From Leptospiraceae bacterium (GTDB lineage: Bacteria > Spirochaetota > Leptospiria > Leptospirales > Leptonemataceae): a DNA stretch of 64,000 nt. This document shows, in pieces, positions 1 to 64,000 of this stretch; the first letter of the stretch is position 1, and each line of letters opens with the position of its first letter. The DNA lies in contig BPKM01000004.1 in assembly GCA_026005135.1 (NCBI GenBank), forward strand, positions 1-64,000, given 5' to 3'. The notes under the pieces are model-generated. The model was not told the origin of the DNA and searched no databases. It was given only the letters and a program-made list of their open reading frames with translations. Both the position numbers and the translations under genes were made by a program.

Positions 1-1
1 T

Positions 2-310
2 TATTTTTCTCCCTACCATGGGATTGTTTTAGTTCAAGCAGCAGGCCATTCCAGAGGAAGCCAGATTATCTATGTTCGATTAAAAGATAATTCAGAATTT
101 CTATTTATTGGTGATATAGCATGGAATGAAATAAATATAAAACAAATTAAAGGAAGACCTTTATTAGTAAGTTTGTTCTTTTTACACGAAGATACAAAAC
201 ATGTTGTTAATCAATTAAATGAATTAAATCGAATTTCTAAAGAATATCCAGAAATAAATATTATTATTTCCCATGATGTAAAAAGTAACGAAAAAATAAA
301 AAATCTATAA
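2..310 (+). CDS. Metallo-beta-lactamase-fold hydrolase, C-terminal part (cut by window edge)
   Basis: The reading frame is open from base 2 to a TAA at 308-310 and gives the last 102 residues of a protein whose start lies outside the window. It shows the late metal-site motifs of the metallo-beta-lactamase fold in order: GHSRGSQ near the beginning, a strand ending in GDIAW (the aspartate that bridges the two metals), and ISHD near the C-terminus, in the position of the last metal-binding His. Substrate cannot be told from this fragment. The gene converges with the outer-membrane-type gene on the minus strand, and the two stop codons overlap by a few bases. The family call is fairly safe; the exact function is open. 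Confidence 0.6.
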   Translation, partial: YFSPYHGIVLVQAAGHSRGSQIIYVRLKDNSEFLFIGDIAWNEINIKQIKGRPLLVSLFFLHEDTKHVVNQLNELNRISKEYPEINIIISHDVKSNEKIKNL

Positions 311-586
311 TAAATATAAACGATATTCAATACCCAATAATATATCCTGCATTGAATATCGAATTGTTTTTTCGTCTATAATGGGAAAAACAGGATTATA
401 TTTAGAATCAATATAGCGAAACTCAAAATTTTTTAGATCTTTTAAATTAAAGTTTTTAAATTGATATAAAATATTAAAACTTCTTATACCTGTAATAAAA
501 GCTATATTATTATAAAAATTCCATTTAAAATAAAAATTTTCTTCCATACCAGATATTTTTGCATCTCTATCTATAATACTTGTCAT
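305..586 (-). CDS. C-terminal piece of a split outer-membrane-type protein
   Basis: A 93-residue frame whose ATG overlaps the stop of the upstream piece by four bases (ATGA). It has no signal peptide. Its alternating aromatic and polar residues and its terminal strand ending IEYRLYLL look like the last strands of a beta-barrel. It reads as the natural continuation of the piece at 583-1485, so I think the two were one gene and a base was lost or gained near 590. Separate translation by stop-start coupling at ATGA is the alternative. No named family recognised. Confidence 0.45.
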   Translation of the reverse strand: MTSIIDRDAKISGMEENFYFKWNFYNNIAFITGIRSFNILYQFKNFNLKDLKNFEFRYIDSKYNPVFPIIDEKTIRYSMQDILLGIEYRLYLL

Positions 587-1485
587 GGCTTTCTGGTTGT
601 AGAACGAGCAAATAAAGAAATCGTATCTGAATAATAGATTAAATAGGCATTACCATAAATCTGTTTTAAGCTAATTGAATATTCAAACTTATTGTAAAAA
701 TAAACCATTCGAAAACCAATTAAATATCCTTTTTCTTCAATTTTTGTTTTATAATTATCATTATTGATAAATACAATATTATTTTCGTAATTTAAAGAAG
801 ATGCATCAAATGATGGTCTCCAGACAGTTAATGTTTTTTGATTAATATTAGCATTATAAAAATGATTTAAAGAAGAAGCTGTAAAATAAAACTTAATATG
901 CTTTGAATCTAAAGAAGTATTTAAATATCTATCGGAATATAAAAATGGATTAATTTCGAAATTAACTCTATATTGTAATTGTTTATAAGGTTTAAAATGT
1001 TGTTCTACTGGGAAAGCATAGAAATCGATTTCTCCTAATAGATGGTTAAATTTCGCATAAGCAGATTGATAAAAATAATAAGTAGAAGCTATATAAAAAA
1101 AATCTAATCCTATATTAAAATAATGATTTTCGTATAATAATCCGGATTGAAAGGTAAAAGAATTTTTTAATTTTTCTTCTGGTATAATTAAAAACATCTC
1201 TTGTGTCTTTTTATCTATAATAGATGCCTTAGATAAAATATGTATTAAATTCTTTAAATAATTACCTATAATGGGCTTTTGATAATTTGGACCAATTGAT
1301 ATCTGAAATAGAATATGATGAAACTTCTTAAATGGTTTAACATTTGAGACTTTTTTTTCTTTTTTAGAAATTTCTAATATTTGTTTTAATTCCTTCTCTT
1401 TTTTTAAGCGTTCTTCTTCTAATTTCTTTTTGAGTTCTAATTGTTTTCTTTTCTGTTCTTCTTGTTTTCGTATTAGTTCTAATTG
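583..1485 (-). CDS. Middle piece of a split outer-membrane-type protein (coiled linker plus barrel-like region)
   Basis: The frame is open from the end of the A10 tract (1486-1495) to the stop at 583. The first ATG in this frame is only at 1195-1197, so a start there would discard about 95 residues of clearly coding sequence. Those residues form a Lys/Glu/Gln-rich helical linker (repeats such as KQLEL and KKLEEERLKKEKE) followed by a section rich in Ile, Phe and Tyr. The rest has the amphipathic, Tyr/Phe-rich strands of an outer-membrane barrel. The linker continues the K/E-rich end of the 1479-1775 piece in a different frame, which shows that the A10 tract is where the frame breaks. Function unknown. 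Confidence 0.5.
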   Translation of the reverse strand, partial: QLELIRKQEEQKRKQLELKKKLEEERLKKEKELKQILEISKKEKKVSNVKPFKKFHHILFQISIGPNYQKPIIGNYLKNLIHILSKASIIDKKTQEMFLIIPEEKLKNSFTFQSGLLYENHYFNIGLDFFYIASTYYFYQSAYAKFNHLLGEIDFYAFPVEQHFKPYKQLQYRVNFEINPFLYSDRYLNTSLDSKHIKFYFTASSLNHFYNANINQKTLTVWRPSFDASSLNYENNIVFINNDNYKTKIEEKGYLIGFRMVYFYNKFEYSISLKQIYGNAYLIYYSDTISLFARSTTRKP

Positions 1486-1775
1486 TTTTTTTTTTCTTCT
1501 TCTAATTTTTTCTGTTCATCTTCTTTTTTATCTTTTTCTATTAATGGAGATTTACCAAAAATAATTTTCTTTATATCTTTTTTCTCTAAAATAAGTGTCC
1601 GTTTATTTTCTAATTCTATTTGTATCTTTGTTCGGGATTGTTTAATAATTTTACCCTGAATAATTTTTCCGTTATTAAGATAAACTGTATCGCTCCATAA
1701 AAATTCACACAAAAATAAAATAATAATCACAATAAGTAATCTTAATCTATACATATGTGTAAAATTAGACGACAT
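1479..1775 (-). CDS. N-terminal piece of a split exported protein (signal peptide plus NGKxIxGK domain)
   Basis: 98 residues. The first 30 contain a hydrophobic signal sequence (LLIVIIILFLCEF). Next comes a small beta domain with the pattern YLNNGKIIQGKIIKQS followed by IxIELENKRTL, which I associate with short exported spirochaete proteins that carry a barrel or coil further on. It ends in a Lys/Glu-rich coil and stops immediately after ten consecutive A (1486-1495 on this strand). One more A, or two fewer, would join it to the piece at 583-1485. It could be a broken gene, a phase-variable gene, or a homopolymer sequencing error. An internal Met at residue 8 is an alternative start. Confidence 0.5.
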   Translation of the reverse strand: MSSNFTHMYRLRLLIVIIILFLCEFLWSDTVYLNNGKIIQGKIIKQSRTKIQIELENKRTLILEKKDIKKIIFGKSPLIEKDKKEDEQKKLEEEKKNN

Positions 1776-1812
1776 TTTAACGTATTTTGTTTAGATATTT
1801 AATCATTTTTTT

Positions 1813-1990
1813 GGCTCTGTTGCATAAAAGTTAATTATTTGCTATTTATAAAAGTATTTATCAACATTCTTAGACAATTTTTCGTAATATGAAAAAATAC
1901 TGAATTTTTTAAACATATGTCAGTATTATTTGAAAAAAATTACGCTTTTATAAAAATTTTGCTTTAAAATGTAAGTTATGCAACAAAGCC
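1813..1990. mobile_element. MITE copy 1 (178 bp, IS5/IS903-like ends)
   Basis: A non-coding element with imperfect terminal inverted repeats: the left end starts GGCTCTGTTGCATAA and the reverse complement of the right end starts GGCTTTGTTGCATAA. It is flanked by an exact 9-base direct repeat, CATTTTTTT, at 1804-1812 and 1991-1999, as expected for a target-site duplication. The ends and the 9-base duplication resemble those of IS903-group elements of the IS5 family. No transposase is encoded, so it would depend on an enzyme elsewhere. The right-hand duplication ends on the first base of the K+ channel stop codon, so the element sits exactly behind that gene. A diverged second copy lies at 6250-6428. 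Confidence 0.85.
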
Positions 1991-1998
1991 CATTTTTT

Positions 1999-3084
1999 TT
2001 AATAAAGAGAAATTTCTTTTAACTTTTCTTCTACAATAAATTTAGTATCTTTTTTTGCCATTTCTTTAATTTTATGATGTTGTTCTGGATTTCCAATAAA
2101 GATCAAGACACTACCCGGATTAATTCTTACATCTGGTCCGGGATTATAAATACATTCGCCACTACCTAATGCAGGATAATAAGCAAATATATAAACACCA
2201 ACATATTTTTGTATATTGGATTCTTTAAATAATTTTCCTGCTAAATAACTTCCTTCCTCTACATAAATTTCATCTACGCGAAATTTTCCAGTAGTATCTC
2301 GAAGCATTCTATCTAAAAAAGAAACAGCATAAGGTCTAAGCAAAATAGAAGCGATCCTCATACCTCCTATATAATTAGGACTAATAACATAATTTGCACC
2401 AGCACGAATTAATTTTGATTCAATGGATAAATCAATTGCTCTTGATACAATTTTTAGGTTTGGATTTAGAAATCGAGCAGTTATTACTAAAAAAAGATTA
2501 TCTTTATCATTAGATAATGTTGCTACCAATCCTTTTGCAGTTTCAATTTTTGCTTCTTTAAGGGTTTCTTCTTCTGTTGCATCTTTTTGCAAAACGATAA
2601 CATCGGGATATTCTTTTTTTAAATTTTCTATTATCTTCTGTTCTTTTTCTATAATAACACATGATTCTCCACTCAATTTTAATTCTTTTACAACCTGCGA
2701 ACCAGTATCTCCAGCCCCACAGATAATATAATGATTTTTCATTTTATTTAACCTCCTGATTTTAGAATGTTCTGATAATAAATTTTTTAAATCACCTTCT
2801 ACAATAAATGCTGTCACAGAAGAAACTGCATATAAAACGGTTCCCATACCAGTTAAAATTAATACAATGGTATAAATTTCTCCTATTTCCGAACGTTCTA
2901 CCCCCAATACATCTCCATATCCTACAGTAGAAAGTGTAATAGCAGTCATAAAAAAAATACGAATCCAGTTTTCTTCTGGATAAAGAATTTTATATCCTAA
3001 GGAACCAAAAAAAAACGTAAAAAATAATAAAATTATGGGTAATCGTATACGATCCCATAATAATTGTATATAAGGTGACTTCAT
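1999..3084 (-). CDS. Two-TM potassium channel with RCK (TrkA-N/TrkA-C) domain
   Basis: 361 residues. Residues about 15-35 form TM1, then a pore helix and the K+ selectivity filter TVGYGD near residue 55, then TM2 at about 70-92. The cytoplasmic part begins with a TrkA-N Rossmann fold (YIICGAGDTGSQVV near residue 118) and ends with a TrkA-C domain (about 265-350). This is the architecture of MthK/Kch-type ligand-gated K+ channels, in which RCK domains form a gating ring that senses Ca2+ or nucleotides. The gene stands alone. Its stop codon abuts MITE copy 1. The ligand cannot be deduced from sequence. Confidence 0.9.
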   Translation of the reverse strand: MKSPYIQLLWDRIRLPIILLFFTFFFGSLGYKILYPEENWIRIFFMTAITLSTVGYGDVLGVERSEIGEIYTIVLILTGMGTVLYAVSSVTAFIVEGDLKNLLSEHSKIRRLNKMKNHYIICGAGDTGSQVVKELKLSGESCVIIEKEQKIIENLKKEYPDVIVLQKDATEEETLKEAKIETAKGLVATLSNDKDNLFLVITARFLNPNLKIVSRAIDLSIESKLIRAGANYVISPNYIGGMRIASILLRPYAVSFLDRMLRDTTGKFRVDEIYVEEGSYLAGKLFKESNIQKYVGVYIFAYYPALGSGECIYNPGPDVRINPGSVLIFIGNPEQHHKIKEMAKKDTKFIVEEKLKEISLY

Positions 3085-3233
3085 ATTTTTTAATTTAATT
3101 TTCGTCTTTTATTTAGATAAATTTGATATATTTAAATAATATTATATATTCTTAATTTATGTTTTCTTTTTACTTAATATTCTCGTAAAATAAAATACTT
3201 GCCTAAGTTATTAAAAAATAAATTTTAGAATAT

Positions 3234-3683
3234 ATGTTAAAAGAACGCTTAATAGAATTAGGAATTACACTTCCAGAAGCACCAAAGCCAGTAGCTTCTT
3301 ATATTCCAGCAAAAATTCATAACAATTTACTTTATATAAGTGGTCAATTGCCATTAAAAGAGGGAATTCTTTTATCTACGGGTCCCCTACATCAAGAAAA
3401 GGATGTAGAAAAAGGTAAATTAGCAATGGAACAATGTTTTATTAATTCCTTAGCGGCTGCTTCTTCTGTTATAGATTTAGAACAAATAAAAGGTGTTTTA
3501 AAACTAACAGCTTTTGTTGCTTCTGCACCAGAATTTATATGGCAACATCTTGTAGCAAACGGTGCATCAGAACTTGCATCACGTATTTTTAATGAATCTG
3601 GAAAACATGTTCGCTCAGCAATCGGTGTACCTTCTCTACCATTAAATGCATCTGTCGAATTAGAAGTGATTTATATTTTATAA
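3234..3683 (+). CDS. RidA (YjgF/YER057c/UK114) family protein
   Basis: 149 residues, full length for the family. RidA proteins hydrolyse reactive enamine/imine intermediates released by PLP enzymes such as threonine dehydratase. Family marks visible are YISGQLP near residue 35, the conserved Arg in HVRSAIGV near residue 125 and the C-terminal VELEVIYIL strand. The N-terminus (LKERLIELGITLPEAPKPVASY) is of the longer subgroup rather than that of E. coli RidA, so the substrate may differ. A membrane protein gene starts three bases after its stop codon, suggesting co-transcription. Confident family call; individual role not shown. Confidence 0.88.
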   Translation: MLKERLIELGITLPEAPKPVASYIPAKIHNNLLYISGQLPLKEGILLSTGPLHQEKDVEKGKLAMEQCFINSLAAASSVIDLEQIKGVLKLTAFVASAPEFIWQHLVANGASELASRIFNESGKHVRSAIGVPSLPLNASVELEVIYIL

Positions 3684-3685
3684 AA

Positions 3686-4219
3686 ATGGATTTCTTTATT
3701 TTCTACAAAAAATGGTTTTTGATTCTTTTTGAGGGATGGAAAACATTTTTATTATTTTTAGTTCATTCCTGCTTCTGGATTATACGAAGGGTTCATTATA
3801 GTTTCTGGATTTTAATTTTTTCTTCTTTTCTTTTGATTCTTTTTGTTCTATTGCCATGGTTTTCCTATACAATAGAATTAAATGAAATCGAAACGATTTT
3901 TTTAAGAACAAAAAAATGGTATATATTCGTTATACCTGCTTTTTCATCTATTTTATTTTTACTTATTTATCATAAAATAATTTACAAAATTCAAGTAATA
4001 ATCAATTTTATTATTATTACATTATATTTATATGGCTTTTATAATAATGAATATCATATATTAGTAAAAGGGAAGTATCAAATTTTGTATAATTTTTATT
4101 TCTATTTTATTGTTTTAATATTTCATACATTTGCTATTGATGCTTTAAAAAGAAAAAATAATTTTATTTTTAACCAAATACAATTATTATGGAAAACGAA
4201 GATAAAAAACAATCTTTAA
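3686..4219 (+). CDS. Hypothetical membrane protein, about five TM segments
   Basis: 177 residues with predicted membrane segments at roughly 10-35, 40-62, 75-95, 100-118 and 130-150. It is very rich in Phe, Ile, Leu and Tyr, with short polar loops. No signal peptide cleavage site, enzyme motif or named domain was recognised. It begins three bases after the RidA gene and its 3' end overlaps the next gene by 31 bases, so the genes from 3234 to 6173 look like one transcription unit. Function unknown. Confidence 0.6.
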   Translation: MDFFIFYKKWFLILFEGWKTFLLFLVHSCFWIIRRVHYSFWILIFSSFLLILFVLLPWFSYTIELNEIETIFLRTKKWYIFVIPAFSSILFLLIYHKIIYKIQVIINFIIITLYLYGFYNNEYHILVKGKYQILYNFYFYFIVLIFHTFAIDALKRKNNFIFNQIQLLWKTKIKNNL

Positions 4220-5631
4220 GCATTATATTACCAGACAAAGCAAGAGAATATTTTATACATTCCTTAAGTTCAGATATAGATTTTATAAAAAATCAAAAAT
4301 TGCTATCACAAATCTACGAAGCTTTACTTAATCTATATGAAATAAAAAAATCAGATTCTTATTTTCCTGATGAGAATGAATTATATAATGAATTAGAATT
4401 TAGAAAAAAAGCTATTGGTGATAAAATCCCTTTACCAGAAAAAAGTGAAATTATTAAAAATACTTTTATTTTAGCATGTCACAAACCGTTATTTCTATCT
4501 ATTTTAAGAGAACTTTCCTATAATGAAAAAAATAAAAACTTTTATTTTATAACTAAGTTTGCCTTACCATATAAAAATGATTTTTCCTTTTTACAGAAAG
4601 GTCTTTCCCAGGTTTTACATAATTCACAAGTAGTTTTTCGTAATCACTTTTCAGAAATTAATCCTACCAATCGTTTAAAAGAAAAGATTATCAAATTTCA
4701 ATCCATTGATGAGTTACAAAACATTTTAGAAACAGGTCAACTTTATGTAATATTAAAACAGATTTATTTTTATAAGTATAATTTTTTAAATGTAAATGAG
4801 AATGATTTATATCGCATTAATTTAATAAATCAAAGAATTAAAGAATTAATATTAAAACCACTAACCAATCAACTTGTAAAAGAAAAATTAATTGTTTCTA
4901 TTAAAAGAAATTTAAATATAATATTACCAGATATTTTACTTATTAATAACTTTTATTATATTGAAATTCGCTTTAATTTATTATTAGATTTAATACATAA
5001 TGATAAAATAAAAAACTTTCTCTACGAAAAAATGACAACAGAAGAAAAAATAAAAATAGAATCCCAGAATAGAGTAGAACAGGCATTATCCTTAGCACAA
5101 TATATCATAAATAATAAAAATCTTTCAGAAAGTTTATTACTCTTAGGCAGTGAAATTTTAAGTCTTTATCAATATATAGAAAATAGTAAAAAACAACAAA
5201 AACTGGAACAACAAAAGCAAGAATTAAAACAATTAATTGATAAGCTTTCTAAATCTAATGGTATTTTACGGATCAAAAATAAAGATAAAATTTATGCTTC
5301 TAAAGAAATTATTGAATATATACTACAAGGCAAAATCCCACAAATTCTTTTTGCAACAATACCAGTATATAATTCAAATTATCCTTCTATAGAATATTAT
5401 GATGAAATTTATATTTTATTAAAAGATAAAAAGCAAATCGCTCTTGCTATTGAACAAGCAAAAGATCTCTTTTATAAAGTAATGGATATTCATTTTATTC
5501 GTATTCTGGAGCAAATGCTTCAATATCATGATAAAACAGAAGAAGAATTAAATCAATTATTACCTTCTTATCTAAAAGAAGATTTTTATGATTTAGTCTC
5601 TCGCTCCTATATACAGATTTACCTATATTGA
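4189..5631 (+). CDS. Hypothetical cytoplasmic protein (480 aa)
   Basis: A long, largely helical protein rich in Lys, Ile, Leu and Asn with no signal peptide and no membrane segment. A short coiled-coil stretch is visible near residues 335-360 (KKQQKLEQQKQELKQLIDKL). I do not recognise any domain or catalytic motif. The start overlaps the preceding membrane-protein gene by 31 bases and the stop overlaps the following TTG start, which indicates translational coupling and a shared job with its neighbours. A later start would be possible, but the coding character runs from the first Met. Confidence 0.6.
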   Translation: MENEDKKQSLSIILPDKAREYFIHSLSSDIDFIKNQKLLSQIYEALLNLYEIKKSDSYFPDENELYNELEFRKKAIGDKIPLPEKSEIIKNTFILACHKPLFLSILRELSYNEKNKNFYFITKFALPYKNDFSFLQKGLSQVLHNSQVVFRNHFSEINPTNRLKEKIIKFQSIDELQNILETGQLYVILKQIYFYKYNFLNVNENDLYRINLINQRIKELILKPLTNQLVKEKLIVSIKRNLNIILPDILLINNFYYIEIRFNLLLDLIHNDKIKNFLYEKMTTEEKIKIESQNRVEQALSLAQYIINNKNLSESLLLLGSEILSLYQYIENSKKQQKLEQQKQELKQLIDKLSKSNGILRIKNKDKIYASKEIIEYILQGKIPQILFATIPVYNSNYPSIEYYDEIYILLKDKKQIALAIEQAKDLFYKVMDIHFIRILEQMLQYHDKTEEELNQLLPSYLKEDFYDLVSRSYIQIYLY

Positions 5632-6173
5632 AAAGAATCTTATATAAAATATTAAATGAACGAATTGATAAAAAAACATTAAGGGAATTATGGAAACATT
5701 ATTACGATAAAAATAAACTTAATATAAAACAAGGAATTGAACGTTCAAATCAAAAAATAAAAAAATCAAATATCCATTCAGATCAAAATATAGAAATTAA
5801 ATCTGATAATTTATTTCATCAATTATTAGAAAAAATTGAATGGTATTTAGAAAGAGATACAATTCCAACAGAAAAGATTTTATACCATGATTTTATAGAA
5901 AATAAAAAAGAATTAGATAATTTATTTAAAATGATTCATGTTGGTTTAAAATCTGTACAGGATATTATTCCTGTCATTACAAAAAATGATATTTATGTAT
6001 TAAGTAAACCATATCTAATAAAACATAAAGAAGAATTGCTTAATAAATATAAAAATAAATTACAGGAATTAGAGGGAATCAAAATTAAAGAGGGGAAAGT
6101 AATTTCATTAAAAATAGAAAAAGATAAAATAGATTTATATAAAAATATAATAAATATATTAAATCAATTATAA
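5628..6173 (+). CDS. Hypothetical Lys-rich protein (181 aa, TTG start)
   Basis: The TTG start overlaps the stop of the 480-residue gene (TTGA), so translation is probably coupled. The protein is highly basic and helical, rich in Lys, Ile, Asn and Glu, with coil-like C-terminal heptads (about 130-175). No domain recognised. Its TAA at 6171-6173 lies three bases past the original stop of the decayed histidine phosphatase gene on the other strand (6168-6170), so the two genes once converged with overlapping ends. Confidence 0.55.
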   Translation: MKRILYKILNERIDKKTLRELWKHYYDKNKLNIKQGIERSNQKIKKSNIHSDQNIEIKSDNLFHQLLEKIEWYLERDTIPTEKILYHDFIENKKELDNLFKMIHVGLKSVQDIIPVITKNDIYVLSKPYLIKHKEELLNKYKNKLQELEGIKIKEGKVISLKIEKDKIDLYKNIINILNQL

Positions 6174-7017
6174 ATGAGATATAGAATTCCAATATATAAC
6201 TTTAAAAAATTTTTTTTCTAAATGATATCTTTCTTCTATAAGAGATAGGGGCTCTGCTGAATAAAAGTTAATTAATTGCTATTTATAAAAATATTTATTA
6301 AAATTTTTATATAATTATTCATGATATTAAAAAAGTATTGAATTTTTAAACATATGTTAGTATTATTTGAAAAAAATTTCGCTTTTATAAAAAATTTTGC
6401 TTTAAAATGGGAATTATGCAACAAAGCCTGAGAGATATCCTCATATTATAAAATACAACTTTTATTGAAAATTCAACTGGTAAATCCAGAATTACCGATG
6501 CCAAAGTTCTCAATAAATTTCCATAAGATACGATTAATACATTCTTTTTTTCGAGATAAGTTTTTTAGATAATATAAGAATCTTTTCTTTAAAAAATCTT
6601 TCTGCTCTTTTTCTTACATCTAAAATACCTTCTCCATCTGGATAAGAAACATCTACTCTTGTTCTAATTTTATGTAATAATTGGTTCTTCTTTTTCTATA
6701 TCTTTTACAAATCTTCATTATCACCTTCCACAGTGAATTTCTTTTAAATTATCATCTATAAAAAAATCAAAATTCTTATTATAATGTTTAAAATGATTCT
6801 TAATAATTTCTAAGGATTGTATAGCACGTTTTTGAGGAGATACATAGCAATAATCAAAATCAATTTTATTTTCTAATAAGAATTGAGCAGTTTTTTTACA
6901 TTGTTCTATACCAGTAGGATTTAAATCAGTTTCTATTCTTCCTTGTATTCTTCCTTCTTTATTAAAATCTGTTTCGCCATGACGAATTAAATAAATACTC
7001 AACATAATTAAAATCAC
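6168..7017 (-). pseudogene. Histidine phosphatase (phosphoglycerate mutase-like) pseudogene, interrupted by a MITE
   Basis: The first part (7005 or 7017 down to 6721) is intact: YLIRHGETDFNKEGRIQGR is the phosphohistidine site of the superfamily, followed by TDLNPTGIEQC and SPQKRAIQS. It then stops at CHGR. Further family sequence follows in other frames: YPDGEGILDVRKRAERF, then VLIVSYGNLLRTLA, in which the second catalytic His has become Tyr, then DLPVEFSI. MITE copy 2 interrupts this. Removing 6248-6430 plus one AGAGATA repeat joins the frame to a tail ending YWNSISHL and a stop at 6168, the usual end of these enzymes. At least two frameshifts and the insertion make it non-functional. It lies 3' of the lpd gene. 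Confidence 0.82.
6250..6428. mobile_element. MITE copy 2 (179 bp), inside a pseudogene
   Basis: Same element as 1813-1990, clearly diverged but colinear. The left end is GGCTCTGCTGAATAA and the right end, reverse complemented, is GGCTTTGTTGCATAA. The direct repeat AGAGATA is found at 6241-6247 and 6431-6437, two bases away from the element ends on each side, so the original duplication was seven to nine bases. The element interrupts the 3' part of a histidine phosphatase pseudogene. No coding capacity. Confidence 0.8.
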
Positions 7018-7046
7018 AAATTTTATAATAGATTTAAAATCTCAAA

Positions 7047-8495
7047 TTAAATATTTATCGATTCATCAATACTATTAGCAAAAGCTTCCATAATTGCTTC
7101 GGAAATGGTTGGATGTGGATGTACAATTTTTGCTATATCTTCTGCCAGTAATTCAGAATAAGTTGCTACAAGTCCTTCACTTATAATTTCAGTAGCATTT
7201 TTTCCAATAATATGGATTCCTAATATATTATGATATTTTTTCCCGATAATAACTTTTACGAGACCTTCTGCTTCTCCACCAGCATGTGCCCTTCCTAAAG
7301 CCATATAGGGAAATCTACCTACTTTATACTCCCATCCTAATTCTTTAACTTTTTTTTCTGTTAAACCAATTGATGCAATTTCTGGATTACAATACGTACA
7401 AAAAGGAATCCAATTATAATCAATGGGTTTATAATCTATTTTTAGGTTTGTTTGAACTTTTTGTTCTTTTTGTAAAGAAATATAGATATGTTCTGCTGCA
7501 CGTATTCCTTCATGACTTGCTACATGTGCTAAGGCTGGTGTATTAATACAATCACCAATGGCATATATATCTGGATTTGTTGTTTGATAATCTCTATTTA
7601 CCTTAATTTTATCTTTAACTAATTCTACAAAAACCTGATTTAAATTTAACTTTTCTGTATTTGCAATAATTCCAACAGAAAGTAATACCTTATCAAAAGT
7701 ATCTTTTTGTAAATGATTTTTACTATCTATAATTTCTACTTCTATTTTATCTTTATCAATTTTTAAATTCTGAACTTTTGCATTTGTATAAACATTTATA
7801 CCTCGCTTTTTAAAATTTTGTTCTAAGATTTTAGCAATTTCTTCATCTTCATTTGGTAATAGTTGAGGCATTAATTCCACAATACTAACAGATGTACCTA
7901 TACTATGATAAAAATCAGCAAATTCAACTCCAATTGCACCTGCTCCAATAATTAATAATTTTTCTGGTTGTTTTTCTAAAGTCATTGCTTTTTTATAATC
8001 TATTATAAATTCATTATCAATTTTTATATCTGGTAAACTTTTTGGACGTGCCCCTGTTGCTATAATAGTTTTATAAGTTTTTAATTCTGTAATCTTTTCG
8101 GATAAGGTTTGATCTTTATAAATAATAATTGTTCTTGTATCTTTAAAAATACCAAATCCCTTAAAAACATCAATATGATTTTTTTTCATTAGATAATCTA
8201 CTCCCTTAGACATTCTTTCTGCGACCTTTCTGGAGCGTTGAATAATAGAATCAAATCGAATATTAAAAGATGAAATTTCTATACCAAAATCCTTAGCTTT
8301 TTTTACTTTTTGGTAAAAATGTGCACTTTCTAATAATGCTTTTGTGGGAATACAACCCCAATTTAAGCAAATACCACCCAATTCTGATTTTTCAATGATC
8401 GCTGTTTTTAAACCTAATTGGGCAGAACGAATTGCTGCTACATAACCACCTGGACCTGAACCTATTACTATTACATCATAATTTTTATTTTCCAT
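7047..8495 (-). CDS. lpd: Dihydrolipoyl dehydrogenase
   Basis: 482 residues, normal length. This FAD enzyme (E3) re-oxidises dihydrolipoamide in 2-oxoacid dehydrogenase complexes and the glycine cleavage system. Seen in order: FAD-binding VIGSGPGGYVAAIRSA at residue 10, the redox disulfide GGICLNWGCIPTKALL near residue 42, NAD-binding LIIGAGAIGVEFADF near residue 185, a second FAD contact YAIGDC near 315, and the catalytic His-Glu region HPHPTISEAIMEA near the C-terminus. No E1 or E2 gene is next to it, so its complex partners must be elsewhere. The decayed histidine phosphatase gene follows on the same strand. Confidence 0.95.
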   Translation of the reverse strand: MENKNYDVIVIGSGPGGYVAAIRSAQLGLKTAIIEKSELGGICLNWGCIPTKALLESAHFYQKVKKAKDFGIEISSFNIRFDSIIQRSRKVAERMSKGVDYLMKKNHIDVFKGFGIFKDTRTIIIYKDQTLSEKITELKTYKTIIATGARPKSLPDIKIDNEFIIDYKKAMTLEKQPEKLLIIGAGAIGVEFADFYHSIGTSVSIVELMPQLLPNEDEEIAKILEQNFKKRGINVYTNAKVQNLKIDKDKIEVEIIDSKNHLQKDTFDKVLLSVGIIANTEKLNLNQVFVELVKDKIKVNRDYQTTNPDIYAIGDCINTPALAHVASHEGIRAAEHIYISLQKEQKVQTNLKIDYKPIDYNWIPFCTYCNPEIASIGLTEKKVKELGWEYKVGRFPYMALGRAHAGGEAEGLVKVIIGKKYHNILGIHIIGKNATEIISEGLVATYSELLAEDIAKIVHPHPTISEAIMEAFANSIDESINI

Positions 8496-8611
8496 AGGAT
8501 TATTTTTTATAGATTGATTACTTTACATTTAAATTAAGATTGATTTTTAGTCAAAAGATTTTAATTCTTAAAATATAAAAAAATTTTAATAAAAATGAAT
8601 GTGATTTATTT

Positions 8612-9565
8612 ATGAAAGTTATCAAATACTTAATATTTTTATTTTGTATCTATTCCTTATTTAGTCAAAATAAAATATATACAGAAAAATTTCCAGATTT
8701 TTTAATCCAAGAAAACGAATATTTAGATTCATTTCCTAAAACAAATTTTATTTTTATTTTAAGTCCTTCTGATTTTATTCTTTGTAAAAAAAATCCTATT
8801 TATTATAAAGAAAGTTTATTAAAACAACAATACTTTCAGATAGAATTTTTAGATAAAATTTATACAGATGCTGGAAATTTTAATAACGATGTAATTGAAT
8901 ATTATTTAAAAACATATGATATAAATTTAACAATAAAAAAATTACAGGAAGGATATAATAAAGATCCTTTATTTTTTGCCTTCTTATATAATTTAGGAAG
9001 ATTATATTTGCTTAAAAAGGATTATAATAAAAGTATATTTTATTTTAATAAAACATTTTATTATTTTCCAGAATATCCAAGAATACATTATTATCTCGGC
9101 AAAAACTATTTATTATTAAATAACGAAATACAGGGCGAATATCATTTTAAAAAAGCTATCCAGTTAAATCCAGACCAGATAGAATATTATATAGATTTTA
9201 TTAATATATTATATGATAAAAAACAATATGCAAAAGCTAAACTATATTTTTCTCATGGAATAAAAAAATTTAATGAACATAATTATTTTAAAATATTTAA
9301 AGCAAATTATCTAATTAAAGAAAAAAAATTTAGTAAAGCATTAAATATTTTATTAGAAATTGACAAAAACAAATTAAATGAATTCGAATTATTAGAACTC
9401 AATTATACTTTATTTGTTTTATACGAAAAAACTTCTCAATTAGATAAAGCTTTAAATCAAATAAATAAAATTTTATCTTATAAAAATCCTTATTTTTTTA
9501 ATAAATATTCAAGAGAATTATTATTAAGCCAGAAAGAACGCTTAGAAAAAATAATAAAAAAATAA
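8612..9565 (+). CDS. Exported TPR-repeat protein
   Basis: 317 residues. It begins with a signal peptide (VIKYLIFLFCIYSLFS, cleavage likely near residue 19). From about residue 105 it is made of tetratricopeptide-type helix pairs, for example LGRLYLLKKDYNKSIFYF and YLGKNYLLLNNEIQGEYHF, which usually act as protein-binding scaffolds. The N-terminal 90 residues have no clear assignment. It is therefore probably periplasmic. Start chosen because the signal sequence follows directly. Confidence 0.7.
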   Translation: MKVIKYLIFLFCIYSLFSQNKIYTEKFPDFLIQENEYLDSFPKTNFIFILSPSDFILCKKNPIYYKESLLKQQYFQIEFLDKIYTDAGNFNNDVIEYYLKTYDINLTIKKLQEGYNKDPLFFAFLYNLGRLYLLKKDYNKSIFYFNKTFYYFPEYPRIHYYLGKNYLLLNNEIQGEYHFKKAIQLNPDQIEYYIDFINILYDKKQYAKAKLYFSHGIKKFNEHNYFKIFKANYLIKEKKFSKALNILLEIDKNKLNEFELLELNYTLFVLYEKTSQLDKALNQINKILSYKNPYFFNKYSRELLLSQKERLEKIIKK

Positions 9566-9579
9566 CCCCCTTTCGGGGG
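9566..9579 (-). terminator. Rho-independent terminator for the large lipoprotein gene
   Basis: A perfect GC stem, CCCCC-TTTC-GGGGG, lies between the convergent TPR gene and the large lipoprotein gene. Read on the minus strand the stem is followed by TTATTTTTTTATT, a good U-tract, so it mainly terminates the lipoprotein gene. On the plus strand the downstream sequence is less T-rich. Confidence 0.8.
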
Positions 9580-9615
9580 TCATAAAAAATTTCTATGGAT
9601 TAAAGGAGAGAGAAA

Positions 9616-12600
9616 TTAATATCCATGGCAAGAGGTGTCGCTTGGATTGTTATTATCACATCTATGATCCCAGTATTCTTGATAATTGATAAATCCATTA
9701 TTTGGACAACCAGGTTGACCTGCATCAATTATCGCTTTTGTATTTTTATCTATACAGAATAAATTCCACCAGAGATTTATCTGGCCAGAACCAGCTACAT
9801 ATGTCCTAACAAGACCTGTATGTTTATATACTCTTACAATCGCCTGAGCATCTTTAATAGTTTTACTTGTATAGTATCTCTGAGACCAGTTAAATACACT
9901 ATAACCAAGTCGATTTGCATTTGGTCCAGTAAATGTCCAAATTCCACCTTTAATGGTAATCGTTTCTGGTCCATAACCTGTAATAACATCATAATCAAGT
10001 GTAGCATCTCCAATATTTAATCCAGAGAAATTACTATCAAATTGAGAAGTTGGCTTTCTCCATTTCCAGCTTACCTGACATCTATGTTTATTCGAACCAT
10101 CAGATGGGAAATATGCTGTACCTTTTATTCTACAATCTTTATTTCCAAATTCAAAATGAGAATCTAAATCTCGTGGATCTTTGGTATTCCATTGTAATAC
10201 AATTCGTATTTCGTCTTGAGCTAATTTTGGAGAAATCAATACATCCTGACTTGCTGGTGTATTAGATCCTGCAGAAATTACTGTTTTATAAGTAGTAATA
10301 TATTCTTCTGTTATACCATTAGCTGTTCCGGTACCAGATACTTCTAATGTATAATTTCCTGCTGGAACATTTGGTATTAAATAGATACCATTAGAATCTG
10401 TTGTTACAGCTGGTATGGTTTGATTATTAGCATCTAAGGCATAAGGTCCAGATGTCACATTAATGCCTGGTCGAATTCGAACAGTTAAACCTCTAACTGG
10501 TTTATTATTAAAAGCATTTCTTACCACACCACGTATATTGGCTGGTCCCTGAGAATCTGGTATTGCTGTAATAATATCAAAGACAGCTTTTCCATTAGCT
10601 GGAATATTCACAATACCTTCTACTGATTTGTATCCAGCAGAAGTAAATTTTACCTTCCATTGTCCAGCATTTACATTAAAAATATTATATTGTGATGTTC
10701 CAGACCATATAGCAGGACCATTTGTTAAAGAAGCAGGTTCAACGCCATCTGTAGGTCTTACACCTGTTACGGGATGTACCAATTCTATTGCATAAGTTCC
10801 CGTAAATGGATGACCACCTGCAAGCATTACTCGTCCTTCTAAATCACCACGGCCATTGTTTGGAACTAAATTACTATCTGCAACAGCATCTCCATTCCAG
10901 GGTACAGTCACATCAATAACCTGATCTTCATAACCATCTTTAGAAATTATTACAACATAATCACCTGGATCAATATTTTTAAATTCATATTTTCCATTAG
11001 AATTAGTTGTTATATCTGCTACCTGTTCATGTGCTGATGGGTTTAATCGGGTAAGACTAGAAATTATATCATAATCTTTATACACGTTAACAAGATTTCC
11101 ATTTACACGTTTTCTTAATTTTACAGTTGCTCCATTGACAGGTACTGTACTAAATGCATCTGTAACAGTTCCACTCAATTTTCTTCTTGGTTTATGTGCT
11201 AAAACAGATGTTACAGTTAAAACATCTGATGAATCTAATACATCATCTGCTACAGAACTATTATCTGCCTGATATACACCAGTTTGTATATGATCTAATG
11301 GATCCACAACAAAAATACTATAGGCACCTTGTTTTAAGAAATAATAATCTGTTCCACTTTCTGTAATTTTTTGTATTGTTGCTGATGGATCTGTACCTAC
11401 AATAGAAGAATTTTTCAATAGTGGTGCACTAGCAAAATTTTGAATTGCATAACCAACCTTTTGTTCCTCTGTTAATCCAGATGGAAGTTGTACTACTTTA
11501 ACATTACCATTAAAATCATAACTTCCTGTATTATCTGTTGTAGTAATTAAAGCATAATCGTTTGTTCCATCATTTATCGTTACCAATACAACAAATAAAC
11601 CAGATAAGGGATGTTTAGAATTATATCCTGGCGCAGAAGGATAAGCATTTTTATCTCCATTTACAAGTGTATCTAATGTTGTGGATACACCTTTAATACG
11701 AGAACGTTTTGTAGAAGATGTTAGTACAACATTTCTATCCTCATTTTGACCATTTAAAATAATCACATCTTCCTGCGAATTATTATAACCTGGTGCAGAA
11801 ACATAATATCTCCATTTTCCAGCTACAGCAGTCATTACAAGTTTATTAATAGAACTATCATAATCATATTCTTTTATTGCCCAGGTTTGATAATTACAAT
11901 TTGGTGCACAATTACATAAAAATGTTCCAGCTGCTGTACCGTTCCATGTTGGACATGCCTGATATATCCAATTTCGAATTAAGCTTCCTAATCTTTCATG
12001 ATCAATTAAATATGCTAAATTCTTAGGTGGTTGAGTTTGATCTGGTCTGAAATTAATTCTTGCTCCTGGAACTGGTGCTATTGCTCCAGAAGAAATCATA
12101 CCTGTTATCTGAGATGGATTCGCAACCATTATAATTGGTTCTGTTGTGAGATCTACAACTCTTGTACCACCAGCTGCATGTGCTATAAAAGAAAATGTTT
12201 TATTTCTGGATGTAAAACCATTTCGAGAAACTTCTAAATAAAAAATTCCATTGGTTAATGTTATTCCAGAAAACTGAACAACTCCACTACTATTAGGATT
12301 AGCAGTTGCCTTTATATTTCCCTGTTCATCTTTTAAGCGTACTGTAAATTGTGTTAAATCGTCCCCCTCAATTGCCCCATTCACAACAACAGCAGTAATT
12401 TGAGCATCACTTTCTGTTGGTGCCTGCCAAACAACGTTTAACTGTCCTGTTGATAATTCTGTTGCTACAGTTTGATCATTACCCTGAAATACAAAATGTA
12501 CCATAGCTTGTGCATCGCTGAATGGCTGACCTGAAACTGTTAAACTATCTCCATCTACTACAACAAAATAATTTCCATTTTGTAAATTTGCTAAAGTAGA

Positions 12601-13317
12601 ACTATCATTACTATCAAATGCAAAACTTCCATCACTTCCTGTTTGCTCACAAGCAATTTGAGTTTGATTAGAATCATATAAACATACTGTAATTCCACTT
12701 ACTCCACCTGGATTGATTACCACACCATCCTGATTAAATCCAGGATTTGTAACAACACCAGAAATAATTGCTGGACCAGATGTATAATAAACTCTCTTTG
12801 CAATTAACTCTAATCCAGAAACTTGATTAGGATTTTGTGTTGGGTCAAAAATAAAACTAAAATCTACATAAGCATAAGCTAGACCATATCCATCGTTAAT
12901 TAAGATACGATAATTATTATTTTGTAAATCTTGTAAATCGAATAAAAAATTTCCAGTCTCTTGAGGTGTTGTTTCTGCCTTTTCTTCGGCATTTGGTGCT
13001 ACCAGTTTAATTTTTATATGACTAATATCAGATGTTGATAAACCAGCATCTACAAGAGAAACAATACTACCATCTGGCATTTCTACTTTTAGAATACCAG
13101 AAATTTTTACTGGTCCATGGGTAGGAATTTCTTGATTTACATTCCCTCCCGGATTACCTGATAAATCCTCAGGTAAAGGAACACCATTTGAATCTTTTAA
13201 TACATCTGGCGGGAAAAACCAGAACCCTTTTTTCTTTTTATCACAAGCACTGGTTAAAACCAGCACTCCAATTAATATCGCATACCACAACAAGGTTTTT
13301 ATTTTACTATTTATCAT
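9616..13317 (-). CDS. Large surface lipoprotein with repeated Ig-like/carboxypeptidase-regulatory domains
   Basis: 1233 residues. A lipobox, LTSAC, ends at Cys25, followed by a Lys-rich tether and a Gly/Pro-rich linker. The body is a chain of beta-sandwich modules. At least three match the carboxypeptidase-regulatory pattern (IRGVVRNAFNNKPVRGLTV then TTDSNGIYLIPNVPAGNYTL; LSGTVTDAFSTVPVNGATV then NGKYEFKNIDPGDYVVII). The C-terminal ~180 residues contain LQWNTKDPRDLDSHFEF and GYGPETITI, a pattern I associate with DUF2135/YfaP-like domains, and several Cys pairs. A surface adhesin or matrix role is inference. It is divergent from an HTH regulator, with twin operators between. Intact over 3.7 kb, with its own terminator. 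Confidence 0.82.
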   Translation of the reverse strand: MINSKIKTLLWYAILIGVLVLTSACDKKKKGFWFFPPDVLKDSNGVPLPEDLSGNPGGNVNQEIPTHGPVKISGILKVEMPDGSIVSLVDAGLSTSDISHIKIKLVAPNAEEKAETTPQETGNFLFDLQDLQNNNYRILINDGYGLAYAYVDFSFIFDPTQNPNQVSGLELIAKRVYYTSGPAIISGVVTNPGFNQDGVVINPGGVSGITVCLYDSNQTQIACEQTGSDGSFAFDSNDSSTLANLQNGNYFVVVDGDSLTVSGQPFSDAQAMVHFVFQGNDQTVATELSTGQLNVVWQAPTESDAQITAVVVNGAIEGDDLTQFTVRLKDEQGNIKATANPNSSGVVQFSGITLTNGIFYLEVSRNGFTSRNKTFSFIAHAAGGTRVVDLTTEPIIMVANPSQITGMISSGAIAPVPGARINFRPDQTQPPKNLAYLIDHERLGSLIRNWIYQACPTWNGTAAGTFLCNCAPNCNYQTWAIKEYDYDSSINKLVMTAVAGKWRYYVSAPGYNNSQEDVIILNGQNEDRNVVLTSSTKRSRIKGVSTTLDTLVNGDKNAYPSAPGYNSKHPLSGLFVVLVTINDGTNDYALITTTDNTGSYDFNGNVKVVQLPSGLTEEQKVGYAIQNFASAPLLKNSSIVGTDPSATIQKITESGTDYYFLKQGAYSIFVVDPLDHIQTGVYQADNSSVADDVLDSSDVLTVTSVLAHKPRRKLSGTVTDAFSTVPVNGATVKLRKRVNGNLVNVYKDYDIISSLTRLNPSAHEQVADITTNSNGKYEFKNIDPGDYVVIISKDGYEDQVIDVTVPWNGDAVADSNLVPNNGRGDLEGRVMLAGGHPFTGTYAIELVHPVTGVRPTDGVEPASLTNGPAIWSGTSQYNIFNVNAGQWKVKFTSAGYKSVEGIVNIPANGKAVFDIITAIPDSQGPANIRGVVRNAFNNKPVRGLTVRIRPGINVTSGPYALDANNQTIPAVTTDSNGIYLIPNVPAGNYTLEVSGTGTANGITEEYITTYKTVISAGSNTPASQDVLISPKLAQDEIRIVLQWNTKDPRDLDSHFEFGNKDCRIKGTAYFPSDGSNKHRCQVSWKWRKPTSQFDSNFSGLNIGDATLDYDVITGYGPETITIKGGIWTFTGPNANRLGYSVFNWSQRYYTSKTIKDAQAIVRVYKHTGLVRTYVAGSGQINLWWNLFCIDKNTKAIIDAGQPGCPNNGFINYQEYWDHRCDNNNPSDTSCHGY

Positions 13318-13424
13318 ATTTATACACCCCCCTGTTTAAAAAATAGTTGTCATATACTATGATTTAAATAAATACCATTCAGAGTCAACTTTGAAAAAAT
13401 AAAAAAATAAAAAAATTTTACAAA

Positions 13425-13473
13425 TTGTTCTATTTTGGACAATTTATTAATGTTTTTGTCCAATTTAGGACAA
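13425..13473. promoter_or_regulatory. Twin 18 bp operator-like palindromes
   Basis: Two related imperfect palindromes, TTGTTCTATTTTGGACAA at 13425-13442 and TTGTCCAATTTAGGACAA at 13456-13473. They share the consensus TTGTYC-N6-GGACAA and are 31 bases apart, about three helical turns, so two dimers could bind the same face. They lie between the start of the large lipoprotein gene and the divergent HTH regulator gene, the expected place for an autoregulated operator controlling both. Binding by that regulator is inference. Confidence 0.7.
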
Positions 13474-13496
13474 TAATATACCTATAGGGGGTATTA

Positions 13497-14075
13497 ATGA
13501 AAACAAAAAAAATTAAACGAACAAAGATTCAAAAACAAAAAAAAGAAATTTTTCAAAACAATACGAATATTAAAGAATCTTTTAATCAAAAAAAAAATAT
13601 CTTTCACGAAACAAGAATTAAAAAAGATATATCAATAAATAAAATTGCTCATGATACAGGAATTGATCGAAAAATCATAAAAAATATAGATGAGGGTAAT
13701 TTTGATCATATAAAATTAATTCATCTTATTGAAGTAAGTAAATACTTAGGTGTTAATATTTTTCAGTTTATTAGAGATTATTATCAATTAGATGATATGG
13801 AATTTTATTCAGAAGAAATAGGTGATCTTGTTGATAGAATGGTCTGGTTACAAATGGATTTAATTTATTCCGAACTTAAAGAATTAGCAAAACTAACCAA
13901 AATGCGTGTTGATGATTTTAATGTTCAACAAATTTTATCTCAGAGAAAAAACTTAAATAAATTAATTGTTTTAAATATGCGTTTAAGAAAAGGAGAAATT
14001 ACACCTTCTGAAGCTCTATCCCATTTCCCTATTTTAAAACATGGTTATCTAAGAAGAAAAAATTTAGAAGATTAA
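13497..14075 (+). CDS. HTH transcriptional regulator (XRE-like N-terminal domain)
   Basis: 192 residues. A Lys-rich start is followed by a helix-turn-helix of the XRE/Cro type at about residues 40-90 (ISINKIAHDTGIDRKIIKNI, then a conserved VSKYLGVNIFQFI). The C-terminal 100 residues are helical with no recognised ligand domain (LVDRMVWLQMDLIYSELKEL). The start follows a G-rich Shine-Dalgarno (AGGGGG) nine bases upstream. The gene is divergent from the 3.7 kb lipoprotein gene, and two matching palindromes lie just in front of it, so autoregulation plus control of the lipoprotein is the simplest reading. It converges with the permease genes. Confidence 0.65.
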   Translation: MKTKKIKRTKIQKQKKEIFQNNTNIKESFNQKKNIFHETRIKKDISINKIAHDTGIDRKIIKNIDEGNFDHIKLIHLIEVSKYLGVNIFQFIRDYYQLDDMEFYSEEIGDLVDRMVWLQMDLIYSELKELAKLTKMRVDDFNVQQILSQRKNLNKLIVLNMRLRKGEITPSEALSHFPILKHGYLRRKNLED

Positions 14076-14078
14076 TAA

Positions 14079-14960
14079 TTATTTTTCTTCTGCAATAAAG
14101 TTTAAAGCTAATATTAAAGGTAAAATTCCAAGAAAAGAAGCACTAAAAAAATTCCACCATATAGGTGGGTCTCGCATCAATTCGCGTTGTGCTTCTGCTA
14201 TCATAATACCCCACGAAGATGAACCTGGTTCTATTCCAATACCAATAAACGTTAAAACTGTTTCTGCTAATATTACATGAGAAGCTGATAAAGCAAAAGT
14301 AATACGTATAATTGATTTTGTATTAGGTAAAATTTCTTCTATAAGGATACGAAAATTAGATTTTCCAGCAACTTTTGCTGAACGAATAAATGCTAATTCT
14401 CTAATTTTTAATGTTTCTCCTCGAATTAATCTTGCAAGCTCTACCCATGAGGTTAATCCTATTGCTAAAATAATCCAGAACATTCCTCTCCCAAAAACCA
14501 TTAAAAATGTTATAACAAATAATAACCATGGAATAGATGCAACAGTTGTATAAAACCATTGAATTAAATCATCTATAAATCCGCCAAAATATCCAGCTAT
14601 TAATCCTAAGAATATTCCAATTGGAAATGCAACCAAATTTACGCCAAAAGCTAAAAGTAAAGCAGTTTTTGCACCTTTTAAGGTTTGTAGCAATACATCA
14701 TTACCATTAATATCTGTTCCCAATAAATGGAAACCTATTGGCTTTTCGAAATATTTATTTGGCTTTTTATAAATTCCCAGGGGTTCTGTATAACTTCTCT
14801 CTTTTTTTACTTCAAACACATTAATAAAAATTCCTTCTAAAATAGAATATGTCGCACCATAAGAATCTTTATATGTTATTATATCTAATACACCAATAAT
14901 AAAATATATTACAATAATAGTATAGCTAATTTTCTTTATTATTTTCTGATATTGATTCAT
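14079..14960 (-). CDS. Peptide/nickel-type ABC transporter permease (DppC/OppC-like)
   Basis: 293 residues, usual size. An N-terminal membrane anchor at about 10-30 is followed by a periplasmic segment with FHLLGTDINGNDVL, typical of OppC/DppC, and then five membrane helices. The cytoplasmic coupling loop with VELARLIRGETLKIRELAF and SAKVAGKSNFRILIEEILPN carries the EAA signature that docks the ATPase. It follows the DppB-like gene by six bases. No substrate-binding protein or ATPase gene is nearby, so these must come from elsewhere. Substrate unknown: oligopeptides, dipeptides or nickel are all possible. Confidence 0.88.
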   Translation of the reverse strand: MNQYQKIIKKISYTIIVIYFIIGVLDIITYKDSYGATYSILEGIFINVFEVKKERSYTEPLGIYKKPNKYFEKPIGFHLLGTDINGNDVLLQTLKGAKTALLLAFGVNLVAFPIGIFLGLIAGYFGGFIDDLIQWFYTTVASIPWLLFVITFLMVFGRGMFWIILAIGLTSWVELARLIRGETLKIRELAFIRSAKVAGKSNFRILIEEILPNTKSIIRITFALSASHVILAETVLTFIGIGIEPGSSSWGIMIAEAQRELMRDPPIWWNFFSASFLGILPLILALNFIAEEK

Positions 14961-14966
14961 ACTAAC

Positions 14967-15947
14967 TTACTCGAAACGTATTCTTGGATCTACAAAAGCA
15001 TAAGAAATATCTGTTAAAATATTTCCTAACATATAAAGTAATGCACCAAGATAAACGAGAGCTTTTATAACAGGAAAATCTTGAGAAATTACCGCCATAT
15101 ACATCATATCTCCCATTCCAGGTATTCCGAAAAACTGTTCTAATAATAAAGAACCAGTTATTAAAAAAGGAAGACTCATAACTACTGTCGTTAAAATTGG
15201 TATTGATGCATTTCTTAAAATATGAAAAATCAATATATACCACGATGAAGCCCCTCTTAATCGTGCAGCTCTAACATGTAAAGAATATTTTTGTTCATGC
15301 AATACGGTTCTATAAAAGCGAATCTGACCACCCATACCACCAATTACTGCCACTATAATTGCTGGAATAGGATTTCCATAAATAGGAACTATACGAAAAA
15401 ATTCTCCAAATATCCAGCCAGCTAATAATAAATAAACTGGTAAAGCAATACTCATTGTAAATACAGCAAAAATTGTAATCAATCTATCAACCCAGATTTG
15501 ACTAAGTATTGTAAACAAAGATAAAAAAAGACTTATAAATAATGAAATAATAAAAGCAGGAAGCATTATACTTAATGAAGGTAAAGCTCTTTCTTTAATC
15601 TGTTGTAAAATATCACGATTATTTTTATCTTTACCTAAATTTAATGTTATAAGTTCATAAATACCAAGAAAATAACGAGAATAAAATATACTTTTTTCTG
15701 CAAACTCTGGATGAATTCTTCCATCTGGCCTTATCTCTTTTGCATGGTAAGGTAAATTTAAAAATAAAGGAAGATGATAACCATTTGCACGAACCCAATC
15801 CTGTAAAACAGGCAGGGGTGCCTGTGGTAAATTTACTTTTGCTATTGCAATGGAATCACGTAAATGAAATAACAAAAACGTTATTGTATAAACACCTAAG
15901 GCAATTGGTATAGTATATAGAATTCGTCTAAGAATATATTTCCACAT
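14967..15947 (-). CDS. Peptide/nickel-type ABC transporter permease (DppB/OppB-like)
   Basis: 326 residues. It starts with the standard N-terminal helix of the family (WKYILRRILYTIPIALGVYTI), then a periplasmic loop of roughly 100 residues and five further membrane helices. The EAA coupling loop is HVRAARLRGASSWYILIFHI and the family ending SYAFVDPRIRFE is present. It forms a pair with the downstream DppC-like gene six bases away and should build the heterodimeric membrane channel of a peptide-type importer. The long DPP-type first loop is complete and nothing suggests decay. Confidence 0.9.
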   Translation of the reverse strand: MWKYILRRILYTIPIALGVYTITFLLFHLRDSIAIAKVNLPQAPLPVLQDWVRANGYHLPLFLNLPYHAKEIRPDGRIHPEFAEKSIFYSRYFLGIYELITLNLGKDKNNRDILQQIKERALPSLSIMLPAFIISLFISLFLSLFTILSQIWVDRLITIFAVFTMSIALPVYLLLAGWIFGEFFRIVPIYGNPIPAIIVAVIGGMGGQIRFYRTVLHEQKYSLHVRAARLRGASSWYILIFHILRNASIPILTTVVMSLPFLITGSLLLEQFFGIPGMGDMMYMAVISQDFPVIKALVYLGALLYMLGNILTDISYAFVDPRIRFE

Positions 15948-16114
15948 TTTTTTGATCGTTTTTTAAAATATCAATCATCTATCAAACGATTTTTTAATTA
16001 TAATATACCTCATAAAATTAATTGATTAAATATGCATATATTAATAATCACAAAAAAAGATTGAAAGAATTGACATATATATCAAAATAAACAAAAAATA
16101 TATAGGAGTAGATC

Positions 16115-17788
16115 ATGAATTATGATTTTGATTTTATTGTGATTGGTTCAGGTTTTGGGGGAAGTGTTTCCGCAATGAGACTTTCGCAAAAAGGTTATAA
16201 AGTTGGTGTAATAGAAGCAGGTAAACGATTTAATAATAATGACTTTCCTAAAACGAACTGGCATTTTAGAAAATTTTTCTGGTTTCCTAAGATTTTTTGT
16301 TATGGGATACAAAGAATTAATATGTTAAAACATGTATTAATCTTATCAGGAGCAGGTGTTGGTGGTGGAAGTCTTGTTTATGCCAATACATTATATGTTC
16401 CTTTAAAAAAATTTTTTGAACATACTAAAGTACAAAAAATTGGTGGTGCGGAAGCATTAATGCCCTATTACGAAATTGCAAAAAAAATGTTAGGTGTTAC
16501 AACTACACCTAAAACATTCAGTGGAGATGGATATCTCAAAAAAACAGCAGAATTAATGGGATTTGGAGAAACTTTTCGACCCACACCAGTTGGAGTATTT
16601 TTTGGAGAAGCTAATAAAGAATATGAAGATCCTTATTTTGAAGGAGAAGGTCCTAAGCGCGTCGGTTGCAATTTTTGCGGTAATTGTATGGTAGGTTGTA
16701 GATTTAATGCAAAAAATACCTTGGATAAAAATTATTTATATTTTGCAGAAAAATTAGGTGCTCAAATCATTCCAGAGACTCAGGTAATAAAAATTGTTCC
16801 CATCAATGAAGATGGTTCAGATGGTTATGAAATTTATACTCGATCAACAACAGGTTTATTTGGTTTTCCCAAAAAGGTTTTTCGCACAAAAGGTGTTGTA
16901 CTTTCAGCTGGTGTATTAGGAACAATGAAATTACTTTTTAAAATGAAGCAAAAAAAGATAATGCCCAAAATTTCTGATAGATTAGGCCATTTTGTAAGAA
17001 CAAATTCAGAATCAATTATTGGTGTAACATCAAAAAGAAAAGATGTAAATTTTTCTGAAGGTATAGCTATTGCATCCAGTGTTTTTCCCGAAGAAGAAAC
17101 CCATATAGAAGCAGTACGATATGGGAAAGGATCGGATGCAATGAATAGTCTTGCTGCACCTGTTCTTGTTGATGGTGGGGGAAGAATTCCACGTCAAATT
17201 AAATTTCTTTTTGCAATTTTACGTCATCCTATTCTGACATTACGTATGTTGGTTCCTTTTGGTTTTGCTCATCGTTCTATCATATTACTTGTAATGCAAA
17301 CCCTTGATAATTATATTAAAATTAAATATAAAAGAACTTTATATTTTCCATTCAAAAAAATCCTTACTTCGGAATTAGATAAAGGAGGTAAACCACCAAG
17401 TTATATACCTATAGCCAACGAATTTGCAAGAAAACTTGCAACGTTAATTGATGGTATTCCAAGAAGTTCTCTTAATGAAGTTTTATTTGATATTCCCATG
17501 ACAGCTCATATTTTAGGAGGTGCATGTATTGGAGAATCTCCAGAAGAAGGTGTTATAGATCATCAAAATCGTTTATTTGGCTATAAAAACTTTTATGTTT
17601 GTGATGGTTCTATGATTCCAGCCAATCTTGGCGTTAATCCAAGTTTAAGTATAACTGCTTTTACCGAAAGAGCAATGTCTTTTATTCCTCCAAAAGATGG
17701 AAAAACAATTCATTTTTTTAAATTCGAAAAAACATGGAAGATTGATCAATTTTTACTTCAATCAGATTCAATTTTATCCAAAAAATAA
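16115..17788 (+). CDS. GMC-family oxidoreductase (cholesterol oxidase-like)
   Basis: 557 residues, no signal peptide. An N-terminal FAD-binding dinucleotide fold is visible ([19 protein letters not shown], then EAGKRF). It has the Cys-rich stretch [11 protein letters not shown] followed by [13 protein letters not shown] near residue 190, as in bacterial ChoD-type members. The C-terminal GMC signature reads [16 protein letters not shown] ... [19 protein letters not shown]. These flavoenzymes oxidise sterols or other hydrophobic alcohols with FAD; the substrate here is not shown. A good Shine-Dalgarno (TAGGAG) precedes the ATG. It converges with a short-chain dehydrogenase across a shared terminator, which suggests related lipid or alcohol metabolism. 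Confidence 0.88.
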
Positions 17789-17796
17789 TAATAGAA

Positions 17797-17825
17797 GCCC
17801 CTTATAATCGGGGCATCTATTTTTT
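17797..17825. terminator. Terminator between convergent GMC oxidoreductase and SDR genes
   Basis: Stem GCCCC (17797-17801), loop CTTATAATC-like bases, GGGGC (17810-17814), then ATCTATTTTTT on the plus strand. It sits nine bases after the GMC stop codon and just before the end of the convergent dehydrogenase gene, so it may serve both directions. Confidence 0.75.
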
Positions 17826-17835
17826 ATATACAAAA

Positions 17836-18723
17836 TTAAACAGCCAACTTTTGTTGATTTAACTTTTCATGCTTTTTTTTATTTAAATCTACATCTTCTG
17901 GTTTTGTTCTTCCTTTAAATTCATCCATTGTATGATTAACTCCAAGTAAATTTATAAAGAAATCGAAAAACCATACTGGGAATAATCGTAAAATTGGTAA
18001 AAGATACACAATCCATGGCATATAAAGTCTTTTTTTATTTTTCTCAATTGCTTTAATAATCTTTTTTACTACTTTATGTTGATCCAGTATAGGTAAAATC
18101 CAGGGCCAACGAGTTTTAACACCATCAAACATTCCTGTATTAATATAATAAGGACAAACAACTAAATTTCTAACAGGCCATTTATTTCTTTGTATTTCCA
18201 TTCTTAAAGATTCATCAAATCCAAAAGCTGCAAACTTAGAAGCACCATAATCAGACTGTTTATAAACCCCAATTAAACCAGCAGCAGATACAATATTTAC
18301 AATAAATCCATTTTTATTTTCTATCATCTTTGGTAAAAAAGCACGTATCGTCCAGAAATGCGCTAATACATTTACCTGAAATGTTCTTATAATTTGCTCA
18401 TCAGAAATTTCTAAAAAAGATTTGCCAGAAACAATACCTGCATTATTAACAAGAATATCAATAGTACCTAATTCTTTAAGGACTTTTTTTGCTAAATCAT
18501 ATACCATTTCTTTATCTGTTAAATCACAAAATTGAGTAATTAAATTGGTGGAACGAAAATGATTATCTTTTTCCCATTCTTCTCGCATTTGATTTAAATT
18601 TTCTTCATTTACATCCCAGATAACAATGTTTTTAGCACCCTTTTTAGCCATTCCTATTGCCATTAATTTTCCAATTCCACTAGCTCCCCCGGTTATTAAA
18701 ATATTTTGATTCTTAATATTCAT
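17836..18723 (-). CDS. Short-chain dehydrogenase/reductase
   Basis: 295 residues. Cofactor motif TGGASGIG at residue 11 with an acidic residue (WDVNEENL) after the second strand, the structural NNAG near residue 95, catalytic Ser in VNIVSAAGLIG, and the YxxxK pair in YGASKFAAFG near 160. The C-terminal part has a hydrophobic segment (VYLLPILRLFPVWFFDFFINLLG) that may bind membrane or a lipid substrate, as in retinol/steroid-type SDRs. The acid after strand two suggests NAD rather than NADP. Its ATG follows a G-rich ribosome site (GGGGG), and a perfect inverted repeat lies directly upstream. Confidence 0.88.
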   Translation of the reverse strand: MNIKNQNILITGGASGIGKLMAIGMAKKGAKNIVIWDVNEENLNQMREEWEKDNHFRSTNLITQFCDLTDKEMVYDLAKKVLKELGTIDILVNNAGIVSGKSFLEISDEQIIRTFQVNVLAHFWTIRAFLPKMIENKNGFIVNIVSAAGLIGVYKQSDYGASKFAAFGFDESLRMEIQRNKWPVRNLVVCPYYINTGMFDGVKTRWPWILPILDQHKVVKKIIKAIEKNKKRLYMPWIVYLLPILRLFPVWFFDFFINLLGVNHTMDEFKGRTKPEDVDLNKKKHEKLNQQKLAV

Positions 18724-18738
18724 ATTAATCCCCCATTT

Positions 18739-18756
18739 TTTGAATTAACATTCAAA
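18739..18756. promoter_or_regulatory. Perfect inverted repeat upstream of the SDR gene
   Basis: TTTGAAT-TAAC-ATTCAAA, a seven-base perfect dyad with a four-base centre, 16 bases before the start codon of the short-chain dehydrogenase. The size and position fit an operator for a dimeric repressor such as a TetR-type protein of lipid metabolism. No regulator gene is next to it, so the binding protein is unknown. Confidence 0.5.
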
Positions 18757-18985
18757 CATAATATTTTTTAAAGAATTATTGTCAATAAAAAAAGAATTAA
18801 CAACAATAGTGTTATTATTTTTCTATGTATTTTTCATTTTCCATTCCGACGGTTAAGCAATATGCTATTACATAGCACTAAGATACTTTTATAATTTATA
18901 TCTATCGTTTATTCGTGCCACTTTCTATCATTTCAATAATAAATGTACAAATGTACAAAAAAAAGCAAAGTTTTTTAATTTTTGA
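18757..18985. other. Gene-free AT-rich stretch
   Basis: About 230 bases between the SDR promoter region and the DUF1564-like repeat unit. No open frame or RNA gene is seen. The only structure is a small inverted repeat, TGCTAT-TAC-ATAGCA, at 18863-18877 and a doubled TGTACA (AATGTACAAATGTACA) near 18950. Neither can be assigned. Confidence 0.4.
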
Positions 18986-19108
18986 AAGCGATCAAAGAAC
19001 GCCGTATAATTTATAGTTTCTATTAATTTTGCTTCTAAATTGTTATTTATAATAAAAAAATTTGATTTTCTTATATTTTTTTAGTAAGATCTTTAATAAA
19101 AATTAGAC

Positions 19109-19114
19109 TATAAT
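19109..19114 (+). promoter_or_regulatory. TATAAT box six bases before the ATG (possible leaderless start)
   Basis: A perfect -10 hexamer TATAAT ends five bases before the ATG at 19120, in the context GACTATAATTATTGATGG. The same arrangement is conserved in the second copy near 62032. No Shine-Dalgarno is present. Transcription from this box would begin at or next to the start codon, so the mRNA would be leaderless. A clear -35 hexamer is not visible. Confidence 0.45.
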
Positions 19115-19119
19115 TATTG

Positions 19120-19639
19120 ATGGCTACTTATATTAGAAAGAATATACAAAGTCCTAACGAAGAACTAGAAGAATCAAGTAATACAATAATTTTACATTTT
19201 ATGATTTATTTACCCTATAAAGAAGATTTACAGGATTTAAGAAATCAGCATTCCAGCTATTCGGATATGTTTTTGTTTTTAATTTCTAAATACATAGAAA
19301 GATTAAAAAAATTAGCAAATCAAAAGAAAACCAGTAAAAAAATTTATCAGATAGTATGTAATGATTATGAACACTATTCTATAAGAGTAAGTCAGAATAT
19401 TCATCAATTATTAAAAGACATATCCGAGATGACAGGTTATAGTGTAAGTCATATTATAAGATTACTGATAGAATGGGAATGTTATAGAAGATTTGATGAT
19501 AAGGTATCTCTATTAAGGGTTCCGTTAAGGGAAATGGGTACGTGAATTTGTAACAAGTATTACAGAAATCAGGATAGAGCATCGATTTTACAGGGCAAGG
19601 GAACTGGTAGAAGAAGATGTTGAAATATTATGTGCTTAA
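19120..19639 (+). pseudogene. DUF1564-like protein, frameshifted copy
   Basis: Nearly identical to the intact 172-residue gene at 62043-62561. The reading frame runs to a premature TGA at 19543-19545. Compared with the intact copy there is one extra base near 19537 (AAATGGGTACGTGAA against AAATTGGCCGTGAA), after which the original frame continues to a stop at 19637-19639. The C-terminal 30 residues are therefore lost. The middle holds a ribbon-helix-helix-like segment (IRVSQNIHQLLKDIS, then TGYSVSHIIRLLIEWE). The layout resembles DUF1564, a family expanded in Leptospira, but this is from memory of the pattern. Probably inactive or altered. Confidence 0.65.
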
Positions 19640-19904
19640 AATTATTTACCAAAATATAAATTGATCACTTACTATTTTTTATATCTTTGATTATTCTTAC
19701 TCCATATATCTCTACATCATTTTCTTTCTCTTAAGCTAAATTACCAGTGATTAAGAAAAAATTAGACAGCAGATGGTGTTGAAAGATTTTATATTTTAAA
19801 TACAGTCTTTATTTTACTGAAATAAAAAACATAATTTCATTCAAATATAATTCTAATATAAAAAAATAATAGACAAATTAATTTTAATATAAAGGATAGT
19901 TATA

Positions 19905-20804
19905 ATGAAGAAATTAATATTTATCAGTTATATTATAATAATATTAGAAATTTTTCAATTACAATCTCAGGATTTTGTTAAGGTTCCAGAATTAAAACGG
20001 CCTGTAATGGATTTAGTAGGCATTTTAAAACCAGAAGAAATAAAAAATATAGAGAGAAAAATATTACAATTACAAAAAGAAAAAGGTAGCCAGATTGCTG
20101 TTCTTATTATAGAAACGACCAAACCAGAGCCAATTGAAGAATATTCGATGAGGGTAGTAGAAAAATGGAAGTTAGGAAGAAAAGGCATAGATGATGGAGT
20201 ATTATTTTTAATAGCATATAAAGATAAAAAAATGAGGTTAGAGATAGGATATGGGTTAGAAGGTGTTATACCAGATGCGAAGGCAAAAGAAATATTAGAA
20301 GATTATGTAAAGCCATATTTTAAAAAAGGTGATTTTTATAAAGGTATATATACTTGTATAGACGTATTAATAAAATTAATAAATAATGAGCCTTTACCAG
20401 AACCAGTTCGTTCTAATACCGTACTAATCGAAAAAAATAATGATTTTGTTGGAAGTATAATTTTTATTTTTGTTGCATCTCTTTTTCATATTGTGTCGGC
20501 ATTTATAAATTTCTCTGTTTCTAAATTAAAAGGATTTATTTTAACAGGATTGGATATTGGTTTGATTTTCGTTTTGGCTTTGGTATTGCCTTTTTGGTTG
20601 GCTATTTTTTTAGCTGTATTTCCTATCTGGTTTATTACTTTATTCAGCTCAGGTATAAGCGGTGCAAAATCAAAAAATTCAATAAATAGCTGGGGTAGTT
20701 CAAATAGTTGGTCCAGTTCCAGCAGTAGTTGGTCTGGTAGTTCAGGTGGTTTTTCTGGTGGAGGCGGTTCCTTTGGTGGAGGTGGAGCATCGAGTAGCTG
20801 GTAA
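19905..20804 (+). CDS. TPM-domain (YgcG-like) exported membrane protein
   Basis: 299 residues. A signal peptide (residues 1-21) is followed by a TPM domain: PVMDLVGILKPEEIKNIERKI, GSQIAVLIIETTKPEPIEEY, and the signature LEIGYGLEGVIPDAKAKEIL. Two membrane helices follow at about 180-200 and 210-250. The tail is Ser/Gly/Trp-rich (GGGGSFGGGGASSSW), typical of YgcG-type proteins. TPM domains have been reported with phosphatase activity in plants and an envelope role in bacteria; the function here is unknown. A Shine-Dalgarno-like AAAGGA precedes the ATG. It converges with sufU, separated by only three bases. Confidence 0.82.
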   Translation: MKKLIFISYIIIILEIFQLQSQDFVKVPELKRPVMDLVGILKPEEIKNIERKILQLQKEKGSQIAVLIIETTKPEPIEEYSMRVVEKWKLGRKGIDDGVLFLIAYKDKKMRLEIGYGLEGVIPDAKAKEILEDYVKPYFKKGDFYKGIYTCIDVLIKLINNEPLPEPVRSNTVLIEKNNDFVGSIIFIFVASLFHIVSAFINFSVSKLKGFILTGLDIGLIFVLALVLPFWLAIFLAVFPIWFITLFSSGISGAKSKNSINSWGSSNSWSSSSSSWSGSSGGFSGGGGSFGGGGASSSW

Positions 20805-20807
20805 TCT

Positions 20808-21251
20808 TTAATTATTTTGTTTTTCGTATTCCCTAATTGCTTGTTCTAAGGTATTCCATGATAAAGTAGCACATTTTACTCTTATAGGAAATTTTTTAAC
20901 GCCTTTTAAAGCTTCTAAATCTTCGTAATTTTCTGGTAAAGATATATCTTCTTTGCTCATAATCATATTTTTAAAAAGTTCAATTAACTTTTTTACTTCT
21001 TCAAGTTTATGATTTTCAATATAGGTAGTCATCATTTCTGTGGAGGCAGTACAGATACTACATCCCTGACCGGTAAATGTCGCTTTTTTTATTTCATCAC
21101 CATCAATATATAAATGCAAATATACTTCATCTCCACAACTTCTATTTACACCTTCTTCGTGTATATTTGCTTCTGGTAATTCTCCATAATGCTTAGGATT
21201 CTGAGAATATTCAATTATGATTTCTTTATATAAATCTTCACTTAGTGACAT
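20808..21251 (-). CDS. sufU: Iron-sulfur cluster assembly protein SufU
   Basis: 147 residues. SufU is the zinc-dependent sulfur acceptor of SufS, or a scaffold, in Suf systems without SufE. The three conserved Cys are visible in RSCGDEVYLHL near residue 35 (with the adjacent Asp), TGQGCSICTAST near residue 65, and VKCATLSWNTLEQAI near 125. The extra ~20-residue stretch between the second and third Cys distinguishes SufU from IscU. It is the last gene of a sufB-C-D-Rieske-S-U operon, 16 bases after sufS. Confidence 0.92.
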   Translation of the reverse strand: MSLSEDLYKEIIIEYSQNPKHYGELPEANIHEEGVNRSCGDEVYLHLYIDGDEIKKATFTGQGCSICTASTEMMTTYIENHKLEEVKKLIELFKNMIMSKEDISLPENYEDLEALKGVKKFPIRVKCATLSWNTLEQAIREYEKQNN

Positions 21252-21267
21252 ACTTACCCTTTTTAAT

Positions 21268-22524
21268 TTAATTTTTTATGATTGAAAATTTATTTTCTTT
21301 AAGTTTAAATATCTCAATTACTTTTTTAATACCATGGATTAGAGCGTCAACATCTTCTGGACCATTATATAAGTAAAAACTTGCACGAGCTGTACCTGGA
21401 ATTCCAATTTTTTTCATCAATGGTTCACAACAGTGATGTCCAGCACGTATAGCAATACCTTCTTGATCTAATATACTTCCTATATCATGTGGATGTACAC
21501 CTTCTATTAAAAAACTGATTACTCCACCTCTTTTAGAAAGATCTTCTGGACCAAATAATCTTACATAAGGTATTTCTTTTAGTCGGGGGATTGCATATTC
21601 TAATATTTCAACTTCATGTTGATGAATATTTTCAAGTCCAATATTTTGTAAATATTCAATAGCTACTGCATATGCTACTACACCAGCAATATTTGGTGTT
21701 CCAGCTTCGAATTTATTAGGTAATGGAGCTGGTTTAAAACCATCTTTCCATACAGTTAGAATCATATCACCACCACCCATAAAAGGATCCATTTTTTCTA
21801 ATAATTCTCTTTTTCCATAAAGAACACCTACACCAGTAGGTCCAAGCATTTTATGAGCAGATAGCGCATAAAAATCACATCCAATATCCTGAACATCAAC
21901 AGGCAAATGGCACGCACCCTGTGCACCATCTACAATAAAAATTGCATTTATTTGTTTTGCGAAGTAAGAAATTTTTTTTAAGTCATGTATAGTTCCAATT
22001 GCATTCGACATATGAGCAACAGAAATAATTTTTGTTTTTTCTGTTAAAACATTTGGAATTTTTTCATAATCATATTGATAATCTTCTGTTAAGGGTATAT
22101 GCTTTATTTTAATTCCTTTTTTTTGGGCAACAATCATCCATGGTACTAAATTAGAATGATGTTCCATTTCAGAGACTAGGATTTCATCACCTTCCTTGAG
22201 AAATTTCATTGCATAAGAATAAGCGATAAGATTGATACTTTCTGTTGTATTCCTTGTAAAAATAATTTCTTCTGGTTCCTTTGCATTCAAAAATTTCTGT
22301 ACTTTTTTTCTTGTTAATTCATAAAGATCTGTTGCTTCGTAGCTTAAACGATAAGCTCCTCGATGTATATTTGCATTTCTACAACGATAAAAATCAGAGA
22401 AAGCATCGATTACTTTTTGAGGTTTTTGAGAACTGGCAGCAGAATCTAAAAAAACCAGTGGTTTACCATTCATTTTCGTTTGTAATATTGGAAAATCTAA
22501 TTTAATTTTTTTATAATCTAACAT
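21268..22524 (-). CDS. sufS: Cysteine desulfurase SufS
   Basis: 418 residues, usual length for group II desulfurases. A PLP enzyme that takes sulfur from L-cysteine for Fe-S cluster synthesis. Seen: the PLP phosphate and ring contacts (TRNTTESINLIAYSYA, DGAQGACHLPVDVQD), the PLP-binding Lys in ALSAHKMLGPTGVGVLYG near residue 225, and the persulfide-forming Cys in IRAGHHCCEPLMKKIG near residue 370. Located between the Rieske gene and sufU, its expected partner. Confidence 0.95.
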   Translation of the reverse strand: MLDYKKIKLDFPILQTKMNGKPLVFLDSAASSQKPQKVIDAFSDFYRCRNANIHRGAYRLSYEATDLYELTRKKVQKFLNAKEPEEIIFTRNTTESINLIAYSYAMKFLKEGDEILVSEMEHHSNLVPWMIVAQKKGIKIKHIPLTEDYQYDYEKIPNVLTEKTKIISVAHMSNAIGTIHDLKKISYFAKQINAIFIVDGAQGACHLPVDVQDIGCDFYALSAHKMLGPTGVGVLYGKRELLEKMDPFMGGGDMILTVWKDGFKPAPLPNKFEAGTPNIAGVVAYAVAIEYLQNIGLENIHQHEVEILEYAIPRLKEIPYVRLFGPEDLSKRGGVISFLIEGVHPHDIGSILDQEGIAIRAGHHCCEPLMKKIGIPGTARASFYLYNGPEDVDALIHGIKKVIEIFKLKENKFSIIKN

Positions 22525-22545
22525 ATTTATTTCCTTAGATTTGTT

Positions 22546-22860
22546 TTAATCTATATTTACATAAACATCATCATTCTGAATTTCAACTTCATAAATTTCT
22601 ATATCTTCTGTTGCAGGTGGTTTTGTTACTTTTCCTGTTAATAAATGAAATTTTGCTCCATGTCTTGGACAGATAATTTCTTTTGTAGAAAGATCAATTT
22701 TAGCATTATCAAAAGGTGCACCATCATGAGTGCATTCGTCCTGAAATGCTAAAATTTTATTATCTAACTTTGTTAAACCTACTGGTCCATAAGGTGTCAG
22801 TTTGCTTATTACTTTTCCTTCTTCAATTTCATGAATTTTGCAAACTTTAAACTTGGGCAT
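22546..22860 (-). CDS. Rieske-type ferredoxin in the suf operon
   Basis: 104 residues. It has the Rieske [2Fe-2S] pattern CTHDGAPF and CPRHGAKFHLLTGKV, giving two Cys and two His ligands, and ends at the usual beta-strand. It is of the soluble ferredoxin-subunit type (as in dioxygenase systems), with no membrane anchor. It lies between sufD and sufS with short gaps on both sides. Similar small Rieske genes accompany suf operons in several bacteria, where the role is not established; electron supply to cluster assembly is inference. Confidence 0.88.
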   Translation of the reverse strand: MPKFKVCKIHEIEEGKVISKLTPYGPVGLTKLDNKILAFQDECTHDGAPFDNAKIDLSTKEIICPRHGAKFHLLTGKVTKPPATEDIEIYEVEIQNDDVYVNID

Positions 22861-22874
22861 TATGCTCTCCTATA

Positions 22875-24056
22875 TTATATTTTTTTAGATAAGTAATCTA
22901 AATAATGTTCTTTTTCTTCTTCTGTTAAATTAGATTCTTGAATAAGATCATAAATAAATCCAATCATTAAAAGTTTTTTAGCTTCTCTTTCGTTTAATCC
23001 ACGTGTTTGTAAATAGAAAATGGCTTCTTCGTCGAGATCTCCAGCAGTTGCTCCATGTTCACAACTTACATCTTCTGAACGAACAATTAACCATGGCAAA
23101 GATTCTGCTTTTGCTTTTTTACTTAAAATTAAATTATGATTTAATTGATGACTATTTACTCCTTTGATTTTATGAGGTGTTTCTAATTTTCCAATAAATA
23201 CAGAATGTGATCTATCTTTTACAATTGTTTTATATAATAAAGAACTTGTTTCGTTATGATTTAAATGCTGTACATCCATTTCCATATTATGAAAATGTCC
23301 TTTTTCTCCAAAAAAGAAACCAATTCCACGAAATTCAATATTTTCTTCTAATAATCTTGCCTGTACAAATCCTTTACCAGTAATACCACCTGTATGAAAT
23401 ACACTACAATGAACATAAGAATCTCTATGCTGAATTACACGAATTTTATGAAAATGAAATTCATAGTCACTATGATAACGTATAGTAGTATATTTAACTC
23501 TACTATTACTTTTTGCAATAATATAAAAACTGCTATTCCATAATGCTTGTTCTTCTATACCATGAATTTCTTCTATAATATCTACTTCGCTTCCTTCATT
23601 GGCAATAATAACAGTAAAAGGGAAAAAACCATCACCAGAAATTGCTTTATGAGTAACTTTAATCGTTTCTTTTGTATTCTTAGAAATATCTATAATATTA
23701 AAATTCTGTATCAGCGCTATATTTAAAATAGTAAAATAATCTATCTCGAAATGAAACTGTTCTGCTATAAAAGAAGCATAGTTTATTTTTAAAATTTTTT
23801 TTAAATCTTCTATGGAATTTTCTAAACTTTTATAATTATCTGAAACTTTAATAGTTGTATCTAAATTAGAATCTGTTAACTTTAAATTATCAAAAGGAAT
23901 TAAATTTAAATTGATTTTTCTCCAGGATTCATGATAAACAGGAGGCAAAGAAGTTTTATTAAATAGTTCCAGTGCTTCTATTTGTATATCTTTTATAGGA
24001 TGATTTTTATTTTCTATAAATTTTAAAAATCTATCCTGTATTATTGTTTGTTGCAT
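22875..24056 (-). CDS. sufD: Fe-S cluster assembly protein SufD
   Basis: 393 residues. Paralogue of SufB that forms the SufBC2D scaffold complex. The N-terminal region is variable. The beta-helix core shows FHFHKIRVIQHRDSYVHCSV and GHFHNMEMDVQHLNHNETSS, and the C-terminal signature reads LVVRSEDVSCEHGATAGDLDEEAIFYL with its conserved Cys-Glu-His, followed by QTRGLNEREAKKLL. The sequence shown keeps the core His that SufD contributes to cluster binding. It lies directly between sufC and the Rieske gene, 18 bases from sufC. Confidence 0.93.
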   Translation of the reverse strand: MQQTIIQDRFLKFIENKNHPIKDIQIEALELFNKTSLPPVYHESWRKINLNLIPFDNLKLTDSNLDTTIKVSDNYKSLENSIEDLKKILKINYASFIAEQFHFEIDYFTILNIALIQNFNIIDISKNTKETIKVTHKAISGDGFFPFTVIIANEGSEVDIIEEIHGIEEQALWNSSFYIIAKSNSRVKYTTIRYHSDYEFHFHKIRVIQHRDSYVHCSVFHTGGITGKGFVQARLLEENIEFRGIGFFFGEKGHFHNMEMDVQHLNHNETSSLLYKTIVKDRSHSVFIGKLETPHKIKGVNSHQLNHNLILSKKAKAESLPWLIVRSEDVSCEHGATAGDLDEEAIFYLQTRGLNEREAKKLLMIGFIYDLIQESNLTEEEKEHYLDYLSKKI

Positions 24057-24074
24057 AAAAAATCCTTTTATTAA

Positions 24075-24818
24075 TTATTTTGCTAAGGATAAAATTTGTT
24101 CATAACCTTTTTGTTCTAATTCTTGTGCTAATTCTTTACCACCACTTAATTGAATTCTACCATCCATAAAAATATGAACTTTATCTATTTCTATATAATT
24201 TAATAAACGTTGATAATGTGTAATCAATATCATTGAACGTTCTGGCGATTTCATTTCTTGAATATTTTCTGCTATGATTTTTAATGCATCAATATCTAAA
24301 CCAGAATCAATTTCATCTAATATGGCAAACTTTGGCTGGATTAACCTCATCTGAACAATTTCGTGCCTTTTTTTCTCTCCACCAGAAAAACCATCATTTA
24401 CATAACGTCCTAAGAAATCTTTTTTCATTTGTAATTTATCAAAAGCATCATTAATTTTTTCTTTTAATTCTCTAATTGGTAAATCACCATAAAAACTTTT
24501 AATAACATTTCTTAAAAAATTCATCGTTGTAACACCAGGAATCTGTGTTGGATATTGTAATGATAAAAAGATACCTTTTTTTGCTCTTTTATCAGTAGAA
24601 AGAGATAAAATACTTTCTCCTTCAAACTTTATATCTCCCTTAGTAACAATATATTTGGGATGTCCTAACAATGTATAAGAAAGAGTACTTTTTCCAGAAC
24701 CATTAGGACCCATTATCGCATGAATTTCTCCATAAGGAATTTGTAAGTTAATTCCTTTTAATATCTCTTTGCCTTCTACTTCTACATGTAAATCAATTAG
24801 TTCTAATATGTAATTCAT
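24075..24818 (-). CDS. sufC: Fe-S cluster assembly ATPase SufC
   Basis: 247 residues, ABC-type ATPase without membrane partner. Walker [12 protein letters not shown] near residue 38, signature [13 protein letters not shown] near 145, Walker [17 protein letters not shown] near 163 and the switch His in [13 protein letters not shown]. It binds SufB and SufD and drives the conformational change that exposes the cluster site. The Q-loop region reads [12 protein letters not shown], as in SufC rather than exporters. It is second in the operon, 22 bases after sufB. Confidence 0.96.
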
Positions 24819-24840
24819 ATTCTTGCTCCTATTATATTTA

Positions 24841-26280
24841 TTAGCATGTTTGACCTTTTATTTCATTTTTTTGAATACCTGGTGTTGTTCGTTTGATAGC
24901 TTTACCATCTTCTAAAATCATACGAATTAATCGTCCAATTTCTACTGAATATTCTACATTAAGATCACGTACAACAGCATCGCAAAAACCAGTTACAATT
25001 AATAATTTTGCTTCGTCTTCGTCTATACCTCTTGTTTGTAAATAAAATAAGATATCTTCATCAATTTTAGAAACTGTTGCTTCATAATTTAGTTTAGCAG
25101 AATCAACATGAATTTCATTATAGGGATATGCATGGGATTCTGAACGATCATCTAACATTAAACCATCACATTTAATATGGCTATAAGAATTTTCTGCTGT
25201 TTTTTCAAATTTTACAAGACCGCGATAACTATTAATTCCACCATCTAAGGAAACACCTTTAGCAAGAATATTCGAACGGGTATTTTTTCCAATATGGATA
25301 ATACGAGCGCCTGTATCTTGAATTTGATTATTTCCAGCAAATGCTAAGGATAAAACATCTCCAGTAGAATTATCACCATATAGAATAATTCCAGGATATT
25401 TCATTGTTTGAGCACCTACATTTACATCATTCCAGGTAATATGTGCTCCTTCATAACAGATACCACGTTTTACGGTCCAGTTATACATATTCTTTTTCCA
25501 GTTTTGAATAGTCGTATAATGAATTCTTGCATTTTTATGGGCAATTAATTCTACAACTGCAGTATGGAAGTTTGTGGCAAATTCCTGAACAGAAGTACAA
25601 CCTTCGCTATAGATTAATTCACTACCTTCATCGGCAATCAATAATGTTCTTTCGTATTGTCCAGAAGAGGCAGCTGTTACTTTAAAATATGCTTGTAATG
25701 GCATTGGGGTTTTAACTCCCTTGGGTACATAAGCAAAAGAACCTCCACTAAAAACTGCACTATTTAAAGCAGCAAATTTATTATCTTCTGGTGGAACAAC
25801 TGTACCAAGATATTTTTTTACTAAATCTGGAAATTCTTTAATAGCTGTATCAATATCACAAAAAATAATTCCTAATTCTTCTAATTCTTTTTTTACATTT
25901 GCATAAACTGTTTCGGAATCATTCATTGCTTCAAGACCAGCTAAATATTTTCTTTCGTGCTCTGGAATGCCAAGTCTTTCAAAACTTTCGAGTACTTCTG
26001 GATCTACTTCTTCCCAGGATTTCTTTTTTTGCTTTCCTGCTCCTACATAATGAACATAAGAATTTAAATCAATATTAAAATGTGGAATAAATCCCCAATT
26101 AGGCATTGGTTTAGATAAGAAAATCTCTAATGCTTTTAAACGAAATTCTGTAACCCAACCTGGTTCATTTTTTATATGGGATATGGACTCTACTACTTTT
26201 CTATTAATACCAGGAGGAAATTTATCTGGTTCATAATATTGCGGTTCTTTATTTTCTTTTTCTATGGTTTTTACTGTCAT
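24841..26280 (-). CDS. sufB: Fe-S cluster assembly protein SufB
   Basis: 479 residues, standard length. SufB is the scaffold subunit on which the cluster is built. Seen: [20 protein letters not shown] near the N-terminus; the core segment [20 protein letters not shown] with the Cys and Glu of the proposed sulfur path; [19 protein letters not shown]; and the C-terminal [20 protein letters not shown] with the conserved Glu, followed by RGIDEDEAK. It is the first gene of the operon. A perfect 23-base palindrome lies about 70 bases before its ATG, so expression is probably under metal or redox control. Confidence 0.95.
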
Positions 26281-26349
26281 AATAGTACCCTTTTCTTTGC
26301 ATATTTTAAAAATATATTCATATGTTAAGTTTTATTTTATAATAATAAT

Positions 26350-26372
26350 CAATTTAGAATAATTCTAAATTG
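26350..26372. promoter_or_regulatory. Perfect 23 bp palindrome upstream of sufB (Fur/PerR-like 7-1-7 core)
   Basis: CAATTTAGAAT-A-ATTCTAAATTG is a perfect dyad of eleven bases around one central base. The core TTAGAAT-A-ATTCTAA has the 7-1-7 geometry of Fur-superfamily operators and differs from the classical PerR box (TTATAAT-N-ATTATAA) at one position per arm. It lies in the 283-base gap between sufB and the divergent fasciclin lipoprotein gene, nearer sufB. Control by Fur, PerR or a relative is inference from the pattern. Confidence 0.7.
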
Positions 26373-26563
26373 AAACAACTTAATGTATAAATAAATCGAT
26401 TATTTTTAAAAGGCAAGTAAAATTTTAGTTTGTAAAATCCTGAATCGTGCAAACAAAAAAATATTTGTCATTACATAAAGTATTATAGTATTATTTTTAG
26501 AATTTTATAGTAATAAAATAAAAAATGCTTGAAATTTTTTTAAGATAAAAATATCATAAATTT

Positions 26564-27100
26564 ATGAAAACAAATATTATTATAATTGCCTCTGTATTGT
26601 GCCTTATGGCATTATGTAAACAAGGGTCCTCTTCTAAAGAATTAGGAGGGGGCATGGCATCAGTAAAAGATGATGTATCTCAAAAAAATGTTGTACAAAT
26701 TGCATCAGAATCAAAAGATCATACTATCTTAGTAAAAGCAGTGCAAGCAGCTGGTCTTGTAGATTCCTTAGCAAATCCTGGTCCATTTACTGTTTTTGCT
26801 CCAACCAATGCTGCTTTTGAGCAATTACCAAAAAGTGATCTTGAAAATCTATTAAAACCAGAAAATAAAAAACAATTAGAAACAGTTTTATATCATCATG
26901 TATTTGTTGGAAATCTTAGAAAAGATGATTTGATTGAACGTTTTAATGGACAAGAATTAATTATGTTTGATGGTACCTCTGAAAAAATTGAAGTAAAAGG
27001 AAATGAGATTTATATTGGTGGTGCAAAGGTTTTAACAGTTATTCCAGCTTCTAACGGTGTTGTATATGTAATTGATAAAGTTCTTTTACCAAAGAAATAA
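26564..27100 (+). CDS. Fasciclin (FAS1) domain lipoprotein
   Basis: 178 residues. A lipoprotein signal peptide ends at Cys18 (CLMALC), followed by a short Gly/Ser linker. One FAS1 domain fills the rest: TILVKAVQAAGLVDSL, then the H1 motif GPFTVFAPTNAAFEQLP, YHHVFVG, and the H2-like end VIPASNGVVYVIDKVLLP. FAS1 domains mediate cell-surface adhesion or ligand binding. The gene is divergent from the suf operon and shares its regulatory gap, so it might be co-regulated. A terminator follows at once. Confidence 0.9.
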   Translation: MKTNIIIIASVLCLMALCKQGSSSKELGGGMASVKDDVSQKNVVQIASESKDHTILVKAVQAAGLVDSLANPGPFTVFAPTNAAFEQLPKSDLENLLKPENKKQLETVLYHHVFVGNLRKDDLIERFNGQELIMFDGTSEKIEVKGNEIYIGGAKVLTVIPASNGVVYVIDKVLLPKK

Positions 27101-27105
27101 AATTT

Positions 27106-27121
27106 GCCCCATACACGGGGC
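27106..27121. terminator. Terminator between fasciclin lipoprotein and flavin reductase genes
   Basis: Stem GCCCC-ATACAC-GGGGC. On the plus strand it is followed by TATCTTT, and on the minus strand by AAATTTTATTTC, so it can act for both convergent genes. It starts six bases after the stop codon of the fasciclin gene. Confidence 0.7.
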
Positions 27122-27126
27122 TATCT

Positions 27127-27609
27127 TTAACCACCATAAAACCATCCAGTTGTTAACATATAAAGAGGTTCATCCTCTCTATGTAATCCAGCTTCTACTA
27201 CTTCTCCAATTACAACAGCATGATCTCCTTCACCATATATATGTTTTACATCGCATTCAAAAAAAGAAGGACAATCTTTTAAAACAACTCCATTAGAATC
27301 AGTGATGTAATATTCGTAATTATTAAGTTTTTGATTTTCTATTTTGGTTGGCCCAAAAAAAGCCTGTGCAATATCTTTTTGATCTTTTCCTAAGATATTT
27401 ATTGTAAAATGTTTACTTTCTTGTAATAACCTGTAACTGTTCGAATCTTTTTTAACTCCAACCATTACCAAAGGAGGTTTAAAGGAACATTGAGATAACC
27501 AATTGATTGTACCTGCTGCAATTTCTTCTTTTTCTACCGTTTTTACTGTTAAAATATATAACCCATAGGAAATCATTCTTAATACTTTTTTTTTGATTTG
27601 CTCCTCCAT
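27127..27609 (-). CDS. Flavin reductase-like FMN-binding protein
   Basis: 160 residues covering one flavin-reductase-like split-barrel domain: SYGLYILTVKTVEKEEIAAG, INWLSQCSFKPPLVMVGV with the conserved flavin-contact Ser and Pro residues, FTINILGKDQKDIAQAFFG, and the C-terminal GDHAVVIGEVVEAGLH. These proteins reduce or bind FMN for partner oxygenases or stand alone. No oxygenase gene is nearby, so the partner is unknown. It converges with the fasciclin gene. Confidence 0.85.
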   Translation of the reverse strand: MEEQIKKKVLRMISYGLYILTVKTVEKEEIAAGTINWLSQCSFKPPLVMVGVKKDSNSYRLLQESKHFTINILGKDQKDIAQAFFGPTKIENQKLNNYEYYITDSNGVVLKDCPSFFECDVKHIYGEGDHAVVIGEVVEAGLHREDEPLYMLTTGWFYGG

Positions 27610-27660
27610 AATAATAAAATTAAATAAAATAGATTATCTGGCAACAATTAATATTAATAT

Positions 27661-28089
27661 TCATAAAATACCTGCCTGCTTTAATATATTAGCAATTTTA
27701 TTATCATTTTTCGCCATTTCTTTTAATACTTTATGAATTTTCTCATTATCTTCTTCTAATTCCTTTGTCTTTCTAATAACAGGAGATATGGCAGTTCTTC
27801 TATCCCATAATACAAAACCTATTACCCCAATTGTTTGTGCAATTATAGCACCTATTAAAACAAGCATTAATTGATATAAGTCATCTATACGTCGATTTAA
27901 AGATATTTCTAAACCATCAATTCTCTGGTTTAGGGATTTTTCTAAACTATCTATTCTTTGGTTTACTGCTTTTAATCCTTCTTCTACTCGAATTAAACGT
28001 TCCTTATCTTCCAATGTATATGGTATTTCTCTTGGAAAAATAGAAACAATACAAATAAACTGTATTATAATAAATAATTTCACTTTCAT
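27661..28089 (-). CDS. Exported coiled-coil/TM protein, tandem copy B
   Basis: 142 residues. It has a signal peptide (to about residue 18), a conserved EIPYTLEDKERLIRVEEGLK segment, heptad repeats of the NQRIDSLEKSL type, a membrane helix (LMLVLIGAIIAQTIGVIGFVLW), then WDRRTAISPVIRKTKELEED and an Ala/Lys-rich tail. The start overlaps the stop of copy A by four bases (ATGA). This copy has an extra heptad segment (DGLEISLNRRI) that is absent from copy A. The 219 bases at the 3' end are identical to copy A. I recall similar small proteins in other low-GC didderms but know no function. Confidence 0.7.
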   Translation of the reverse strand: MKVKLFIIIQFICIVSIFPREIPYTLEDKERLIRVEEGLKAVNQRIDSLEKSLNQRIDGLEISLNRRIDDLYQLMLVLIGAIIAQTIGVIGFVLWDRRTAISPVIRKTKELEEDNEKIHKVLKEMAKNDNKIANILKQAGIL

Positions 28090-28526
28090 AAAATACCTGC
28101 CTGCTTTAATATATTAGCAATTTTATTATCATTTTTCGCCATTTCTTTTAATACTTTATGAATTTTCTCATTATCTTCTTCTAATTCCTTTGTCTTTCTA
28201 ATAACAGGAGATATGGCAGTTCTTCTATCCCATAATACAAAACCTATTACCCCAATTGTTTGTGCAATTATAGCACCTATTAAAACAAGCATTAATTGAT
28301 ATAAATCATCTATTCTTTGATTTAGGGATTTTTCTAAACTATCCATTCTTTGGTTTACTGCTTTTAATCCTTCTTCTAATTTTGTTTCTACTCGAATTAA
28401 TCGTTCCCTATCTTCTATGGTATAAGGTATTTCCCTTCCTAGAATATTTAAGGGACTAAAAATATATAAAATATTTATTATAATAATATAATAATAATAA
28501 AAGTAATTTTTCTTTTTAGTCTTCAT
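28086..28526 (-). CDS. Exported coiled-coil/TM protein, tandem copy A
   Basis: 146 residues, upstream member of the pair. It has a longer N-terminal hydrophobic leader (YYYYIIIINILYIFSPLNIL), then REIPYTIEDRERLIRVETKL, heptads of the MDSLEKSLNQRIDD type, the same membrane helix and the same C-terminal helix ending LKQAGIL. The N-terminal half differs from copy B while the C-terminal half is identical at the DNA level, which indicates recent duplication or gene conversion. Possibly a homo- or hetero-oligomeric membrane protein with periplasmic coils; function unknown. Confidence 0.7.
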   Translation of the reverse strand: MKTKKKNYFYYYYIIIINILYIFSPLNILGREIPYTIEDRERLIRVETKLEEGLKAVNQRMDSLEKSLNQRIDDLYQLMLVLIGAIIAQTIGVIGFVLWDRRTAISPVIRKTKELEEDNEKIHKVLKEMAKNDNKIANILKQAGIL

Positions 28527-28609
28527 ATATATTTTATATCTACTTTTTGTTAAAATTTTAATGATTTTTTTAAAAAAGTAAAGAATTTTTTTATTAGTTT
28601 AGAAAGTTT

Positions 28610-30103
28610 TTAAATTCTAAACCATAAAAAATGGAAATAATATTTAGTTTCTTTTTCATTTTCATTTAATATTTCAGCATATTTTGGATAAAAATATAAT
28701 GGAATTTGTTCTTTTTTACTATATACAATTTTTGAAAATCCGACTAATCCTCCCAGAAAACTAAATTCAAATTCATAAGGATTGTTTTTATAATGGAATC
28801 CAGCAAAAAATAAATTAAAATCATTATATTGATGATTCCATCTTAAACTAAATAAACGTAAAAACATAGAAAAATATTTATCTTCATTTTCGTATTTAGC
28901 ATATTCTACTATAGAATAAAGTGGTCCCCAGTTTTTTTCTACATAGTCGTCTGGGAATGGCCATATAGATAAGATTCGAAAACCATAAGCATTATCTTCA
29001 TTCCAGTAATTGATAATTGGCCAGAGTTTCCAGCTGGTTGTAGAAATTTGTTCTTGAGGATAGTATCGATAATAATGATACCATAAAGGCAGAAAAAATT
29101 TATAATGAGATTGGATTAGTGCAGATTCTGTTTTTAAATTTCCCCATAGAATAAGATAAAAATTCATTTCTTTATAATAGGGGAGCTCCCTATTTCCAAA
29201 ACGATAATGAACATAAAAAGGGAAAAATACATATCTTCTAATATATGGATTTTCTGCTCTACTATATTGAAATAATATCCATAATAGTTTAAAATCAAAA
29301 GATTGATTTTTCTCGTCCTTCCCCCATGCAATTAAAGAAATAGGATATAAAATACTATAAGCATACATTGTTCCAGATTTAGAAAGTTTTTGAGAATACA
29401 AAGGGAAAAACATAAAAAAAGAACGAGGATCTTTTTTATCTAAACCATCTGAACCCCATTGAAAAAAGGGCCATAAAAATGTTTTATGGTTGTATTTGCC
29501 TTTATGAACTTTACTTGAATATAATGGGAAGAATCTAAAATCACTTCTTTTATATCCATCTCCACCCCACATTAAAATAGGCCAGAGGATTGAATATGCT
29601 TTATAATTTTTATATTGCCAGGAACTATATAAAGGAAATAATACATAATGAATTTCTTCCCATGCTAATTTATCTTTTATTGTTCCATATATGGGAAAAA
29701 AACTAAAAAATTGTTCTTTTTCATTATTTCCATATCCCCAAAAGAATAATGGCGTTAAAACAAATTCACCTTCCGATTTTTCTGCTCTATTATATTTTTC
29801 ATCACCATTAAAAAGATATAAAAATGTCCATGTTTTCCAGTAATTGGTACCATGATAGTAATATATTGGATAAAAATAACTTCTAAAATAATAGGCTTTT
29901 TCAGTATTATAATAATTAGAATACAAAGGATGAATATAAATTTCTCTTTGTTCTACAGCATATTTACTTTCATATAAAAATAAAAATTCAAAATAACGAG
30001 TAGGTCCTTCTGTAATAACACGATTAGGTAAACGTGCTTCTAACTGAAAAATATACAAAATAAAAAAAGAAAAAAATAATATAGATCTATTTTTAGAAAA
30101 CAT
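28610..30103 (-). CDS. Aromatic-rich repeat protein, probably outer-membrane
   Basis: 497 residues with a signal peptide (residues 1-23). The mature part is extraordinarily rich in Tyr, Phe and Trp. It contains degenerate repeats built on FFPLYS and LWPIxxW followed by GxDGxxxxDxR (for example SILWPILMWGGDGYKRSDF, then FFPLYSSK, then FLWPFFQWGSDGLDKKDPR). Alternating short strands and turns suggest a beta-barrel or beta-propeller-like outer membrane protein. No named family is given. It follows the LysM gene on the same strand across a hairpin at about 30111-30132. Confidence 0.65.
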   Translation of the reverse strand: MFSKNRSILFFSFFILYIFQLEARLPNRVITEGPTRYFEFLFLYESKYAVEQREIYIHPLYSNYYNTEKAYYFRSYFYPIYYYHGTNYWKTWTFLYLFNGDEKYNRAEKSEGEFVLTPLFFWGYGNNEKEQFFSFFPIYGTIKDKLAWEEIHYVLFPLYSSWQYKNYKAYSILWPILMWGGDGYKRSDFRFFPLYSSKVHKGKYNHKTFLWPFFQWGSDGLDKKDPRSFFMFFPLYSQKLSKSGTMYAYSILYPISLIAWGKDEKNQSFDFKLLWILFQYSRAENPYIRRYVFFPFYVHYRFGNRELPYYKEMNFYLILWGNLKTESALIQSHYKFFLPLWYHYYRYYPQEQISTTSWKLWPIINYWNEDNAYGFRILSIWPFPDDYVEKNWGPLYSIVEYAKYENEDKYFSMFLRLFSLRWNHQYNDFNLFFAGFHYKNNPYEFEFSFLGGLVGFSKIVYSKKEQIPLYFYPKYAEILNENEKETKYYFHFLWFRI

Positions 30104-30110
30104 AAAATAG

Positions 30111-30132
30111 AGAGAGGATAAAAAACCTCTCT
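30111..30132 (-). terminator. Weak hairpin between the LysM and aromatic-rich protein genes
   Basis: AGAGAGG (30111-30117) and CCTCTCT (30126-30132) form a seven-base stem with an A-rich loop. On the minus strand the stem is followed by CTATTTTATG, a poor U-tract, and the next gene starts within it. It may be a partial terminator or an attenuator; evidence is only the dyad. Confidence 0.35.
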
Positions 30133-30154
30133 ATTAATGGAATTGTATCTTAAT

Positions 30155-30751
30155 TTACTTAGGAATTTTTACTACCTGTCCAGGTTTGATTCGATTCCAA
30201 TCAACATCTGGATTAGCATCTTCTATTTCTTTCTTTGTCTTTCCAAATTGTTTCATAATCTTATAAAGAGTGTCACCTCTTTGTATGGTATATTCTTGAT
30301 AACCTAATTCTTCTTTTGCTTCTTGTGCTTCTTCTGTTTTTTCAGTTGTCTCTTGTTTTTCTTCTTTCGTTATAGATTGAGGTTGTTCTGGTTGATTGGT
30401 TTGAGGAGATTCAATTTTTTGTTCTTCTTTTGGTTGTTCATTTTTTTTATCTTTAAATAAGACTAAGTATCCTATTAAAATCAAAATAACAACCAATACT
30501 GCTATTAAAATTTTATTTTTGCCTTTTTCTTCTTCAGAAATGGTTGCTATTGTTTCTGTTTGAATTTCTTTTTGTGGTTCTTCAATAGATAATTCTTTTT
30601 TTTGTTCTTCTAACTTTGTTTCTACTTCTGAACTTATTAATGATTCCTCTTTTTTTACTGCAGATTTTTTACTTGCTTTTTTTGCTGCTTTCTTAGATGT
30701 TTTTTTAGCTTCTTTTTTACTTGTTTTTTTTGATGATTTTTTTGTTGCCAT
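30155..30751 (-). CDS. LysM protein with lysine-rich cytoplasmic tail and one TM helix
   Basis: 198 residues in three parts. Residues 1-36 are almost only Lys, Ser, Ala and Thr in a repeat of the KKxSKK/KKAAKK kind, like eukaryotic H1 or bacterial histone-like tails. A Glu/Gln-rich spacer leads to a membrane helix at about 83-101 (LIAVLVVILILIGYLVLF). A Pro/Gln/Glu spacer then connects to a C-terminal LysM domain (YTIQRGDTLYKIMKQFG ... IKPGQVVKIPK) that should bind peptidoglycan. The orientation implied is tail in the cytoplasm and LysM in the periplasm. DNA binding by the tail is inference. Confidence 0.8.
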   Translation of the reverse strand: MATKKSSKKTSKKEAKKTSKKAAKKASKKSAVKKEESLISSEVETKLEEQKKELSIEEPQKEIQTETIATISEEEKGKNKILIAVLVVILILIGYLVLFKDKKNEQPKEEQKIESPQTNQPEQPQSITKEEKQETTEKTEEAQEAKEELGYQEYTIQRGDTLYKIMKQFGKTKKEIEDANPDVDWNRIKPGQVVKIPK

Positions 30752-30928
30752 ATAAACAATATTTTTTTATATCTTTAAAATTCAACTACTTTTCAATTTT
30801 TAAGAATTTCATTATAAAAAAACTTATTTATTTTGTTTATTAATTTACCATTATCTTATGGTTAGAATGTTATAAGATTCAGAAATTAAAGGTTGCTACT
30901 CTTATAATTTTTAATTAATTGGCTTATT

Positions 30929-31366
30929 ATGAATAAAAAATTTTTAATTTTAATTCTGATTATACTTAGTTTAATACTTACGTTGTTTTTTATTGATCCA
31001 AACAAAAAAACCAGTACAATTTTAATAGTAAATGCTGATCAGGTTGTAGAAAAACAATCAGATTTTTATGATAAAGAATTGCGAATAAGAGGTTTTGTAA
31101 AACCTGGTAGCATTATAAGAATGGGAAATAAAGCAGAATTTATTATCATTCATAATAATAAAGAATTACCTGTCTATTTTAATGGAAAAACACAAATACC
31201 AGATACCTTTGGTGATGCAGTACCTGTTCGTATTGATGGAGTATTAAATAAAGATGGTAAATTTGTTGCAACTAAAATCGAAGCAAAATGTGCTTCTAAA
31301 TACGAAGCACCAGGACAGAATATAAATCACGAACAATTGCAATATAAAGATTATAACAAATTATAA
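30929..31366 (+). CDS. ccmE: Cytochrome c maturation haem chaperone CcmE, CxxxY variant
   Basis: 145 residues with an N-terminal membrane anchor (about 5-23) and the OB-fold domain of CcmE (KELRIRGFVKPGSI ... EFIIIHNNKELPVYFNGKTQIPDTFGDAVPVRIDGVL). In classical CcmE a His in a HxxxY motif binds haem covalently. Here the motif is C121-A-S-K-Y125 in KIEAKCASKYEAPG, so the His is replaced by Cys. Such CxxxY forms are known from Desulfovibrio and archaea. The gene is first in a ccmE-ccmF-...-ccmA cluster, 21 bases before ccmF. Confidence 0.9.
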   Translation: MNKKFLILILIILSLILTLFFIDPNKKTSTILIVNADQVVEKQSDFYDKELRIRGFVKPGSIIRMGNKAEFIIIHNNKELPVYFNGKTQIPDTFGDAVPVRIDGVLNKDGKFVATKIEAKCASKYEAPGQNINHEQLQYKDYNKL

Positions 31367-31387
31367 TACTATATAAAGGTTTTTATT

Positions 31388-33886
31388 ATGTTAACATGGA
31401 ATGAATTAGGAGTTATTACTCTGGTATTATCAGGTATAATAGTTTTATTTTCTTTTTTTATTGGTTTAATGGGAATTTCTATAAAATTAAAGTTCCAGTT
31501 AATTCGTCTAATAATTCTAGAACTTATATTAAAAAAACAAGCTCGTAAAATCTATAAAAAGATTGTAGGAATCTGGGAATATCTTTCCCTTAAACTATTA
31601 TCGTTTTTGAAAATTAATAAAAATCAAGCATTACGATTATCACAACAGGGCATATATATTAATTTCTTTTTAGCAGCAATAGCTTTAGCTATTTTATTAA
31701 TACAATTATATACAAATGATTTAACCAGTAAATATGTTGTAAATCATACTTCTGATAGTTTATCCATTTTTTATAGATTAACAGCAGCCTGGGCAGGTTC
31801 CAGTGGTTCATTGCTTTTCTGGTATTTTTTATTAACTTTCTTTTCTTTTCTGGTTCTCTTTAAAGATAAGTTGCATTTATATAACCGATTACCTATTGCA
31901 ATAATTATACTTAGTTCATTACAGTTTTTATTTATATTTTTGATGTTATTCTATGAAGATGCCCAACCATACTTAGAATATCAAGTTCCAATGAAAGCTG
32001 GTAGAGGACTTAATCCATTATTATTACATTGGGCAATGATTATTCATCCACCAATTCTTTATATTGGCTATGTAAGTTTTGCTGTACCATTTACCATTTA
32101 TATGAGTGCTGTTATCTCTGGTAATATGAAAGATGATTTAATGCCTTTATTTCGCCGCTGGACATTATTCTCTTGGTTTTTTTTAGGATTTGGAATATTA
32201 CTTGGAAGTAAATGGGCTTACGAAGAATTAGGTTGGGGAGGATACTGGGCATGGGATCCCGTAGAAAATGCTAGTCTTATGCCATTTATTTTATCAACTG
32301 CTTTTTTACATTCTTTAATTGTTCAACATCATAGGGGAATGTTAAAATACTGGAATTTATTACTTATAACATTAACCTATCATTTTTGTTTATTAGGTAC
32401 TTGGATTACGCGAAGTGGAGTTATAGAAGGACCACATTCTTTTGCTAAATCTGATATAGGAATACCTATGATTATTTTTATTGGATTAAGTTTTCTTTAT
32501 TTTGTTCGTTTTCTTTATTTTAAAAGAAATGTATTGAAAGCTGAGGATCAATTAGAAGCAGTCACATCAAAAGAAGGTAGTATATTACTAAATAATATTA
32601 TTATGTTAATCTCTGTTATTATTATTCTTATTGGTGTTTTTTCTCCTTTAATACCTTATCATTGTACTTTTGAAAATGGTTTTACTTGTTTTAAAACAGA
32701 ATGGAAACCTACTACTTATAATAAAATTATGGTACCCATAGGTATTATTATTTTATTTCTTATGGGAGCATCTCCTTTATTATCCTGGCGAAAACCTATG
32801 GATATAATCTTTGCAAGAACATTAAAAAAACCAATTATTGCTAGTGTATGGGGAGGAATAATTTATTCATTTATTTATTTTTTTTACTTAAGACCATTTG
32901 TAAAATTAGATAATAGTCCATGGGGATATCAAGTTATTGCAGATATTTTTTCTATTTTGACTGTATCCTTAGGAATTTTTATTATAGCTGGTATCATTCA
33001 GGAATATTATAGAGCAATTAAAGCAAGAAAATTACGTCTTAAAGAAACAACGTTACAGGCATTTGTACAATTAATTAGGCGTAACCAAAGACGATATGGT
33101 GGTTATTTAGTGCATTTATCTATTGTATTCTTATTTATAGGTTATTCAGGTGGGGCTTTTAAAACAGAATATCAAATTCAATTTCACTATAGTTTAATGC
33201 CAGTTAATCCGGGATCACCTTATGTCTATTATTATAGTGGTGATAAAGCATATATTCAGGGTTATACAATAGAAGCAAGAGAGTTATTTATAAGACCGCA
33301 TTTTGAACCTAATGCAGATAAATCTAAACCAATTTATCTGACTGTTTCTCAGGAAGCACATTATCGTATAAATCCTGATAAGTTTTTGCCAGTTGTAACA
33401 GTTAGTATGGCTGATCCTTATGAATTTGCCAATCAACCACCCAGTATAGCAGAAAGAATTTTAAAGTTTACAACGGGATTCATATTAGATGGTAGAATGA
33501 CAACAGAAAGACGATTCTATCCACAGGTTTATCCATATACAGGTGATTTAGTTCGTAATCAGATGGGATTTGGAGAAAGAATGGCTACAAGTGAACCAGA
33601 TATAAAATCAAGTTGGACAGAAGATTTATATATACAGGTTGGAGCTGTTTATGATCCTGTTCGCAATAGAACACCTGATTTAGCCAGTATGTTTGAATAT
33701 TATTATTATGAATTGGATAAAAATTATAATGCATATCAAATGTTATTTCCTCGAAATCTAATTGTTGATTTACATATATGGATCAATCCTCTTGTAAAAT
33801 TTATCTGGTTTGGAACAACATTATTTTTTATTAGTGGTTTACTTGTTCTGTTACCCTTAATAGAAATAAAAGATAAAAAAGAGTAG
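31388..33886 (+). CDS. ccmF: Cytochrome c haem lyase subunit CcmF
   Basis: 832 residues, a polytopic membrane protein with about 15 helices. The haem-handling WWD motif is clear: GWGGYWAWDPVENASLMPF near residue 285, with the P-His regions around it (HWAMIIHPPILYIGYVSF; FLHSLIVQHHRGMLKYW; GTWITRSGVIEGPHSF). A long periplasmic domain lies at about 605-800 before the last helix. It receives haem from CcmE and attaches it to apocytochromes. Followed by a small gene three bases after its stop. Confidence 0.94.
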   Translation: MLTWNELGVITLVLSGIIVLFSFFIGLMGISIKLKFQLIRLIILELILKKQARKIYKKIVGIWEYLSLKLLSFLKINKNQALRLSQQGIYINFFLAAIALAILLIQLYTNDLTSKYVVNHTSDSLSIFYRLTAAWAGSSGSLLFWYFLLTFFSFLVLFKDKLHLYNRLPIAIIILSSLQFLFIFLMLFYEDAQPYLEYQVPMKAGRGLNPLLLHWAMIIHPPILYIGYVSFAVPFTIYMSAVISGNMKDDLMPLFRRWTLFSWFFLGFGILLGSKWAYEELGWGGYWAWDPVENASLMPFILSTAFLHSLIVQHHRGMLKYWNLLLITLTYHFCLLGTWITRSGVIEGPHSFAKSDIGIPMIIFIGLSFLYFVRFLYFKRNVLKAEDQLEAVTSKEGSILLNNIIMLISVIIILIGVFSPLIPYHCTFENGFTCFKTEWKPTTYNKIMVPIGIIILFLMGASPLLSWRKPMDIIFARTLKKPIIASVWGGIIYSFIYFFYLRPFVKLDNSPWGYQVIADIFSILTVSLGIFIIAGIIQEYYRAIKARKLRLKETTLQAFVQLIRRNQRRYGGYLVHLSIVFLFIGYSGGAFKTEYQIQFHYSLMPVNPGSPYVYYYSGDKAYIQGYTIEARELFIRPHFEPNADKSKPIYLTVSQEAHYRINPDKFLPVVTVSMADPYEFANQPPSIAERILKFTTGFILDGRMTTERRFYPQVYPYTGDLVRNQMGFGERMATSEPDIKSSWTEDLYIQVGAVYDPVRNRTPDLASMFEYYYYELDKNYNAYQMLFPRNLIVDLHIWINPLVKFIWFGTTLFFISGLLVLLPLIEIKDKKE

Positions 33887-33889
33887 ATT

Positions 33890-34318
33890 ATGGCATGGTT
33901 ATATATTAGTCTATTATTTCTGATACTTTTTGCTTTAATGTATATTCGTTATAGGAATCAAGATCAGGATCCCTTAGGAGATTTAGATATTCCAAAAAAT
34001 AAAACTACCCAGATTAGAAAAGGAAGAAAAATGATAGTATTAAAAATCATAATTTTAATTTTATTATTAGTAGTTCTATTTAGTTTATTTTTACCATTAT
34101 TAAAAGAAGAAGAATACCATTATGATACTGATGGTATAACCACAATTAGAGAATACGAAATAGAAAAACAATATTTAGAAAGACAATTACAGGATATGAT
34201 GTTAGATAAAGATAGTGGTAAAATTTCAGAAGAAGAATGGGAAAATGTTATACAACCCGTAAAAGAAAAAATTCAAAATTTAGAAAAAAAGATTCAGTTA
34301 TTAAAGGAAAAAGTATGA
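33890..34318 (+). CDS. Small membrane protein of the ccm cluster (CcmI-like position)
   Basis: 142 residues. Two membrane helices, at 2-19 and about 50-70 (IVLKIIILILLLVVLFSLFL), then a charged helical tail with coiled-coil character (LERQLQDMMLDKDSGKISEEEW ... KIQNLEKKIQLLKEKV). The tail resembles the pattern of CcmI/CycH N-termini and small ccm accessory proteins, but I cannot name a family. It starts three bases after ccmF and overlaps the next start by ATGA, so it is surely part of this operon. Confidence 0.6.
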   Translation: MAWLYISLLFLILFALMYIRYRNQDQDPLGDLDIPKNKTTQIRKGRKMIVLKIIILILLLVVLFSLFLPLLKEEEYHYDTDGITTIREYEIEKQYLERQLQDMMLDKDSGKISEEEWENVIQPVKEKIQNLEKKIQLLKEKV

Positions 34319-35328
34319 AGTCACAAAAAATATTTTTATTCCTATTGCTATTACCTAAGATGATATTTTCAGAAACAATAGTCGAAGGATTGATCTGGAA
34401 TGGAACAAAAGGTCAATATGCTAAGCCAGAAAAAATTGAAATTATAGAATTAAGCGAAGAAGGAATGAATCCTATAAAAACATTTCAGGAGCCCGGAGAA
34501 ATAGAAAAACAATTTCGTATTGTATTAAAAAATCAACGTCCTGTTTTGATACGTGTTCATTATAAAGGAGAAAGCTATATTGAATTAATAAATACAGAAG
34601 ATTTAAAAAAGAAAATTGTTAAAAAAAAGATAATCGTATATGATACAACTAATAATCTAAAGCAATTAAAAATTAATACTGGATTTCAGGTTACCAAATA
34701 TTCTGATGGATTAGAAATCAATATGATATATGCAATTCAAAATAAAACAATTCCTCCCCAAACAATATCAGGAGATAAAATTCTTTTTTCTTTACCAGAA
34801 AATGCAAAAATAATTCAAGCAAGTTTAACACATGAAAAATCTCAAATGCCTGTTCGCGTTAATTTAATAGAAAAAAATGGATATTATATATTAGATAAAA
34901 ATATAAAACCAGGTAATACAGAATTACTTATTCAAGTAGAATTATCTAATTATATTTATAAAAAAAGAATCGATCCAGTATTACAAGAAATTCAAAAACA
35001 AGAAAAATCTTCTGATAAGATTCTTTCTGTATTTATGTGGAGACCAGAAGATGTAAAACCTAACATATTGGACAATAGCGCTACAATAGAAGAAAAAAAT
35101 GTACCAAATTTAGGAAAAGCATATTTTATTTATTATCAAAAACCAGAAATTATTTTGGATTTTTCGAAAGGAAGTTCCTTATTTAAAAATCCGATGAAAG
35201 CTTATCGAAATCCTATATTCGATACATCCTATAAAACGATCTTTGCTTTATTATCTGGTATTTTTATTATTTTTTTAATAATTCCCATTATAGCAACATC
35301 TGGAATTAGAATTACTAAAAATGCTTAA
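34315..35328 (+). CDS. Exported, C-terminally anchored protein of the ccm cluster
   Basis: 337 residues from the ATG at 34315, which overlaps the previous stop (ATGA) and is directly followed by a signal peptide (KIFLFLLLLPKMIFS); the frame extends further upstream, but that would bury the signal. The mature part is beta-rich (IVEGLIWNGTKGQYAKPEKI ... RPVLIRVHYKGESYIELI) and ends in one membrane helix (IFALLSGIFIIFLIIPII). It faces the periplasm. It lies between the CcmI-like gene and ccmA, whose start overlaps its end by eight bases. Possibly an apocytochrome-handling or haem-delivery factor; this is inference only. Confidence 0.6.
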   Translation: MKSQKIFLFLLLLPKMIFSETIVEGLIWNGTKGQYAKPEKIEIIELSEEGMNPIKTFQEPGEIEKQFRIVLKNQRPVLIRVHYKGESYIELINTEDLKKKIVKKKIIVYDTTNNLKQLKINTGFQVTKYSDGLEINMIYAIQNKTIPPQTISGDKILFSLPENAKIIQASLTHEKSQMPVRVNLIEKNGYYILDKNIKPGNTELLIQVELSNYIYKKRIDPVLQEIQKQEKSSDKILSVFMWRPEDVKPNILDNSATIEEKNVPNLGKAYFIYYQKPEIILDFSKGSSLFKNPMKAYRNPIFDTSYKTIFALLSGIFIIFLIIPIIATSGIRITKNA

Positions 35329-36037
35329 ATTATTGAATTATTCCCGTTATTACGGATATAAAAAGGTTTTAAATAGTATTAACTTTGAATTAAAAAAAAA
35401 TCAAATTGTTTGTATTTTAGGACCAAATGGAGCTGGAAAGACCACTTTTTTAGAAGGTATTTTATCTCATCATAGGCAGGGGAAAACAGAAATATATTTT
35501 AATTCTAAGAAAATTCAAACAATACAGGAACATTATGAATTTTTAAAACATATTTCTTATTTAGGACATGAACCTGGAGTATTTTTAGATTTAACATTAA
35601 TGGAAAATTTAGAATATATTTATGATTTATATAAACCTGTTAAAAAAAATTTATATTCAAAAAATGAAATATTGGAATTTATAGATAGAATTGGATTATA
35701 TAATAGAAGAAATGATTTAATTCGAAATTATTCGCGTGGAATGAAGCAAAGAGCTGGACTATTAAGAAGTATTATTACAAAGCCAGAAATTTTATTATTA
35801 GATGAGCCCATAACAGGTCTTGATATAAAAGGAAAGGAATTTTTAGTAGAATTTTTAGATAGATACAAAACCTATGGTTCCTGTTTGATTGTAACCCATG
35901 ATGATGAAATTTTTCAATCAATTACAGACCGATATGTTTATTTACATAAGGGGAATATAATAGCAGATATTCCCAATGAAAAATATAATAAACAGGCAAA
36001 AGAAAAAATCTACGAATTAATGAATCGATTTATTTAG
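35321..36037 (+). CDS. ccmA: Haem exporter ATPase CcmA
   Basis: 238 residues, ABC ATPase. Walker [16 protein letters not shown] near residue 36; [18 protein letters not shown] near residue 80, a stretch very typical of CcmA; signature [16 protein letters not shown] near 137; Walker [13 protein letters not shown] near 155; switch His in LIVTHDDE. It should work with CcmB and CcmC to release holo-CcmE, yet no ccmB, ccmC or ccmD gene is in this window. Its 3' end overlaps the convergent pyrophosphatase gene by 21 bases. Confidence 0.85.
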
Positions 36038-36610
36038 AAATGTTTTTTTATATAATTCTACTGCTTCTTTTATATTTTTTTCTGCTTCTTTTCTACCAGA
36101 AAACTTTTCTACTTTAATAATTCGTTCCTGTTTTTCTAATTTTTTATAATCAAGAAAAAAACGTTCCAATTCTTTAATTTTATGTGGTGGTAATTCAGAT
36201 ATATCATTATAATGATTATATTCTGGATCATCATAATGGACTGCTATGATTTTATCATCTTCTTCTAAATCATCAATCATTGTCATAACACCAATTGCTT
36301 TTGCCCTCATCATTATACCTGGATAAACAGGTTCTTGACCAAGAACAAGAATATCAAGAGGATCCTGATCATCACAATAAGTTCTGGGGATAAAACCGTA
36401 ATTTGCTGGATAATGTACAGCAGAATGTAAAACTCTATCCACCATCATTAGACCACTTTCTTTATGCATTTCGTATTTATATTTAGAACCTTTGGGAATT
36501 TCTATAACACACCAAAAACCTTCTAATGGACCAATATCAATAGTATGCCAGGGAGTAAATGGCAGATAATCTGGCGTTTTCCAATTTGTTAGGCTTTTTG
36601 ACTTTTTCAT
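36017..36610 (-). CDS. ppa: Inorganic pyrophosphatase (family I)
   Basis: 197 residues. It hydrolyses pyrophosphate to phosphate in the cytoplasm, pulling biosynthetic reactions such as the ATP sulfurylase step forward. The fold marks are present: [12 protein letters not shown] near residue 38, [26 protein letters not shown] near 65-92 with the metal-binding Asp triad DxxDPxD, and the [21 protein letters not shown] segment with further metal-binding Asp residues. Single gene, convergent with and overlapping ccmA. Confidence 0.94.
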
Positions 36611-36664
36611 AATACTAATCTTTTAATTTTTTTTGTAAAATTTATTACACTTTATTTACAAATT

Positions 36665-37618
36665 TTATTTTAATGGTTCTGCATTACGTATTGCTTCTTC
36701 TATTTCTTTTAATTGTGTAGAAATTCTAGCATCAATTGCACCAACATCTGTTTCTATTATACAACCACCACGATCTACACGAGAATCTTCGTATATATTT
36801 ACTTTTCTTAAAGATTCCATCATTTTAATTAATTCATCTTTATGAGCAGTAGTCAATTCTAAATCGGCAAAATTAACACGAATATTTACTCTATCTCTAT
36901 CTTTAATGCGTCTTAATGCTTCTCTTATATTGTTTAAAACTACCTCTTTTCTTTCTGCTACTTCATCTTTAATGACTTTTCTTGCTATCATTAAAATCAT
37001 TTCTACCATTTGTTTTTCTGATGCAGCAATGATTTCTTCTCTAATATCAATCGCCTGACCAATAATTACACCGAGGCGATCAACAAGACGTCGTACTTCT
37101 GCCTGTCCTTTTTTAAAACCTACTTCTCGTCCTGCTTCGTATCCTTTTTGGTATGCTTCATGTTCAATTTCAGCAACACGCATTTCTGCTTCTTTAACCA
37201 TTCTTTCTACTTCTGTTTTAGCTCTTTGAATTAATTGTTCTGCTTCCAACCGAGCTTTTTCTATTTCTTTTTTTGCTTTTTCACTTGCTTCTTGTGTTAA
37301 CTGAAAGGCAAAATTTCTGCCCTGTTCTTCTATTTCTTTTGCTCTTTTTTGAGCTTCTTCTAATTGTCTTTGAATTTGTTCTTCTGTTTCTCTTTTATAA
37401 CGTTCTAATTCCTCTTCTATTTCTTCTATTGTAGGACCATGATATTGTTCTATAATTTGACCTTCTGCATCAATAGCATATTCAGAAGTTTCTTCAATAC
37501 CCTGAAATTTTTTATATTTATCGGGAATTTCTATTGCTACTTTTTCCTTGGGTTTTGCTATTTTTTTTGGTTTAAAAACGAGCCGATTACCTGCCATATT
37601 ACTAAGTAATATCGACAC
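36665..37618 (-). CDS. fliH: Flagellar assembly protein FliH
   Basis: 317 residues. FliH is the stator-like negative regulator of the FliI export ATPase at the flagellar base. The N-terminus has the conserved RLVFKPKKIA and EIPDKYKKF segments seen in spirochaete FliH. Residues 85-200 form a long Glu/Arg coiled coil, then the glycine-poor C-terminal domain (MVEMILMIARKVIKDEVAER ... RVDRGGCIIETDVGAIDARI) follows. It is not next to other flagellar genes here. Its upstream gap of 60 bases is shared with the divergent dcd gene. Confidence 0.85.
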   Translation of the reverse strand: MSILLSNMAGNRLVFKPKKIAKPKEKVAIEIPDKYKKFQGIEETSEYAIDAEGQIIEQYHGPTIEEIEEELERYKRETEEQIQRQLEEAQKRAKEIEEQGRNFAFQLTQEASEKAKKEIEKARLEAEQLIQRAKTEVERMVKEAEMRVAEIEHEAYQKGYEAGREVGFKKGQAEVRRLVDRLGVIIGQAIDIREEIIAASEKQMVEMILMIARKVIKDEVAERKEVVLNNIREALRRIKDRDRVNIRVNFADLELTTAHKDELIKMMESLRKVNIYEDSRVDRGGCIIETDVGAIDARISTQLKEIEEAIRNAEPLK

Positions 37619-37678
37619 ATTTTTTTTTGCAATCCATTTTTTTATTGATTTTGTAGTATTTTAAATAAAGTTGAATTT

Positions 37679-38209
37679 GTGATATTATCTGGTTTAGAAA
37701 TAAAAAAACGATTGGGAAAAGATATTATTATTGAACCTTTTGAAGAAAAATATTTAAATCCTAATTCTTATAATCTACGTTTACATAATGAGTTATTAGT
37801 TTATAAAAATCCTATTCTTGATATGAAGATTCCAAACGAAACAGAAACTATAATCATTCCAGAAGAGGGATTGATATTAGAACCCAATCGATTATATCTT
37901 GGTAGAACCTTAGAATATACAGAAACGCATAATCTTGTACCTATGTTAGAAGGACGTTCCTCTATTGGAAGATTGGGTATTTTTATCCATGTAACTGCTG
38001 GATTTGGAGATGTAGGTTTTTGTGGCTATTGGACTCTTGAAATTTTTGCAATACAAAAAGTTAAAATCTATCCATATGTACCTGTTTGTCAGATTTTTTA
38101 CCATACAATAGAAGGTGAATTCGAAGAATACAAAAGTGGTAAATATCAAAAAAATAAAGGAATACAACCAAGTTTATTATATAAAGAATTTCAAAAAAGT
38201 GAGGCTTAA
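37679..38209 (+). CDS. dcd: dCTP deaminase
   Basis: 176 residues from a GTG at 37679. It converts dCTP to dUTP on the route to thymidylate. Seen: NPNSYNLRLHNEL near residue 27, MLEGRSSIGRLGIFIHVTAG near residue 92 with the active-site Arg and Ser, and FGDVGFCGYWTLEIF with the catalytic Glu, followed by PVCQIFYHTIEG. This is normal length for the Dcd/bifunctional group; whether it also hydrolyses dUTP cannot be told. The next gene starts directly at its stop codon. Confidence 0.92.
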   Translation: MILSGLEIKKRLGKDIIIEPFEEKYLNPNSYNLRLHNELLVYKNPILDMKIPNETETIIIPEEGLILEPNRLYLGRTLEYTETHNLVPMLEGRSSIGRLGIFIHVTAGFGDVGFCGYWTLEIFAIQKVKIYPYVPVCQIFYHTIEGEFEEYKSGKYQKNKGIQPSLLYKEFQKSEA

Positions 38210-38617
38210 ATGTCAAAACGTATTTGGCAAAATAAATTTCGATTTTATGTAAGATTGGGAGCAATTCCATTTCTTTTAATAGGATTAATAGGAATTTTTT
38301 ATCCAGATTTATTTTTTCAGTATATCATTTTAAAAGATTTTTCTAAGAATATAATAAATATATTTTTTCTTAGATTTATGGGAATTTTATTTGTTTTTAT
38401 TTATTTTACATTTGAATATATGGCAAGTAATCCCAATTATCATAGAGATCTGGCATTTTATCAATTTCTTTTAATTATAGGAATTAGTATATTAACAATC
38501 TTAGCTGTCTTTTTATGGAAATTTAGTTATTATCTATTAATTATCAGTATTTACGGTATTATTTACGGCATATTTTTATTGATGTTTGCTTCAAAAAATT
38601 TATTGGTAAGAGATTAA
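38210..38617 (+). CDS. Hypothetical four-TM membrane protein
   Basis: 135 residues. After a basic N-terminus ([16 protein letters not shown]) come four hydrophobic helices at about 17-34, 50-68, 85-103 and 108-128. No charged motif within the helices and no family recognised. It starts immediately after the dcd stop codon and precedes cysE by 19 bases, so it is likely co-transcribed with both, although neither suggests its function. Confidence 0.6.
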
Positions 38618-38636
38618 AACCTATTTAATTAAAATT

Positions 38637-39323
38637 ATGATAAAAAATCCCATTTTTAGATTTTTAAATGTTTTTTTATATCTTTATGAAGATGTAAAAG
38701 CAATCTTAAGAAATGACCCAGCAGCAAGATTACCAGAAATTATATTATATCCCAGTTTTCATGCAATGTTATTTCATCGTTTAATATGTCATCCTTTATA
38801 TAAATGTAAGTTATATTTTTTAGCTCGTTTTTTCTCTCAATTATCACGCTTTTTGACCGGATTAGAAATCCATCCAGGAGCAAAAATTGGTCCAGGTTTT
38901 TTTTGTGATCATGGCATGGGAGTAGTAATTGGAGAGACAGCAGAAATAGGTAAAAACTGTGTTATGTTCCATGGTGTTACCTTAGGAGGAACAGGAAAAC
39001 ATAAAAAAAAGAGACATCCTACAATTGGAGATAATGTTTTTATTGGAACACATAGTACATTACTTGGACCTATCCTCGTTGGAGATAATGTAAAAATAGG
39101 AGCAGAAACTGTTATTGTAAATCGGGATGTACCACCTAATTGTACAGTTGTTGGTGCACCAGGTATGATAGTAAAAAGAGGAAATAGAAAAGTCCATCCA
39201 CCCGAATCCCTTCCATTAAGCCAATATCGATTAAAAGAAATCTTTGTAGAACAAGAAGAAGATAAAGAAAATAAAAAACACATTTATAATAGAGATGAAT
39301 TTATCGATGGAGCAGGCATTTAA
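38637..39323 (+). CDS. cysE: Serine O-acetyltransferase
   Basis: 228 residues. It makes O-acetylserine, the carbon acceptor for sulfide in cysteine synthesis. The N-terminal helical part carries [19 protein letters not shown]. The left-handed beta helix of hexapeptide repeats follows, with [28 protein letters not shown] containing the catalytic Asp-His, [12 protein letters not shown], and [10 protein letters not shown] closing it. It is of the shorter, plant/SrpH-like type. It stands beside the minus-strand sulfate activation operon. Confidence 0.93.
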
Positions 39324-39329
39324 AAAACC

Positions 39330-39445
39330 CTCCGTGGTTTTATTTTCCTAACCACAGAGAATAACACGGAGAAGTACGGAGAAGGAGGAAACAAAGATAT
39401 TATAATAAAACTAAAAACCTCCATGTCCCTGCCCTCTGTGGTTTT
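39330..39445. repeat. Complex inverted-repeat cluster between cysE and cysN
   Basis: Nested dyads in the 136-base gap. CTCCGTG (39330-39336) pairs with CACGGAG (39365-39371), GTGGTT (39334-39339) pairs with AACCAC (39350-39355), and AACCACAGAG (39350-39359) is the exact complement of CTCTGTGGTT (39434-39443). The related words ACGGAG and GGAGG recur in between. It lies between two convergent genes, so it may act as a bidirectional terminator, although good U-tracts are absent, or be a palindromic intergenic repeat. Confidence 0.6.
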
Positions 39446-39459
39446 ATTATTTTATACTA

Positions 39460-40701
39460 TTATATACTATATTCCAGCATTTGTATAATTACGCCACCTG
39501 CTACGGTTTGGTTTTGATTGTCGATTAATATAAATGAACCGGTATATTTACTCATAGTATAAGGATCATAAAAGATTTCGTCGGATAATTTTAATTGGAT
39601 TTTTCCTATATCATTTAGTTCTAATTGATCTGCTGGTTGTTCCGTATAATTTTGTATATCAATTTTTGATATAATTTTTTTAACAATGGCTTTTACTTCT
39701 TTTGTTGTATGTCTTAAAAATAATTTTGTATTTGGTGTTAAGGGTTCTTCGGACATCCAGCAGATTTGAGCTTCTATTTCTTTTTTAATATAAGGTAAAC
39801 GTGTTCCTACAAGCATATCACCTCTACTTATATCAATATCATCTTCTAATAGTAATGTTACAGAGGCTCCATTTTCTGCTATTTCTAAGGTCTCTGGATA
39901 TTTATAAATTTCTTTTACTTTTGTTTTTCGTTTCGCTGGAAGAACTAATACTTCTGAACCTTTTTTAATTTCTCCACATAAGACTCTTCCTGCATATCCT
40001 CGAAAATCATGATATTCATCTGTATTGGGTCTTATTACATACTGGATAGGGAATCGAAAATCTTCTAATTTTAAATCCTGAGAAATTTCTACATTTTCTA
40101 AAAAATCAAATAACGTTTTTCCTTTATACCATGGCATATTTTCAGATGGGAATACTACATTATCACCTTTCAATGCAGAAAGAGGTATATATTCAACAAC
40201 TTCAAAATCTAATTTTAAAGATTCAAAATCCTTTTTAATATTATGATATATTTCTTCCGAAAAATTTACTAAATCCATTTTATTAATTGTCAATGCAATA
40301 TAGCGAATTCCCATAAAATAAGCAATATAGGCATGACGTTTTGTTTGTTCTGTTATTCCTTTTCTTGCATCTACTAAAATAATTGCAACATCAGAATTAG
40401 AAGCAGCAGTTACCATATTTCTTGTATATTGTATATGACCGGGAGAATCTGCAATAATGTATTTTCTTTTTTTGGTAGAAAAATATTTATATGCTACATC
40501 TATTGTAATTCCCTGCTCTCTTTCTGCTTTCAAACCATCTGTTAATAATGCTAAATTAATACTTCCATCTGGATTTTTATTTTGTTCTAAAATTGCTTTA
40601 AGATCCGATGCTAAAGCATTGGAATCATATAAAAGACGTCCAATCAAGGTACTTTTTCCATCATCAACACTACCTGCTGTTAAAAATCTTATTATATCCA
40701 T
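39460..40701 (-). CDS. cysN: Sulfate adenylyltransferase subunit 1 (GTPase)
   Basis: 413 residues from the ATG at 40701, three bases behind the cysD stop; an in-frame start 57 bases upstream would overlap cysD and add a non-conserved leader. CysN couples GTP hydrolysis to adenylylation of sulfate by CysD. G1 GSVDDGKSTLIGRLL, G2 region EREQGITIDVAYKYF, G3 DSPGHIQYTRNM, G4 NKMDLVNF are all present, then the EF-Tu-like domains 2 and 3. There is no fused APS kinase domain, in keeping with an APS-reductase route. Confidence 0.94.
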   Translation of the reverse strand: MDIIRFLTAGSVDDGKSTLIGRLLYDSNALASDLKAILEQNKNPDGSINLALLTDGLKAEREQGITIDVAYKYFSTKKRKYIIADSPGHIQYTRNMVTAASNSDVAIILVDARKGITEQTKRHAYIAYFMGIRYIALTINKMDLVNFSEEIYHNIKKDFESLKLDFEVVEYIPLSALKGDNVVFPSENMPWYKGKTLFDFLENVEISQDLKLEDFRFPIQYVIRPNTDEYHDFRGYAGRVLCGEIKKGSEVLVLPAKRKTKVKEIYKYPETLEIAENGASVTLLLEDDIDISRGDMLVGTRLPYIKKEIEAQICWMSEEPLTPNTKLFLRHTTKEVKAIVKKIISKIDIQNYTEQPADQLELNDIGKIQLKLSDEIFYDPYTMSKYTGSFILIDNQNQTVAGGVIIQMLEYSI

Positions 40702-40702
40702 A

Positions 40703-41674
40703 TTAAAAATACCCTCCTTTTTTTCTATCTTCCATTGCTGTTTCGGAACGTTTATCATCTAATCTTGCACCTCTTTCTGTTGTATTGGATTCTATAATTT
40801 CTTTTATAATATCATCAATGGTTGTTGCATTCGATTCTATTGCTGCTGTACAGGTCATATCTCCTACTGTACGAAAACGAACTTTTTTTCTTATAATTGG
40901 TTCATCATCTAATTGAACAAAAGGAGATACAGGAAATAATAAATCTTTTCTATATACACAATCCCTTTCATGTGCAAAATAAATAGAAGGTATTTCTAAA
41001 TTTTCTTTTTTTATGTAATACCAGACATCTAACTCAGTCCAGTTACTTATAGGAAAAACACGAATATTTTCCCCAGGAAAGATTTTACCATTATAAAGAT
41101 TCCATAATTCTGGTCGCTGATTTCGTGGATCCCATTCTCCAAATTCATTACGATAAGAAAAAATTCTTTCTTTAGCCCGAGCTTTCTCTTCGTCTCTTCT
41201 TGCTCCTCCTATACATGCATCAAACTCATATTTTTCTATGGTTTCTAATAAAGTTATACTCTGTAAAGCATTGCGAGATGCCCATTTTCCTTTTTCTTCT
41301 TTTGCTGTTCCTCTTCGTATAGAATCTTCTACACTTCCAACAATTAATCTTTCATTGATTCTTTTTATTAGATTATCGCGAAATTCTATTACTTCCGGAA
41401 AATTATGACCAGTATCAATATGAACTAAAGGATAAGGGAATTTTGCTGGACGAAATGCTTTTTCGCTTAATCGAACTAAGGTAATAGAGTCCTTTCCTCC
41501 AGAAAAAAGCAAAGCAGGTCTCTGGAATTGACCTGCTACTTCTCGAAGTATATAAATTGCTTCGTCTTCTAATTCTTCCAAATGGGATCGATACGAAACA
41601 CCTTTATGATGCTCAAAATAAAATGTTCTAATACCTTCGTTTTGATTTTCTTTTATAATAGTTTGATTTTCCAT
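40703..41674 (-). CDS. cysD: Sulfate adenylyltransferase subunit 2
   Basis: 323 residues. This PP-loop ATP pyrophosphatase subunit forms APS from ATP and sulfate. PP-loop PALLFSGGKDSITLVRLSEKA near residue 55, HIDTGHNFPEVIEFRD, ACIGGARRDEEKARAKERIF, the sulfate-site region FPISNWTELDVWYYI and the C-terminal ETAMEDRKKGGYF are standard. Between cysI and cysN with gaps of two bases, so the three form one operon. Confidence 0.95.
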   Translation of the reverse strand: MENQTIIKENQNEGIRTFYFEHHKGVSYRSHLEELEDEAIYILREVAGQFQRPALLFSGGKDSITLVRLSEKAFRPAKFPYPLVHIDTGHNFPEVIEFRDNLIKRINERLIVGSVEDSIRRGTAKEEKGKWASRNALQSITLLETIEKYEFDACIGGARRDEEKARAKERIFSYRNEFGEWDPRNQRPELWNLYNGKIFPGENIRVFPISNWTELDVWYYIKKENLEIPSIYFAHERDCVYRKDLLFPVSPFVQLDDEPIIRKKVRFRTVGDMTCTAAIESNATTIDDIIKEIIESNTTERGARLDDKRSETAMEDRKKGGYF

Positions 41675-41676
41675 AT

Positions 41677-43323
41677 TTACCTCTTTTTGTTATTTAATGG
41701 TTTTGCTAAGGGTTGAATAATCCACATAAAATTAAACATTTCATTAACAAAATCACCAAGATATTGATTTTTCCCTAATTTTGCCCAGTAGAAAAATAGT
41801 TTATCTAAGAATTCTTCAAATTCAGGGATTGTAATCGTATCTGTTATTTCTTTCGCAACACGATCACCTGTTCTACTACCACCAAGATATAATGCATATA
41901 CATCTTTACTTCTGCCAACAAGAGCTATTTCTGCTACATATGGATTTGCACATCCATTTGGACATCCAGTCATTCTAAAAATAGGTGCTTTATCTTCTAA
42001 ATTATATTTTTTTAATTTTTGACTGATAATTCCAAGAACATAAGGTAAAATACGTTCTGATTCAGTTATAGCAAGACCACAGGTAGGTAGTGCTGGACAT
42101 GCAATTGCTTTATGATAAACTTTTTGCTTAGGTAAATATTCATAATTATAGATAGAAAATAAACGTTCTATTTCTGGTTTAATTTCATCTGTAATATTAA
42201 AAATAATAATATCCTGTTCTGGTGTTGTTTGAAAAGAAACGTTATAATCTTCAGCAATTTTTCTTAATATGGCTTTTATTTTACCTTCTATTCTTCCAGA
42301 AAGAATATGAACACCAAGAGACCAGGTTCCATCATAAGCCTTATGCCAGCCTAAATATTCCAAATCTTGCCATTCTGGTTCATCTTTTATAAAGAACTTA
42401 ATACCAGAATATTCTTCTACTTTTTCTCGAAACCAGTTTATTCCTCTTTCTGCAATTAAGTATTTTAAACGTGCATGTCTTCTATCTTTACGATTTCCAT
42501 AATCTCTTTGAACCTTAATAACAGCTTCTGCCACAGGTATTAAATCATCTCTGGATATCCATCCAAGATATTGACTAATAGCTGGAAAAGTAGAATCATC
42601 TCTATGGGTATTCCCCATGCCTCCACCTGCATAAAAATAATAACCTGCTATATCATTACCATGAAAATCAACAGCGATACCAAGATCATTGGTAAAAAAA
42701 TAATTTGAATTTAAACCTGCTTTTGTAATACCAATTTTAAATTTTCTTGGTAAATATTGACTTCCATAGATTGGTTCACTTTCTGTATTAGGTGATACTG
42801 GTTTTTCGTCTAACCAGATTTCAGCATAAGCATGGGTTTTAGGATAAAAATGTTCTGCAATTTGTTTTACAACTTCGTGTACTTTATAAATTAAAGGATC
42901 TTTTTTTATATTTACAGGACCTGTAACACCTCTCACAATATCGCCACATGCACCAATTGTTGTTAAATAAACACGATTGATTTCCTGTATAACATTCTTA
43001 ACATCTTTTTTTAATACACCATGAAATTGGAATGATTGTCTTGTTGTAATTCTTAATGTTTTATTACCATATTGAGTAGCAAGATTATCCATTGCAATAT
43101 ATTGTTCACGAGTTAAATTACCAGCTGGAATTTTACAACGAACCATTAATTGATGAAATTTCTGTAATCCCTCTTTTGTTCTAATACGTTTATCTCTATC
43201 ATCCTGTTGATACATACCATGAAATTTAATAATCTGAACATTATTTTCATTAAAGTATGGAACATCATCATTTAATTCTTCTTTAATTGTTCCACGTAAA
43301 AAATTAGAAAATGCTTTAATCAT
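41677..43323 (-). CDS. cysI: Assimilatory sulfite reductase, siroheme/[4Fe-4S] hemoprotein
   Basis: 548 residues from this ATG. It reduces sulfite to sulfide. Seen: FHGMYQQDDRDKR, TTRQSFQFHGV, IGACGDIVRGVTGPVN, and the cluster/siroheme ligands CPALPTCGLA and RMTGCPNGCANPY near residue 430-475. The chosen ATG has no ribosome site. In-frame sequence directly upstream (ISLEDLSKIE) looks like the usual N-terminus of the family, and a strong ribosome site with ATG lies at 43451 in another frame. The real gene probably starts at 43451 with a one-base frame change at a run of six A (43362-43367). Ferredoxin rather than NADPH is the likely donor since no CysJ is seen. Confidence 0.9.
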   Translation of the reverse strand: MIKAFSNFLRGTIKEELNDDVPYFNENNVQIIKFHGMYQQDDRDKRIRTKEGLQKFHQLMVRCKIPAGNLTREQYIAMDNLATQYGNKTLRITTRQSFQFHGVLKKDVKNVIQEINRVYLTTIGACGDIVRGVTGPVNIKKDPLIYKVHEVVKQIAEHFYPKTHAYAEIWLDEKPVSPNTESEPIYGSQYLPRKFKIGITKAGLNSNYFFTNDLGIAVDFHGNDIAGYYFYAGGGMGNTHRDDSTFPAISQYLGWISRDDLIPVAEAVIKVQRDYGNRKDRRHARLKYLIAERGINWFREKVEEYSGIKFFIKDEPEWQDLEYLGWHKAYDGTWSLGVHILSGRIEGKIKAILRKIAEDYNVSFQTTPEQDIIIFNITDEIKPEIERLFSIYNYEYLPKQKVYHKAIACPALPTCGLAITESERILPYVLGIISQKLKKYNLEDKAPIFRMTGCPNGCANPYVAEIALVGRSKDVYALYLGGSRTGDRVAKEITDTITIPEFEEFLDKLFFYWAKLGKNQYLGDFVNEMFNFMWIIQPLAKPLNNKKR

Positions 43324-43343
43324 TTCTATCTTAGAAAGATCTT

Positions 43344-43451
43344 CTAAGGAAATTCTTCTCGTTTTTTAAATAATAAGGGATTGTATTTTTTTTCCTGTTC
43401 ATCGTTTGTTTCTTTTATAGTTATGGATTCATTTTGTATATTTGTTGTCAT
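43344..43451 (-). CDS. Short leader frame in front of cysI (probable true N-terminus)
   Basis: 35 codons beginning with ATG at 43451, preceded by AAGGAG seven bases upstream. The predicted peptide is acidic, then reads NPLLFKKREEF before TAG at 43344-43346. Its end overlaps in-frame upstream sequence of the sulfite reductase (RISLEDLSKIEMI) that looks conserved. One more A in the A6 run at 43362-43367 would join both into a single protein. It may be a real leader peptide, an N-terminus joined by slippage, or a sequence error. Confidence 0.5.
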   Translation of the reverse strand: MTTNIQNESITIKETNDEQEKKYNPLLFKKREEFP

Positions 43452-43522
43452 AAATTTTCTCCTTAATTAAATTATTCTTATTTATTATATTATTCCTATA
43501 TATTTAGTATGATTTTAAGCAT

Positions 43523-43545
43523 AAAAAAAGGGCATAAAGCCCTCT
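43523..43545 (-). terminator. Terminator of the ferredoxin gene
   Basis: On the minus strand: GAGGGC-TTTAT-GCCC followed by seven T. It lies just downstream of the ferredoxin stop codon and upstream of the sulfite reductase leader, so ferredoxin appears to be a separate transcript. Confidence 0.75.
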
Positions 43546-43551
43546 AAATTT

Positions 43552-43833
43552 TTATAAACCATAATATTCCCTATTTTTTGCAATATAGGATTTCCATTTT
43601 TCTGGCACTTCGTCTTCGGGAAAGATTGCCTGTACTGGACATGCTGGTTCACAAGCACCACAATCAATACATTCTTCTGGGTTAATATATAATTGCTTTC
43701 CTTCCAGATTATTAGGATCATATCCTTTTTCTGGCCATTCTTCTTTAGTAGGATGTATACAATCTACTGGACAAACATCTACACATGCTGTATCGCATAC
43801 ACCAACACATGGTTCCGTTATTACAAATGCCAT
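43552..43833 (-). CDS. 2x[4Fe-4S]/7Fe-type ferredoxin
   Basis: 93 residues. Two cluster-binding Cys sets are visible: CVGVCDTACVDVCPVDC near the N-terminus and CIDCGACEPACPVQAIF at about residues 56-72, with an insertion between them and a C-terminal extension ending NREYYGL. It is of the FdxA/Alvin-type group. Location next to the sulfite reductase operon makes it a plausible electron donor for sulfite or APS reduction; this is inference. A ribosome site (GGAGG) precedes the ATG. Confidence 0.92.
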   Translation of the reverse strand: MAFVITEPCVGVCDTACVDVCPVDCIHPTKEEWPEKGYDPNNLEGKQLYINPEECIDCGACEPACPVQAIFPEDEVPEKWKSYIAKNREYYGL

Positions 43834-44164
43834 TATATTCCTCCTTAATTTAATACTTTAAAGTTATCTATTATTATAATTAGTAAGTAAATAAATTTAA
43901 TTTCTTTATTTTGCATACTATTTTTTATTTTATCCATAAGAAATTTTTATTATAAATTTTACTATTTATTATTTTATTTTAATTTAATCTAATATTTTTA
44001 CCTAATATATAAATAACAAAAAAAATACTAATTTTTTTCTGGCAATATTTTTTCTATCATTTTGATATGAATAATAGAATTTTTTTATACTTTTCCTATC
44101 AATTTAATAGATTTTAATTGACCTATGGGAATTTTTAATTTTAATTGTATCTTAATTAAATTAA
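43834..44164. other. Gene-free AT-rich stretch upstream of the ferredoxin gene
   Basis: About 330 bases of very AT-rich DNA between the ferredoxin ATG and the IS110 remnant. No open frame of coding character, RNA gene or strong dyad was found. It must hold the ferredoxin promoter, and perhaps degraded remains of the 5' part of the IS110 element. Confidence 0.4.
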
Positions 44165-44701
44165 AAAAGTGAGTCTACAAAGAAAACAGATAAGAATGAT
44201 GCGGAATTGCTGGCATATTATGCGAGTAAAGAGATGTTGCCAGAAGTTCGGATTAAAGATGATGCTTATGTGGAGATAGAAAGTTTAACGAATACAAGGA
44301 ACAAATTAGTAGAGTTAAGAAGTAGTTTAAAGAATAAGATTCACAATCTTTTATTATCACAGGGAATATTAACCAAAAAAGAACAATTTTCAAGTGATAA
44401 GAGTTTAGAGAAGGTATTAGAATATGAAGAATTGAGCGAAACAGTAAGATTTGAATTAAAAATTATAGTTAATCAGATTTTATCTTTAAATGAATCTATC
44501 AAAGAAATAGATAAAAAATTAGAAGAGTTAGGGAAATCTTTATCAGGTTTTACAAATATTACAAGTATAAAAGGGATAGGAACAAAAACAGGGATAACAT
44601 TATTAGCGGTAATAGGAAACATAAATGATTTTGAAAATGAGAAGAAATTATTTTCCTATTTTGGTTTAGTATTAAAAGGATTTCTTTATGATAGTAAATA
44701 A
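44165..44701 (+). pseudogene. IS110-family transposase remnant
   Basis: The frame opens after a TAA with STKKTDKNDAELLAYYASKE, the end of the DEDD catalytic domain (the KTDxxDA pattern). It continues through the helical spacer and reaches the Transposase_20 helix-hairpin-helix part (ITSIKGIGTKTGITLLAVIG, then FSYFGLVLKGF). The N-terminal ~90 residues with the first catalytic acids and the C-terminal part with the conserved Ser are missing, so it is inactive. It sits in front of a DUF2061 gene that has lost its start, which suggests that insertion and decay of the element damaged it. Confidence 0.8.
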
Positions 44702-44722
44702 TACTTTTAGTTCTAATAATAA

Positions 44723-44974
44723 TACCCAATACATAAAGTTCAATATAAAGAAGCTCACTGGCGTAGTATTGTCAAAAGTATATCCTGGAGAATTACTGGT
44801 TCTATTGATACTCTGGTATTATCCTGGATAATTACAGGAGAATTTAAATTTGCAATAACTATCGCTTCTGCAGAAGTTATAACAAAAATTGTTTTATTTT
44901 ACCTTCATGAACGTATATGGGATAAGATTAAAATAGGGAAAAAAATAATACCACCTCCAGATTATCACATTTAA
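44723..44974 (+). pseudogene. DUF2061 membrane protein, 5'-truncated
   Basis: An open frame with no ATG, GTG or TTG before the conserved sequence begins: YKEAHWRSIVKSISWRITG, SIDTLVLSWIITGEF, ASAEVITKIVLFYLHERIW, then DKIKIGKKI. This is the complete DUF2061 core, a small two-helix membrane protein often found with sulfate assimilation genes. The start is gone, presumably through the neighbouring IS110 remnant. Translation from a non-standard codon such as ATA at 44729 cannot be excluded. It stands 24 bases before the cysH leader. Confidence 0.7.
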
Positions 44975-44998
44975 ATAAAAAATAAAAAGGAGTTTTAG

Positions 44999-45073
44999 AT
45001 GAAAGTAGAAATAAAAAATAATTCAGAAATTTTAGAAAATCAAAAAAATAATCATAATAAAAAATCACAATAA
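44999..45073 (+). CDS. Short leader frame in front of cysH (probable true N-terminus)
   Basis: 24 codons from an ATG with a strong ribosome site (AAGGAG, eight bases upstream), stopping at TAA 45071-45073. The peptide is Asn/Lys-rich. The frame of cysH is open from just before this point and encodes IDLNTIISLNQQFGKEKFDI, which looks like the normal N-terminus of APS reductases. Removing one A from the A7 run (45042-45048) or the A6 run (45059-45064) joins leader and cysH. A real leader peptide is the alternative. Confidence 0.5.
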   Translation: MKVEIKNNSEILENQKNNHNKKSQ

Positions 45074-45134
45074 AATAGATTTAAATACTATTATTTCTTT
45101 AAACCAGCAATTTGGAAAGGAAAAATTTGATATT

Positions 45135-45797
45135 ATGAATCATTCACTTAAAATACTTGATTATGTTTATAAGCATTTTTCTAATATTAAAATAGCAAGT
45201 AGTTTCGGTTTAGAAGATGTTGTTGTTATTGATTTAGCATGTAGAGTATACGAAAAACCTACTGTCTTTTTTTTAGATACAGGCAGATTACATGGAGAAA
45301 CTTATTATACAGTAGAACAAATAAGAAAACGATATAATATTAACTTAGAAATTTACTATCCAGATGCTAATGATATAGAAAAATTAGTAAGAGAAAAAGG
45401 ATTATTTTCTTTTTACGAATCCATAGAAAATCGTAAAGAATGTTGTTATATTCGTAAAGTAAAACCATTAATGCGTGCTCTTCAAAATACTGATGGCTGG
45501 ATTACTGGTTTAAGAAGAGGCCAGGCTGTTACAAGATCAAATGTGGTACCTTTTGAACTGGATATTGATCATGGTAATATATTAAAAGTAAATCCTATTT
45601 TTAATTGGGGACTAAATAGTCTCTGGACCTATATAAAAATGTATCAAATTCCATATAATCCTTTACACGATAAAGGTTTTCCAAGTATTGGTTGTGAGCC
45701 CTGTACAAGGGCAATAAAACCCGGTGAAGATATTAGAGCTGGTAGATGGTGGTGGGAATCACCGGAGCATAAAGAATGTGGATTACATAAAAAATGA
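45135..45797 (+). CDS. cysH: Adenylylsulfate (APS) reductase, assimilatory
   Basis: 220 residues from this ATG. It reduces APS to sulfite with thioredoxin. PP-loop-like IASSFGLEDVVVIDLA near residue 22, FFLDTGRLHGETY, the [4Fe-4S] Cys pairs in ENRKECCYIRKVKPL near 100 and GCEPCTRAIKPGEDIRAGRWWW near 190, and the catalytic ECGLH at the end. The four cluster Cys indicate APS rather than PAPS as substrate, in keeping with CysN lacking an APS kinase. This ATG lacks a ribosome site; the natural start is probably 44999 with a frame change in an A-run. The next gene overlaps by four bases. Confidence 0.9.
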   Translation: MNHSLKILDYVYKHFSNIKIASSFGLEDVVVIDLACRVYEKPTVFFLDTGRLHGETYYTVEQIRKRYNINLEIYYPDANDIEKLVREKGLFSFYESIENRKECCYIRKVKPLMRALQNTDGWITGLRRGQAVTRSNVVPFELDIDHGNILKVNPIFNWGLNSLWTYIKMYQIPYNPLHDKGFPSIGCEPCTRAIKPGEDIRAGRWWWESPEHKECGLHKK

Positions 45798-46462
45798 AAT
45801 TGTATCCTCTTGTTATAAAATTAGAAGATAAGATTTGTTCCTTTATTGGCGGTGGAAATCAAATTCAAAAAAAAATTTGTGATATTTTAGAATATAATCC
45901 TAAAATTTTTCTTTTTGCAGAAACAATAAATCCATCATTACAGGATTTAATTGAAACCAATAAAAAAATTATATGGCAAAAATCCGTTAATTATGAAATT
46001 TTATTAAAATCACACTTAGTCTTTATTTCTGATGAAGCAATTCAGCAAAATGGTAAAACTATACCAACCATTTCTTTAAATGAAATTCAGGCGGTAATGA
46101 AATTTTGTAAAAAATATTCTAAATTAATCTGTTTTTTAGATCATCCAAAATATTGTGATTTTTATAATACCCATATCTATGAAAAAGGTCCTATTCTGAT
46201 TAGTATATCTACTAGTGGTGTTGCACCTGTAATTGGTAATTATCTAAAAAAACAATTAGATTGTATTGTTAATGATGATATTATATTATTAACAAATTTT
46301 TTATCAAAATATCGTTCCAAAATCGTTCATCAAATCAATGATTATAATAAAAGAAAAGCTTTTTATGAACAACTAATCCATTCTGATTTTATAGAATTAC
46401 TCAAAAAAAATGAAGAAGAAGCTCTCGGCAAATTACTACAATTAATGATAGAATTTCGATAA
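45794..46462 (+). CDS. Siroheme synthase, Met8-type (precorrin-2 dehydrogenase/ferrochelatase)
   Basis: 222 residues, the NAD-binding half only. It oxidises precorrin-2 and inserts iron to give siroheme, the cofactor of sulfite reductase. N-terminal YPLVIKLEDKICSFIGGG, VFISDEAIQQNGKTIP, the segment KGPILISISTSGVAPVIGNYLK that shapes the active site, and a helical C-terminal domain. The methyltransferase domain of CysG is absent. The start overlaps cysH by four bases (ATGA), so it belongs to the sulfite reductase supply line. Confidence 0.87.
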   Translation: MKLYPLVIKLEDKICSFIGGGNQIQKKICDILEYNPKIFLFAETINPSLQDLIETNKKIIWQKSVNYEILLKSHLVFISDEAIQQNGKTIPTISLNEIQAVMKFCKKYSKLICFLDHPKYCDFYNTHIYEKGPILISISTSGVAPVIGNYLKKQLDCIVNDDIILLTNFLSKYRSKIVHQINDYNKRKAFYEQLIHSDFIELLKKNEEEALGKLLQLMIEFR

Positions 46463-46519
46463 ATATGTCATAATTTTAATATATAATATTCAATAAATCA
46501 ATTTATATCGCACACACAT

Positions 46520-46536
46520 CTGGCACATATATTGCT
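46520..46536 (+). promoter_or_regulatory. Sigma-54-type promoter upstream of the first hsp20 gene
   Basis: CTGGCACATATATTGCT matches the -24/-12 consensus YTGGCACGRNNNTTGCW at 15 of 17 positions, and the essential GG and GC are ten bases apart as required. Transcription would start about 12 bases further on, near 46547, leaving a leader of about 30 bases before the hsp20 ATG. Sigma-54 control would mean an enhancer-binding activator; none is encoded in this window. This differs from the CIRCE/HrcA or sigma-32 control usual for Hsp20 genes. Confidence 0.7.
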
Positions 46537-46577
46537 TAAAAAATAATAGAATTCAATATTATAAAAAGGAGGTGCCT

Positions 46578-46988
46578 ATGTGGTTATCCCGATGGGATGA
46601 TTATTTATGGAATGATATAGCAGATTTTATGAATAGTATAAATCAAGCTATTCGAAATAGAAATGAATATCCAGTATTTCGTATGTATGAAAATGATGAT
46701 GGATTATATTTAGTTGCAGAAGTACCTGGTGTTAAGCCAGAAGATATCAATTTAGAATTAAATGATAATGTTCTTACTATTACTGTAGAAAAAAAACCAG
46801 AAGAAGATGAAAATTTAACAGTTTTAAGAAGTGAAAGAGAATATGGTAAATTTATAAGAAGTTTTCAATTACCCTTTAAAGTTAAAGAAGAAGATATTTC
46901 AGCAGAATATAAATATGGTATATTAAGAATTACTCTTCCAAAAGCAGAAGAAGAAAAACCTAAGAAAATTGCAATTAAATCAGCTTAA
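46578..46988 (+). CDS. Small heat shock protein Hsp20, copy 1
   Basis: 136 residues from the ATG at 46578, which follows a perfect AAAGGAGG by the right distance; a GTG six bases earlier falls inside that site and is not used. The alpha-crystallin domain runs from about residue 40 to 130: YLVAEVPGVKPEDINLELND, REYGKFIRSFQLPFKV and the conserved end YGILRITLPKAEEEKPKKI. Hsp20 proteins hold unfolding proteins as oligomers. A sigma-54-type promoter lies upstream. A second hsp20 gene follows after a structured spacer. Confidence 0.93.
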   Translation: MWLSRWDDYLWNDIADFMNSINQAIRNRNEYPVFRMYENDDGLYLVAEVPGVKPEDINLELNDNVLTITVEKKPEEDENLTVLRSEREYGKFIRSFQLPFKVKEEDISAEYKYGILRITLPKAEEEKPKKIAIKSA

Positions 46989-47047
46989 TATCTACTAAGT
47001 TTAGTATTATTATATTATGATTAATTGATTAAATTAAATAAAAAACC

Positions 47048-47349
47048 GTCGTCGGACTCAACACGACGATAACTATAAAAAAAGGGCTTGGGCGGGTGGG
47101 AAAAATCTGTCGTCAGACTTACCGACGACAACTCAAAAAGTGTATAGGGAGGCGGGTGGGATTAAATAGCCGTTGGGTTTACACAACGGCAACCCTAAAA
47201 AAAGGTGGGGTGACAAATACCGTCGGCGGGTTTACTCGCCGACAATCGGTGGGCGGGTGGGGTGACAAATACCGTCGGCGGGTTTACTCGCCGACAATCG
47301 GTGGGCGGGTGGGGTGACAAATACCGTCGGCGGGTTTACTCGCCGACAA
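47048..47349 (+). repeat. Array of six GC-rich hairpins with intervening G-runs
   Basis: Six stem-loops of six to seven base pairs lie at 47048-47070, 47108-47130, 47169-47190, 47222-47243, 47274-47295 and 47326-47347. Stems differ but are compensated (TCGTCG/CGACGA, TGTCGTC/GACGACA, GCCGTTG/CAACGGC, GTCGGCG/CGCCGAC), with similar eight or nine base loops such as GGTTTACT. The last three form exact 52-base tandem repeats. Between hairpins lie G-runs, including GGGCTTGGGCGGGTGGG at 47084-47100. It fills the spacer between two hsp20 genes and is far richer in GC than the surroundings. Open frames here are by-products of the repeat. Confidence 0.85.
47084..47100 (+). other. Candidate G-quadruplex motif
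   Basis: GGGCTTGGGCGGGTGGG has four runs of three G separated by loops of three, one and one bases, which meets the classical quadruplex rule. Related but weaker G-runs follow each later hairpin (near 47147-47160, 47249-47262, 47301-47314). In a genome this AT-rich such a motif is not expected by chance. Confidence 0.6.
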
Positions 47350-47367
47350 TTAAAAAGGAGGTGCAAT

Positions 47368-47880
47368 ATGAAATGGAAATTATTACCAACAAAATGGCAA
47401 AAAGACAATGATAAAGAAAAACAAAATCAAACTCAAAAAGAAGAAAAATACTTAACACCAAGAGATTTTTTTGAAAGCTTTCAAAGAAGTATTGATGAAT
47501 TTTTTGAAGATTTTGGTTATCCAGATTTCTTTTCTAAAGAAAGAACATTTTATCCTAAGGTTGATGTAAGTGAGAAAGATAATGAAATTATTATAAAAGC
47601 TGATGTACCTGGTATTGATGAAAAAGATTTAGATGTTTCTATAACAAAAGATGCTGTGATTATTCAAGGTGAAAAGAAATACGAACATGAAGAAAAACAT
47701 AGTAATTATTACAAAAAAGAAAGAAGTTATGGTAGCTTTAGAAGAGTCATTCCTCTACCGGTAGAAATTGATGAATCTAAAGCAGAAGCTACATATAAAA
47801 ATGGTGTTGTAACAATTAGATTACCAAAATCTCAAGAAGCTATTAAAAATGTCAAAAAAATCCCCATCAAAACATCATAA
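47368..47880 (+). CDS. Small heat shock protein Hsp20, copy 2
   Basis: 170 residues from the ATG at 47368, preceded by AAAAGGAGG; the frame extends upstream into the hairpin array, but this is not coding. A Lys/Gln-rich N-terminus and FFESFQRSIDEFFEDFGYPDFF lead to the alpha-crystallin domain at about 60-160: PKVDVSEKDNEIIIKADVPG, RSYGSFRRVIPLPVEI and NGVVTIRLPKSQEA. It pairs with copy 1 as in Leptospira-type hsp15/hsp20 loci. A strong terminator follows. Confidence 0.93.
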   Translation: MKWKLLPTKWQKDNDKEKQNQTQKEEKYLTPRDFFESFQRSIDEFFEDFGYPDFFSKERTFYPKVDVSEKDNEIIIKADVPGIDEKDLDVSITKDAVIIQGEKKYEHEEKHSNYYKKERSYGSFRRVIPLPVEIDESKAEATYKNGVVTIRLPKSQEAIKNVKKIPIKTS

Positions 47881-47897
47881 AAACATCATAAAAAACA

Positions 47898-47930
47898 ACC
47901 GCTCTGGAAAAAAGAGCGGTATTTTATTTT
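47898..47930 (+). terminator. Terminator after the second hsp20 gene
   Basis: Perfect eight-base stem ACCGCTCT-GGAAAAA-AGAGCGGT followed by ATTTTATTTT on the plus strand. It lies 17 bases after the hsp20 stop and just before the end of the convergent rdgB gene. Confidence 0.85.
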
Positions 47931-47932
47931 CT

Positions 47933-48553
47933 TTATTTTAATATTAATATAAGGTCATTTAAAAATTGCTGTAATGCTTTTCCTCTATGGCTTATCTGAT
48001 TTTTTTCTTCTAAAGAGAGTTCAGCAAAACTTTTTTTTGTTCTTATTTCTTCGAAAATAGGATCATAACCAAACCCATTTTTACCTCGAGGTTGATATAA
48101 AATTTTTCCTTCTACAATCCCTTTATAAAATTTTACAGGTTCATTATGAGCTACTTTAAAAGCAAGAACACATACAAACCTTGCAGTACGTAAATAATCC
48201 GCTATATGTTTAATTTTTTCTAAAAGGTAAAAATTTCTTTCTTCATCAGTTAAATGTTCTCCTCCATATCTAGCACTAAATACACCTGGTTCTTTATTTA
48301 AAGCATCGACTTCTAATCCCGAATCATCTGCAATGGTTGGTATTTTGGCAATAGAATAATAGGCTTCGACTTTAAGTTTTGCATTTTCTTCAAATGTTTT
48401 ACCTGTTTCTTTTACATTTATTTTAATACCTAATTCCTCTGGTGTTTTAACAGGGATCGCATAAGGTTCTAATAATTGACGTAATTCATAAACTTTATGG
48501 GGATTATTTGTAGCAATTAAAATACCTGTTTGTCTTAATTCAATAATATTCAT
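47933..48553 (-). CDS. rdgB: XTP/dITP pyrophosphatase (RdgB/HAM1)
   Basis: 206 residues. It removes non-canonical purine nucleotides such as dITP and XTP. Seen: the substrate loop ILIATNNPHKVYELRQLL near residue 12, KTFEENAKLKVEAYY, the catalytic IADDSGLEVDAL near residue 78, FSARYGG, and the C-terminal signature GKNGFGYDPIFEE with SHRGKALQQF. All are complete. It is the last gene of a comF-STAS-rdgB run on the minus strand, 13 bases behind the STAS gene. Confidence 0.94.
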   Translation of the reverse strand: MNIIELRQTGILIATNNPHKVYELRQLLEPYAIPVKTPEELGIKINVKETGKTFEENAKLKVEAYYSIAKIPTIADDSGLEVDALNKEPGVFSARYGGEHLTDEERNFYLLEKIKHIADYLRTARFVCVLAFKVAHNEPVKFYKGIVEGKILYQPRGKNGFGYDPIFEEIRTKKSFAELSLEEKNQISHRGKALQQFLNDLILILK

Positions 48554-48566
48554 AATATCTTCCTTT

Positions 48567-48917
48567 TTAAAATTGCATTTTTTTGAATGATTCTATTGCT
48601 TCCTGAATTGTATCAAAAATTTGAAAAACTCTATTTAATAATGTAATTTGCATTACGCGTAATACTTCATTTTCGGTAATAACTAATCTGATATCTCCAC
48701 CTTTTCTTTTTATTCTTCTTTCTATTGCTATTAATGATCCAAGAGCTGAGGAACATACATGCTTAACATTACTTAAATCTATAATAATTTTGATTGCATT
48801 TTCTTCTAATAATTTTTCTAATTCTTTTTCGAAATTAGGGGTATCCGTATGTTGAATATTACCTTTTACTTTTAGGATTATAACATCATCTTTTTTTTCT
48901 CTGGTTATTGATTCCAT
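48567..48917 (-). CDS. STAS-domain anti-sigma factor antagonist
   Basis: 116 residues, a single STAS domain (DVIILKVKGNIQHTDTPNFE ... KIIIDLSNVKHVCSSALGSL). The phosphorylatable Ser position is within KHVCSSALGSL near residue 58. Proteins of this SpoIIAA/RsbV type bind an anti-sigma kinase when unphosphorylated. The kinase and sigma partners are not encoded here. It overlaps the comF-like gene upstream by 13 bases. Confidence 0.85.
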   Translation of the reverse strand: MESITREKKDDVIILKVKGNIQHTDTPNFEKELEKLLEENAIKIIIDLSNVKHVCSSALGSLIAIERRIKRKGGDIRLVITENEVLRVMQITLLNRVFQIFDTIQEAIESFKKMQF

Positions 48918-49600
48918 AAACTTTCCTCTTCAATATCCTCCATAAAAATACTTAAAATCAAAACTTCTTTTATGCCTTCCTGCTTTAAAATCCGAGCTAC
49001 CTCATTAACAGTTGCACCTGTTGTTATTGTATCTTCTATTAACAAGTATTTATTTATTACATTTAATTTTACTGTCAATCCGAAAGAAAATAATATATTA
49101 AAAAAACGTTCATTTTGCTTTCCCTGACTTTGTTTATTACTTTTTATTTTCTTAATATCTTTTCCACAAGGTATACCAGTTGTTTTATGAATCTTTTTTA
49201 CAAGAGTTTCTAAAACATCATAAGAACGATAATTTTTACCGAATTTAGAAGAAGTAATATACCCTATCCTATCTGGTTTATATTCTTTTATAATTTTTAA
49301 TATATCTTTTAGAAAAATCCTGTATACAATATTATTATTGCTATATTTCCAGTCTAATAATAATGATTTTGTAAAAGAATTATATTCATATAAGGCAATT
49401 AAGTGATCAAAATATAAATATCTACTACTGCAAAATAAACATTGATTTTGTTTTAAAGGATGAAAACATTTCTTACAACGTTTCGTATTTTGATTCCTAA
49501 GAGAATAAGTTTTAAATTTCTTCCAGCATTCAAAACATAATACTTCTTTACTTTCTTTGTTACAAAAAATACAATAATTCGGAAATAAAAAGTCTATCAT
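48905..49600 (-). CDS. ComF-family phosphoribosyltransferase-like protein
   Basis: 231 residues. The N-terminus has a double CxxC zinc-binding region (YCIFCNKES, CFECWKKF, RCKKCFHPL, QCLFCSSRY), as in ComFC. The C-terminal half is a type I phosphoribosyltransferase fold with the PRPP loop YLLIEDTITTGAT near residue 190. Family members are needed for DNA uptake in competent bacteria, though many non-competent species also have them. It is first in a small operon with the STAS gene and rdgB. Confidence 0.85.
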   Translation of the reverse strand: MIDFLFPNYCIFCNKESKEVLCFECWKKFKTYSLRNQNTKRCKKCFHPLKQNQCLFCSSRYLYFDHLIALYEYNSFTKSLLLDWKYSNNNIVYRIFLKDILKIIKEYKPDRIGYITSSKFGKNYRSYDVLETLVKKIHKTTGIPCGKDIKKIKSNKQSQGKQNERFFNILFSFGLTVKLNVINKYLLIEDTITTGATVNEVARILKQEGIKEVLILSIFMEDIEEESLWNQ

Positions 49601-49802
49601 ACTAAAATATTAATATATTTATTATTAAAACTCTTACCAAAAAAATTCAGATTAATAGAAATTTTTTTATTTTTTATTTATTTTAAAGAATGCTGTATAA
49701 TATTTTATATAAAAAAAAAAACATCGATGAACCAATTATTATAATTTTTGGGAAAATATCAAAAAGAGTTGAATTTACAAAATCATAAATTTGAATCATT
49801 TT

Positions 49803-50336
49803 ATGCGATTTTTATTGTTATTCTTTCTTTTTATGATTTCTATTTATGCAGAAACAATTCCCTTTTTTCCAGAAATATTACAAACAAATCAATTTAACAA
49901 TAGTGGAATAATATTTTATTCTAAAAATCTTCATCATCAAAAAATCTTTTATATCATTCATAGTGGTAAAGAAGGATTTTATTTAAAATTAGAAAATCCT
50001 CTTGTTTTAATAAATCAATTATTCTCGATAGAAGGTAAATGTACAGTAATAGAAGGAAAATTTTCTTTTTATCTGTTATTGAAAAACTATGAATCAAATA
50101 TTATTAAAATCCCTATAAATATAAATTATCTTGTTGAAAATGAATTATTACCTTATAATATTATTTTTAAGGAACAAACCATAATAAAATTTCTAAAACA
50201 GCATTCCAGGAATTTAAATCAACTACTAAATGTACAAATAATTGGATTTTTAATTATACCCTATTCAAAAAGGACTGTGTTCTATTGTAAGGAATTTCTT
50301 TTAAAAACAAAACCTTTTTTATTAGATATCCTATAA
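49803..50336 (+). CDS. Hypothetical exported protein
   Basis: 177 residues from the ATG at 49803, directly followed by a signal peptide (RFLLLFFLFMISIYA); a TTG twelve bases earlier is the alternative start. The mature part is Ile/Asn/Phe-rich with beta-strand character and no recognised domain. It lies 128 bases before the zinc locus on the same strand and may or may not belong to it. Confidence 0.55.
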   Translation: MRFLLLFFLFMISIYAETIPFFPEILQTNQFNNSGIIFYSKNLHHQKIFYIIHSGKEGFYLKLENPLVLINQLFSIEGKCTVIEGKFSFYLLLKNYESNIIKIPININYLVENELLPYNIIFKEQTIIKFLKQHSRNLNQLLNVQIIGFLIIPYSKRTVFYCKEFLLKTKPFLLDIL

Positions 50337-50464
50337 TATTACTTCTATATAATTTTTTATTAATTAGTATTATTTTTAAAAACATAAATAATATTTAGAT
50401 TGACAGAATTTTATAATTTTTATTAGTGTTATTTTATAGATAATTATTCACACTGGAGGTTAAA

Positions 50465-51118
50465 ATGAAACAACTAAAAAAAACTAAAAATATATTAATC
50501 TTACTAGTAATAAGTAGTTTATGGCAATGTAGTTTATTCAATAAAACTGAAAAAGATAAAACAGCTGAAAATTTTTTAATTTTTTCTTTATTACAGAGTA
50601 GTCTATGTACCTTAAATGGTGAGTCCTTTATTGTTAGCGGAGAGATTAATTGCTCCAATAACGAAGCATCTGCTACTGGAAAATTGATTGCAACATCCGA
50701 AAAAGAAGTTGTCTCTTTAGAAATTACTGGAACTTTAAACGATAATACCAGTGAAATTAAAATTATTGGAGGTGCTGACGATAATCTTAATGGCTCTGGT
50801 TTTCGTTTTGGTGTAAATATAGCAAAAGCATTCCATCCTGATGGTACTTCAGGTGGTGTTGATATGACGACTGGATTTGCTCCATCATCTGGAAACTTTA
50901 CTCATTGCTTAGAAATCCATACAGATGAGACTCCACCTCATTTAGTTGCCTGGAAAAATAATTGTCCTTCTTCCGGTCAATCGTCAGCAGATTATGATTC
51001 AGAATCAAATAATGATCCTGGTGGAACTTCTGGCAAAAAAGGAAATCGCTGGGGCATAGAATTAAAAAATGCAAAAATTAAAATCAAAATTAATACACAA
51101 ACAATTTTTTCTCATTAA
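50465..51118 (+). CDS. Lipoprotein at the head of the zinc uptake locus
   Basis: 217 residues. Lipoprotein signal with Cys22 (SSLWQC). The mature part is predicted beta-rich with Gly/Ser/Thr. It contains FRFGVNIAKAFHPDGTSGG and a His/Cys cluster, FTHCLEIHTDETPPHLVAW, which could bind metal. A good ribosome site (GGAGG) precedes the ATG. It is followed by a barrel-like protein and znuACB on the same strand, which suggests a role in zinc capture at the outer membrane. No named family. Confidence 0.65.
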   Translation: MKQLKKTKNILILLVISSLWQCSLFNKTEKDKTAENFLIFSLLQSSLCTLNGESFIVSGEINCSNNEASATGKLIATSEKEVVSLEITGTLNDNTSEIKIIGGADDNLNGSGFRFGVNIAKAFHPDGTSGGVDMTTGFAPSSGNFTHCLEIHTDETPPHLVAWKNNCPSSGQSSADYDSESNNDPGGTSGKKGNRWGIELKNAKIKIKINTQTIFSH

Positions 51119-51169
51119 AACATCGCTTTTCTATATGGGAAGCATTATAAATTTACTAAGGATAGTTTT

Positions 51170-52474
51170 ATGAAGTTTATTAAGATAATCATAATTTTTA
51201 TTATTTTTATTATCCCTTTTCTTTTATTTTCTCAGGAAAACTCAGAAGATAATATAGACTCTCTTTTTGAACAGGAAATTCAGAAAGAAACACCAATAGA
51301 GAAAAAGAATCAAAATAATCAAGATTTTACTGGAAGATCAACTCAATTTCAGTTTCAAGCATTAAATCGCACATGGAATTTAGATATAATGGCTGCTGTT
51401 GATTCTGTTATGGAATGGGATAATAATACACCACATAATACTAAAAATGGTTATTATATTCGAACAGGTGAATTTGGTTTTTATAGTGCTATTGATCAAC
51501 TTGCTTATGGAACACTAACTTTTGCAGCCCATAACGAAAATGGAGAATTACTCCCAGAAGTACACGAAGCTAATTTTTTATTTCCTGCTACCATCATTCC
51601 TCGAACTAATATTCGATTAGGGAAAATGTTTCCTGATGTAGGTCGATTAAATGGCTTCCATCAACATGATTGGCATTTTACTACTTCTCCCATTGTCCAT
51701 AAAGAATTACTTAGCGATGAAGGTATTTTAGATACTGGTATAGAATTAAGTTATTTATTTCCCTGGTCTTTCTGGCAGGAATTAAGTATTGGAATCTATA
51801 ACGGAAAAACCTTTGGTCATGCACATGAAGAAGGAGAAATTAAACAAAATCCTTTATTAACTTTGCATTTAAAACATTTTATACCCATTTCTGATTATTG
51901 GGGAACAGAATTTGGATTTTCGTATTTACGATGGCATCCCGATACAAATCCTGATAGATGGAATCACCAATATGGAATAGATTTTTATTTAAAATATAAA
52001 AAAGGTAAATTAAAATCTTTTATTTGGCAAACAGAAATCTGGTATAGGGAAACCAAAGAACGACCAAAAGATCGATGGCAATATTTTTTTGACGAAGATA
52101 ATAATTTAAAAACAAAAATAGAAGATTATAACTATCAATTTGATCCTCCTAAAAAAATCGAAGTATTAGAAACAAAAGCAGGACTATATCATTTTATAGA
52201 ATATCAAATTGCAGAACAATGGTTTATTGGTTATCGATATGATTATTTTCTAACTCCTACAAAACAAAAAACGAATCCATATACTTTACAAAAAGAATAT
52301 CAAAAAAATGGCTTAGAAGAAAATAGTTTAATTATTACATTTAAACCATCTGAATTTTCTTATTTTCGTGGACAGGTAAGTTCAACCATAGATTTTGAAA
52401 CGGGATTAAGAACATGGCAATATTATTTACAGGCTGTTTTTATCATTGGAATGCATCCAGCACATAAATATTAA
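51170..52474 (+). CDS. Outer-membrane barrel-like protein of the zinc locus
   Basis: 434 residues with a signal peptide (about 1-21) and an acidic/Gln-rich linker. The mature part has the many amphipathic Trp/Tyr/Phe strands of an outer-membrane barrel and ends in an aromatic strand. It carries His-rich stretches: GFHQHDWHFTTSPIVHKELL near residue 160 and TFGHAHEEGEI near residue 220. It lies 51 bases after the lipoprotein and 14 bases before znuA, so a channel or receptor for zinc is likely, by context. Not a TonB-dependent receptor: no TonB box or plug domain is seen. Confidence 0.7.
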   Translation: MKFIKIIIIFIIFIIPFLLFSQENSEDNIDSLFEQEIQKETPIEKKNQNNQDFTGRSTQFQFQALNRTWNLDIMAAVDSVMEWDNNTPHNTKNGYYIRTGEFGFYSAIDQLAYGTLTFAAHNENGELLPEVHEANFLFPATIIPRTNIRLGKMFPDVGRLNGFHQHDWHFTTSPIVHKELLSDEGILDTGIELSYLFPWSFWQELSIGIYNGKTFGHAHEEGEIKQNPLLTLHLKHFIPISDYWGTEFGFSYLRWHPDTNPDRWNHQYGIDFYLKYKKGKLKSFIWQTEIWYRETKERPKDRWQYFFDEDNNLKTKIEDYNYQFDPPKKIEVLETKAGLYHFIEYQIAEQWFIGYRYDYFLTPTKQKTNPYTLQKEYQKNGLEENSLIITFKPSEFSYFRGQVSSTIDFETGLRTWQYYLQAVFIIGMHPAHKY

Positions 52475-52488
52475 AAGGAGATTATTTT

Positions 52489-53379
52489 ATGAAAATTCAA
52501 AAATTTTTGTTACTACTACTTGTATTATCTCAATCCATTTATGCCCAGATTAAAGTTGTTACTACATTAACTGTTTTAAAATATATCACACAGGAAATTG
52601 GAAAAGAAAAAGTTAACGTGGAATCCTTAATCCCCGGAGATGTAGATCCTCATTTTGCTGATGCAAGACCTGATTATATATTAAAATTAAATCAAGCAGA
52701 TTTATTAGTCTATATTGGAATGGATTTAGAAATAGGCTGGCTACCGAAATTAGTTGAGCAATCACGAAATCCCAAAATTTATCTTGGTAATCCGGGCAAT
52801 TGTGATGTAAGCAAAGGTATCCATGTTTTAGAAAAACCCTCAGGTAAAATCGATCGTTCTATGGGAGATATTCATATTTATGGAAATCCTCACTATTGGT
52901 TAGATCCAGTAAATGCTGTTATTATTGCAAGAAATATTAAAGAACACTTAGTCGAAATCGATCCAGAAAATAAAACCTTTTATAATAATAATTTTAAAGA
53001 TTTTGCAAATAAAATAAAAGAATTAACAAAACAATTATTAAAACAATATAATCATTTAAAAGGACTTAAAGTTGCTGTATATCATAGAGAATTCATCTAT
53101 TTTCTAAACCGATTTGGTCTTAAAGAAATCGTTTCCTTAGAAGAAAAACCAGGTGTTCCACCTTCTGCAAGCTATTTAAAAAAGGTTATTGATAAAATCA
53201 AAAAAGAAAAGATTAAAATTATTTTGATAGCTCCTTATAATAATCCTAAATATGCAAATTTTGTTGCAAATGAAACAGGCTCAAAAGTTGTTATAATTCC
53301 AACAAATTTAAATCATTCTATAACAACCTATGAAGATTTATTAAAAACTATATTACAAAAAATAAGCGAAAATATTTAA
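52489..53379 (+). CDS. znuA: Zinc/manganese ABC transporter substrate-binding protein
   Basis: 296 residues. Signal peptide to about residue 19, then the TroA/ZnuA fold: VVTTLTVLKYITQEIGKEKV, the first metal His in GDVDPHFADARPDYI, NPHYWLDPVNAVIIARNI with the second His, and the late ligands Glu and Asp regions (EIVSLEEKPGVPPSASYLK; the interdomain long helix between). A His-rich loop, common in ZnuA, is short here (GDIHIYGNPHYW). The neighbouring ATPase and permease complete the importer. Zinc is inferred over manganese from His-based binding and neighbours. Confidence 0.88.
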   Translation: MKIQKFLLLLLVLSQSIYAQIKVVTTLTVLKYITQEIGKEKVNVESLIPGDVDPHFADARPDYILKLNQADLLVYIGMDLEIGWLPKLVEQSRNPKIYLGNPGNCDVSKGIHVLEKPSGKIDRSMGDIHIYGNPHYWLDPVNAVIIARNIKEHLVEIDPENKTFYNNNFKDFANKIKELTKQLLKQYNHLKGLKVAVYHREFIYFLNRFGLKEIVSLEEKPGVPPSASYLKKVIDKIKKEKIKIILIAPYNNPKYANFVANETGSKVVIIPTNLNHSITTYEDLLKTILQKISENI

Positions 53380-53381
53380 CT

Positions 53382-54023
53382 ATGAATACAATAAAACAAA
53401 AATCAATCATTAATTTTAATAATGTTTCTATTGGATATAAAAATAAGATATTAATTTATGATATAAATTTATCAGTTTATCAGGGAGATAAAATTTTACT
53501 TCTTGGTTCAAATGGTTCCGGGAAAACTACTTTATTAAAAGTTCTTTCTAAATTAAAAAAACCTTTAAAAGGAAAAATTCATTATTATTATAAAAGTATA
53601 GGTTATGTTCCTCAGAGTAAAACGATTTCGGATTTTCCTTTACGAATTTATGATGTACTAAATCTATATTATCCTTTATACTATCCACAGGTAAAAAGAA
53701 ATCAAGAAATTGAATATGCATTAAAACAGGTTAACTTATGGGAAAAAAGAAATTTCTTATTAAAAGAATGTTCTGGTGGAGAATTGCAAAGGATGTATAT
53801 AGCTCGTGCAATATTAAAAAAACCAGAAATTTTAATTTTAGATGAACCTCTAAATGCAATAGATATTCAAAATAAAGAAAATTTTCTTTTAATTTTAGAA
53901 GAACTATATAAACAATTACAATGTACTATTATTATGACAAGTCATGATTTAAATGAAAAAATCATGAAATTCTTTAATAAAAAAATTTATATATCAAATC
54001 ATCAGATTATTGTTGAATTATAA
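53382..54023 (+). CDS. znuC: Zinc ABC transporter ATPase
   Basis: 213 residues. ABC ATPase with Walker A LLGSNGSGKTTLLKVL near residue 37, Q-loop YVPQSKTISDFPLRI, signature SGGELQRMYIARAIL near 128, Walker B ILILDEPLNAID near 147 and switch His in MTSHDLNEK. It starts three bases after znuA, and the permease gene follows at a distance of 19 bases. The shortness compared with many ZnuC proteins (about 250) reflects a missing C-terminal extension. Confidence 0.9.
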   Translation: MNTIKQKSIINFNNVSIGYKNKILIYDINLSVYQGDKILLLGSNGSGKTTLLKVLSKLKKPLKGKIHYYYKSIGYVPQSKTISDFPLRIYDVLNLYYPLYYPQVKRNQEIEYALKQVNLWEKRNFLLKECSGGELQRMYIARAILKKPEILILDEPLNAIDIQNKENFLLILEELYKQLQCTIIMTSHDLNEKIMKFFNKKIYISNHQIIVEL

Positions 54024-54042
54024 ATCTATATAGGGAAGAAAT

Positions 54043-54858
54043 ATGTTAGAAAACTTATCATTTTATTTACCTCAAATATTGATTGGTACAGTAGTTGGGA
54101 TATTTACCTCGATTATAGGTATATTTGTTATTTTAAGAAAAACAATTTTTATGGGGATAACACTTTCTCAATCAATTACCGTTGCTGTGATCTTATCTTT
54201 ACTATTTAATATACATTACGAAGGTATGGTTCATTTATTAGCAATTATTATGTTTTTGCCTATTTATATAGCACATAATAACATAGAAAATAAAGATGCA
54301 TTACTCGCAGCAGGATTTGTTTTTTTTGCAGCTTTGGGACAAATTTTAACTACTATTGGTGCAAATGTTCAAAATCATATTGTTACTGCTTATTTTGGAA
54401 ATATTTTACTTATTAACGAAAAAGAATGGTTCCATATTATTATACCCTTAATTATAACATTTATATTACTCTTTGTTTTTTATAAATGGCTTCTGGCTAT
54501 AAGTTTTGATAAAGAGTATGCAATTATTTCCAATCTACCAGTCATTTTAATAGAAACAATATATTTTATTATTTTAACAGCAATATTAAGTTTATCTATT
54601 TATTTTATGGGTTCTTTTTATTCTATTGCTCATTTAATTATTCCAGGATTTATCGCATTACAAATTGCTCGTAATATGAAGATAGCTTTCTTAATTGCCA
54701 TTTTAATATCTATGATTTCTACCTGTACGGGCTTTGTTATTTCTTTAATTGAAATTTCTATTGGAGATCAAACCTTACATTTACCAACTTCCAGTACAAT
54801 CATTATTATGTTATGCTTAAGTTTTATAATCTTATTATATAAAAAATTTACAAAATAA
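54043..54858 (+). CDS. znuB: Zinc/manganese ABC transporter permease
   Basis: 271 residues, ABC-3 family permease with about eight membrane helices. The N-terminus LPQILIGTVVGIFTSIIGIF and the conserved FMGITLSQSITVAVILSLL with the family GxxxxH/Q-S-type turn are visible, and the later helix with GSFYSIAHLIIPGFIALQIA is typical. It completes the znuACB importer. Its 3' end overlaps the next, convergent gene by 24 bases. Confidence 0.9.
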   Translation: MLENLSFYLPQILIGTVVGIFTSIIGIFVILRKTIFMGITLSQSITVAVILSLLFNIHYEGMVHLLAIIMFLPIYIAHNNIENKDALLAAGFVFFAALGQILTTIGANVQNHIVTAYFGNILLINEKEWFHIIIPLIITFILLFVFYKWLLAISFDKEYAIISNLPVILIETIYFIILTAILSLSIYFMGSFYSIAHLIIPGFIALQIARNMKIAFLIAILISMISTCTGFVISLIEISIGDQTLHLPTSSTIIIMLCLSFIILLYKKFTK

Positions 54859-55416
54859 TTCTTTAAATTTATGTATAGAAAATTGATTTTTATTTAATTC
54901 TGGTAAGCCTAATTTTATACGAATAAAATTTATAAATGATAATAAATCATTATCTTCTATATATAATAATATACTTTTAAAGTTATTAAAATGAAAATAT
55001 GTTACCATATACCAGTAAAATAATAATAAAGTTTTATAAGTATTGGAATGTATACGAATATGTAAAGAAGAATTAATATTAAAATCATTCTCGAGGAATT
55101 TTATAAATGTTTTACGTGCTGGATGTAAATGTTTTTTAATAATATCATCTTTTTTAATATTTTTTACAATCCATAAAGAATTATCTGAACATAAAAAATA
55201 TTCATAATGTTTATAATTTAATAAGTTCTGATTTTTATAACATTGAATAATTTCCTTAGTTGTTAAATGACCTTTATAAACATCAAACTGATTTGTACCT
55301 ATTTTATTTAAGAGTTTTATTATCTTTTCGTCTTTTTTATTAAGTATTTTATATTGATTAATAATGAACAATGTATCTTTAAAATGATGTTTTATTACAT
55401 TAAAAATTAATCCCAT
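54835..55416 (-). CDS. Hypothetical basic protein (193 aa)
   Basis: 193 residues, rich in Lys, Asn, Phe and His, without signal peptide. A segment KHLHPARKTFIKFLENDF and the helical C-terminus are the most conserved-looking parts, but no domain is recognised. It converges with and overlaps znuB by 24 bases. It could be a cytoplasmic regulatory protein; nothing in the sequence decides this. Confidence 0.5.
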   Translation of the reverse strand: MGLIFNVIKHHFKDTLFIINQYKILNKKDEKIIKLLNKIGTNQFDVYKGHLTTKEIIQCYKNQNLLNYKHYEYFLCSDNSLWIVKNIKKDDIIKKHLHPARKTFIKFLENDFNINSSLHIRIHSNTYKTLLLFYWYMVTYFHFNNFKSILLYIEDNDLLSFINFIRIKLGLPELNKNQFSIHKFKELFCKFFI

Positions 55417-55529
55417 TTAAAATTAATAACAAAAATATACATTATTAATCTTCAAAAATATATATGTTTCAAATATCTTTATAAATATTTTTTAAACTTA
55501 TATAAATTTCCTATAAATCAAAAAAAACT

Positions 55530-56145
55530 TTATAGTTTCGAATAACAATATACCTTTCCCTGTAAAACATTTCCATTTTTATCTACCATACTAAATTCTA
55601 AGTTAGCTTTTTGAACATATTTATTATCAGAGGTTAATGCAAATCCTTTACTCCAATCTATTGTACCACTAACTGCCTGAAATGTCAATGGATTGATTAC
55701 CCCAACAAATATAAATGTTTTTGTTCCTCCACATTTAACACCATCAGCAGTTTCACAGGTGCCAGTTCCAGAAGAATCACAATTTATAAAATCTGATGTA
55801 TTACAGGTAGAAATTGTTGTGGTTGTAGGTACTAAAGAATATTTTTTTCTATTTGTATCGTATGTATAACGTAATTGCATATAATCTCCGAACTTAAATC
55901 GATAAAAAGAATCAATATCATACTGGGTTTGTGTAGAAGAACTACTATCTGAACTACTGGAACTACTATCTGAGCTACCAACATTCTCCACAATATGGGG
56001 TAATATCTTTATCTATTTCCCCTTCAAAATAATAATAATTTCCCGTAATTCCACTTCCTAAAATACTCAATGTAGCTTTTTCGTCCTGTTTTTTACAATA
56101 TAAAAATAAAATTACTACAACAATGATAAATACATATTTCTTCAT
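55530..56145 (-). pseudogene. Lipoprotein gene with an internal frameshift
   Basis: An ATG at 56145 starts a lipoprotein signal (VVVILFLYC, Cys17) and 56 residues up to DITPYCGECW, then TAG at 55975-55977. The following 153 residues are open in another frame from a GTG at 55991 to the stop at 55530. They consist of a Ser/Asp-rich tract (SSDSSSSSSDSSSSTQTQ) and a beta-rich domain with several Cys. A single extra base near 55980 would restore one lipoprotein of about 200 residues. The Ser tract is built from repeated AGT codons, which might favour slippage. Function unknown. Confidence 0.65.
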
Positions 56146-56152
56146 ATATCTA

Positions 56153-57313
56153 TTATCGTATATTATACAATAATTCTTCTTTTAAGACAAATATTTTTTT
56201 TTCTAAATTACTAAATGGTTCCTTTCTTACATAAAGACCTTTATCGGTAAGTAAAATTAAAGAATCCTTATAGACAAAAAAATCTTTAACTTTTATAGGT
56301 AATTGAATTTCTTTTTCTGTTTCTGGATTTAAAATATAAAGATTTTCATCATGCTTATATAAAAATACATTTTGATTTATAATATAAACATATTTATCAT
56401 TATACTCTATATTAAAACTTTTCCAGGTCTTATCTGGTAAAATAAAACCTGTAAGTGTATATTGGGCAGCTGCCCCTGTAAAAACAAAATAATAATTTTC
56501 TGGACTTACATCTTCCTTAAATAAATCTTCCGTAGTATAATAGATTCTGGGTGTTGCTACTCCTTTAAATAATAAATATAATTGTTTTTCATCATAATAA
56601 TAGAGATCATAATATCCTGCATTTCCATAAAATATCCAGAATCCTTTATAAGGTATGGGATAAAAATAAATAAAATGAGGATTCTTTTTAAATAATTGTT
56701 TAAATTGATTAGATTTTAATTTTAATACTTTTATATTTTCCTGGATTAAATAAATATTATTTTCTGACTCTTCATAAATATTTCCCTGATCTGTTATTAT
56801 CAGTTTATTACAATTATTATTGTATTCAAATAATTTTGTAAATTCCAGCTTTGATTTATCTGAATCTTCATTCAACCGATAAAATACATTTCTACAATTT
56901 TCATTATTTTCTATATAACGAAATACCCAGTATTTCCCCGAAAAAGAAGAAAAAAGTTCCGAAGGATTTTTTATTTCTGTATAAAAGATCTGATTATTAT
57001 AATAAATATGAATTGTATCTTTTTTACTAAATAAAAAATAATTTTTAGAAGGAGTAAGATAATAAATAGAATTATTATAATTGGATTTATCTAAAATATG
57101 AATTTTTTTTTCCGTTTCTTCTTTTTCTAGTTCATTTAATTCTTCTAGTACATTAGCTATCTCTTCGTAATCCATTTTAAGAATTGCTTCTTTGGCTCTT
57201 TGTTCCAACTCAAGGTATTTTTCTTCTAAATTTTTAGAGCAATTTGTAGTAAAAAGAAAATAATAAAAAATCAAAAAAAAGATTATTTTATATTTACCAT
57301 ATTGATTCAACAT
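56153..57313 (-). CDS. Hypothetical lipoprotein, beta-rich
   Basis: 386 residues. Lipoprotein signal ending at Cys25 (FLFTTNC), then a coiled stretch (EEKYLELEQRAKEAILKMDY) and a long beta-rich region with repeated motifs of the type YYxxN/YLxxE suggestive of a beta-propeller (for example GYYDLYYYDEKQLYLLFKG). No named family. It follows leuS by 14 bases on the same strand and its stop lies just before the frameshifted lipoprotein gene. Confidence 0.6.
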   Translation of the reverse strand: MLNQYGKYKIIFFLIFYYFLFTTNCSKNLEEKYLELEQRAKEAILKMDYEEIANVLEELNELEKEETEKKIHILDKSNYNNSIYYLTPSKNYFLFSKKDTIHIYYNNQIFYTEIKNPSELFSSFSGKYWVFRYIENNENCRNVFYRLNEDSDKSKLEFTKLFEYNNNCNKLIITDQGNIYEESENNIYLIQENIKVLKLKSNQFKQLFKKNPHFIYFYPIPYKGFWIFYGNAGYYDLYYYDEKQLYLLFKGVATPRIYYTTEDLFKEDVSPENYYFVFTGAAAQYTLTGFILPDKTWKSFNIEYNDKYVYIINQNVFLYKHDENLYILNPETEKEIQLPIKVKDFFVYKDSLILLTDKGLYVRKEPFSNLEKKIFVLKEELLYNIR

Positions 57314-57327
57314 AACTCTAAATATCT

Positions 57328-59928
57328 TTATTTAACAACAATATTTACTAACTTATTTTTAACACAGATAATTTTAATAATATTTTTCCCCTCAATATGT
57401 TTTTTAACATTAGGCTCATTAAGAGCTTCTTTTTTTAAATTTTCTTCTTCAAGATTTATAGGTAGCATTTTTTTACCTCGAACCCTTCCATTTACCTGAA
57501 AAACAATCTCCACTTCTTCTTTCTTAATCTTTTCGGGCTCATAGTTGGGCCATGGTTCAAATTCAATTGTATTATTATGACCTAATAAATTCCATAATTC
57601 TTCTGCTAAATGAGGTGCAAAAGGAGATAGTAATAAAACAAAATCTTTCGCTGCTTTTTTCCCAATTTTTTTTATTCTATAAGCTTCGTTGATGAAGATC
57701 ATCATATCACTAATTGCTTTATTAAAGCGAATTCGCTCTATATTTTCTGTAACATTTTTTATGGTTAAATTGATCCAGTAATCTCTTTCTTCTTTTAAAT
57801 CTTCTTCTGGTTCTTCTAATAGTTCATGATTTAATTGATAAGTACCATCTTTTTCGATTGTATATAAACGAAAAACACGATTTAAAAAACGAAAAACCCC
57901 TTCTATTGCTTTAGAAGACCAGGGTTTCATTACTTCCAAAGGTCCCATAAACATTTCATACATTCGAAAGGCATCTGCTCCATATTGTTCAACAACTTCA
58001 TCTGGATTAATTACATTACCACGAGATTTAGACATTTTCTGTCCATCTTCTCCTAAAATAATCCCCTGATGAACTAACTTATAAAATGGTTCCGGCGTGG
58101 AAACATATCCTAAATCATATAAAATTTTATGCCAGAAACGTGCATAGAGTAAATGTAAAACAGCATGTTCAGCACCACCAATATAAAGATCTACTCCTTT
58201 CGGTTGCATCCAGTATCTTTCTTTTTCTGGATCAACAAACATTTTATCGTTATTAGGATCAATATACCGTAAATAATACCAGCAACTACCAGCCCATTGT
58301 GGCATAGTATTGGTTTCTCTTCTTAATTTCTTTTTTAATTTTGGATGATAATATTCTACCCATTCTTTTATTTTAGCTAAGGGTGATTCTCCAGTTTCTA
58401 CAGGTTTAAAATCATCTGATTCTGGTAAAGTTAAAGGAAGATTTTCTTCCTCTTCTGGTACAAAATTTCCTTCTTCATCATAACTAATAGGTATGGGTTC
58501 TCCCCAATATCTTTGTCGAGAAAATAACCAATCTCGCAATTTATAAGTAACATGAAATTTTCCTTTATTATACTGCTCTAAAACTTTTATCATTTCTTTT
58601 TTAGCTTCTTCTGTTTTTAGACCATTTAAAAATTCTGAATTAATGCATACTCCATCTTCCACAAAGGCTTCCGAAACAACTTCGTAATCTGGATTATCTT
58701 CTGGAGCCACAACAGTTTTTATTGGTAAATGGAATGTTTTTGCAAATAGGAAATCGCGTTCATCATGAGCTGGAACAGCCATAATAGCACCAGTTCCATA
58801 AGAAAGAAGAACATAATCCGAAATCCATACAGGTATTTTTTCGCCAGTAAAAGGATGAATTACATAAGCCCCTGTAAAAACACCTGTTTTTTTTGCATCA
58901 ATACCTTGCGAAGTTCGTTCTAATTCTGTTTTTCGCAACGTTTGATCAATATAATTCTCTACTTCTATTCGATGTTCTTCTGTTGTTATAATAGAAACAA
59001 TGGGATGTTCTGGAGCTATAACCATATATGTTACACCGAATAACGTATCTGGTCTAGTCGTAAATACTTCTAAATATTCTGGAAATTGGTTCTTTTTCAA
59101 TTTTTCTTTAATGGATTCTTCAAAATCAAAATAAATAAGAGCACCTTCGGATCTTCCAATCCAGTTTTTTTGTAACTCAATTGTACTTTGAGGCCAATCT
59201 ACAAGTTTTAAATCTTCCAATAATCGCTCTGCATAAGCAGTAATTCTTAGCATCCATTGTTTCATTGGTTTTCTAATTACAGTATATCCTTTGGAAGTCC
59301 ATTCTTCTACTTCTTCATTGGCAAGAACAGTTCCAAGTTCTGGACAATAATTTACTGGTGCTTCGTGTAAATAAGCAAGTCTATGTTTATTGATATATTT
59401 TTCTCTTTCTTTCTTTTTTTCTGGTTTTTGTAATTCTTCTGGAATGGGAAGTTCTGATATAGGTTTTGCTTTTTTTTCTACAGGATCAAAATAAGAATTA
59501 AAAATTTTTAAAAAAATCCACTGAGTCCATTTATAATAAGAAGGATCTGTAGTATTGATTTCTCTATCCCAATCATAAGAAAAACCAAGTGATTTTAATT
59601 GGCGTTTAAAATTTTCTATATTTTTTTTAGTTGTTATGGCTGGATGAATACCTGTTTGCATTGCATATCGTTCTGCGGGTAATCCAAAAGCATCCCAACC
59701 CATAGGATGTAATACATTATAACCACAATGACGTTTATATCTTGCTATAATATCAGTTGCAGTATATCCTTCTGGATGTCCCACATGTAAACCTGAACCA
59801 GAAGGATAAGGGAACATATCCAAAACATAAAATTTAGGCTTTTCTTTATCCTCTATTGTTTTAAAGGTTTTACTTTTTTCCCAATATTCCTGCCATTTCT
59901 TTTCAATCTTTTTAAATGGATAACTCAT
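57328..59928 (-). CDS. leuS: Leucyl-tRNA synthetase
   Basis: 866 residues, full length for a class Ia LeuRS. The HIGH-type motif is [20 protein letters not shown] near residue 45. The CP1 editing domain shows [20 protein letters not shown] near residue 285 and [16 protein letters not shown] near residue 380. KMSKS is in [17 protein letters not shown] near residue 640, and the C-terminal domain ends with [13 protein letters not shown]. It charges tRNA-Leu with leucine and edits norvaline or isoleucine. It is transcribed with the lipoprotein gene downstream. Confidence 0.97.
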
Positions 59929-60104
59929 ATTACCAAAACTTAATTATAAATTGTACTTTCAAATAGAATTATATTTTACAGGAACTAATCATAAAAAAAC
60001 AACCAATAACTATTCATAGTTTAAGTATTATTTTTATATATTTACAAAAAAAAATGAAACTTTTCTAAAAAATTATAAACATTATATTTTCGGAGGTTTC
60101 TTAT

Positions 60105-61886
60105 ATGAAAACCAATCAAATATTATCAAATCAACTTATACCAATAAATAAAAACTGCCATTTAGAATTAATGGATTTAACCCCTAAACAGAATTGTCAT
60201 TTTGATATAAAATCTATTGAAGATTGCAAAAATGATGTAGTAATAAAAGAAACTGGAGATGTTCCAGAATTAGAAATTCATTATACAGGGAATCAACCAT
60301 TATTTATATGGGAAGGAGATATATTTATTGGAGGATTCCAGAATAGAACTCCTCAAAGAAATTTTATAATAAATAAAGGAATCTTTCTTTTACCAGTATT
60401 TTGTATAGAACAAGGAAGATGGCATTGGGATATAAATAATCCTTATATAAAAAATTTAATTCAAAATTATAAAAATAAAATAAAAGAGCTAAATAAAGAT
60501 AAGTATTATTTACTTTTAGCTAAGAAAAACAAAATCAAAAATTTATACAAAGATAATAAACACTGGAAAGAATTATCTTTTTATTTAAAATCCTTACAGA
60601 AAGAATTATTAGAAACATATAATAAGATTTCTTATATTATAAATAATTTTAATAATTTTTATAGGGAAAATATACAAGAAGAAGTTTCTAATATAATTTA
60701 CGAAAATATAAAAAGACATATTTTATATTTTATACATAATATACAGAAAAGTTATACTACCAAACCTAATATATGTAATGAGTCTAACTTTATTAATTTC
60801 TTAGAAGAATATTTTTATCTTATTAAATTATATTGGTACTTATTTTTAAAATTATCAGAATATGAAATTGAAACATATAATAATTTTAAACTAAATAAAT
60901 CTTTTATATTTTTAACCAAGCATATACCAGAGGATTTCCATTTAAAAAGTGATTTATTTAATCATCTTGAAAACCTAAAAGAAAATAAAGATTATCAAAA
61001 ATTTATCTACGAAAATCAATATATTATTACGGATCATTATGATCAAGAATTCTACAATCATATAATAAACTGGAATAATTTTCTGGAAAATCATTTAGAT
61101 TTAAAAAATTCTTTAAACAAGCTTCTTAAAGATATTTCTATTAAAAGAGTGAATTTTATAAATTTTAAACAATTCTTAAAAGAAATAGAAATTCGAACAT
61201 GGCAATTATTGAATTTATTAGATTCTTACGTTTATTTTAATTTAAATTTATTTCTTGATATAAATGAAATCAATAAAAAAATTCAGAGTAATCAAAACTA
61301 TATTAATAGCTTAAAAGGAAAAATAAATTATTATTCAAAATCTGGAGAATCGATATATCTAAAACCATCTAAATTACCCAAAGATCTAGATATGCATTTT
61401 GAATTACCAGATAATTTTGGTCTTCCTTATCCTGTTAGATATAATAAAGATTTTGATCAAAATAGGATCTGGGAAGAAATAATTAATATCCTAAGAAAAA
61501 AGAATATAAATAGCGCTACCTCTTCTATTTATGATATAAATAAAATAAATCATAATACGAATACTCCACTTCAACTACCAGAATCTATCGAAGCAAATAG
61601 CATAATTCTATATTATAAAGATAAACCAGTAGTTATGGAATATTTTCCAAATAAAACAATTTTATTTAATAAGATCCCAAAAATTATTAATTCTTATAAT
61701 CATATTCCTATTCAATATCCAATATTTGATTCTAAAACAGAATTATTAGACTATGTAAACCAAATATTTAACGGTTATTATTCTGAACCAAATTATTATT
61801 CTTCTATAAATAAATATTTAAAAACCACAATACTATATGATAATAAAAATCAACCTATCCATTTTGCCATTTATTCTAAGAATTAA
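60105..61886 (+). CDS. ARPP-1-like domain protein with a ~300-residue helical insertion
   Basis: 593 residues, cytoplasmic. The N-terminal 110 residues follow the ARPP-1 pattern: VPELEIHYTGNQPLFIWEGD, GGFQNRTPQRNF, then PVFCIEQGRWHW with the conserved Cys-Glu-x-Gly-Arg-Trp. The pattern resumes only near residue 445 (FDQNRIWEEIINILRKK) and ends with ANSIILYYKDKPVVMEYFPN and NSYNHIPI, as in that domain. Between lie about 300 residues of Lys/Asn/Tyr-rich helix with coil character and no known domain. I know of no established function for ARPP-1. The ATG follows CGGAGG. Confidence 0.6.
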   Translation: MKTNQILSNQLIPINKNCHLELMDLTPKQNCHFDIKSIEDCKNDVVIKETGDVPELEIHYTGNQPLFIWEGDIFIGGFQNRTPQRNFIINKGIFLLPVFCIEQGRWHWDINNPYIKNLIQNYKNKIKELNKDKYYLLLAKKNKIKNLYKDNKHWKELSFYLKSLQKELLETYNKISYIINNFNNFYRENIQEEVSNIIYENIKRHILYFIHNIQKSYTTKPNICNESNFINFLEEYFYLIKLYWYLFLKLSEYEIETYNNFKLNKSFIFLTKHIPEDFHLKSDLFNHLENLKENKDYQKFIYENQYIITDHYDQEFYNHIINWNNFLENHLDLKNSLNKLLKDISIKRVNFINFKQFLKEIEIRTWQLLNLLDSYVYFNLNLFLDINEINKKIQSNQNYINSLKGKINYYSKSGESIYLKPSKLPKDLDMHFELPDNFGLPYPVRYNKDFDQNRIWEEIINILRKKNINSATSSIYDINKINHNTNTPLQLPESIEANSIILYYKDKPVVMEYFPNKTILFNKIPKIINSYNHIPIQYPIFDSKTELLDYVNQIFNGYYSEPNYYSSINKYLKTTILYDNKNQPIHFAIYSKN

Positions 61887-61910
61887 TATTGCTCTATAAT
61901 AAAAAGGTAA

Positions 61911-62590
61911 GCCTTCAAACAAAGCAGTATAATTTTTAGTCCCTATTAATTTTGCTTCTAAATTGTGATTTTGTATTAAAAAAATTTGATTTCCTTATAT
62001 TTTTTAGTAAGATTTTTAATAAAAATTAGACTATAATTATTGATGGCTACCTATATAAGAAAGAATATACAAAGTCCTAACGAAGAACTAGAAGAATCAA
62101 ATAATACTGTAATTTTACATTTTATGATTTATTTACCCTATAAAGAAGATTTACAGGATTTAAGAAATCAGCATTCCAGCTATTCGGATATGTTTTTGTT
62201 TTTAATTTCTAAATACATAGAAAGACTAAAAAAATTAGCAAATCAAAAGAAAACCAGTAAAAAAATTTATCAGATAGTTTGTAATGATTATGAACACTAT
62301 TCTGTAAGAGTAAGTCAGAATATTCATCAATTATTAAAGGATATATCCGGGATGACGGGATATAGTGTAAGTCATATAATAAGATTACTAATAGAATGGG
62401 AATGTTATAGAAGGTTTGATGATAAGGTATTTCTATTAAGAGTTCCGTTAAGGGAAATTGGCCGTGAATTTGTAACAACTATTACAGAAATCAGGATAGA
62501 GCATCGATTTTACAGGGCAAGGGAGCTTGTAGAAGAAGACGTCGAAATATTATGTGCTTAAAATAATTTACGAAAATATAAATTGATTTC
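61911..62590 (+). repeat. Dispersed repeat unit carrying a DUF1564-like gene, copy 2
   Basis: Second copy of the ~680-base unit at 18990-19668. Upstream region, coding region and a short 3' stretch are shared; the flanks are unrelated. The TATAAT box five bases before the ATG is conserved. Differences in the coding region are mainly synonymous or conservative, apart from the single base that breaks copy 1. Confidence 0.8.
62043..62561 (+). CDS. DUF1564-like ribbon-helix-helix protein, intact copy
   Basis: 172 residues from the ATG at 62043; a TTG three bases earlier is less likely. The middle contains a ribbon-helix-helix-like core (VRVSQNIHQLLKDIS, then TGYSVSHIIRLLIEWE), a fold usually used for DNA binding. 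The N-terminal part has a YLPYKEDLQDLRNQ segment and a Lys-rich linker (KKLANQKKTSKKIYQ). The layout resembles DUF1564, expanded in Leptospira; this is pattern memory, not a search. No ribosome site is present and a TATAAT lies just upstream. A frameshifted twin lies at 19120-19639. Function unknown. Confidence 0.65.
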   Translation: MATYIRKNIQSPNEELEESNNTVILHFMIYLPYKEDLQDLRNQHSSYSDMFLFLISKYIERLKKLANQKKTSKKIYQIVCNDYEHYSVRVSQNIHQLLKDISGMTGYSVSHIIRLLIEWECYRRFDDKVFLLRVPLREIGREFVTTITEIRIEHRFYRARELVEEDVEILCA

Positions 62591-62671
62591 TTACATAAAA
62601 AATATATAAAGAAATTTTATTTTTGATTGTTTGTTTTATTTTGGAGAAGAAAAATTAATATAAAAGAAAAA

Positions 62672-62697
62672 GCGCCTCTAATGAGAGGCTTTTTTAA
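62672..62697. terminator. Bidirectional terminator between the DUF1564-like and acyl-CoA dehydrogenase genes
   Basis: Stem GCCTCT-AATG-AGAGGC at 62674-62689, followed on the plus strand by six T and on the minus strand by GCTTTTTCTTTT. The two flanking genes are convergent, so it can serve both. Confidence 0.85.
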
Positions 62698-62698
62698 A

Positions 62699-63883
62699 CT
62701 AATAGATTACTTTCTTAGATGTAGATTCTTTAATTAATCCTGCTGCAATTTCATTTTTTTGAATTTGGCTTGTACCTTCGTAAATTTGTAATATTTTAGC
62801 ATCTCTAAAATATTTTTCTACAGGATATTCTTTTACATATCCATAACCACCAAATATTTGAACAGCATTGGTTGCAATTTCCATAGCAGAATCTGCAGCA
62901 AAACATTTAGCCATAGCAGAAAATTTTGCAGTATCTTTATGCCCCATTTCTGCAAGAATTGCTGCTTTATAGGTCAATAATCTTGCTGCTTCGATCTTCA
63001 TTGCCATTTCGGCTAACATATGTTGTATTGCCTGAAATGATACAATTTTAACTCCAAATTGTTCTCTTTCTCTTGCATATTGCATTGCACAATCAAAAGC
63101 GCCTTGAGCTGTTCCAACGGCAGATGCTGCAACTGCTGGTCTGGATAAATTTAATGTTTTTAAAGCATGAATAAATCCATTATTTTCTCTTCCACCTACT
63201 AAATTTTCAGCTGGTACTTCGCAATCTTCAAAAATTAATTGTCTGGTTTCTGAACAACGAATCCCTAATTTATCTTCTTTTTTACCAAAAGAAAATCCCG
63301 GGGTTCCTTTTTCTACGATAAAACAACTAATTCCTCTTGGACCTCTGGATTTATCTGTAATAGCAAATACTGTATAAACGTGTGCCTGTCCTGCACCAGA
63401 TATCCATTGTTTTGTTCCATTAAGTATATATTTATCTCCTTTTTTTACAGCAGTCGTTTGTAAAGAAGGTACATCTGAACCTGCATTTGGTTCTGTTAAT
63501 CCAAAAGCAGCAATAACTTCACCTGATGCAATTCTGGGTAACCATTTATTTTTTTGTTCTTCTGTTCCTCCAACTTCAATAGGTAATGCACCTAATTTTG
63601 TTGCTAAAAATGCAGTTCCTACTCCAAGACATCCGTATGCAATTTCTTCTGCTAAAATTATATTTCCCATCATTCCTAAACCCATGCCACCATATTCTTC
63701 ATCAAACATCGCCTGGAAAAGACCTGCTTCCTTAAATTTTTCGAAAACTTTCCATGGATATTCGTTTTTTTCATCTAATTCTTTTCTTACTGGTATTACT
63801 TCATTACGAACAACTTCTCGGACTAAGTCCTGAAGCATTTTTAATTCTTCTGATAATTGTATTGGTATTACTGGTTCTGACAT
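62699..63883 (-). CDS. Acyl-CoA dehydrogenase
   Basis: 394 residues from the Met at 63883, which has a ribosome site (AAGAGG) upstream; a start 36 bases earlier lacks one. A flavoenzyme of fatty acid beta-oxidation or branched-chain acyl-CoA breakdown. Seen: FGLTEPNAGSDVPSL near residue 125, WISGAGQAHVYTVFA near 160, and the C-terminal IYEGTSQIQKNEIAAGLI with the catalytic Glu in the position of medium/short-chain enzymes. QIFGGYGYVKEYPVEKYFRDAK is complete. Chain length preference cannot be told. Single gene, converging with the DUF1564-like gene. Confidence 0.93.
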   Translation of the reverse strand: MSEPVIPIQLSEELKMLQDLVREVVRNEVIPVRKELDEKNEYPWKVFEKFKEAGLFQAMFDEEYGGMGLGMMGNIILAEEIAYGCLGVGTAFLATKLGALPIEVGGTEEQKNKWLPRIASGEVIAAFGLTEPNAGSDVPSLQTTAVKKGDKYILNGTKQWISGAGQAHVYTVFAITDKSRGPRGISCFIVEKGTPGFSFGKKEDKLGIRCSETRQLIFEDCEVPAENLVGGRENNGFIHALKTLNLSRPAVAASAVGTAQGAFDCAMQYAREREQFGVKIVSFQAIQHMLAEMAMKIEAARLLTYKAAILAEMGHKDTAKFSAMAKCFAADSAMEIATNAVQIFGGYGYVKEYPVEKYFRDAKILQIYEGTSQIQKNEIAAGLIKESTSKKVIY

Positions 63884-63897
63884 ATTTTTAAACCTCT

Positions 63898-63922
63898 TTT
63901 TTGAATTATTAATAATCAAATT
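63898..63922. promoter_or_regulatory. Near-palindrome at the acyl-CoA dehydrogenase promoter
   Basis: TTTGAATTATTAATAATCAAA: the inner TTATTAATAA is itself a perfect palindrome and TTTGA/TCAAA flank it with one extra base on the left. It lies upstream of the ribosome site of the acyl-CoA dehydrogenase, a plausible operator position. AT-richness makes chance occurrence possible. Confidence 0.35.
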
Positions 63923-64000
63923 ATTTAAATTAACTATACATTCAATAAAAAAATGTCATTCAGTTACAAAGCCATAAAAATTTATAATTTCATATTTTAT

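Follow-up and report, generated by a model that had tools for sequence, protein, structure and literature searches.

Hairpin and G-run arrays at Shine-Dalgarno sequences in a Leptospiraceae genome: a candidate 5'-leader module

Two hsp20 genes on the forward strand of a 64-kb window (the whole stretch of Leptospiraceae DNA that was analysed) are separated by a spacer in which six GC-rich hairpins and five G-run clusters fill positions 47048 to 47347. The hairpin-to-hairpin spacings are 61, 60, 53, 52 and 52 nt, and the G+C content of the array is 54% versus 23 to 30% in the surrounding window. The coordinates of all features are given in Table 1. An earlier note, made from the sequence alone, had described six GC-rich hairpins at a near-regular spacing of 52 to 61 nt and had listed their loops, and this description was confirmed at a level far above that of shuffled sequences. 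With a strict hairpin defined as a perfect stem of ≥7 bp with a loop of 4 to 12 nt, 5 were observed in the 302-nt array compared to a mean of 0.067 and a maximum of 2 in 1,000 dinucleotide shuffles; the entire 64-kb window contained only 10. The motif GGGCGGGTGGG (≤1 mismatch) had four matches in the window, all inside the array, with 0.02 expected. The textbook quadruplex motif reported between the hairpins, GGGCTTGGGCGGGTGGG, is present as the first G-run cluster and is followed by four further clusters. The earlier description of stems that differ in sequence and are compensated on the other arm held for the compensation, but only four stems in this array are distinct because hairpins 4 to 6 belong to units repeated in tandem with a 52-nt period. 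In hairpin 1, G-U forms the outermost pair. A promoter scan of positions 46985 to 47013 detected a 9-of-12 promoter-like match, which was not above the shuffle level.

Table 1. Features of the hsp20 locus (window positions) and decayed relics elsewhere in the genome (R1, covariance model described in the text)
Feature	Position	Strand	Basis or remark
First hsp20 gene	46578..46988	+	ATG read from sequence; ORF table start 6 nt earlier at GTG
AT-rich start of insertion	46989..47047	.	Missing at SKW199 junction
Hairpin 1, GTCGTCG gactcaaca CGACGAT	47048..47070	+	R1, 42.3 bits
G-run cluster 1, four G3 runs, quadruplex motif GGGCTTGGGCGGGTGGG	47084..47100	+	Sequence
Hairpin 2, TGTCGTC agacttacc GACGACA	47108..47130	+	R1, 36.1 bits
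G-run cluster 2, GGGAGGCGGGTGGG	47147..47160	+	Sequence
Hairpin 3, GCCGTTG ggtttaca CAACGGC	47169..47190	+	R1, 50.7 bits
G-run cluster 3, GGTGGGG	47204..47210	+	Sequence
Hairpin 4, GTCGGCG ggtttact CGCCGAC	47222..47243	+	Hairpin scan, R1
G-run cluster 4, GGTGGGCGGGTGGGG	47248..47262	+	Sequence
Hairpin 5, same sequence as hairpin 4 (52-nt tandem copy)	47274..47295	+	Hairpin scan
G-run cluster 5, end 53 nt 5' of start codon	47300..47314	+	
Hairpin 6, end 20 nt 5' of start codon	47326..47347	+	Hairpin scan
Shine-Dalgarno (SD) GGAGG of second hsp20 gene, retained from ancestral junction (TAAAAAGGAGGTG)	47357..47361	+	
Second hsp20 gene	47368..47880	+	Pfam HSP20, E = 8.1e-23
Decayed relics	C2:259741 and C3:450868		R1

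Searched at the DNA level, the assembly (3.42 Mb, 18 contigs) yielded 23 matches spread over many contigs. Thirty-four distinct units were aligned by MAFFT alone (alignment A1), and covariance model R1 was built from A1. The covariance-model search for more copies that had been proposed earlier was run, and 81 units were detected in the genome, distributed over 17 arrays, each made up of one to nine hairpin-plus-G-run units, and two decayed relics. Among 40 relatives and 345 genomes of the phylum, the only other species with the unit was Leptospiraceae MAG SKW199 (G003), a member of the same genus, which carries it 5' of several genes; run with fast filters, R1 fails to find decayed units, that of SKW199 recA among them. 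A weak match in G344 (L222) was judged to be due to chance and not a sign of wider spread, since it is a single hairpin, set in GC-rich DNA and followed by neither an SD nor an ATG. In a collection-wide pattern scan, other organisms carried single matches only, in a number near the estimated ~15 chance matches, and those of them that were rescored with R1 reached ≤14 bits. Contig BPII01000034.1, filed under the 'Sericytochromatia' MAG KatS3mg068, was 98% identical over 10 kb to contig C3 of the Leptospiraceae genome and was therefore probably misbinned rather than representing a second phylum. A phage or plasmid origin was rejected, with no match found among phages, plasmids or viral contigs. 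No Rfam family scored above threshold (RAGATH-22, at an E value of 0.95, was far under the cut-off), in agreement with the earlier statement that no described element of this kind was known. All of these genomes are draft MAGs, in which repeat arrays may have collapsed during assembly (the present genome is 94% complete and 3.7% contaminated). Two SKW199 contigs end within an array between etfB and etfA (G003:C9 start and G003:C22 start), which indicated that arrays break assemblies and that SKW199 copy numbers at this site are lower bounds.

The proposal that pairing is kept despite sequence change was upheld for the hsp20 array and for ~80 further copies. In A1, 97.5% of cells were paired versus 81.2% in shuffles, with two-sided change at 5 of 7 pairs, although units within arrays are related and pairing cells overcount events. 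Among all 79 distinct matches, whose alignment was fitted to the model and is biased to it, 95.9% of cells were paired, two-sided change occurred at 6 of 7 pairs and the covariation score was 0.46, compared to 0.19 for shuffled and ≤0.09 for slid alignments. Orthologous leaders of SKW199 provide support for structure that is independent of array kinship. The SKW199 ccoP leader consists of GGGTGGG, then GGCAATGTG-tact-CACATTGCC, then the SD; a distance of 54 nt was found in both SKW199 and the present genome despite the unrelated stem. The hairpin is also present in the SKW199 recA leader, with a changed loop and a partly changed stem.

All 17 arrays lie on the sense strand and have their 3' end at the SD of the next gene. 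The hsp20 array is one of many, and the main regularity, the locking of the unit to the SD and start codon, had been overlooked in the earlier note. The leader order from 5' to 3' is a G-run cluster, ~10 to 14 nt, a 7-bp GC-rich hairpin, AAC(T/C)CTAAA, GGAG, ~6 nt and ATG. Of 21 leaders, 19 have a last hairpin that ends 18 to 22 nt 5' of the start codon (recA being counted at 19 nt, from its true ATG); the exceptions, DctP and SKW199 PfpI, have an extra G-run between hairpin and SD. The end of the SD-proximal G-run cluster is 48 to 57 nt 5' of the start codon in 20 of 24 leaders (median, 53.5). Units are 47 to 69 nt long with mixed periods, mostly not multiples of 3, on which grounds a coding minisatellite was rejected. 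A CRISPR was likewise rejected, with stems and loops that vary and with spacers that are G-runs of one kind rather than unique sequences, as was an array of intrinsic terminators, a GC hairpin followed by a T-run being present for 0 of 6 hairpins on the sense strand and 2 of 6 on the antisense strand.

The suggestion that the G-runs belong to the unit was borne out by the spacers. Exactly four G-runs are present in 28 of the 51 distinct spacers, and 100 of the 131 gaps between runs are one base long, with T, A or C as the single-base loop. GGGNGGG occurs in 42 of the 51 versus 26 ± 3 when the G-rich cores were shuffled, and four G3 runs occur in 10 of the 51 versus 0.3. Conservation of the runs and short loops with variation of the loop bases is the pattern expected of quadruplexes, and the G-run cluster (usually four runs with 1- to 3-nt loops) is predicted to be able to form a G-quadruplex. 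The leaders combine a four-run G motif on the sense strand 5' of the SD with a hairpin, the composition expected of a natural quadruplex/hairpin translation enhancer.

Array-preceded genes in this genome encode or include hsp20, rplJ, recA, ppdK, acetyl-CoA synthetase (acs), an AMP-binding ligase, a CoA-transferase, a COX1-family oxidase subunit, ccoP, DctP, TetR, Mpo1-like and DUF3332 proteins and a lipoprotein, and those in SKW199 include etfA, PfpI-like and DUF2147-like genes (recA, rplJ, ppdK, dctP, etfA, PfpI and DUF2147 were named from the translations as read; Pfam supported others). No common function was apparent among them. Several arrays lie between codirectional genes (hsp20-hsp20 and rplA-rplJ in this genome, etfB-etfA in SKW199), and several others are preceded by a long intergenic region and not by a cistron. 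The last 120 nt of the leaders were predicted to fold more stably than shuffled sequences (mean z, -2.8). Accessibility of the SD-to-AUG region was 0.56 compared to 0.52 with shuffled leaders and was 0.74 for the hsp20 leader, indicating that SD pairing is not used by the module as a switch. An RNA thermometer of the ROSE or fourU type was rejected on the basis of this unsequestered SD and the lack of an Rfam thermometer match. A heat-shock-specific element, and with it the heat-shock or temperature role put forward in the earlier note, was also rejected, the arrays being found in front of unrelated genes with the SD left open.

In SKW199, G002 and G001 the hsp20 pair is almost fused, with TAA directly before the SD, and an orthologue of the first hsp20 gene stands 5' of the second in SKW199. 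These junctions indicated that the array, together with ~60 AT-rich nucleotides, is an insertion; the suggested uncoupling of the two genes is in keeping with an array that parts a pair nearly fused in three congeners. At etfB-etfA, an array is present in SKW199 and the site is empty in the present genome, G001 and G002. The empty sites are thus reciprocal, the hsp20 site being filled only in the present genome and the etfA site only in SKW199. Alignment with SKW199 extends to ~20 nt from the start codon at the hsp20, COX1-family, TetR, Mpo1-like, DUF3332 and DctP genes, which placed the insertion directly upstream of the SD. Rapid turnover was evident between two 98%-identical strains. In one array, 6 of 6 copies share one T/C difference and one strain has an extra unit; in another, the SD-proximal hairpin has been replaced by one of another type, which is imperfectly paired in the present genome. 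These changes indicated that units are homogenized and exchanged quickly. The present genome, SKW199 and G001 also have G-run leaders in which the hairpin is missing or of another kind, which suggests that the G-run leader is older and that the GC-hairpin arrays are a recent amplification.

GC-rich hairpins that are dispersed and sometimes arrayed are also typical of REP/BIME sequences. REPs occur mainly on the downstream side of genes and have a link to RAYT transposases, whereas the present arrays are strictly upstream of genes. The BOX elements of Streptococcus pneumoniae are likewise dispersed and modular, with a stem-loop and with inner modules that vary in number, but they have boxA and boxC flanks and are over-represented between convergent genes (PMC3049150), whereas the arrays are always directly upstream of an SD. 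Flanking modules like boxA or boxC were not seen in the arrays, which start in differing AT-rich sequence and end at the SD.

With anatomy, sense polarity, start-codon spacing, covariation, dispersal before unrelated genes, insertion at the SD and concerted unit turnover demonstrated at the level of sequence, the arrays may be read as a dispersed 5'-leader RNA module of G-quadruplex, hairpin and SD, with a fixed anatomy, that enhances or insulates translation. We favour this reading tentatively, at somewhat under an even chance, because of the anatomy, the sense polarity, the fixed distance to the ATG and the precedent of a synthetic study. In that study, a hairpin plus a quadruplex 5' of the SD increased translation up to 12-fold and the pattern was also found in E. 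coli; a quadruplex 46 bp upstream of the SD was enhancing and the C-rich orientation was suppressive (PMC11087576). The arrays have the same components, G-rich on the mRNA, and a similar quadruplex-to-SD distance (~40 nt). The synthetic leader was designed and single copy, with the hairpin upstream of a quadruplex of proven formation; the arrays are natural, alternating and repeated, with predicted quadruplexes of mostly one-base loops and with one more hairpin separating the last quadruplex motif from the SD. Longer quadruplex loops performed better in the synthetic study (PMC11087576), which argues against a translation module here, as do the lineage specificity of the arrays, without which orthologous genes manage, the fast change of unit number and type, including the SD-proximal hairpin left imperfectly paired after a swap, and the two relics, which indicate that units also decay. 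On the favoured reading, alternating quadruplexes and hairpins would form on the mRNA, isolate the SD region from upstream mRNA and make it harder for the 30S subunit to drift backward, and the downstream cistron, sometimes inside an operon, would have its translation raised or insulated. Units may be multiplied through slippage or recombination that involves the SD (AAAGGAG) and the similar G-run starts (AAAGGGAG, AAAAAAGGG), spreading like a small repeat and being retained where helpful or harmless.

A somewhat unlikely explanation is a small interspersed repeat, selfish or neutral, that inserts beside SDs and whose SD-adjacent sense copies persist as the least harmful. It would accommodate the reciprocal empty sites in close relatives, the concerted change of six units and the gain of one between the 98%-identical strains, and array-preceded genes that lack a functional theme. 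As part of this explanation, the perfect arms could be maintained by template switching within the hairpin (quasi-palindrome correction) plus gene conversion rather than by selection on structure. MIRUs, which land at start codons, provide a precedent: they are short repeats dispersed at gene starts with tandem copies and a polarity tied to the gene (PMC12548453). Insertion at gene starts with fixed polarity was found here also (17 of 17 arrays, with empty sites in relatives), but a MIRU includes an ORF that is coupled to the gene's start codon, whereas the present unit is noncoding, consists of a hairpin and G-runs, and lies upstream of the gene's own SD, which is kept. A repeat of this kind does not readily explain G-run and hairpin distances to the ATG that are fixed over many loci, the same geometry with an unrelated stem at SKW199 ccoP, or the older hairpinless G-run leaders in three species; furthermore, no terminal inverted repeat or target duplication was identified, nor was a transposase in the regions analysed.

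Effects on transcription or mRNA turnover appear less probable. Behind RNA polymerase, the G-rich nontemplate strand might fold into a DNA quadruplex or form an R-loop and increase transcription, with the hairpins incidental or helping. Every G-run is on the nontemplate strand of the downstream gene, the uniform polarity of the arrays would fit a transcriptional effect, and a nontemplate quadruplex motif downstream of a start site raises transcription in vitro (PMC7341879); we nevertheless consider this quite improbable, as the constant distance to the start codon, the hairpin fixed 5' of the SD and the positions inside operons would be left unexplained. Cleavage in the A-rich linkers, with the 5' end of the downstream cistron shielded by hairpin and quadruplex, would suit the arrays between codirectional genes and the stable structures close to the SD. 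Such a processing or stability element would not require a fixed start-codon distance, and several arrays have a long intergenic region, not a cistron, on their 5' side; we consider it slightly less probable still. The least probable reading is that of binding sites for a translational regulator, such as CsrA or a Csp or S1-like protein, with the 17 genes as its regulon. Repeated sites with conserved loop letters (GGGTTTAC, GGGCTTTGCA) do stand 5' of many genes, and such a role was proposed for the TAACTGA heptamers of Beggiatoaceae, which are also tandem repeats a few nucleotides before the start codons of various unrelated genes, those for ribosomal proteins among them (PMC4679880). Canonical SDs are rare in those leaders (PMC4679880), whereas the arrays consist of 47- to 69-nt hairpin/G-run units 5' of a clear SD. 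The absence of a shared gene function, the unlike gene sets of close relatives and the unrelated SKW199 ccoP stem all argue against a regulon, the last specifically against a sequence-specific binder.

Should the module prove to enhance translation, it would be the counterpart in nature of the synthetic quadruplex-plus-hairpin enhancer, with ~17 natural leaders of different lengths as a test series and the empty orthologous leaders as controls. A bolder and unlikely extension is a natural genome-wide translational rheostat, in which units are copied to the SDs of various genes (those for a ribosomal protein, RecA, central metabolism and respiration), unit number sets protein output, and slippage and conversion change that number between strains. 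If true, natural leaders of this class would use RNA quadruplexes to promote bacterial translation, not to block it, and would evolve through changes in unit number. Even if merely tolerated, the units would constitute a small repeat family that repeatedly lands at SD sites and keeps a fixed RNA-like geometry. Our searches found no repeat family with this behavior, and we know of none described.

Single G-run leaders were also observed outside arrays in the present genome, G000 (L243, L246, L250, L255 and L257), some of them with unrelated AT-rich hairpins, e.g., GTAAATT...AATTTAC, and R1 consequently undercounts the leader class. In SKW199 (L240, G003:C28:75200-75900), tandem G-run units that lack GC hairpins (GGGAGGGATTAAAAATCTTAAA) lie 5' of an SD and are possibly an earlier form of the array.

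Two further observations were made in the window. A hairpin at 47898 to 47920, 3' of the second hsp20 gene, has T-runs on both strands and is likely a two-way terminator between convergent genes. A 504-nt piece at 44168 to 44671 and a transposase gene on contig C5 of this genome are identical, and the C5 copy adjoins the 3' side of a six-unit array (C5:223989-224341); this transposase looks like an IS110-type enzyme.
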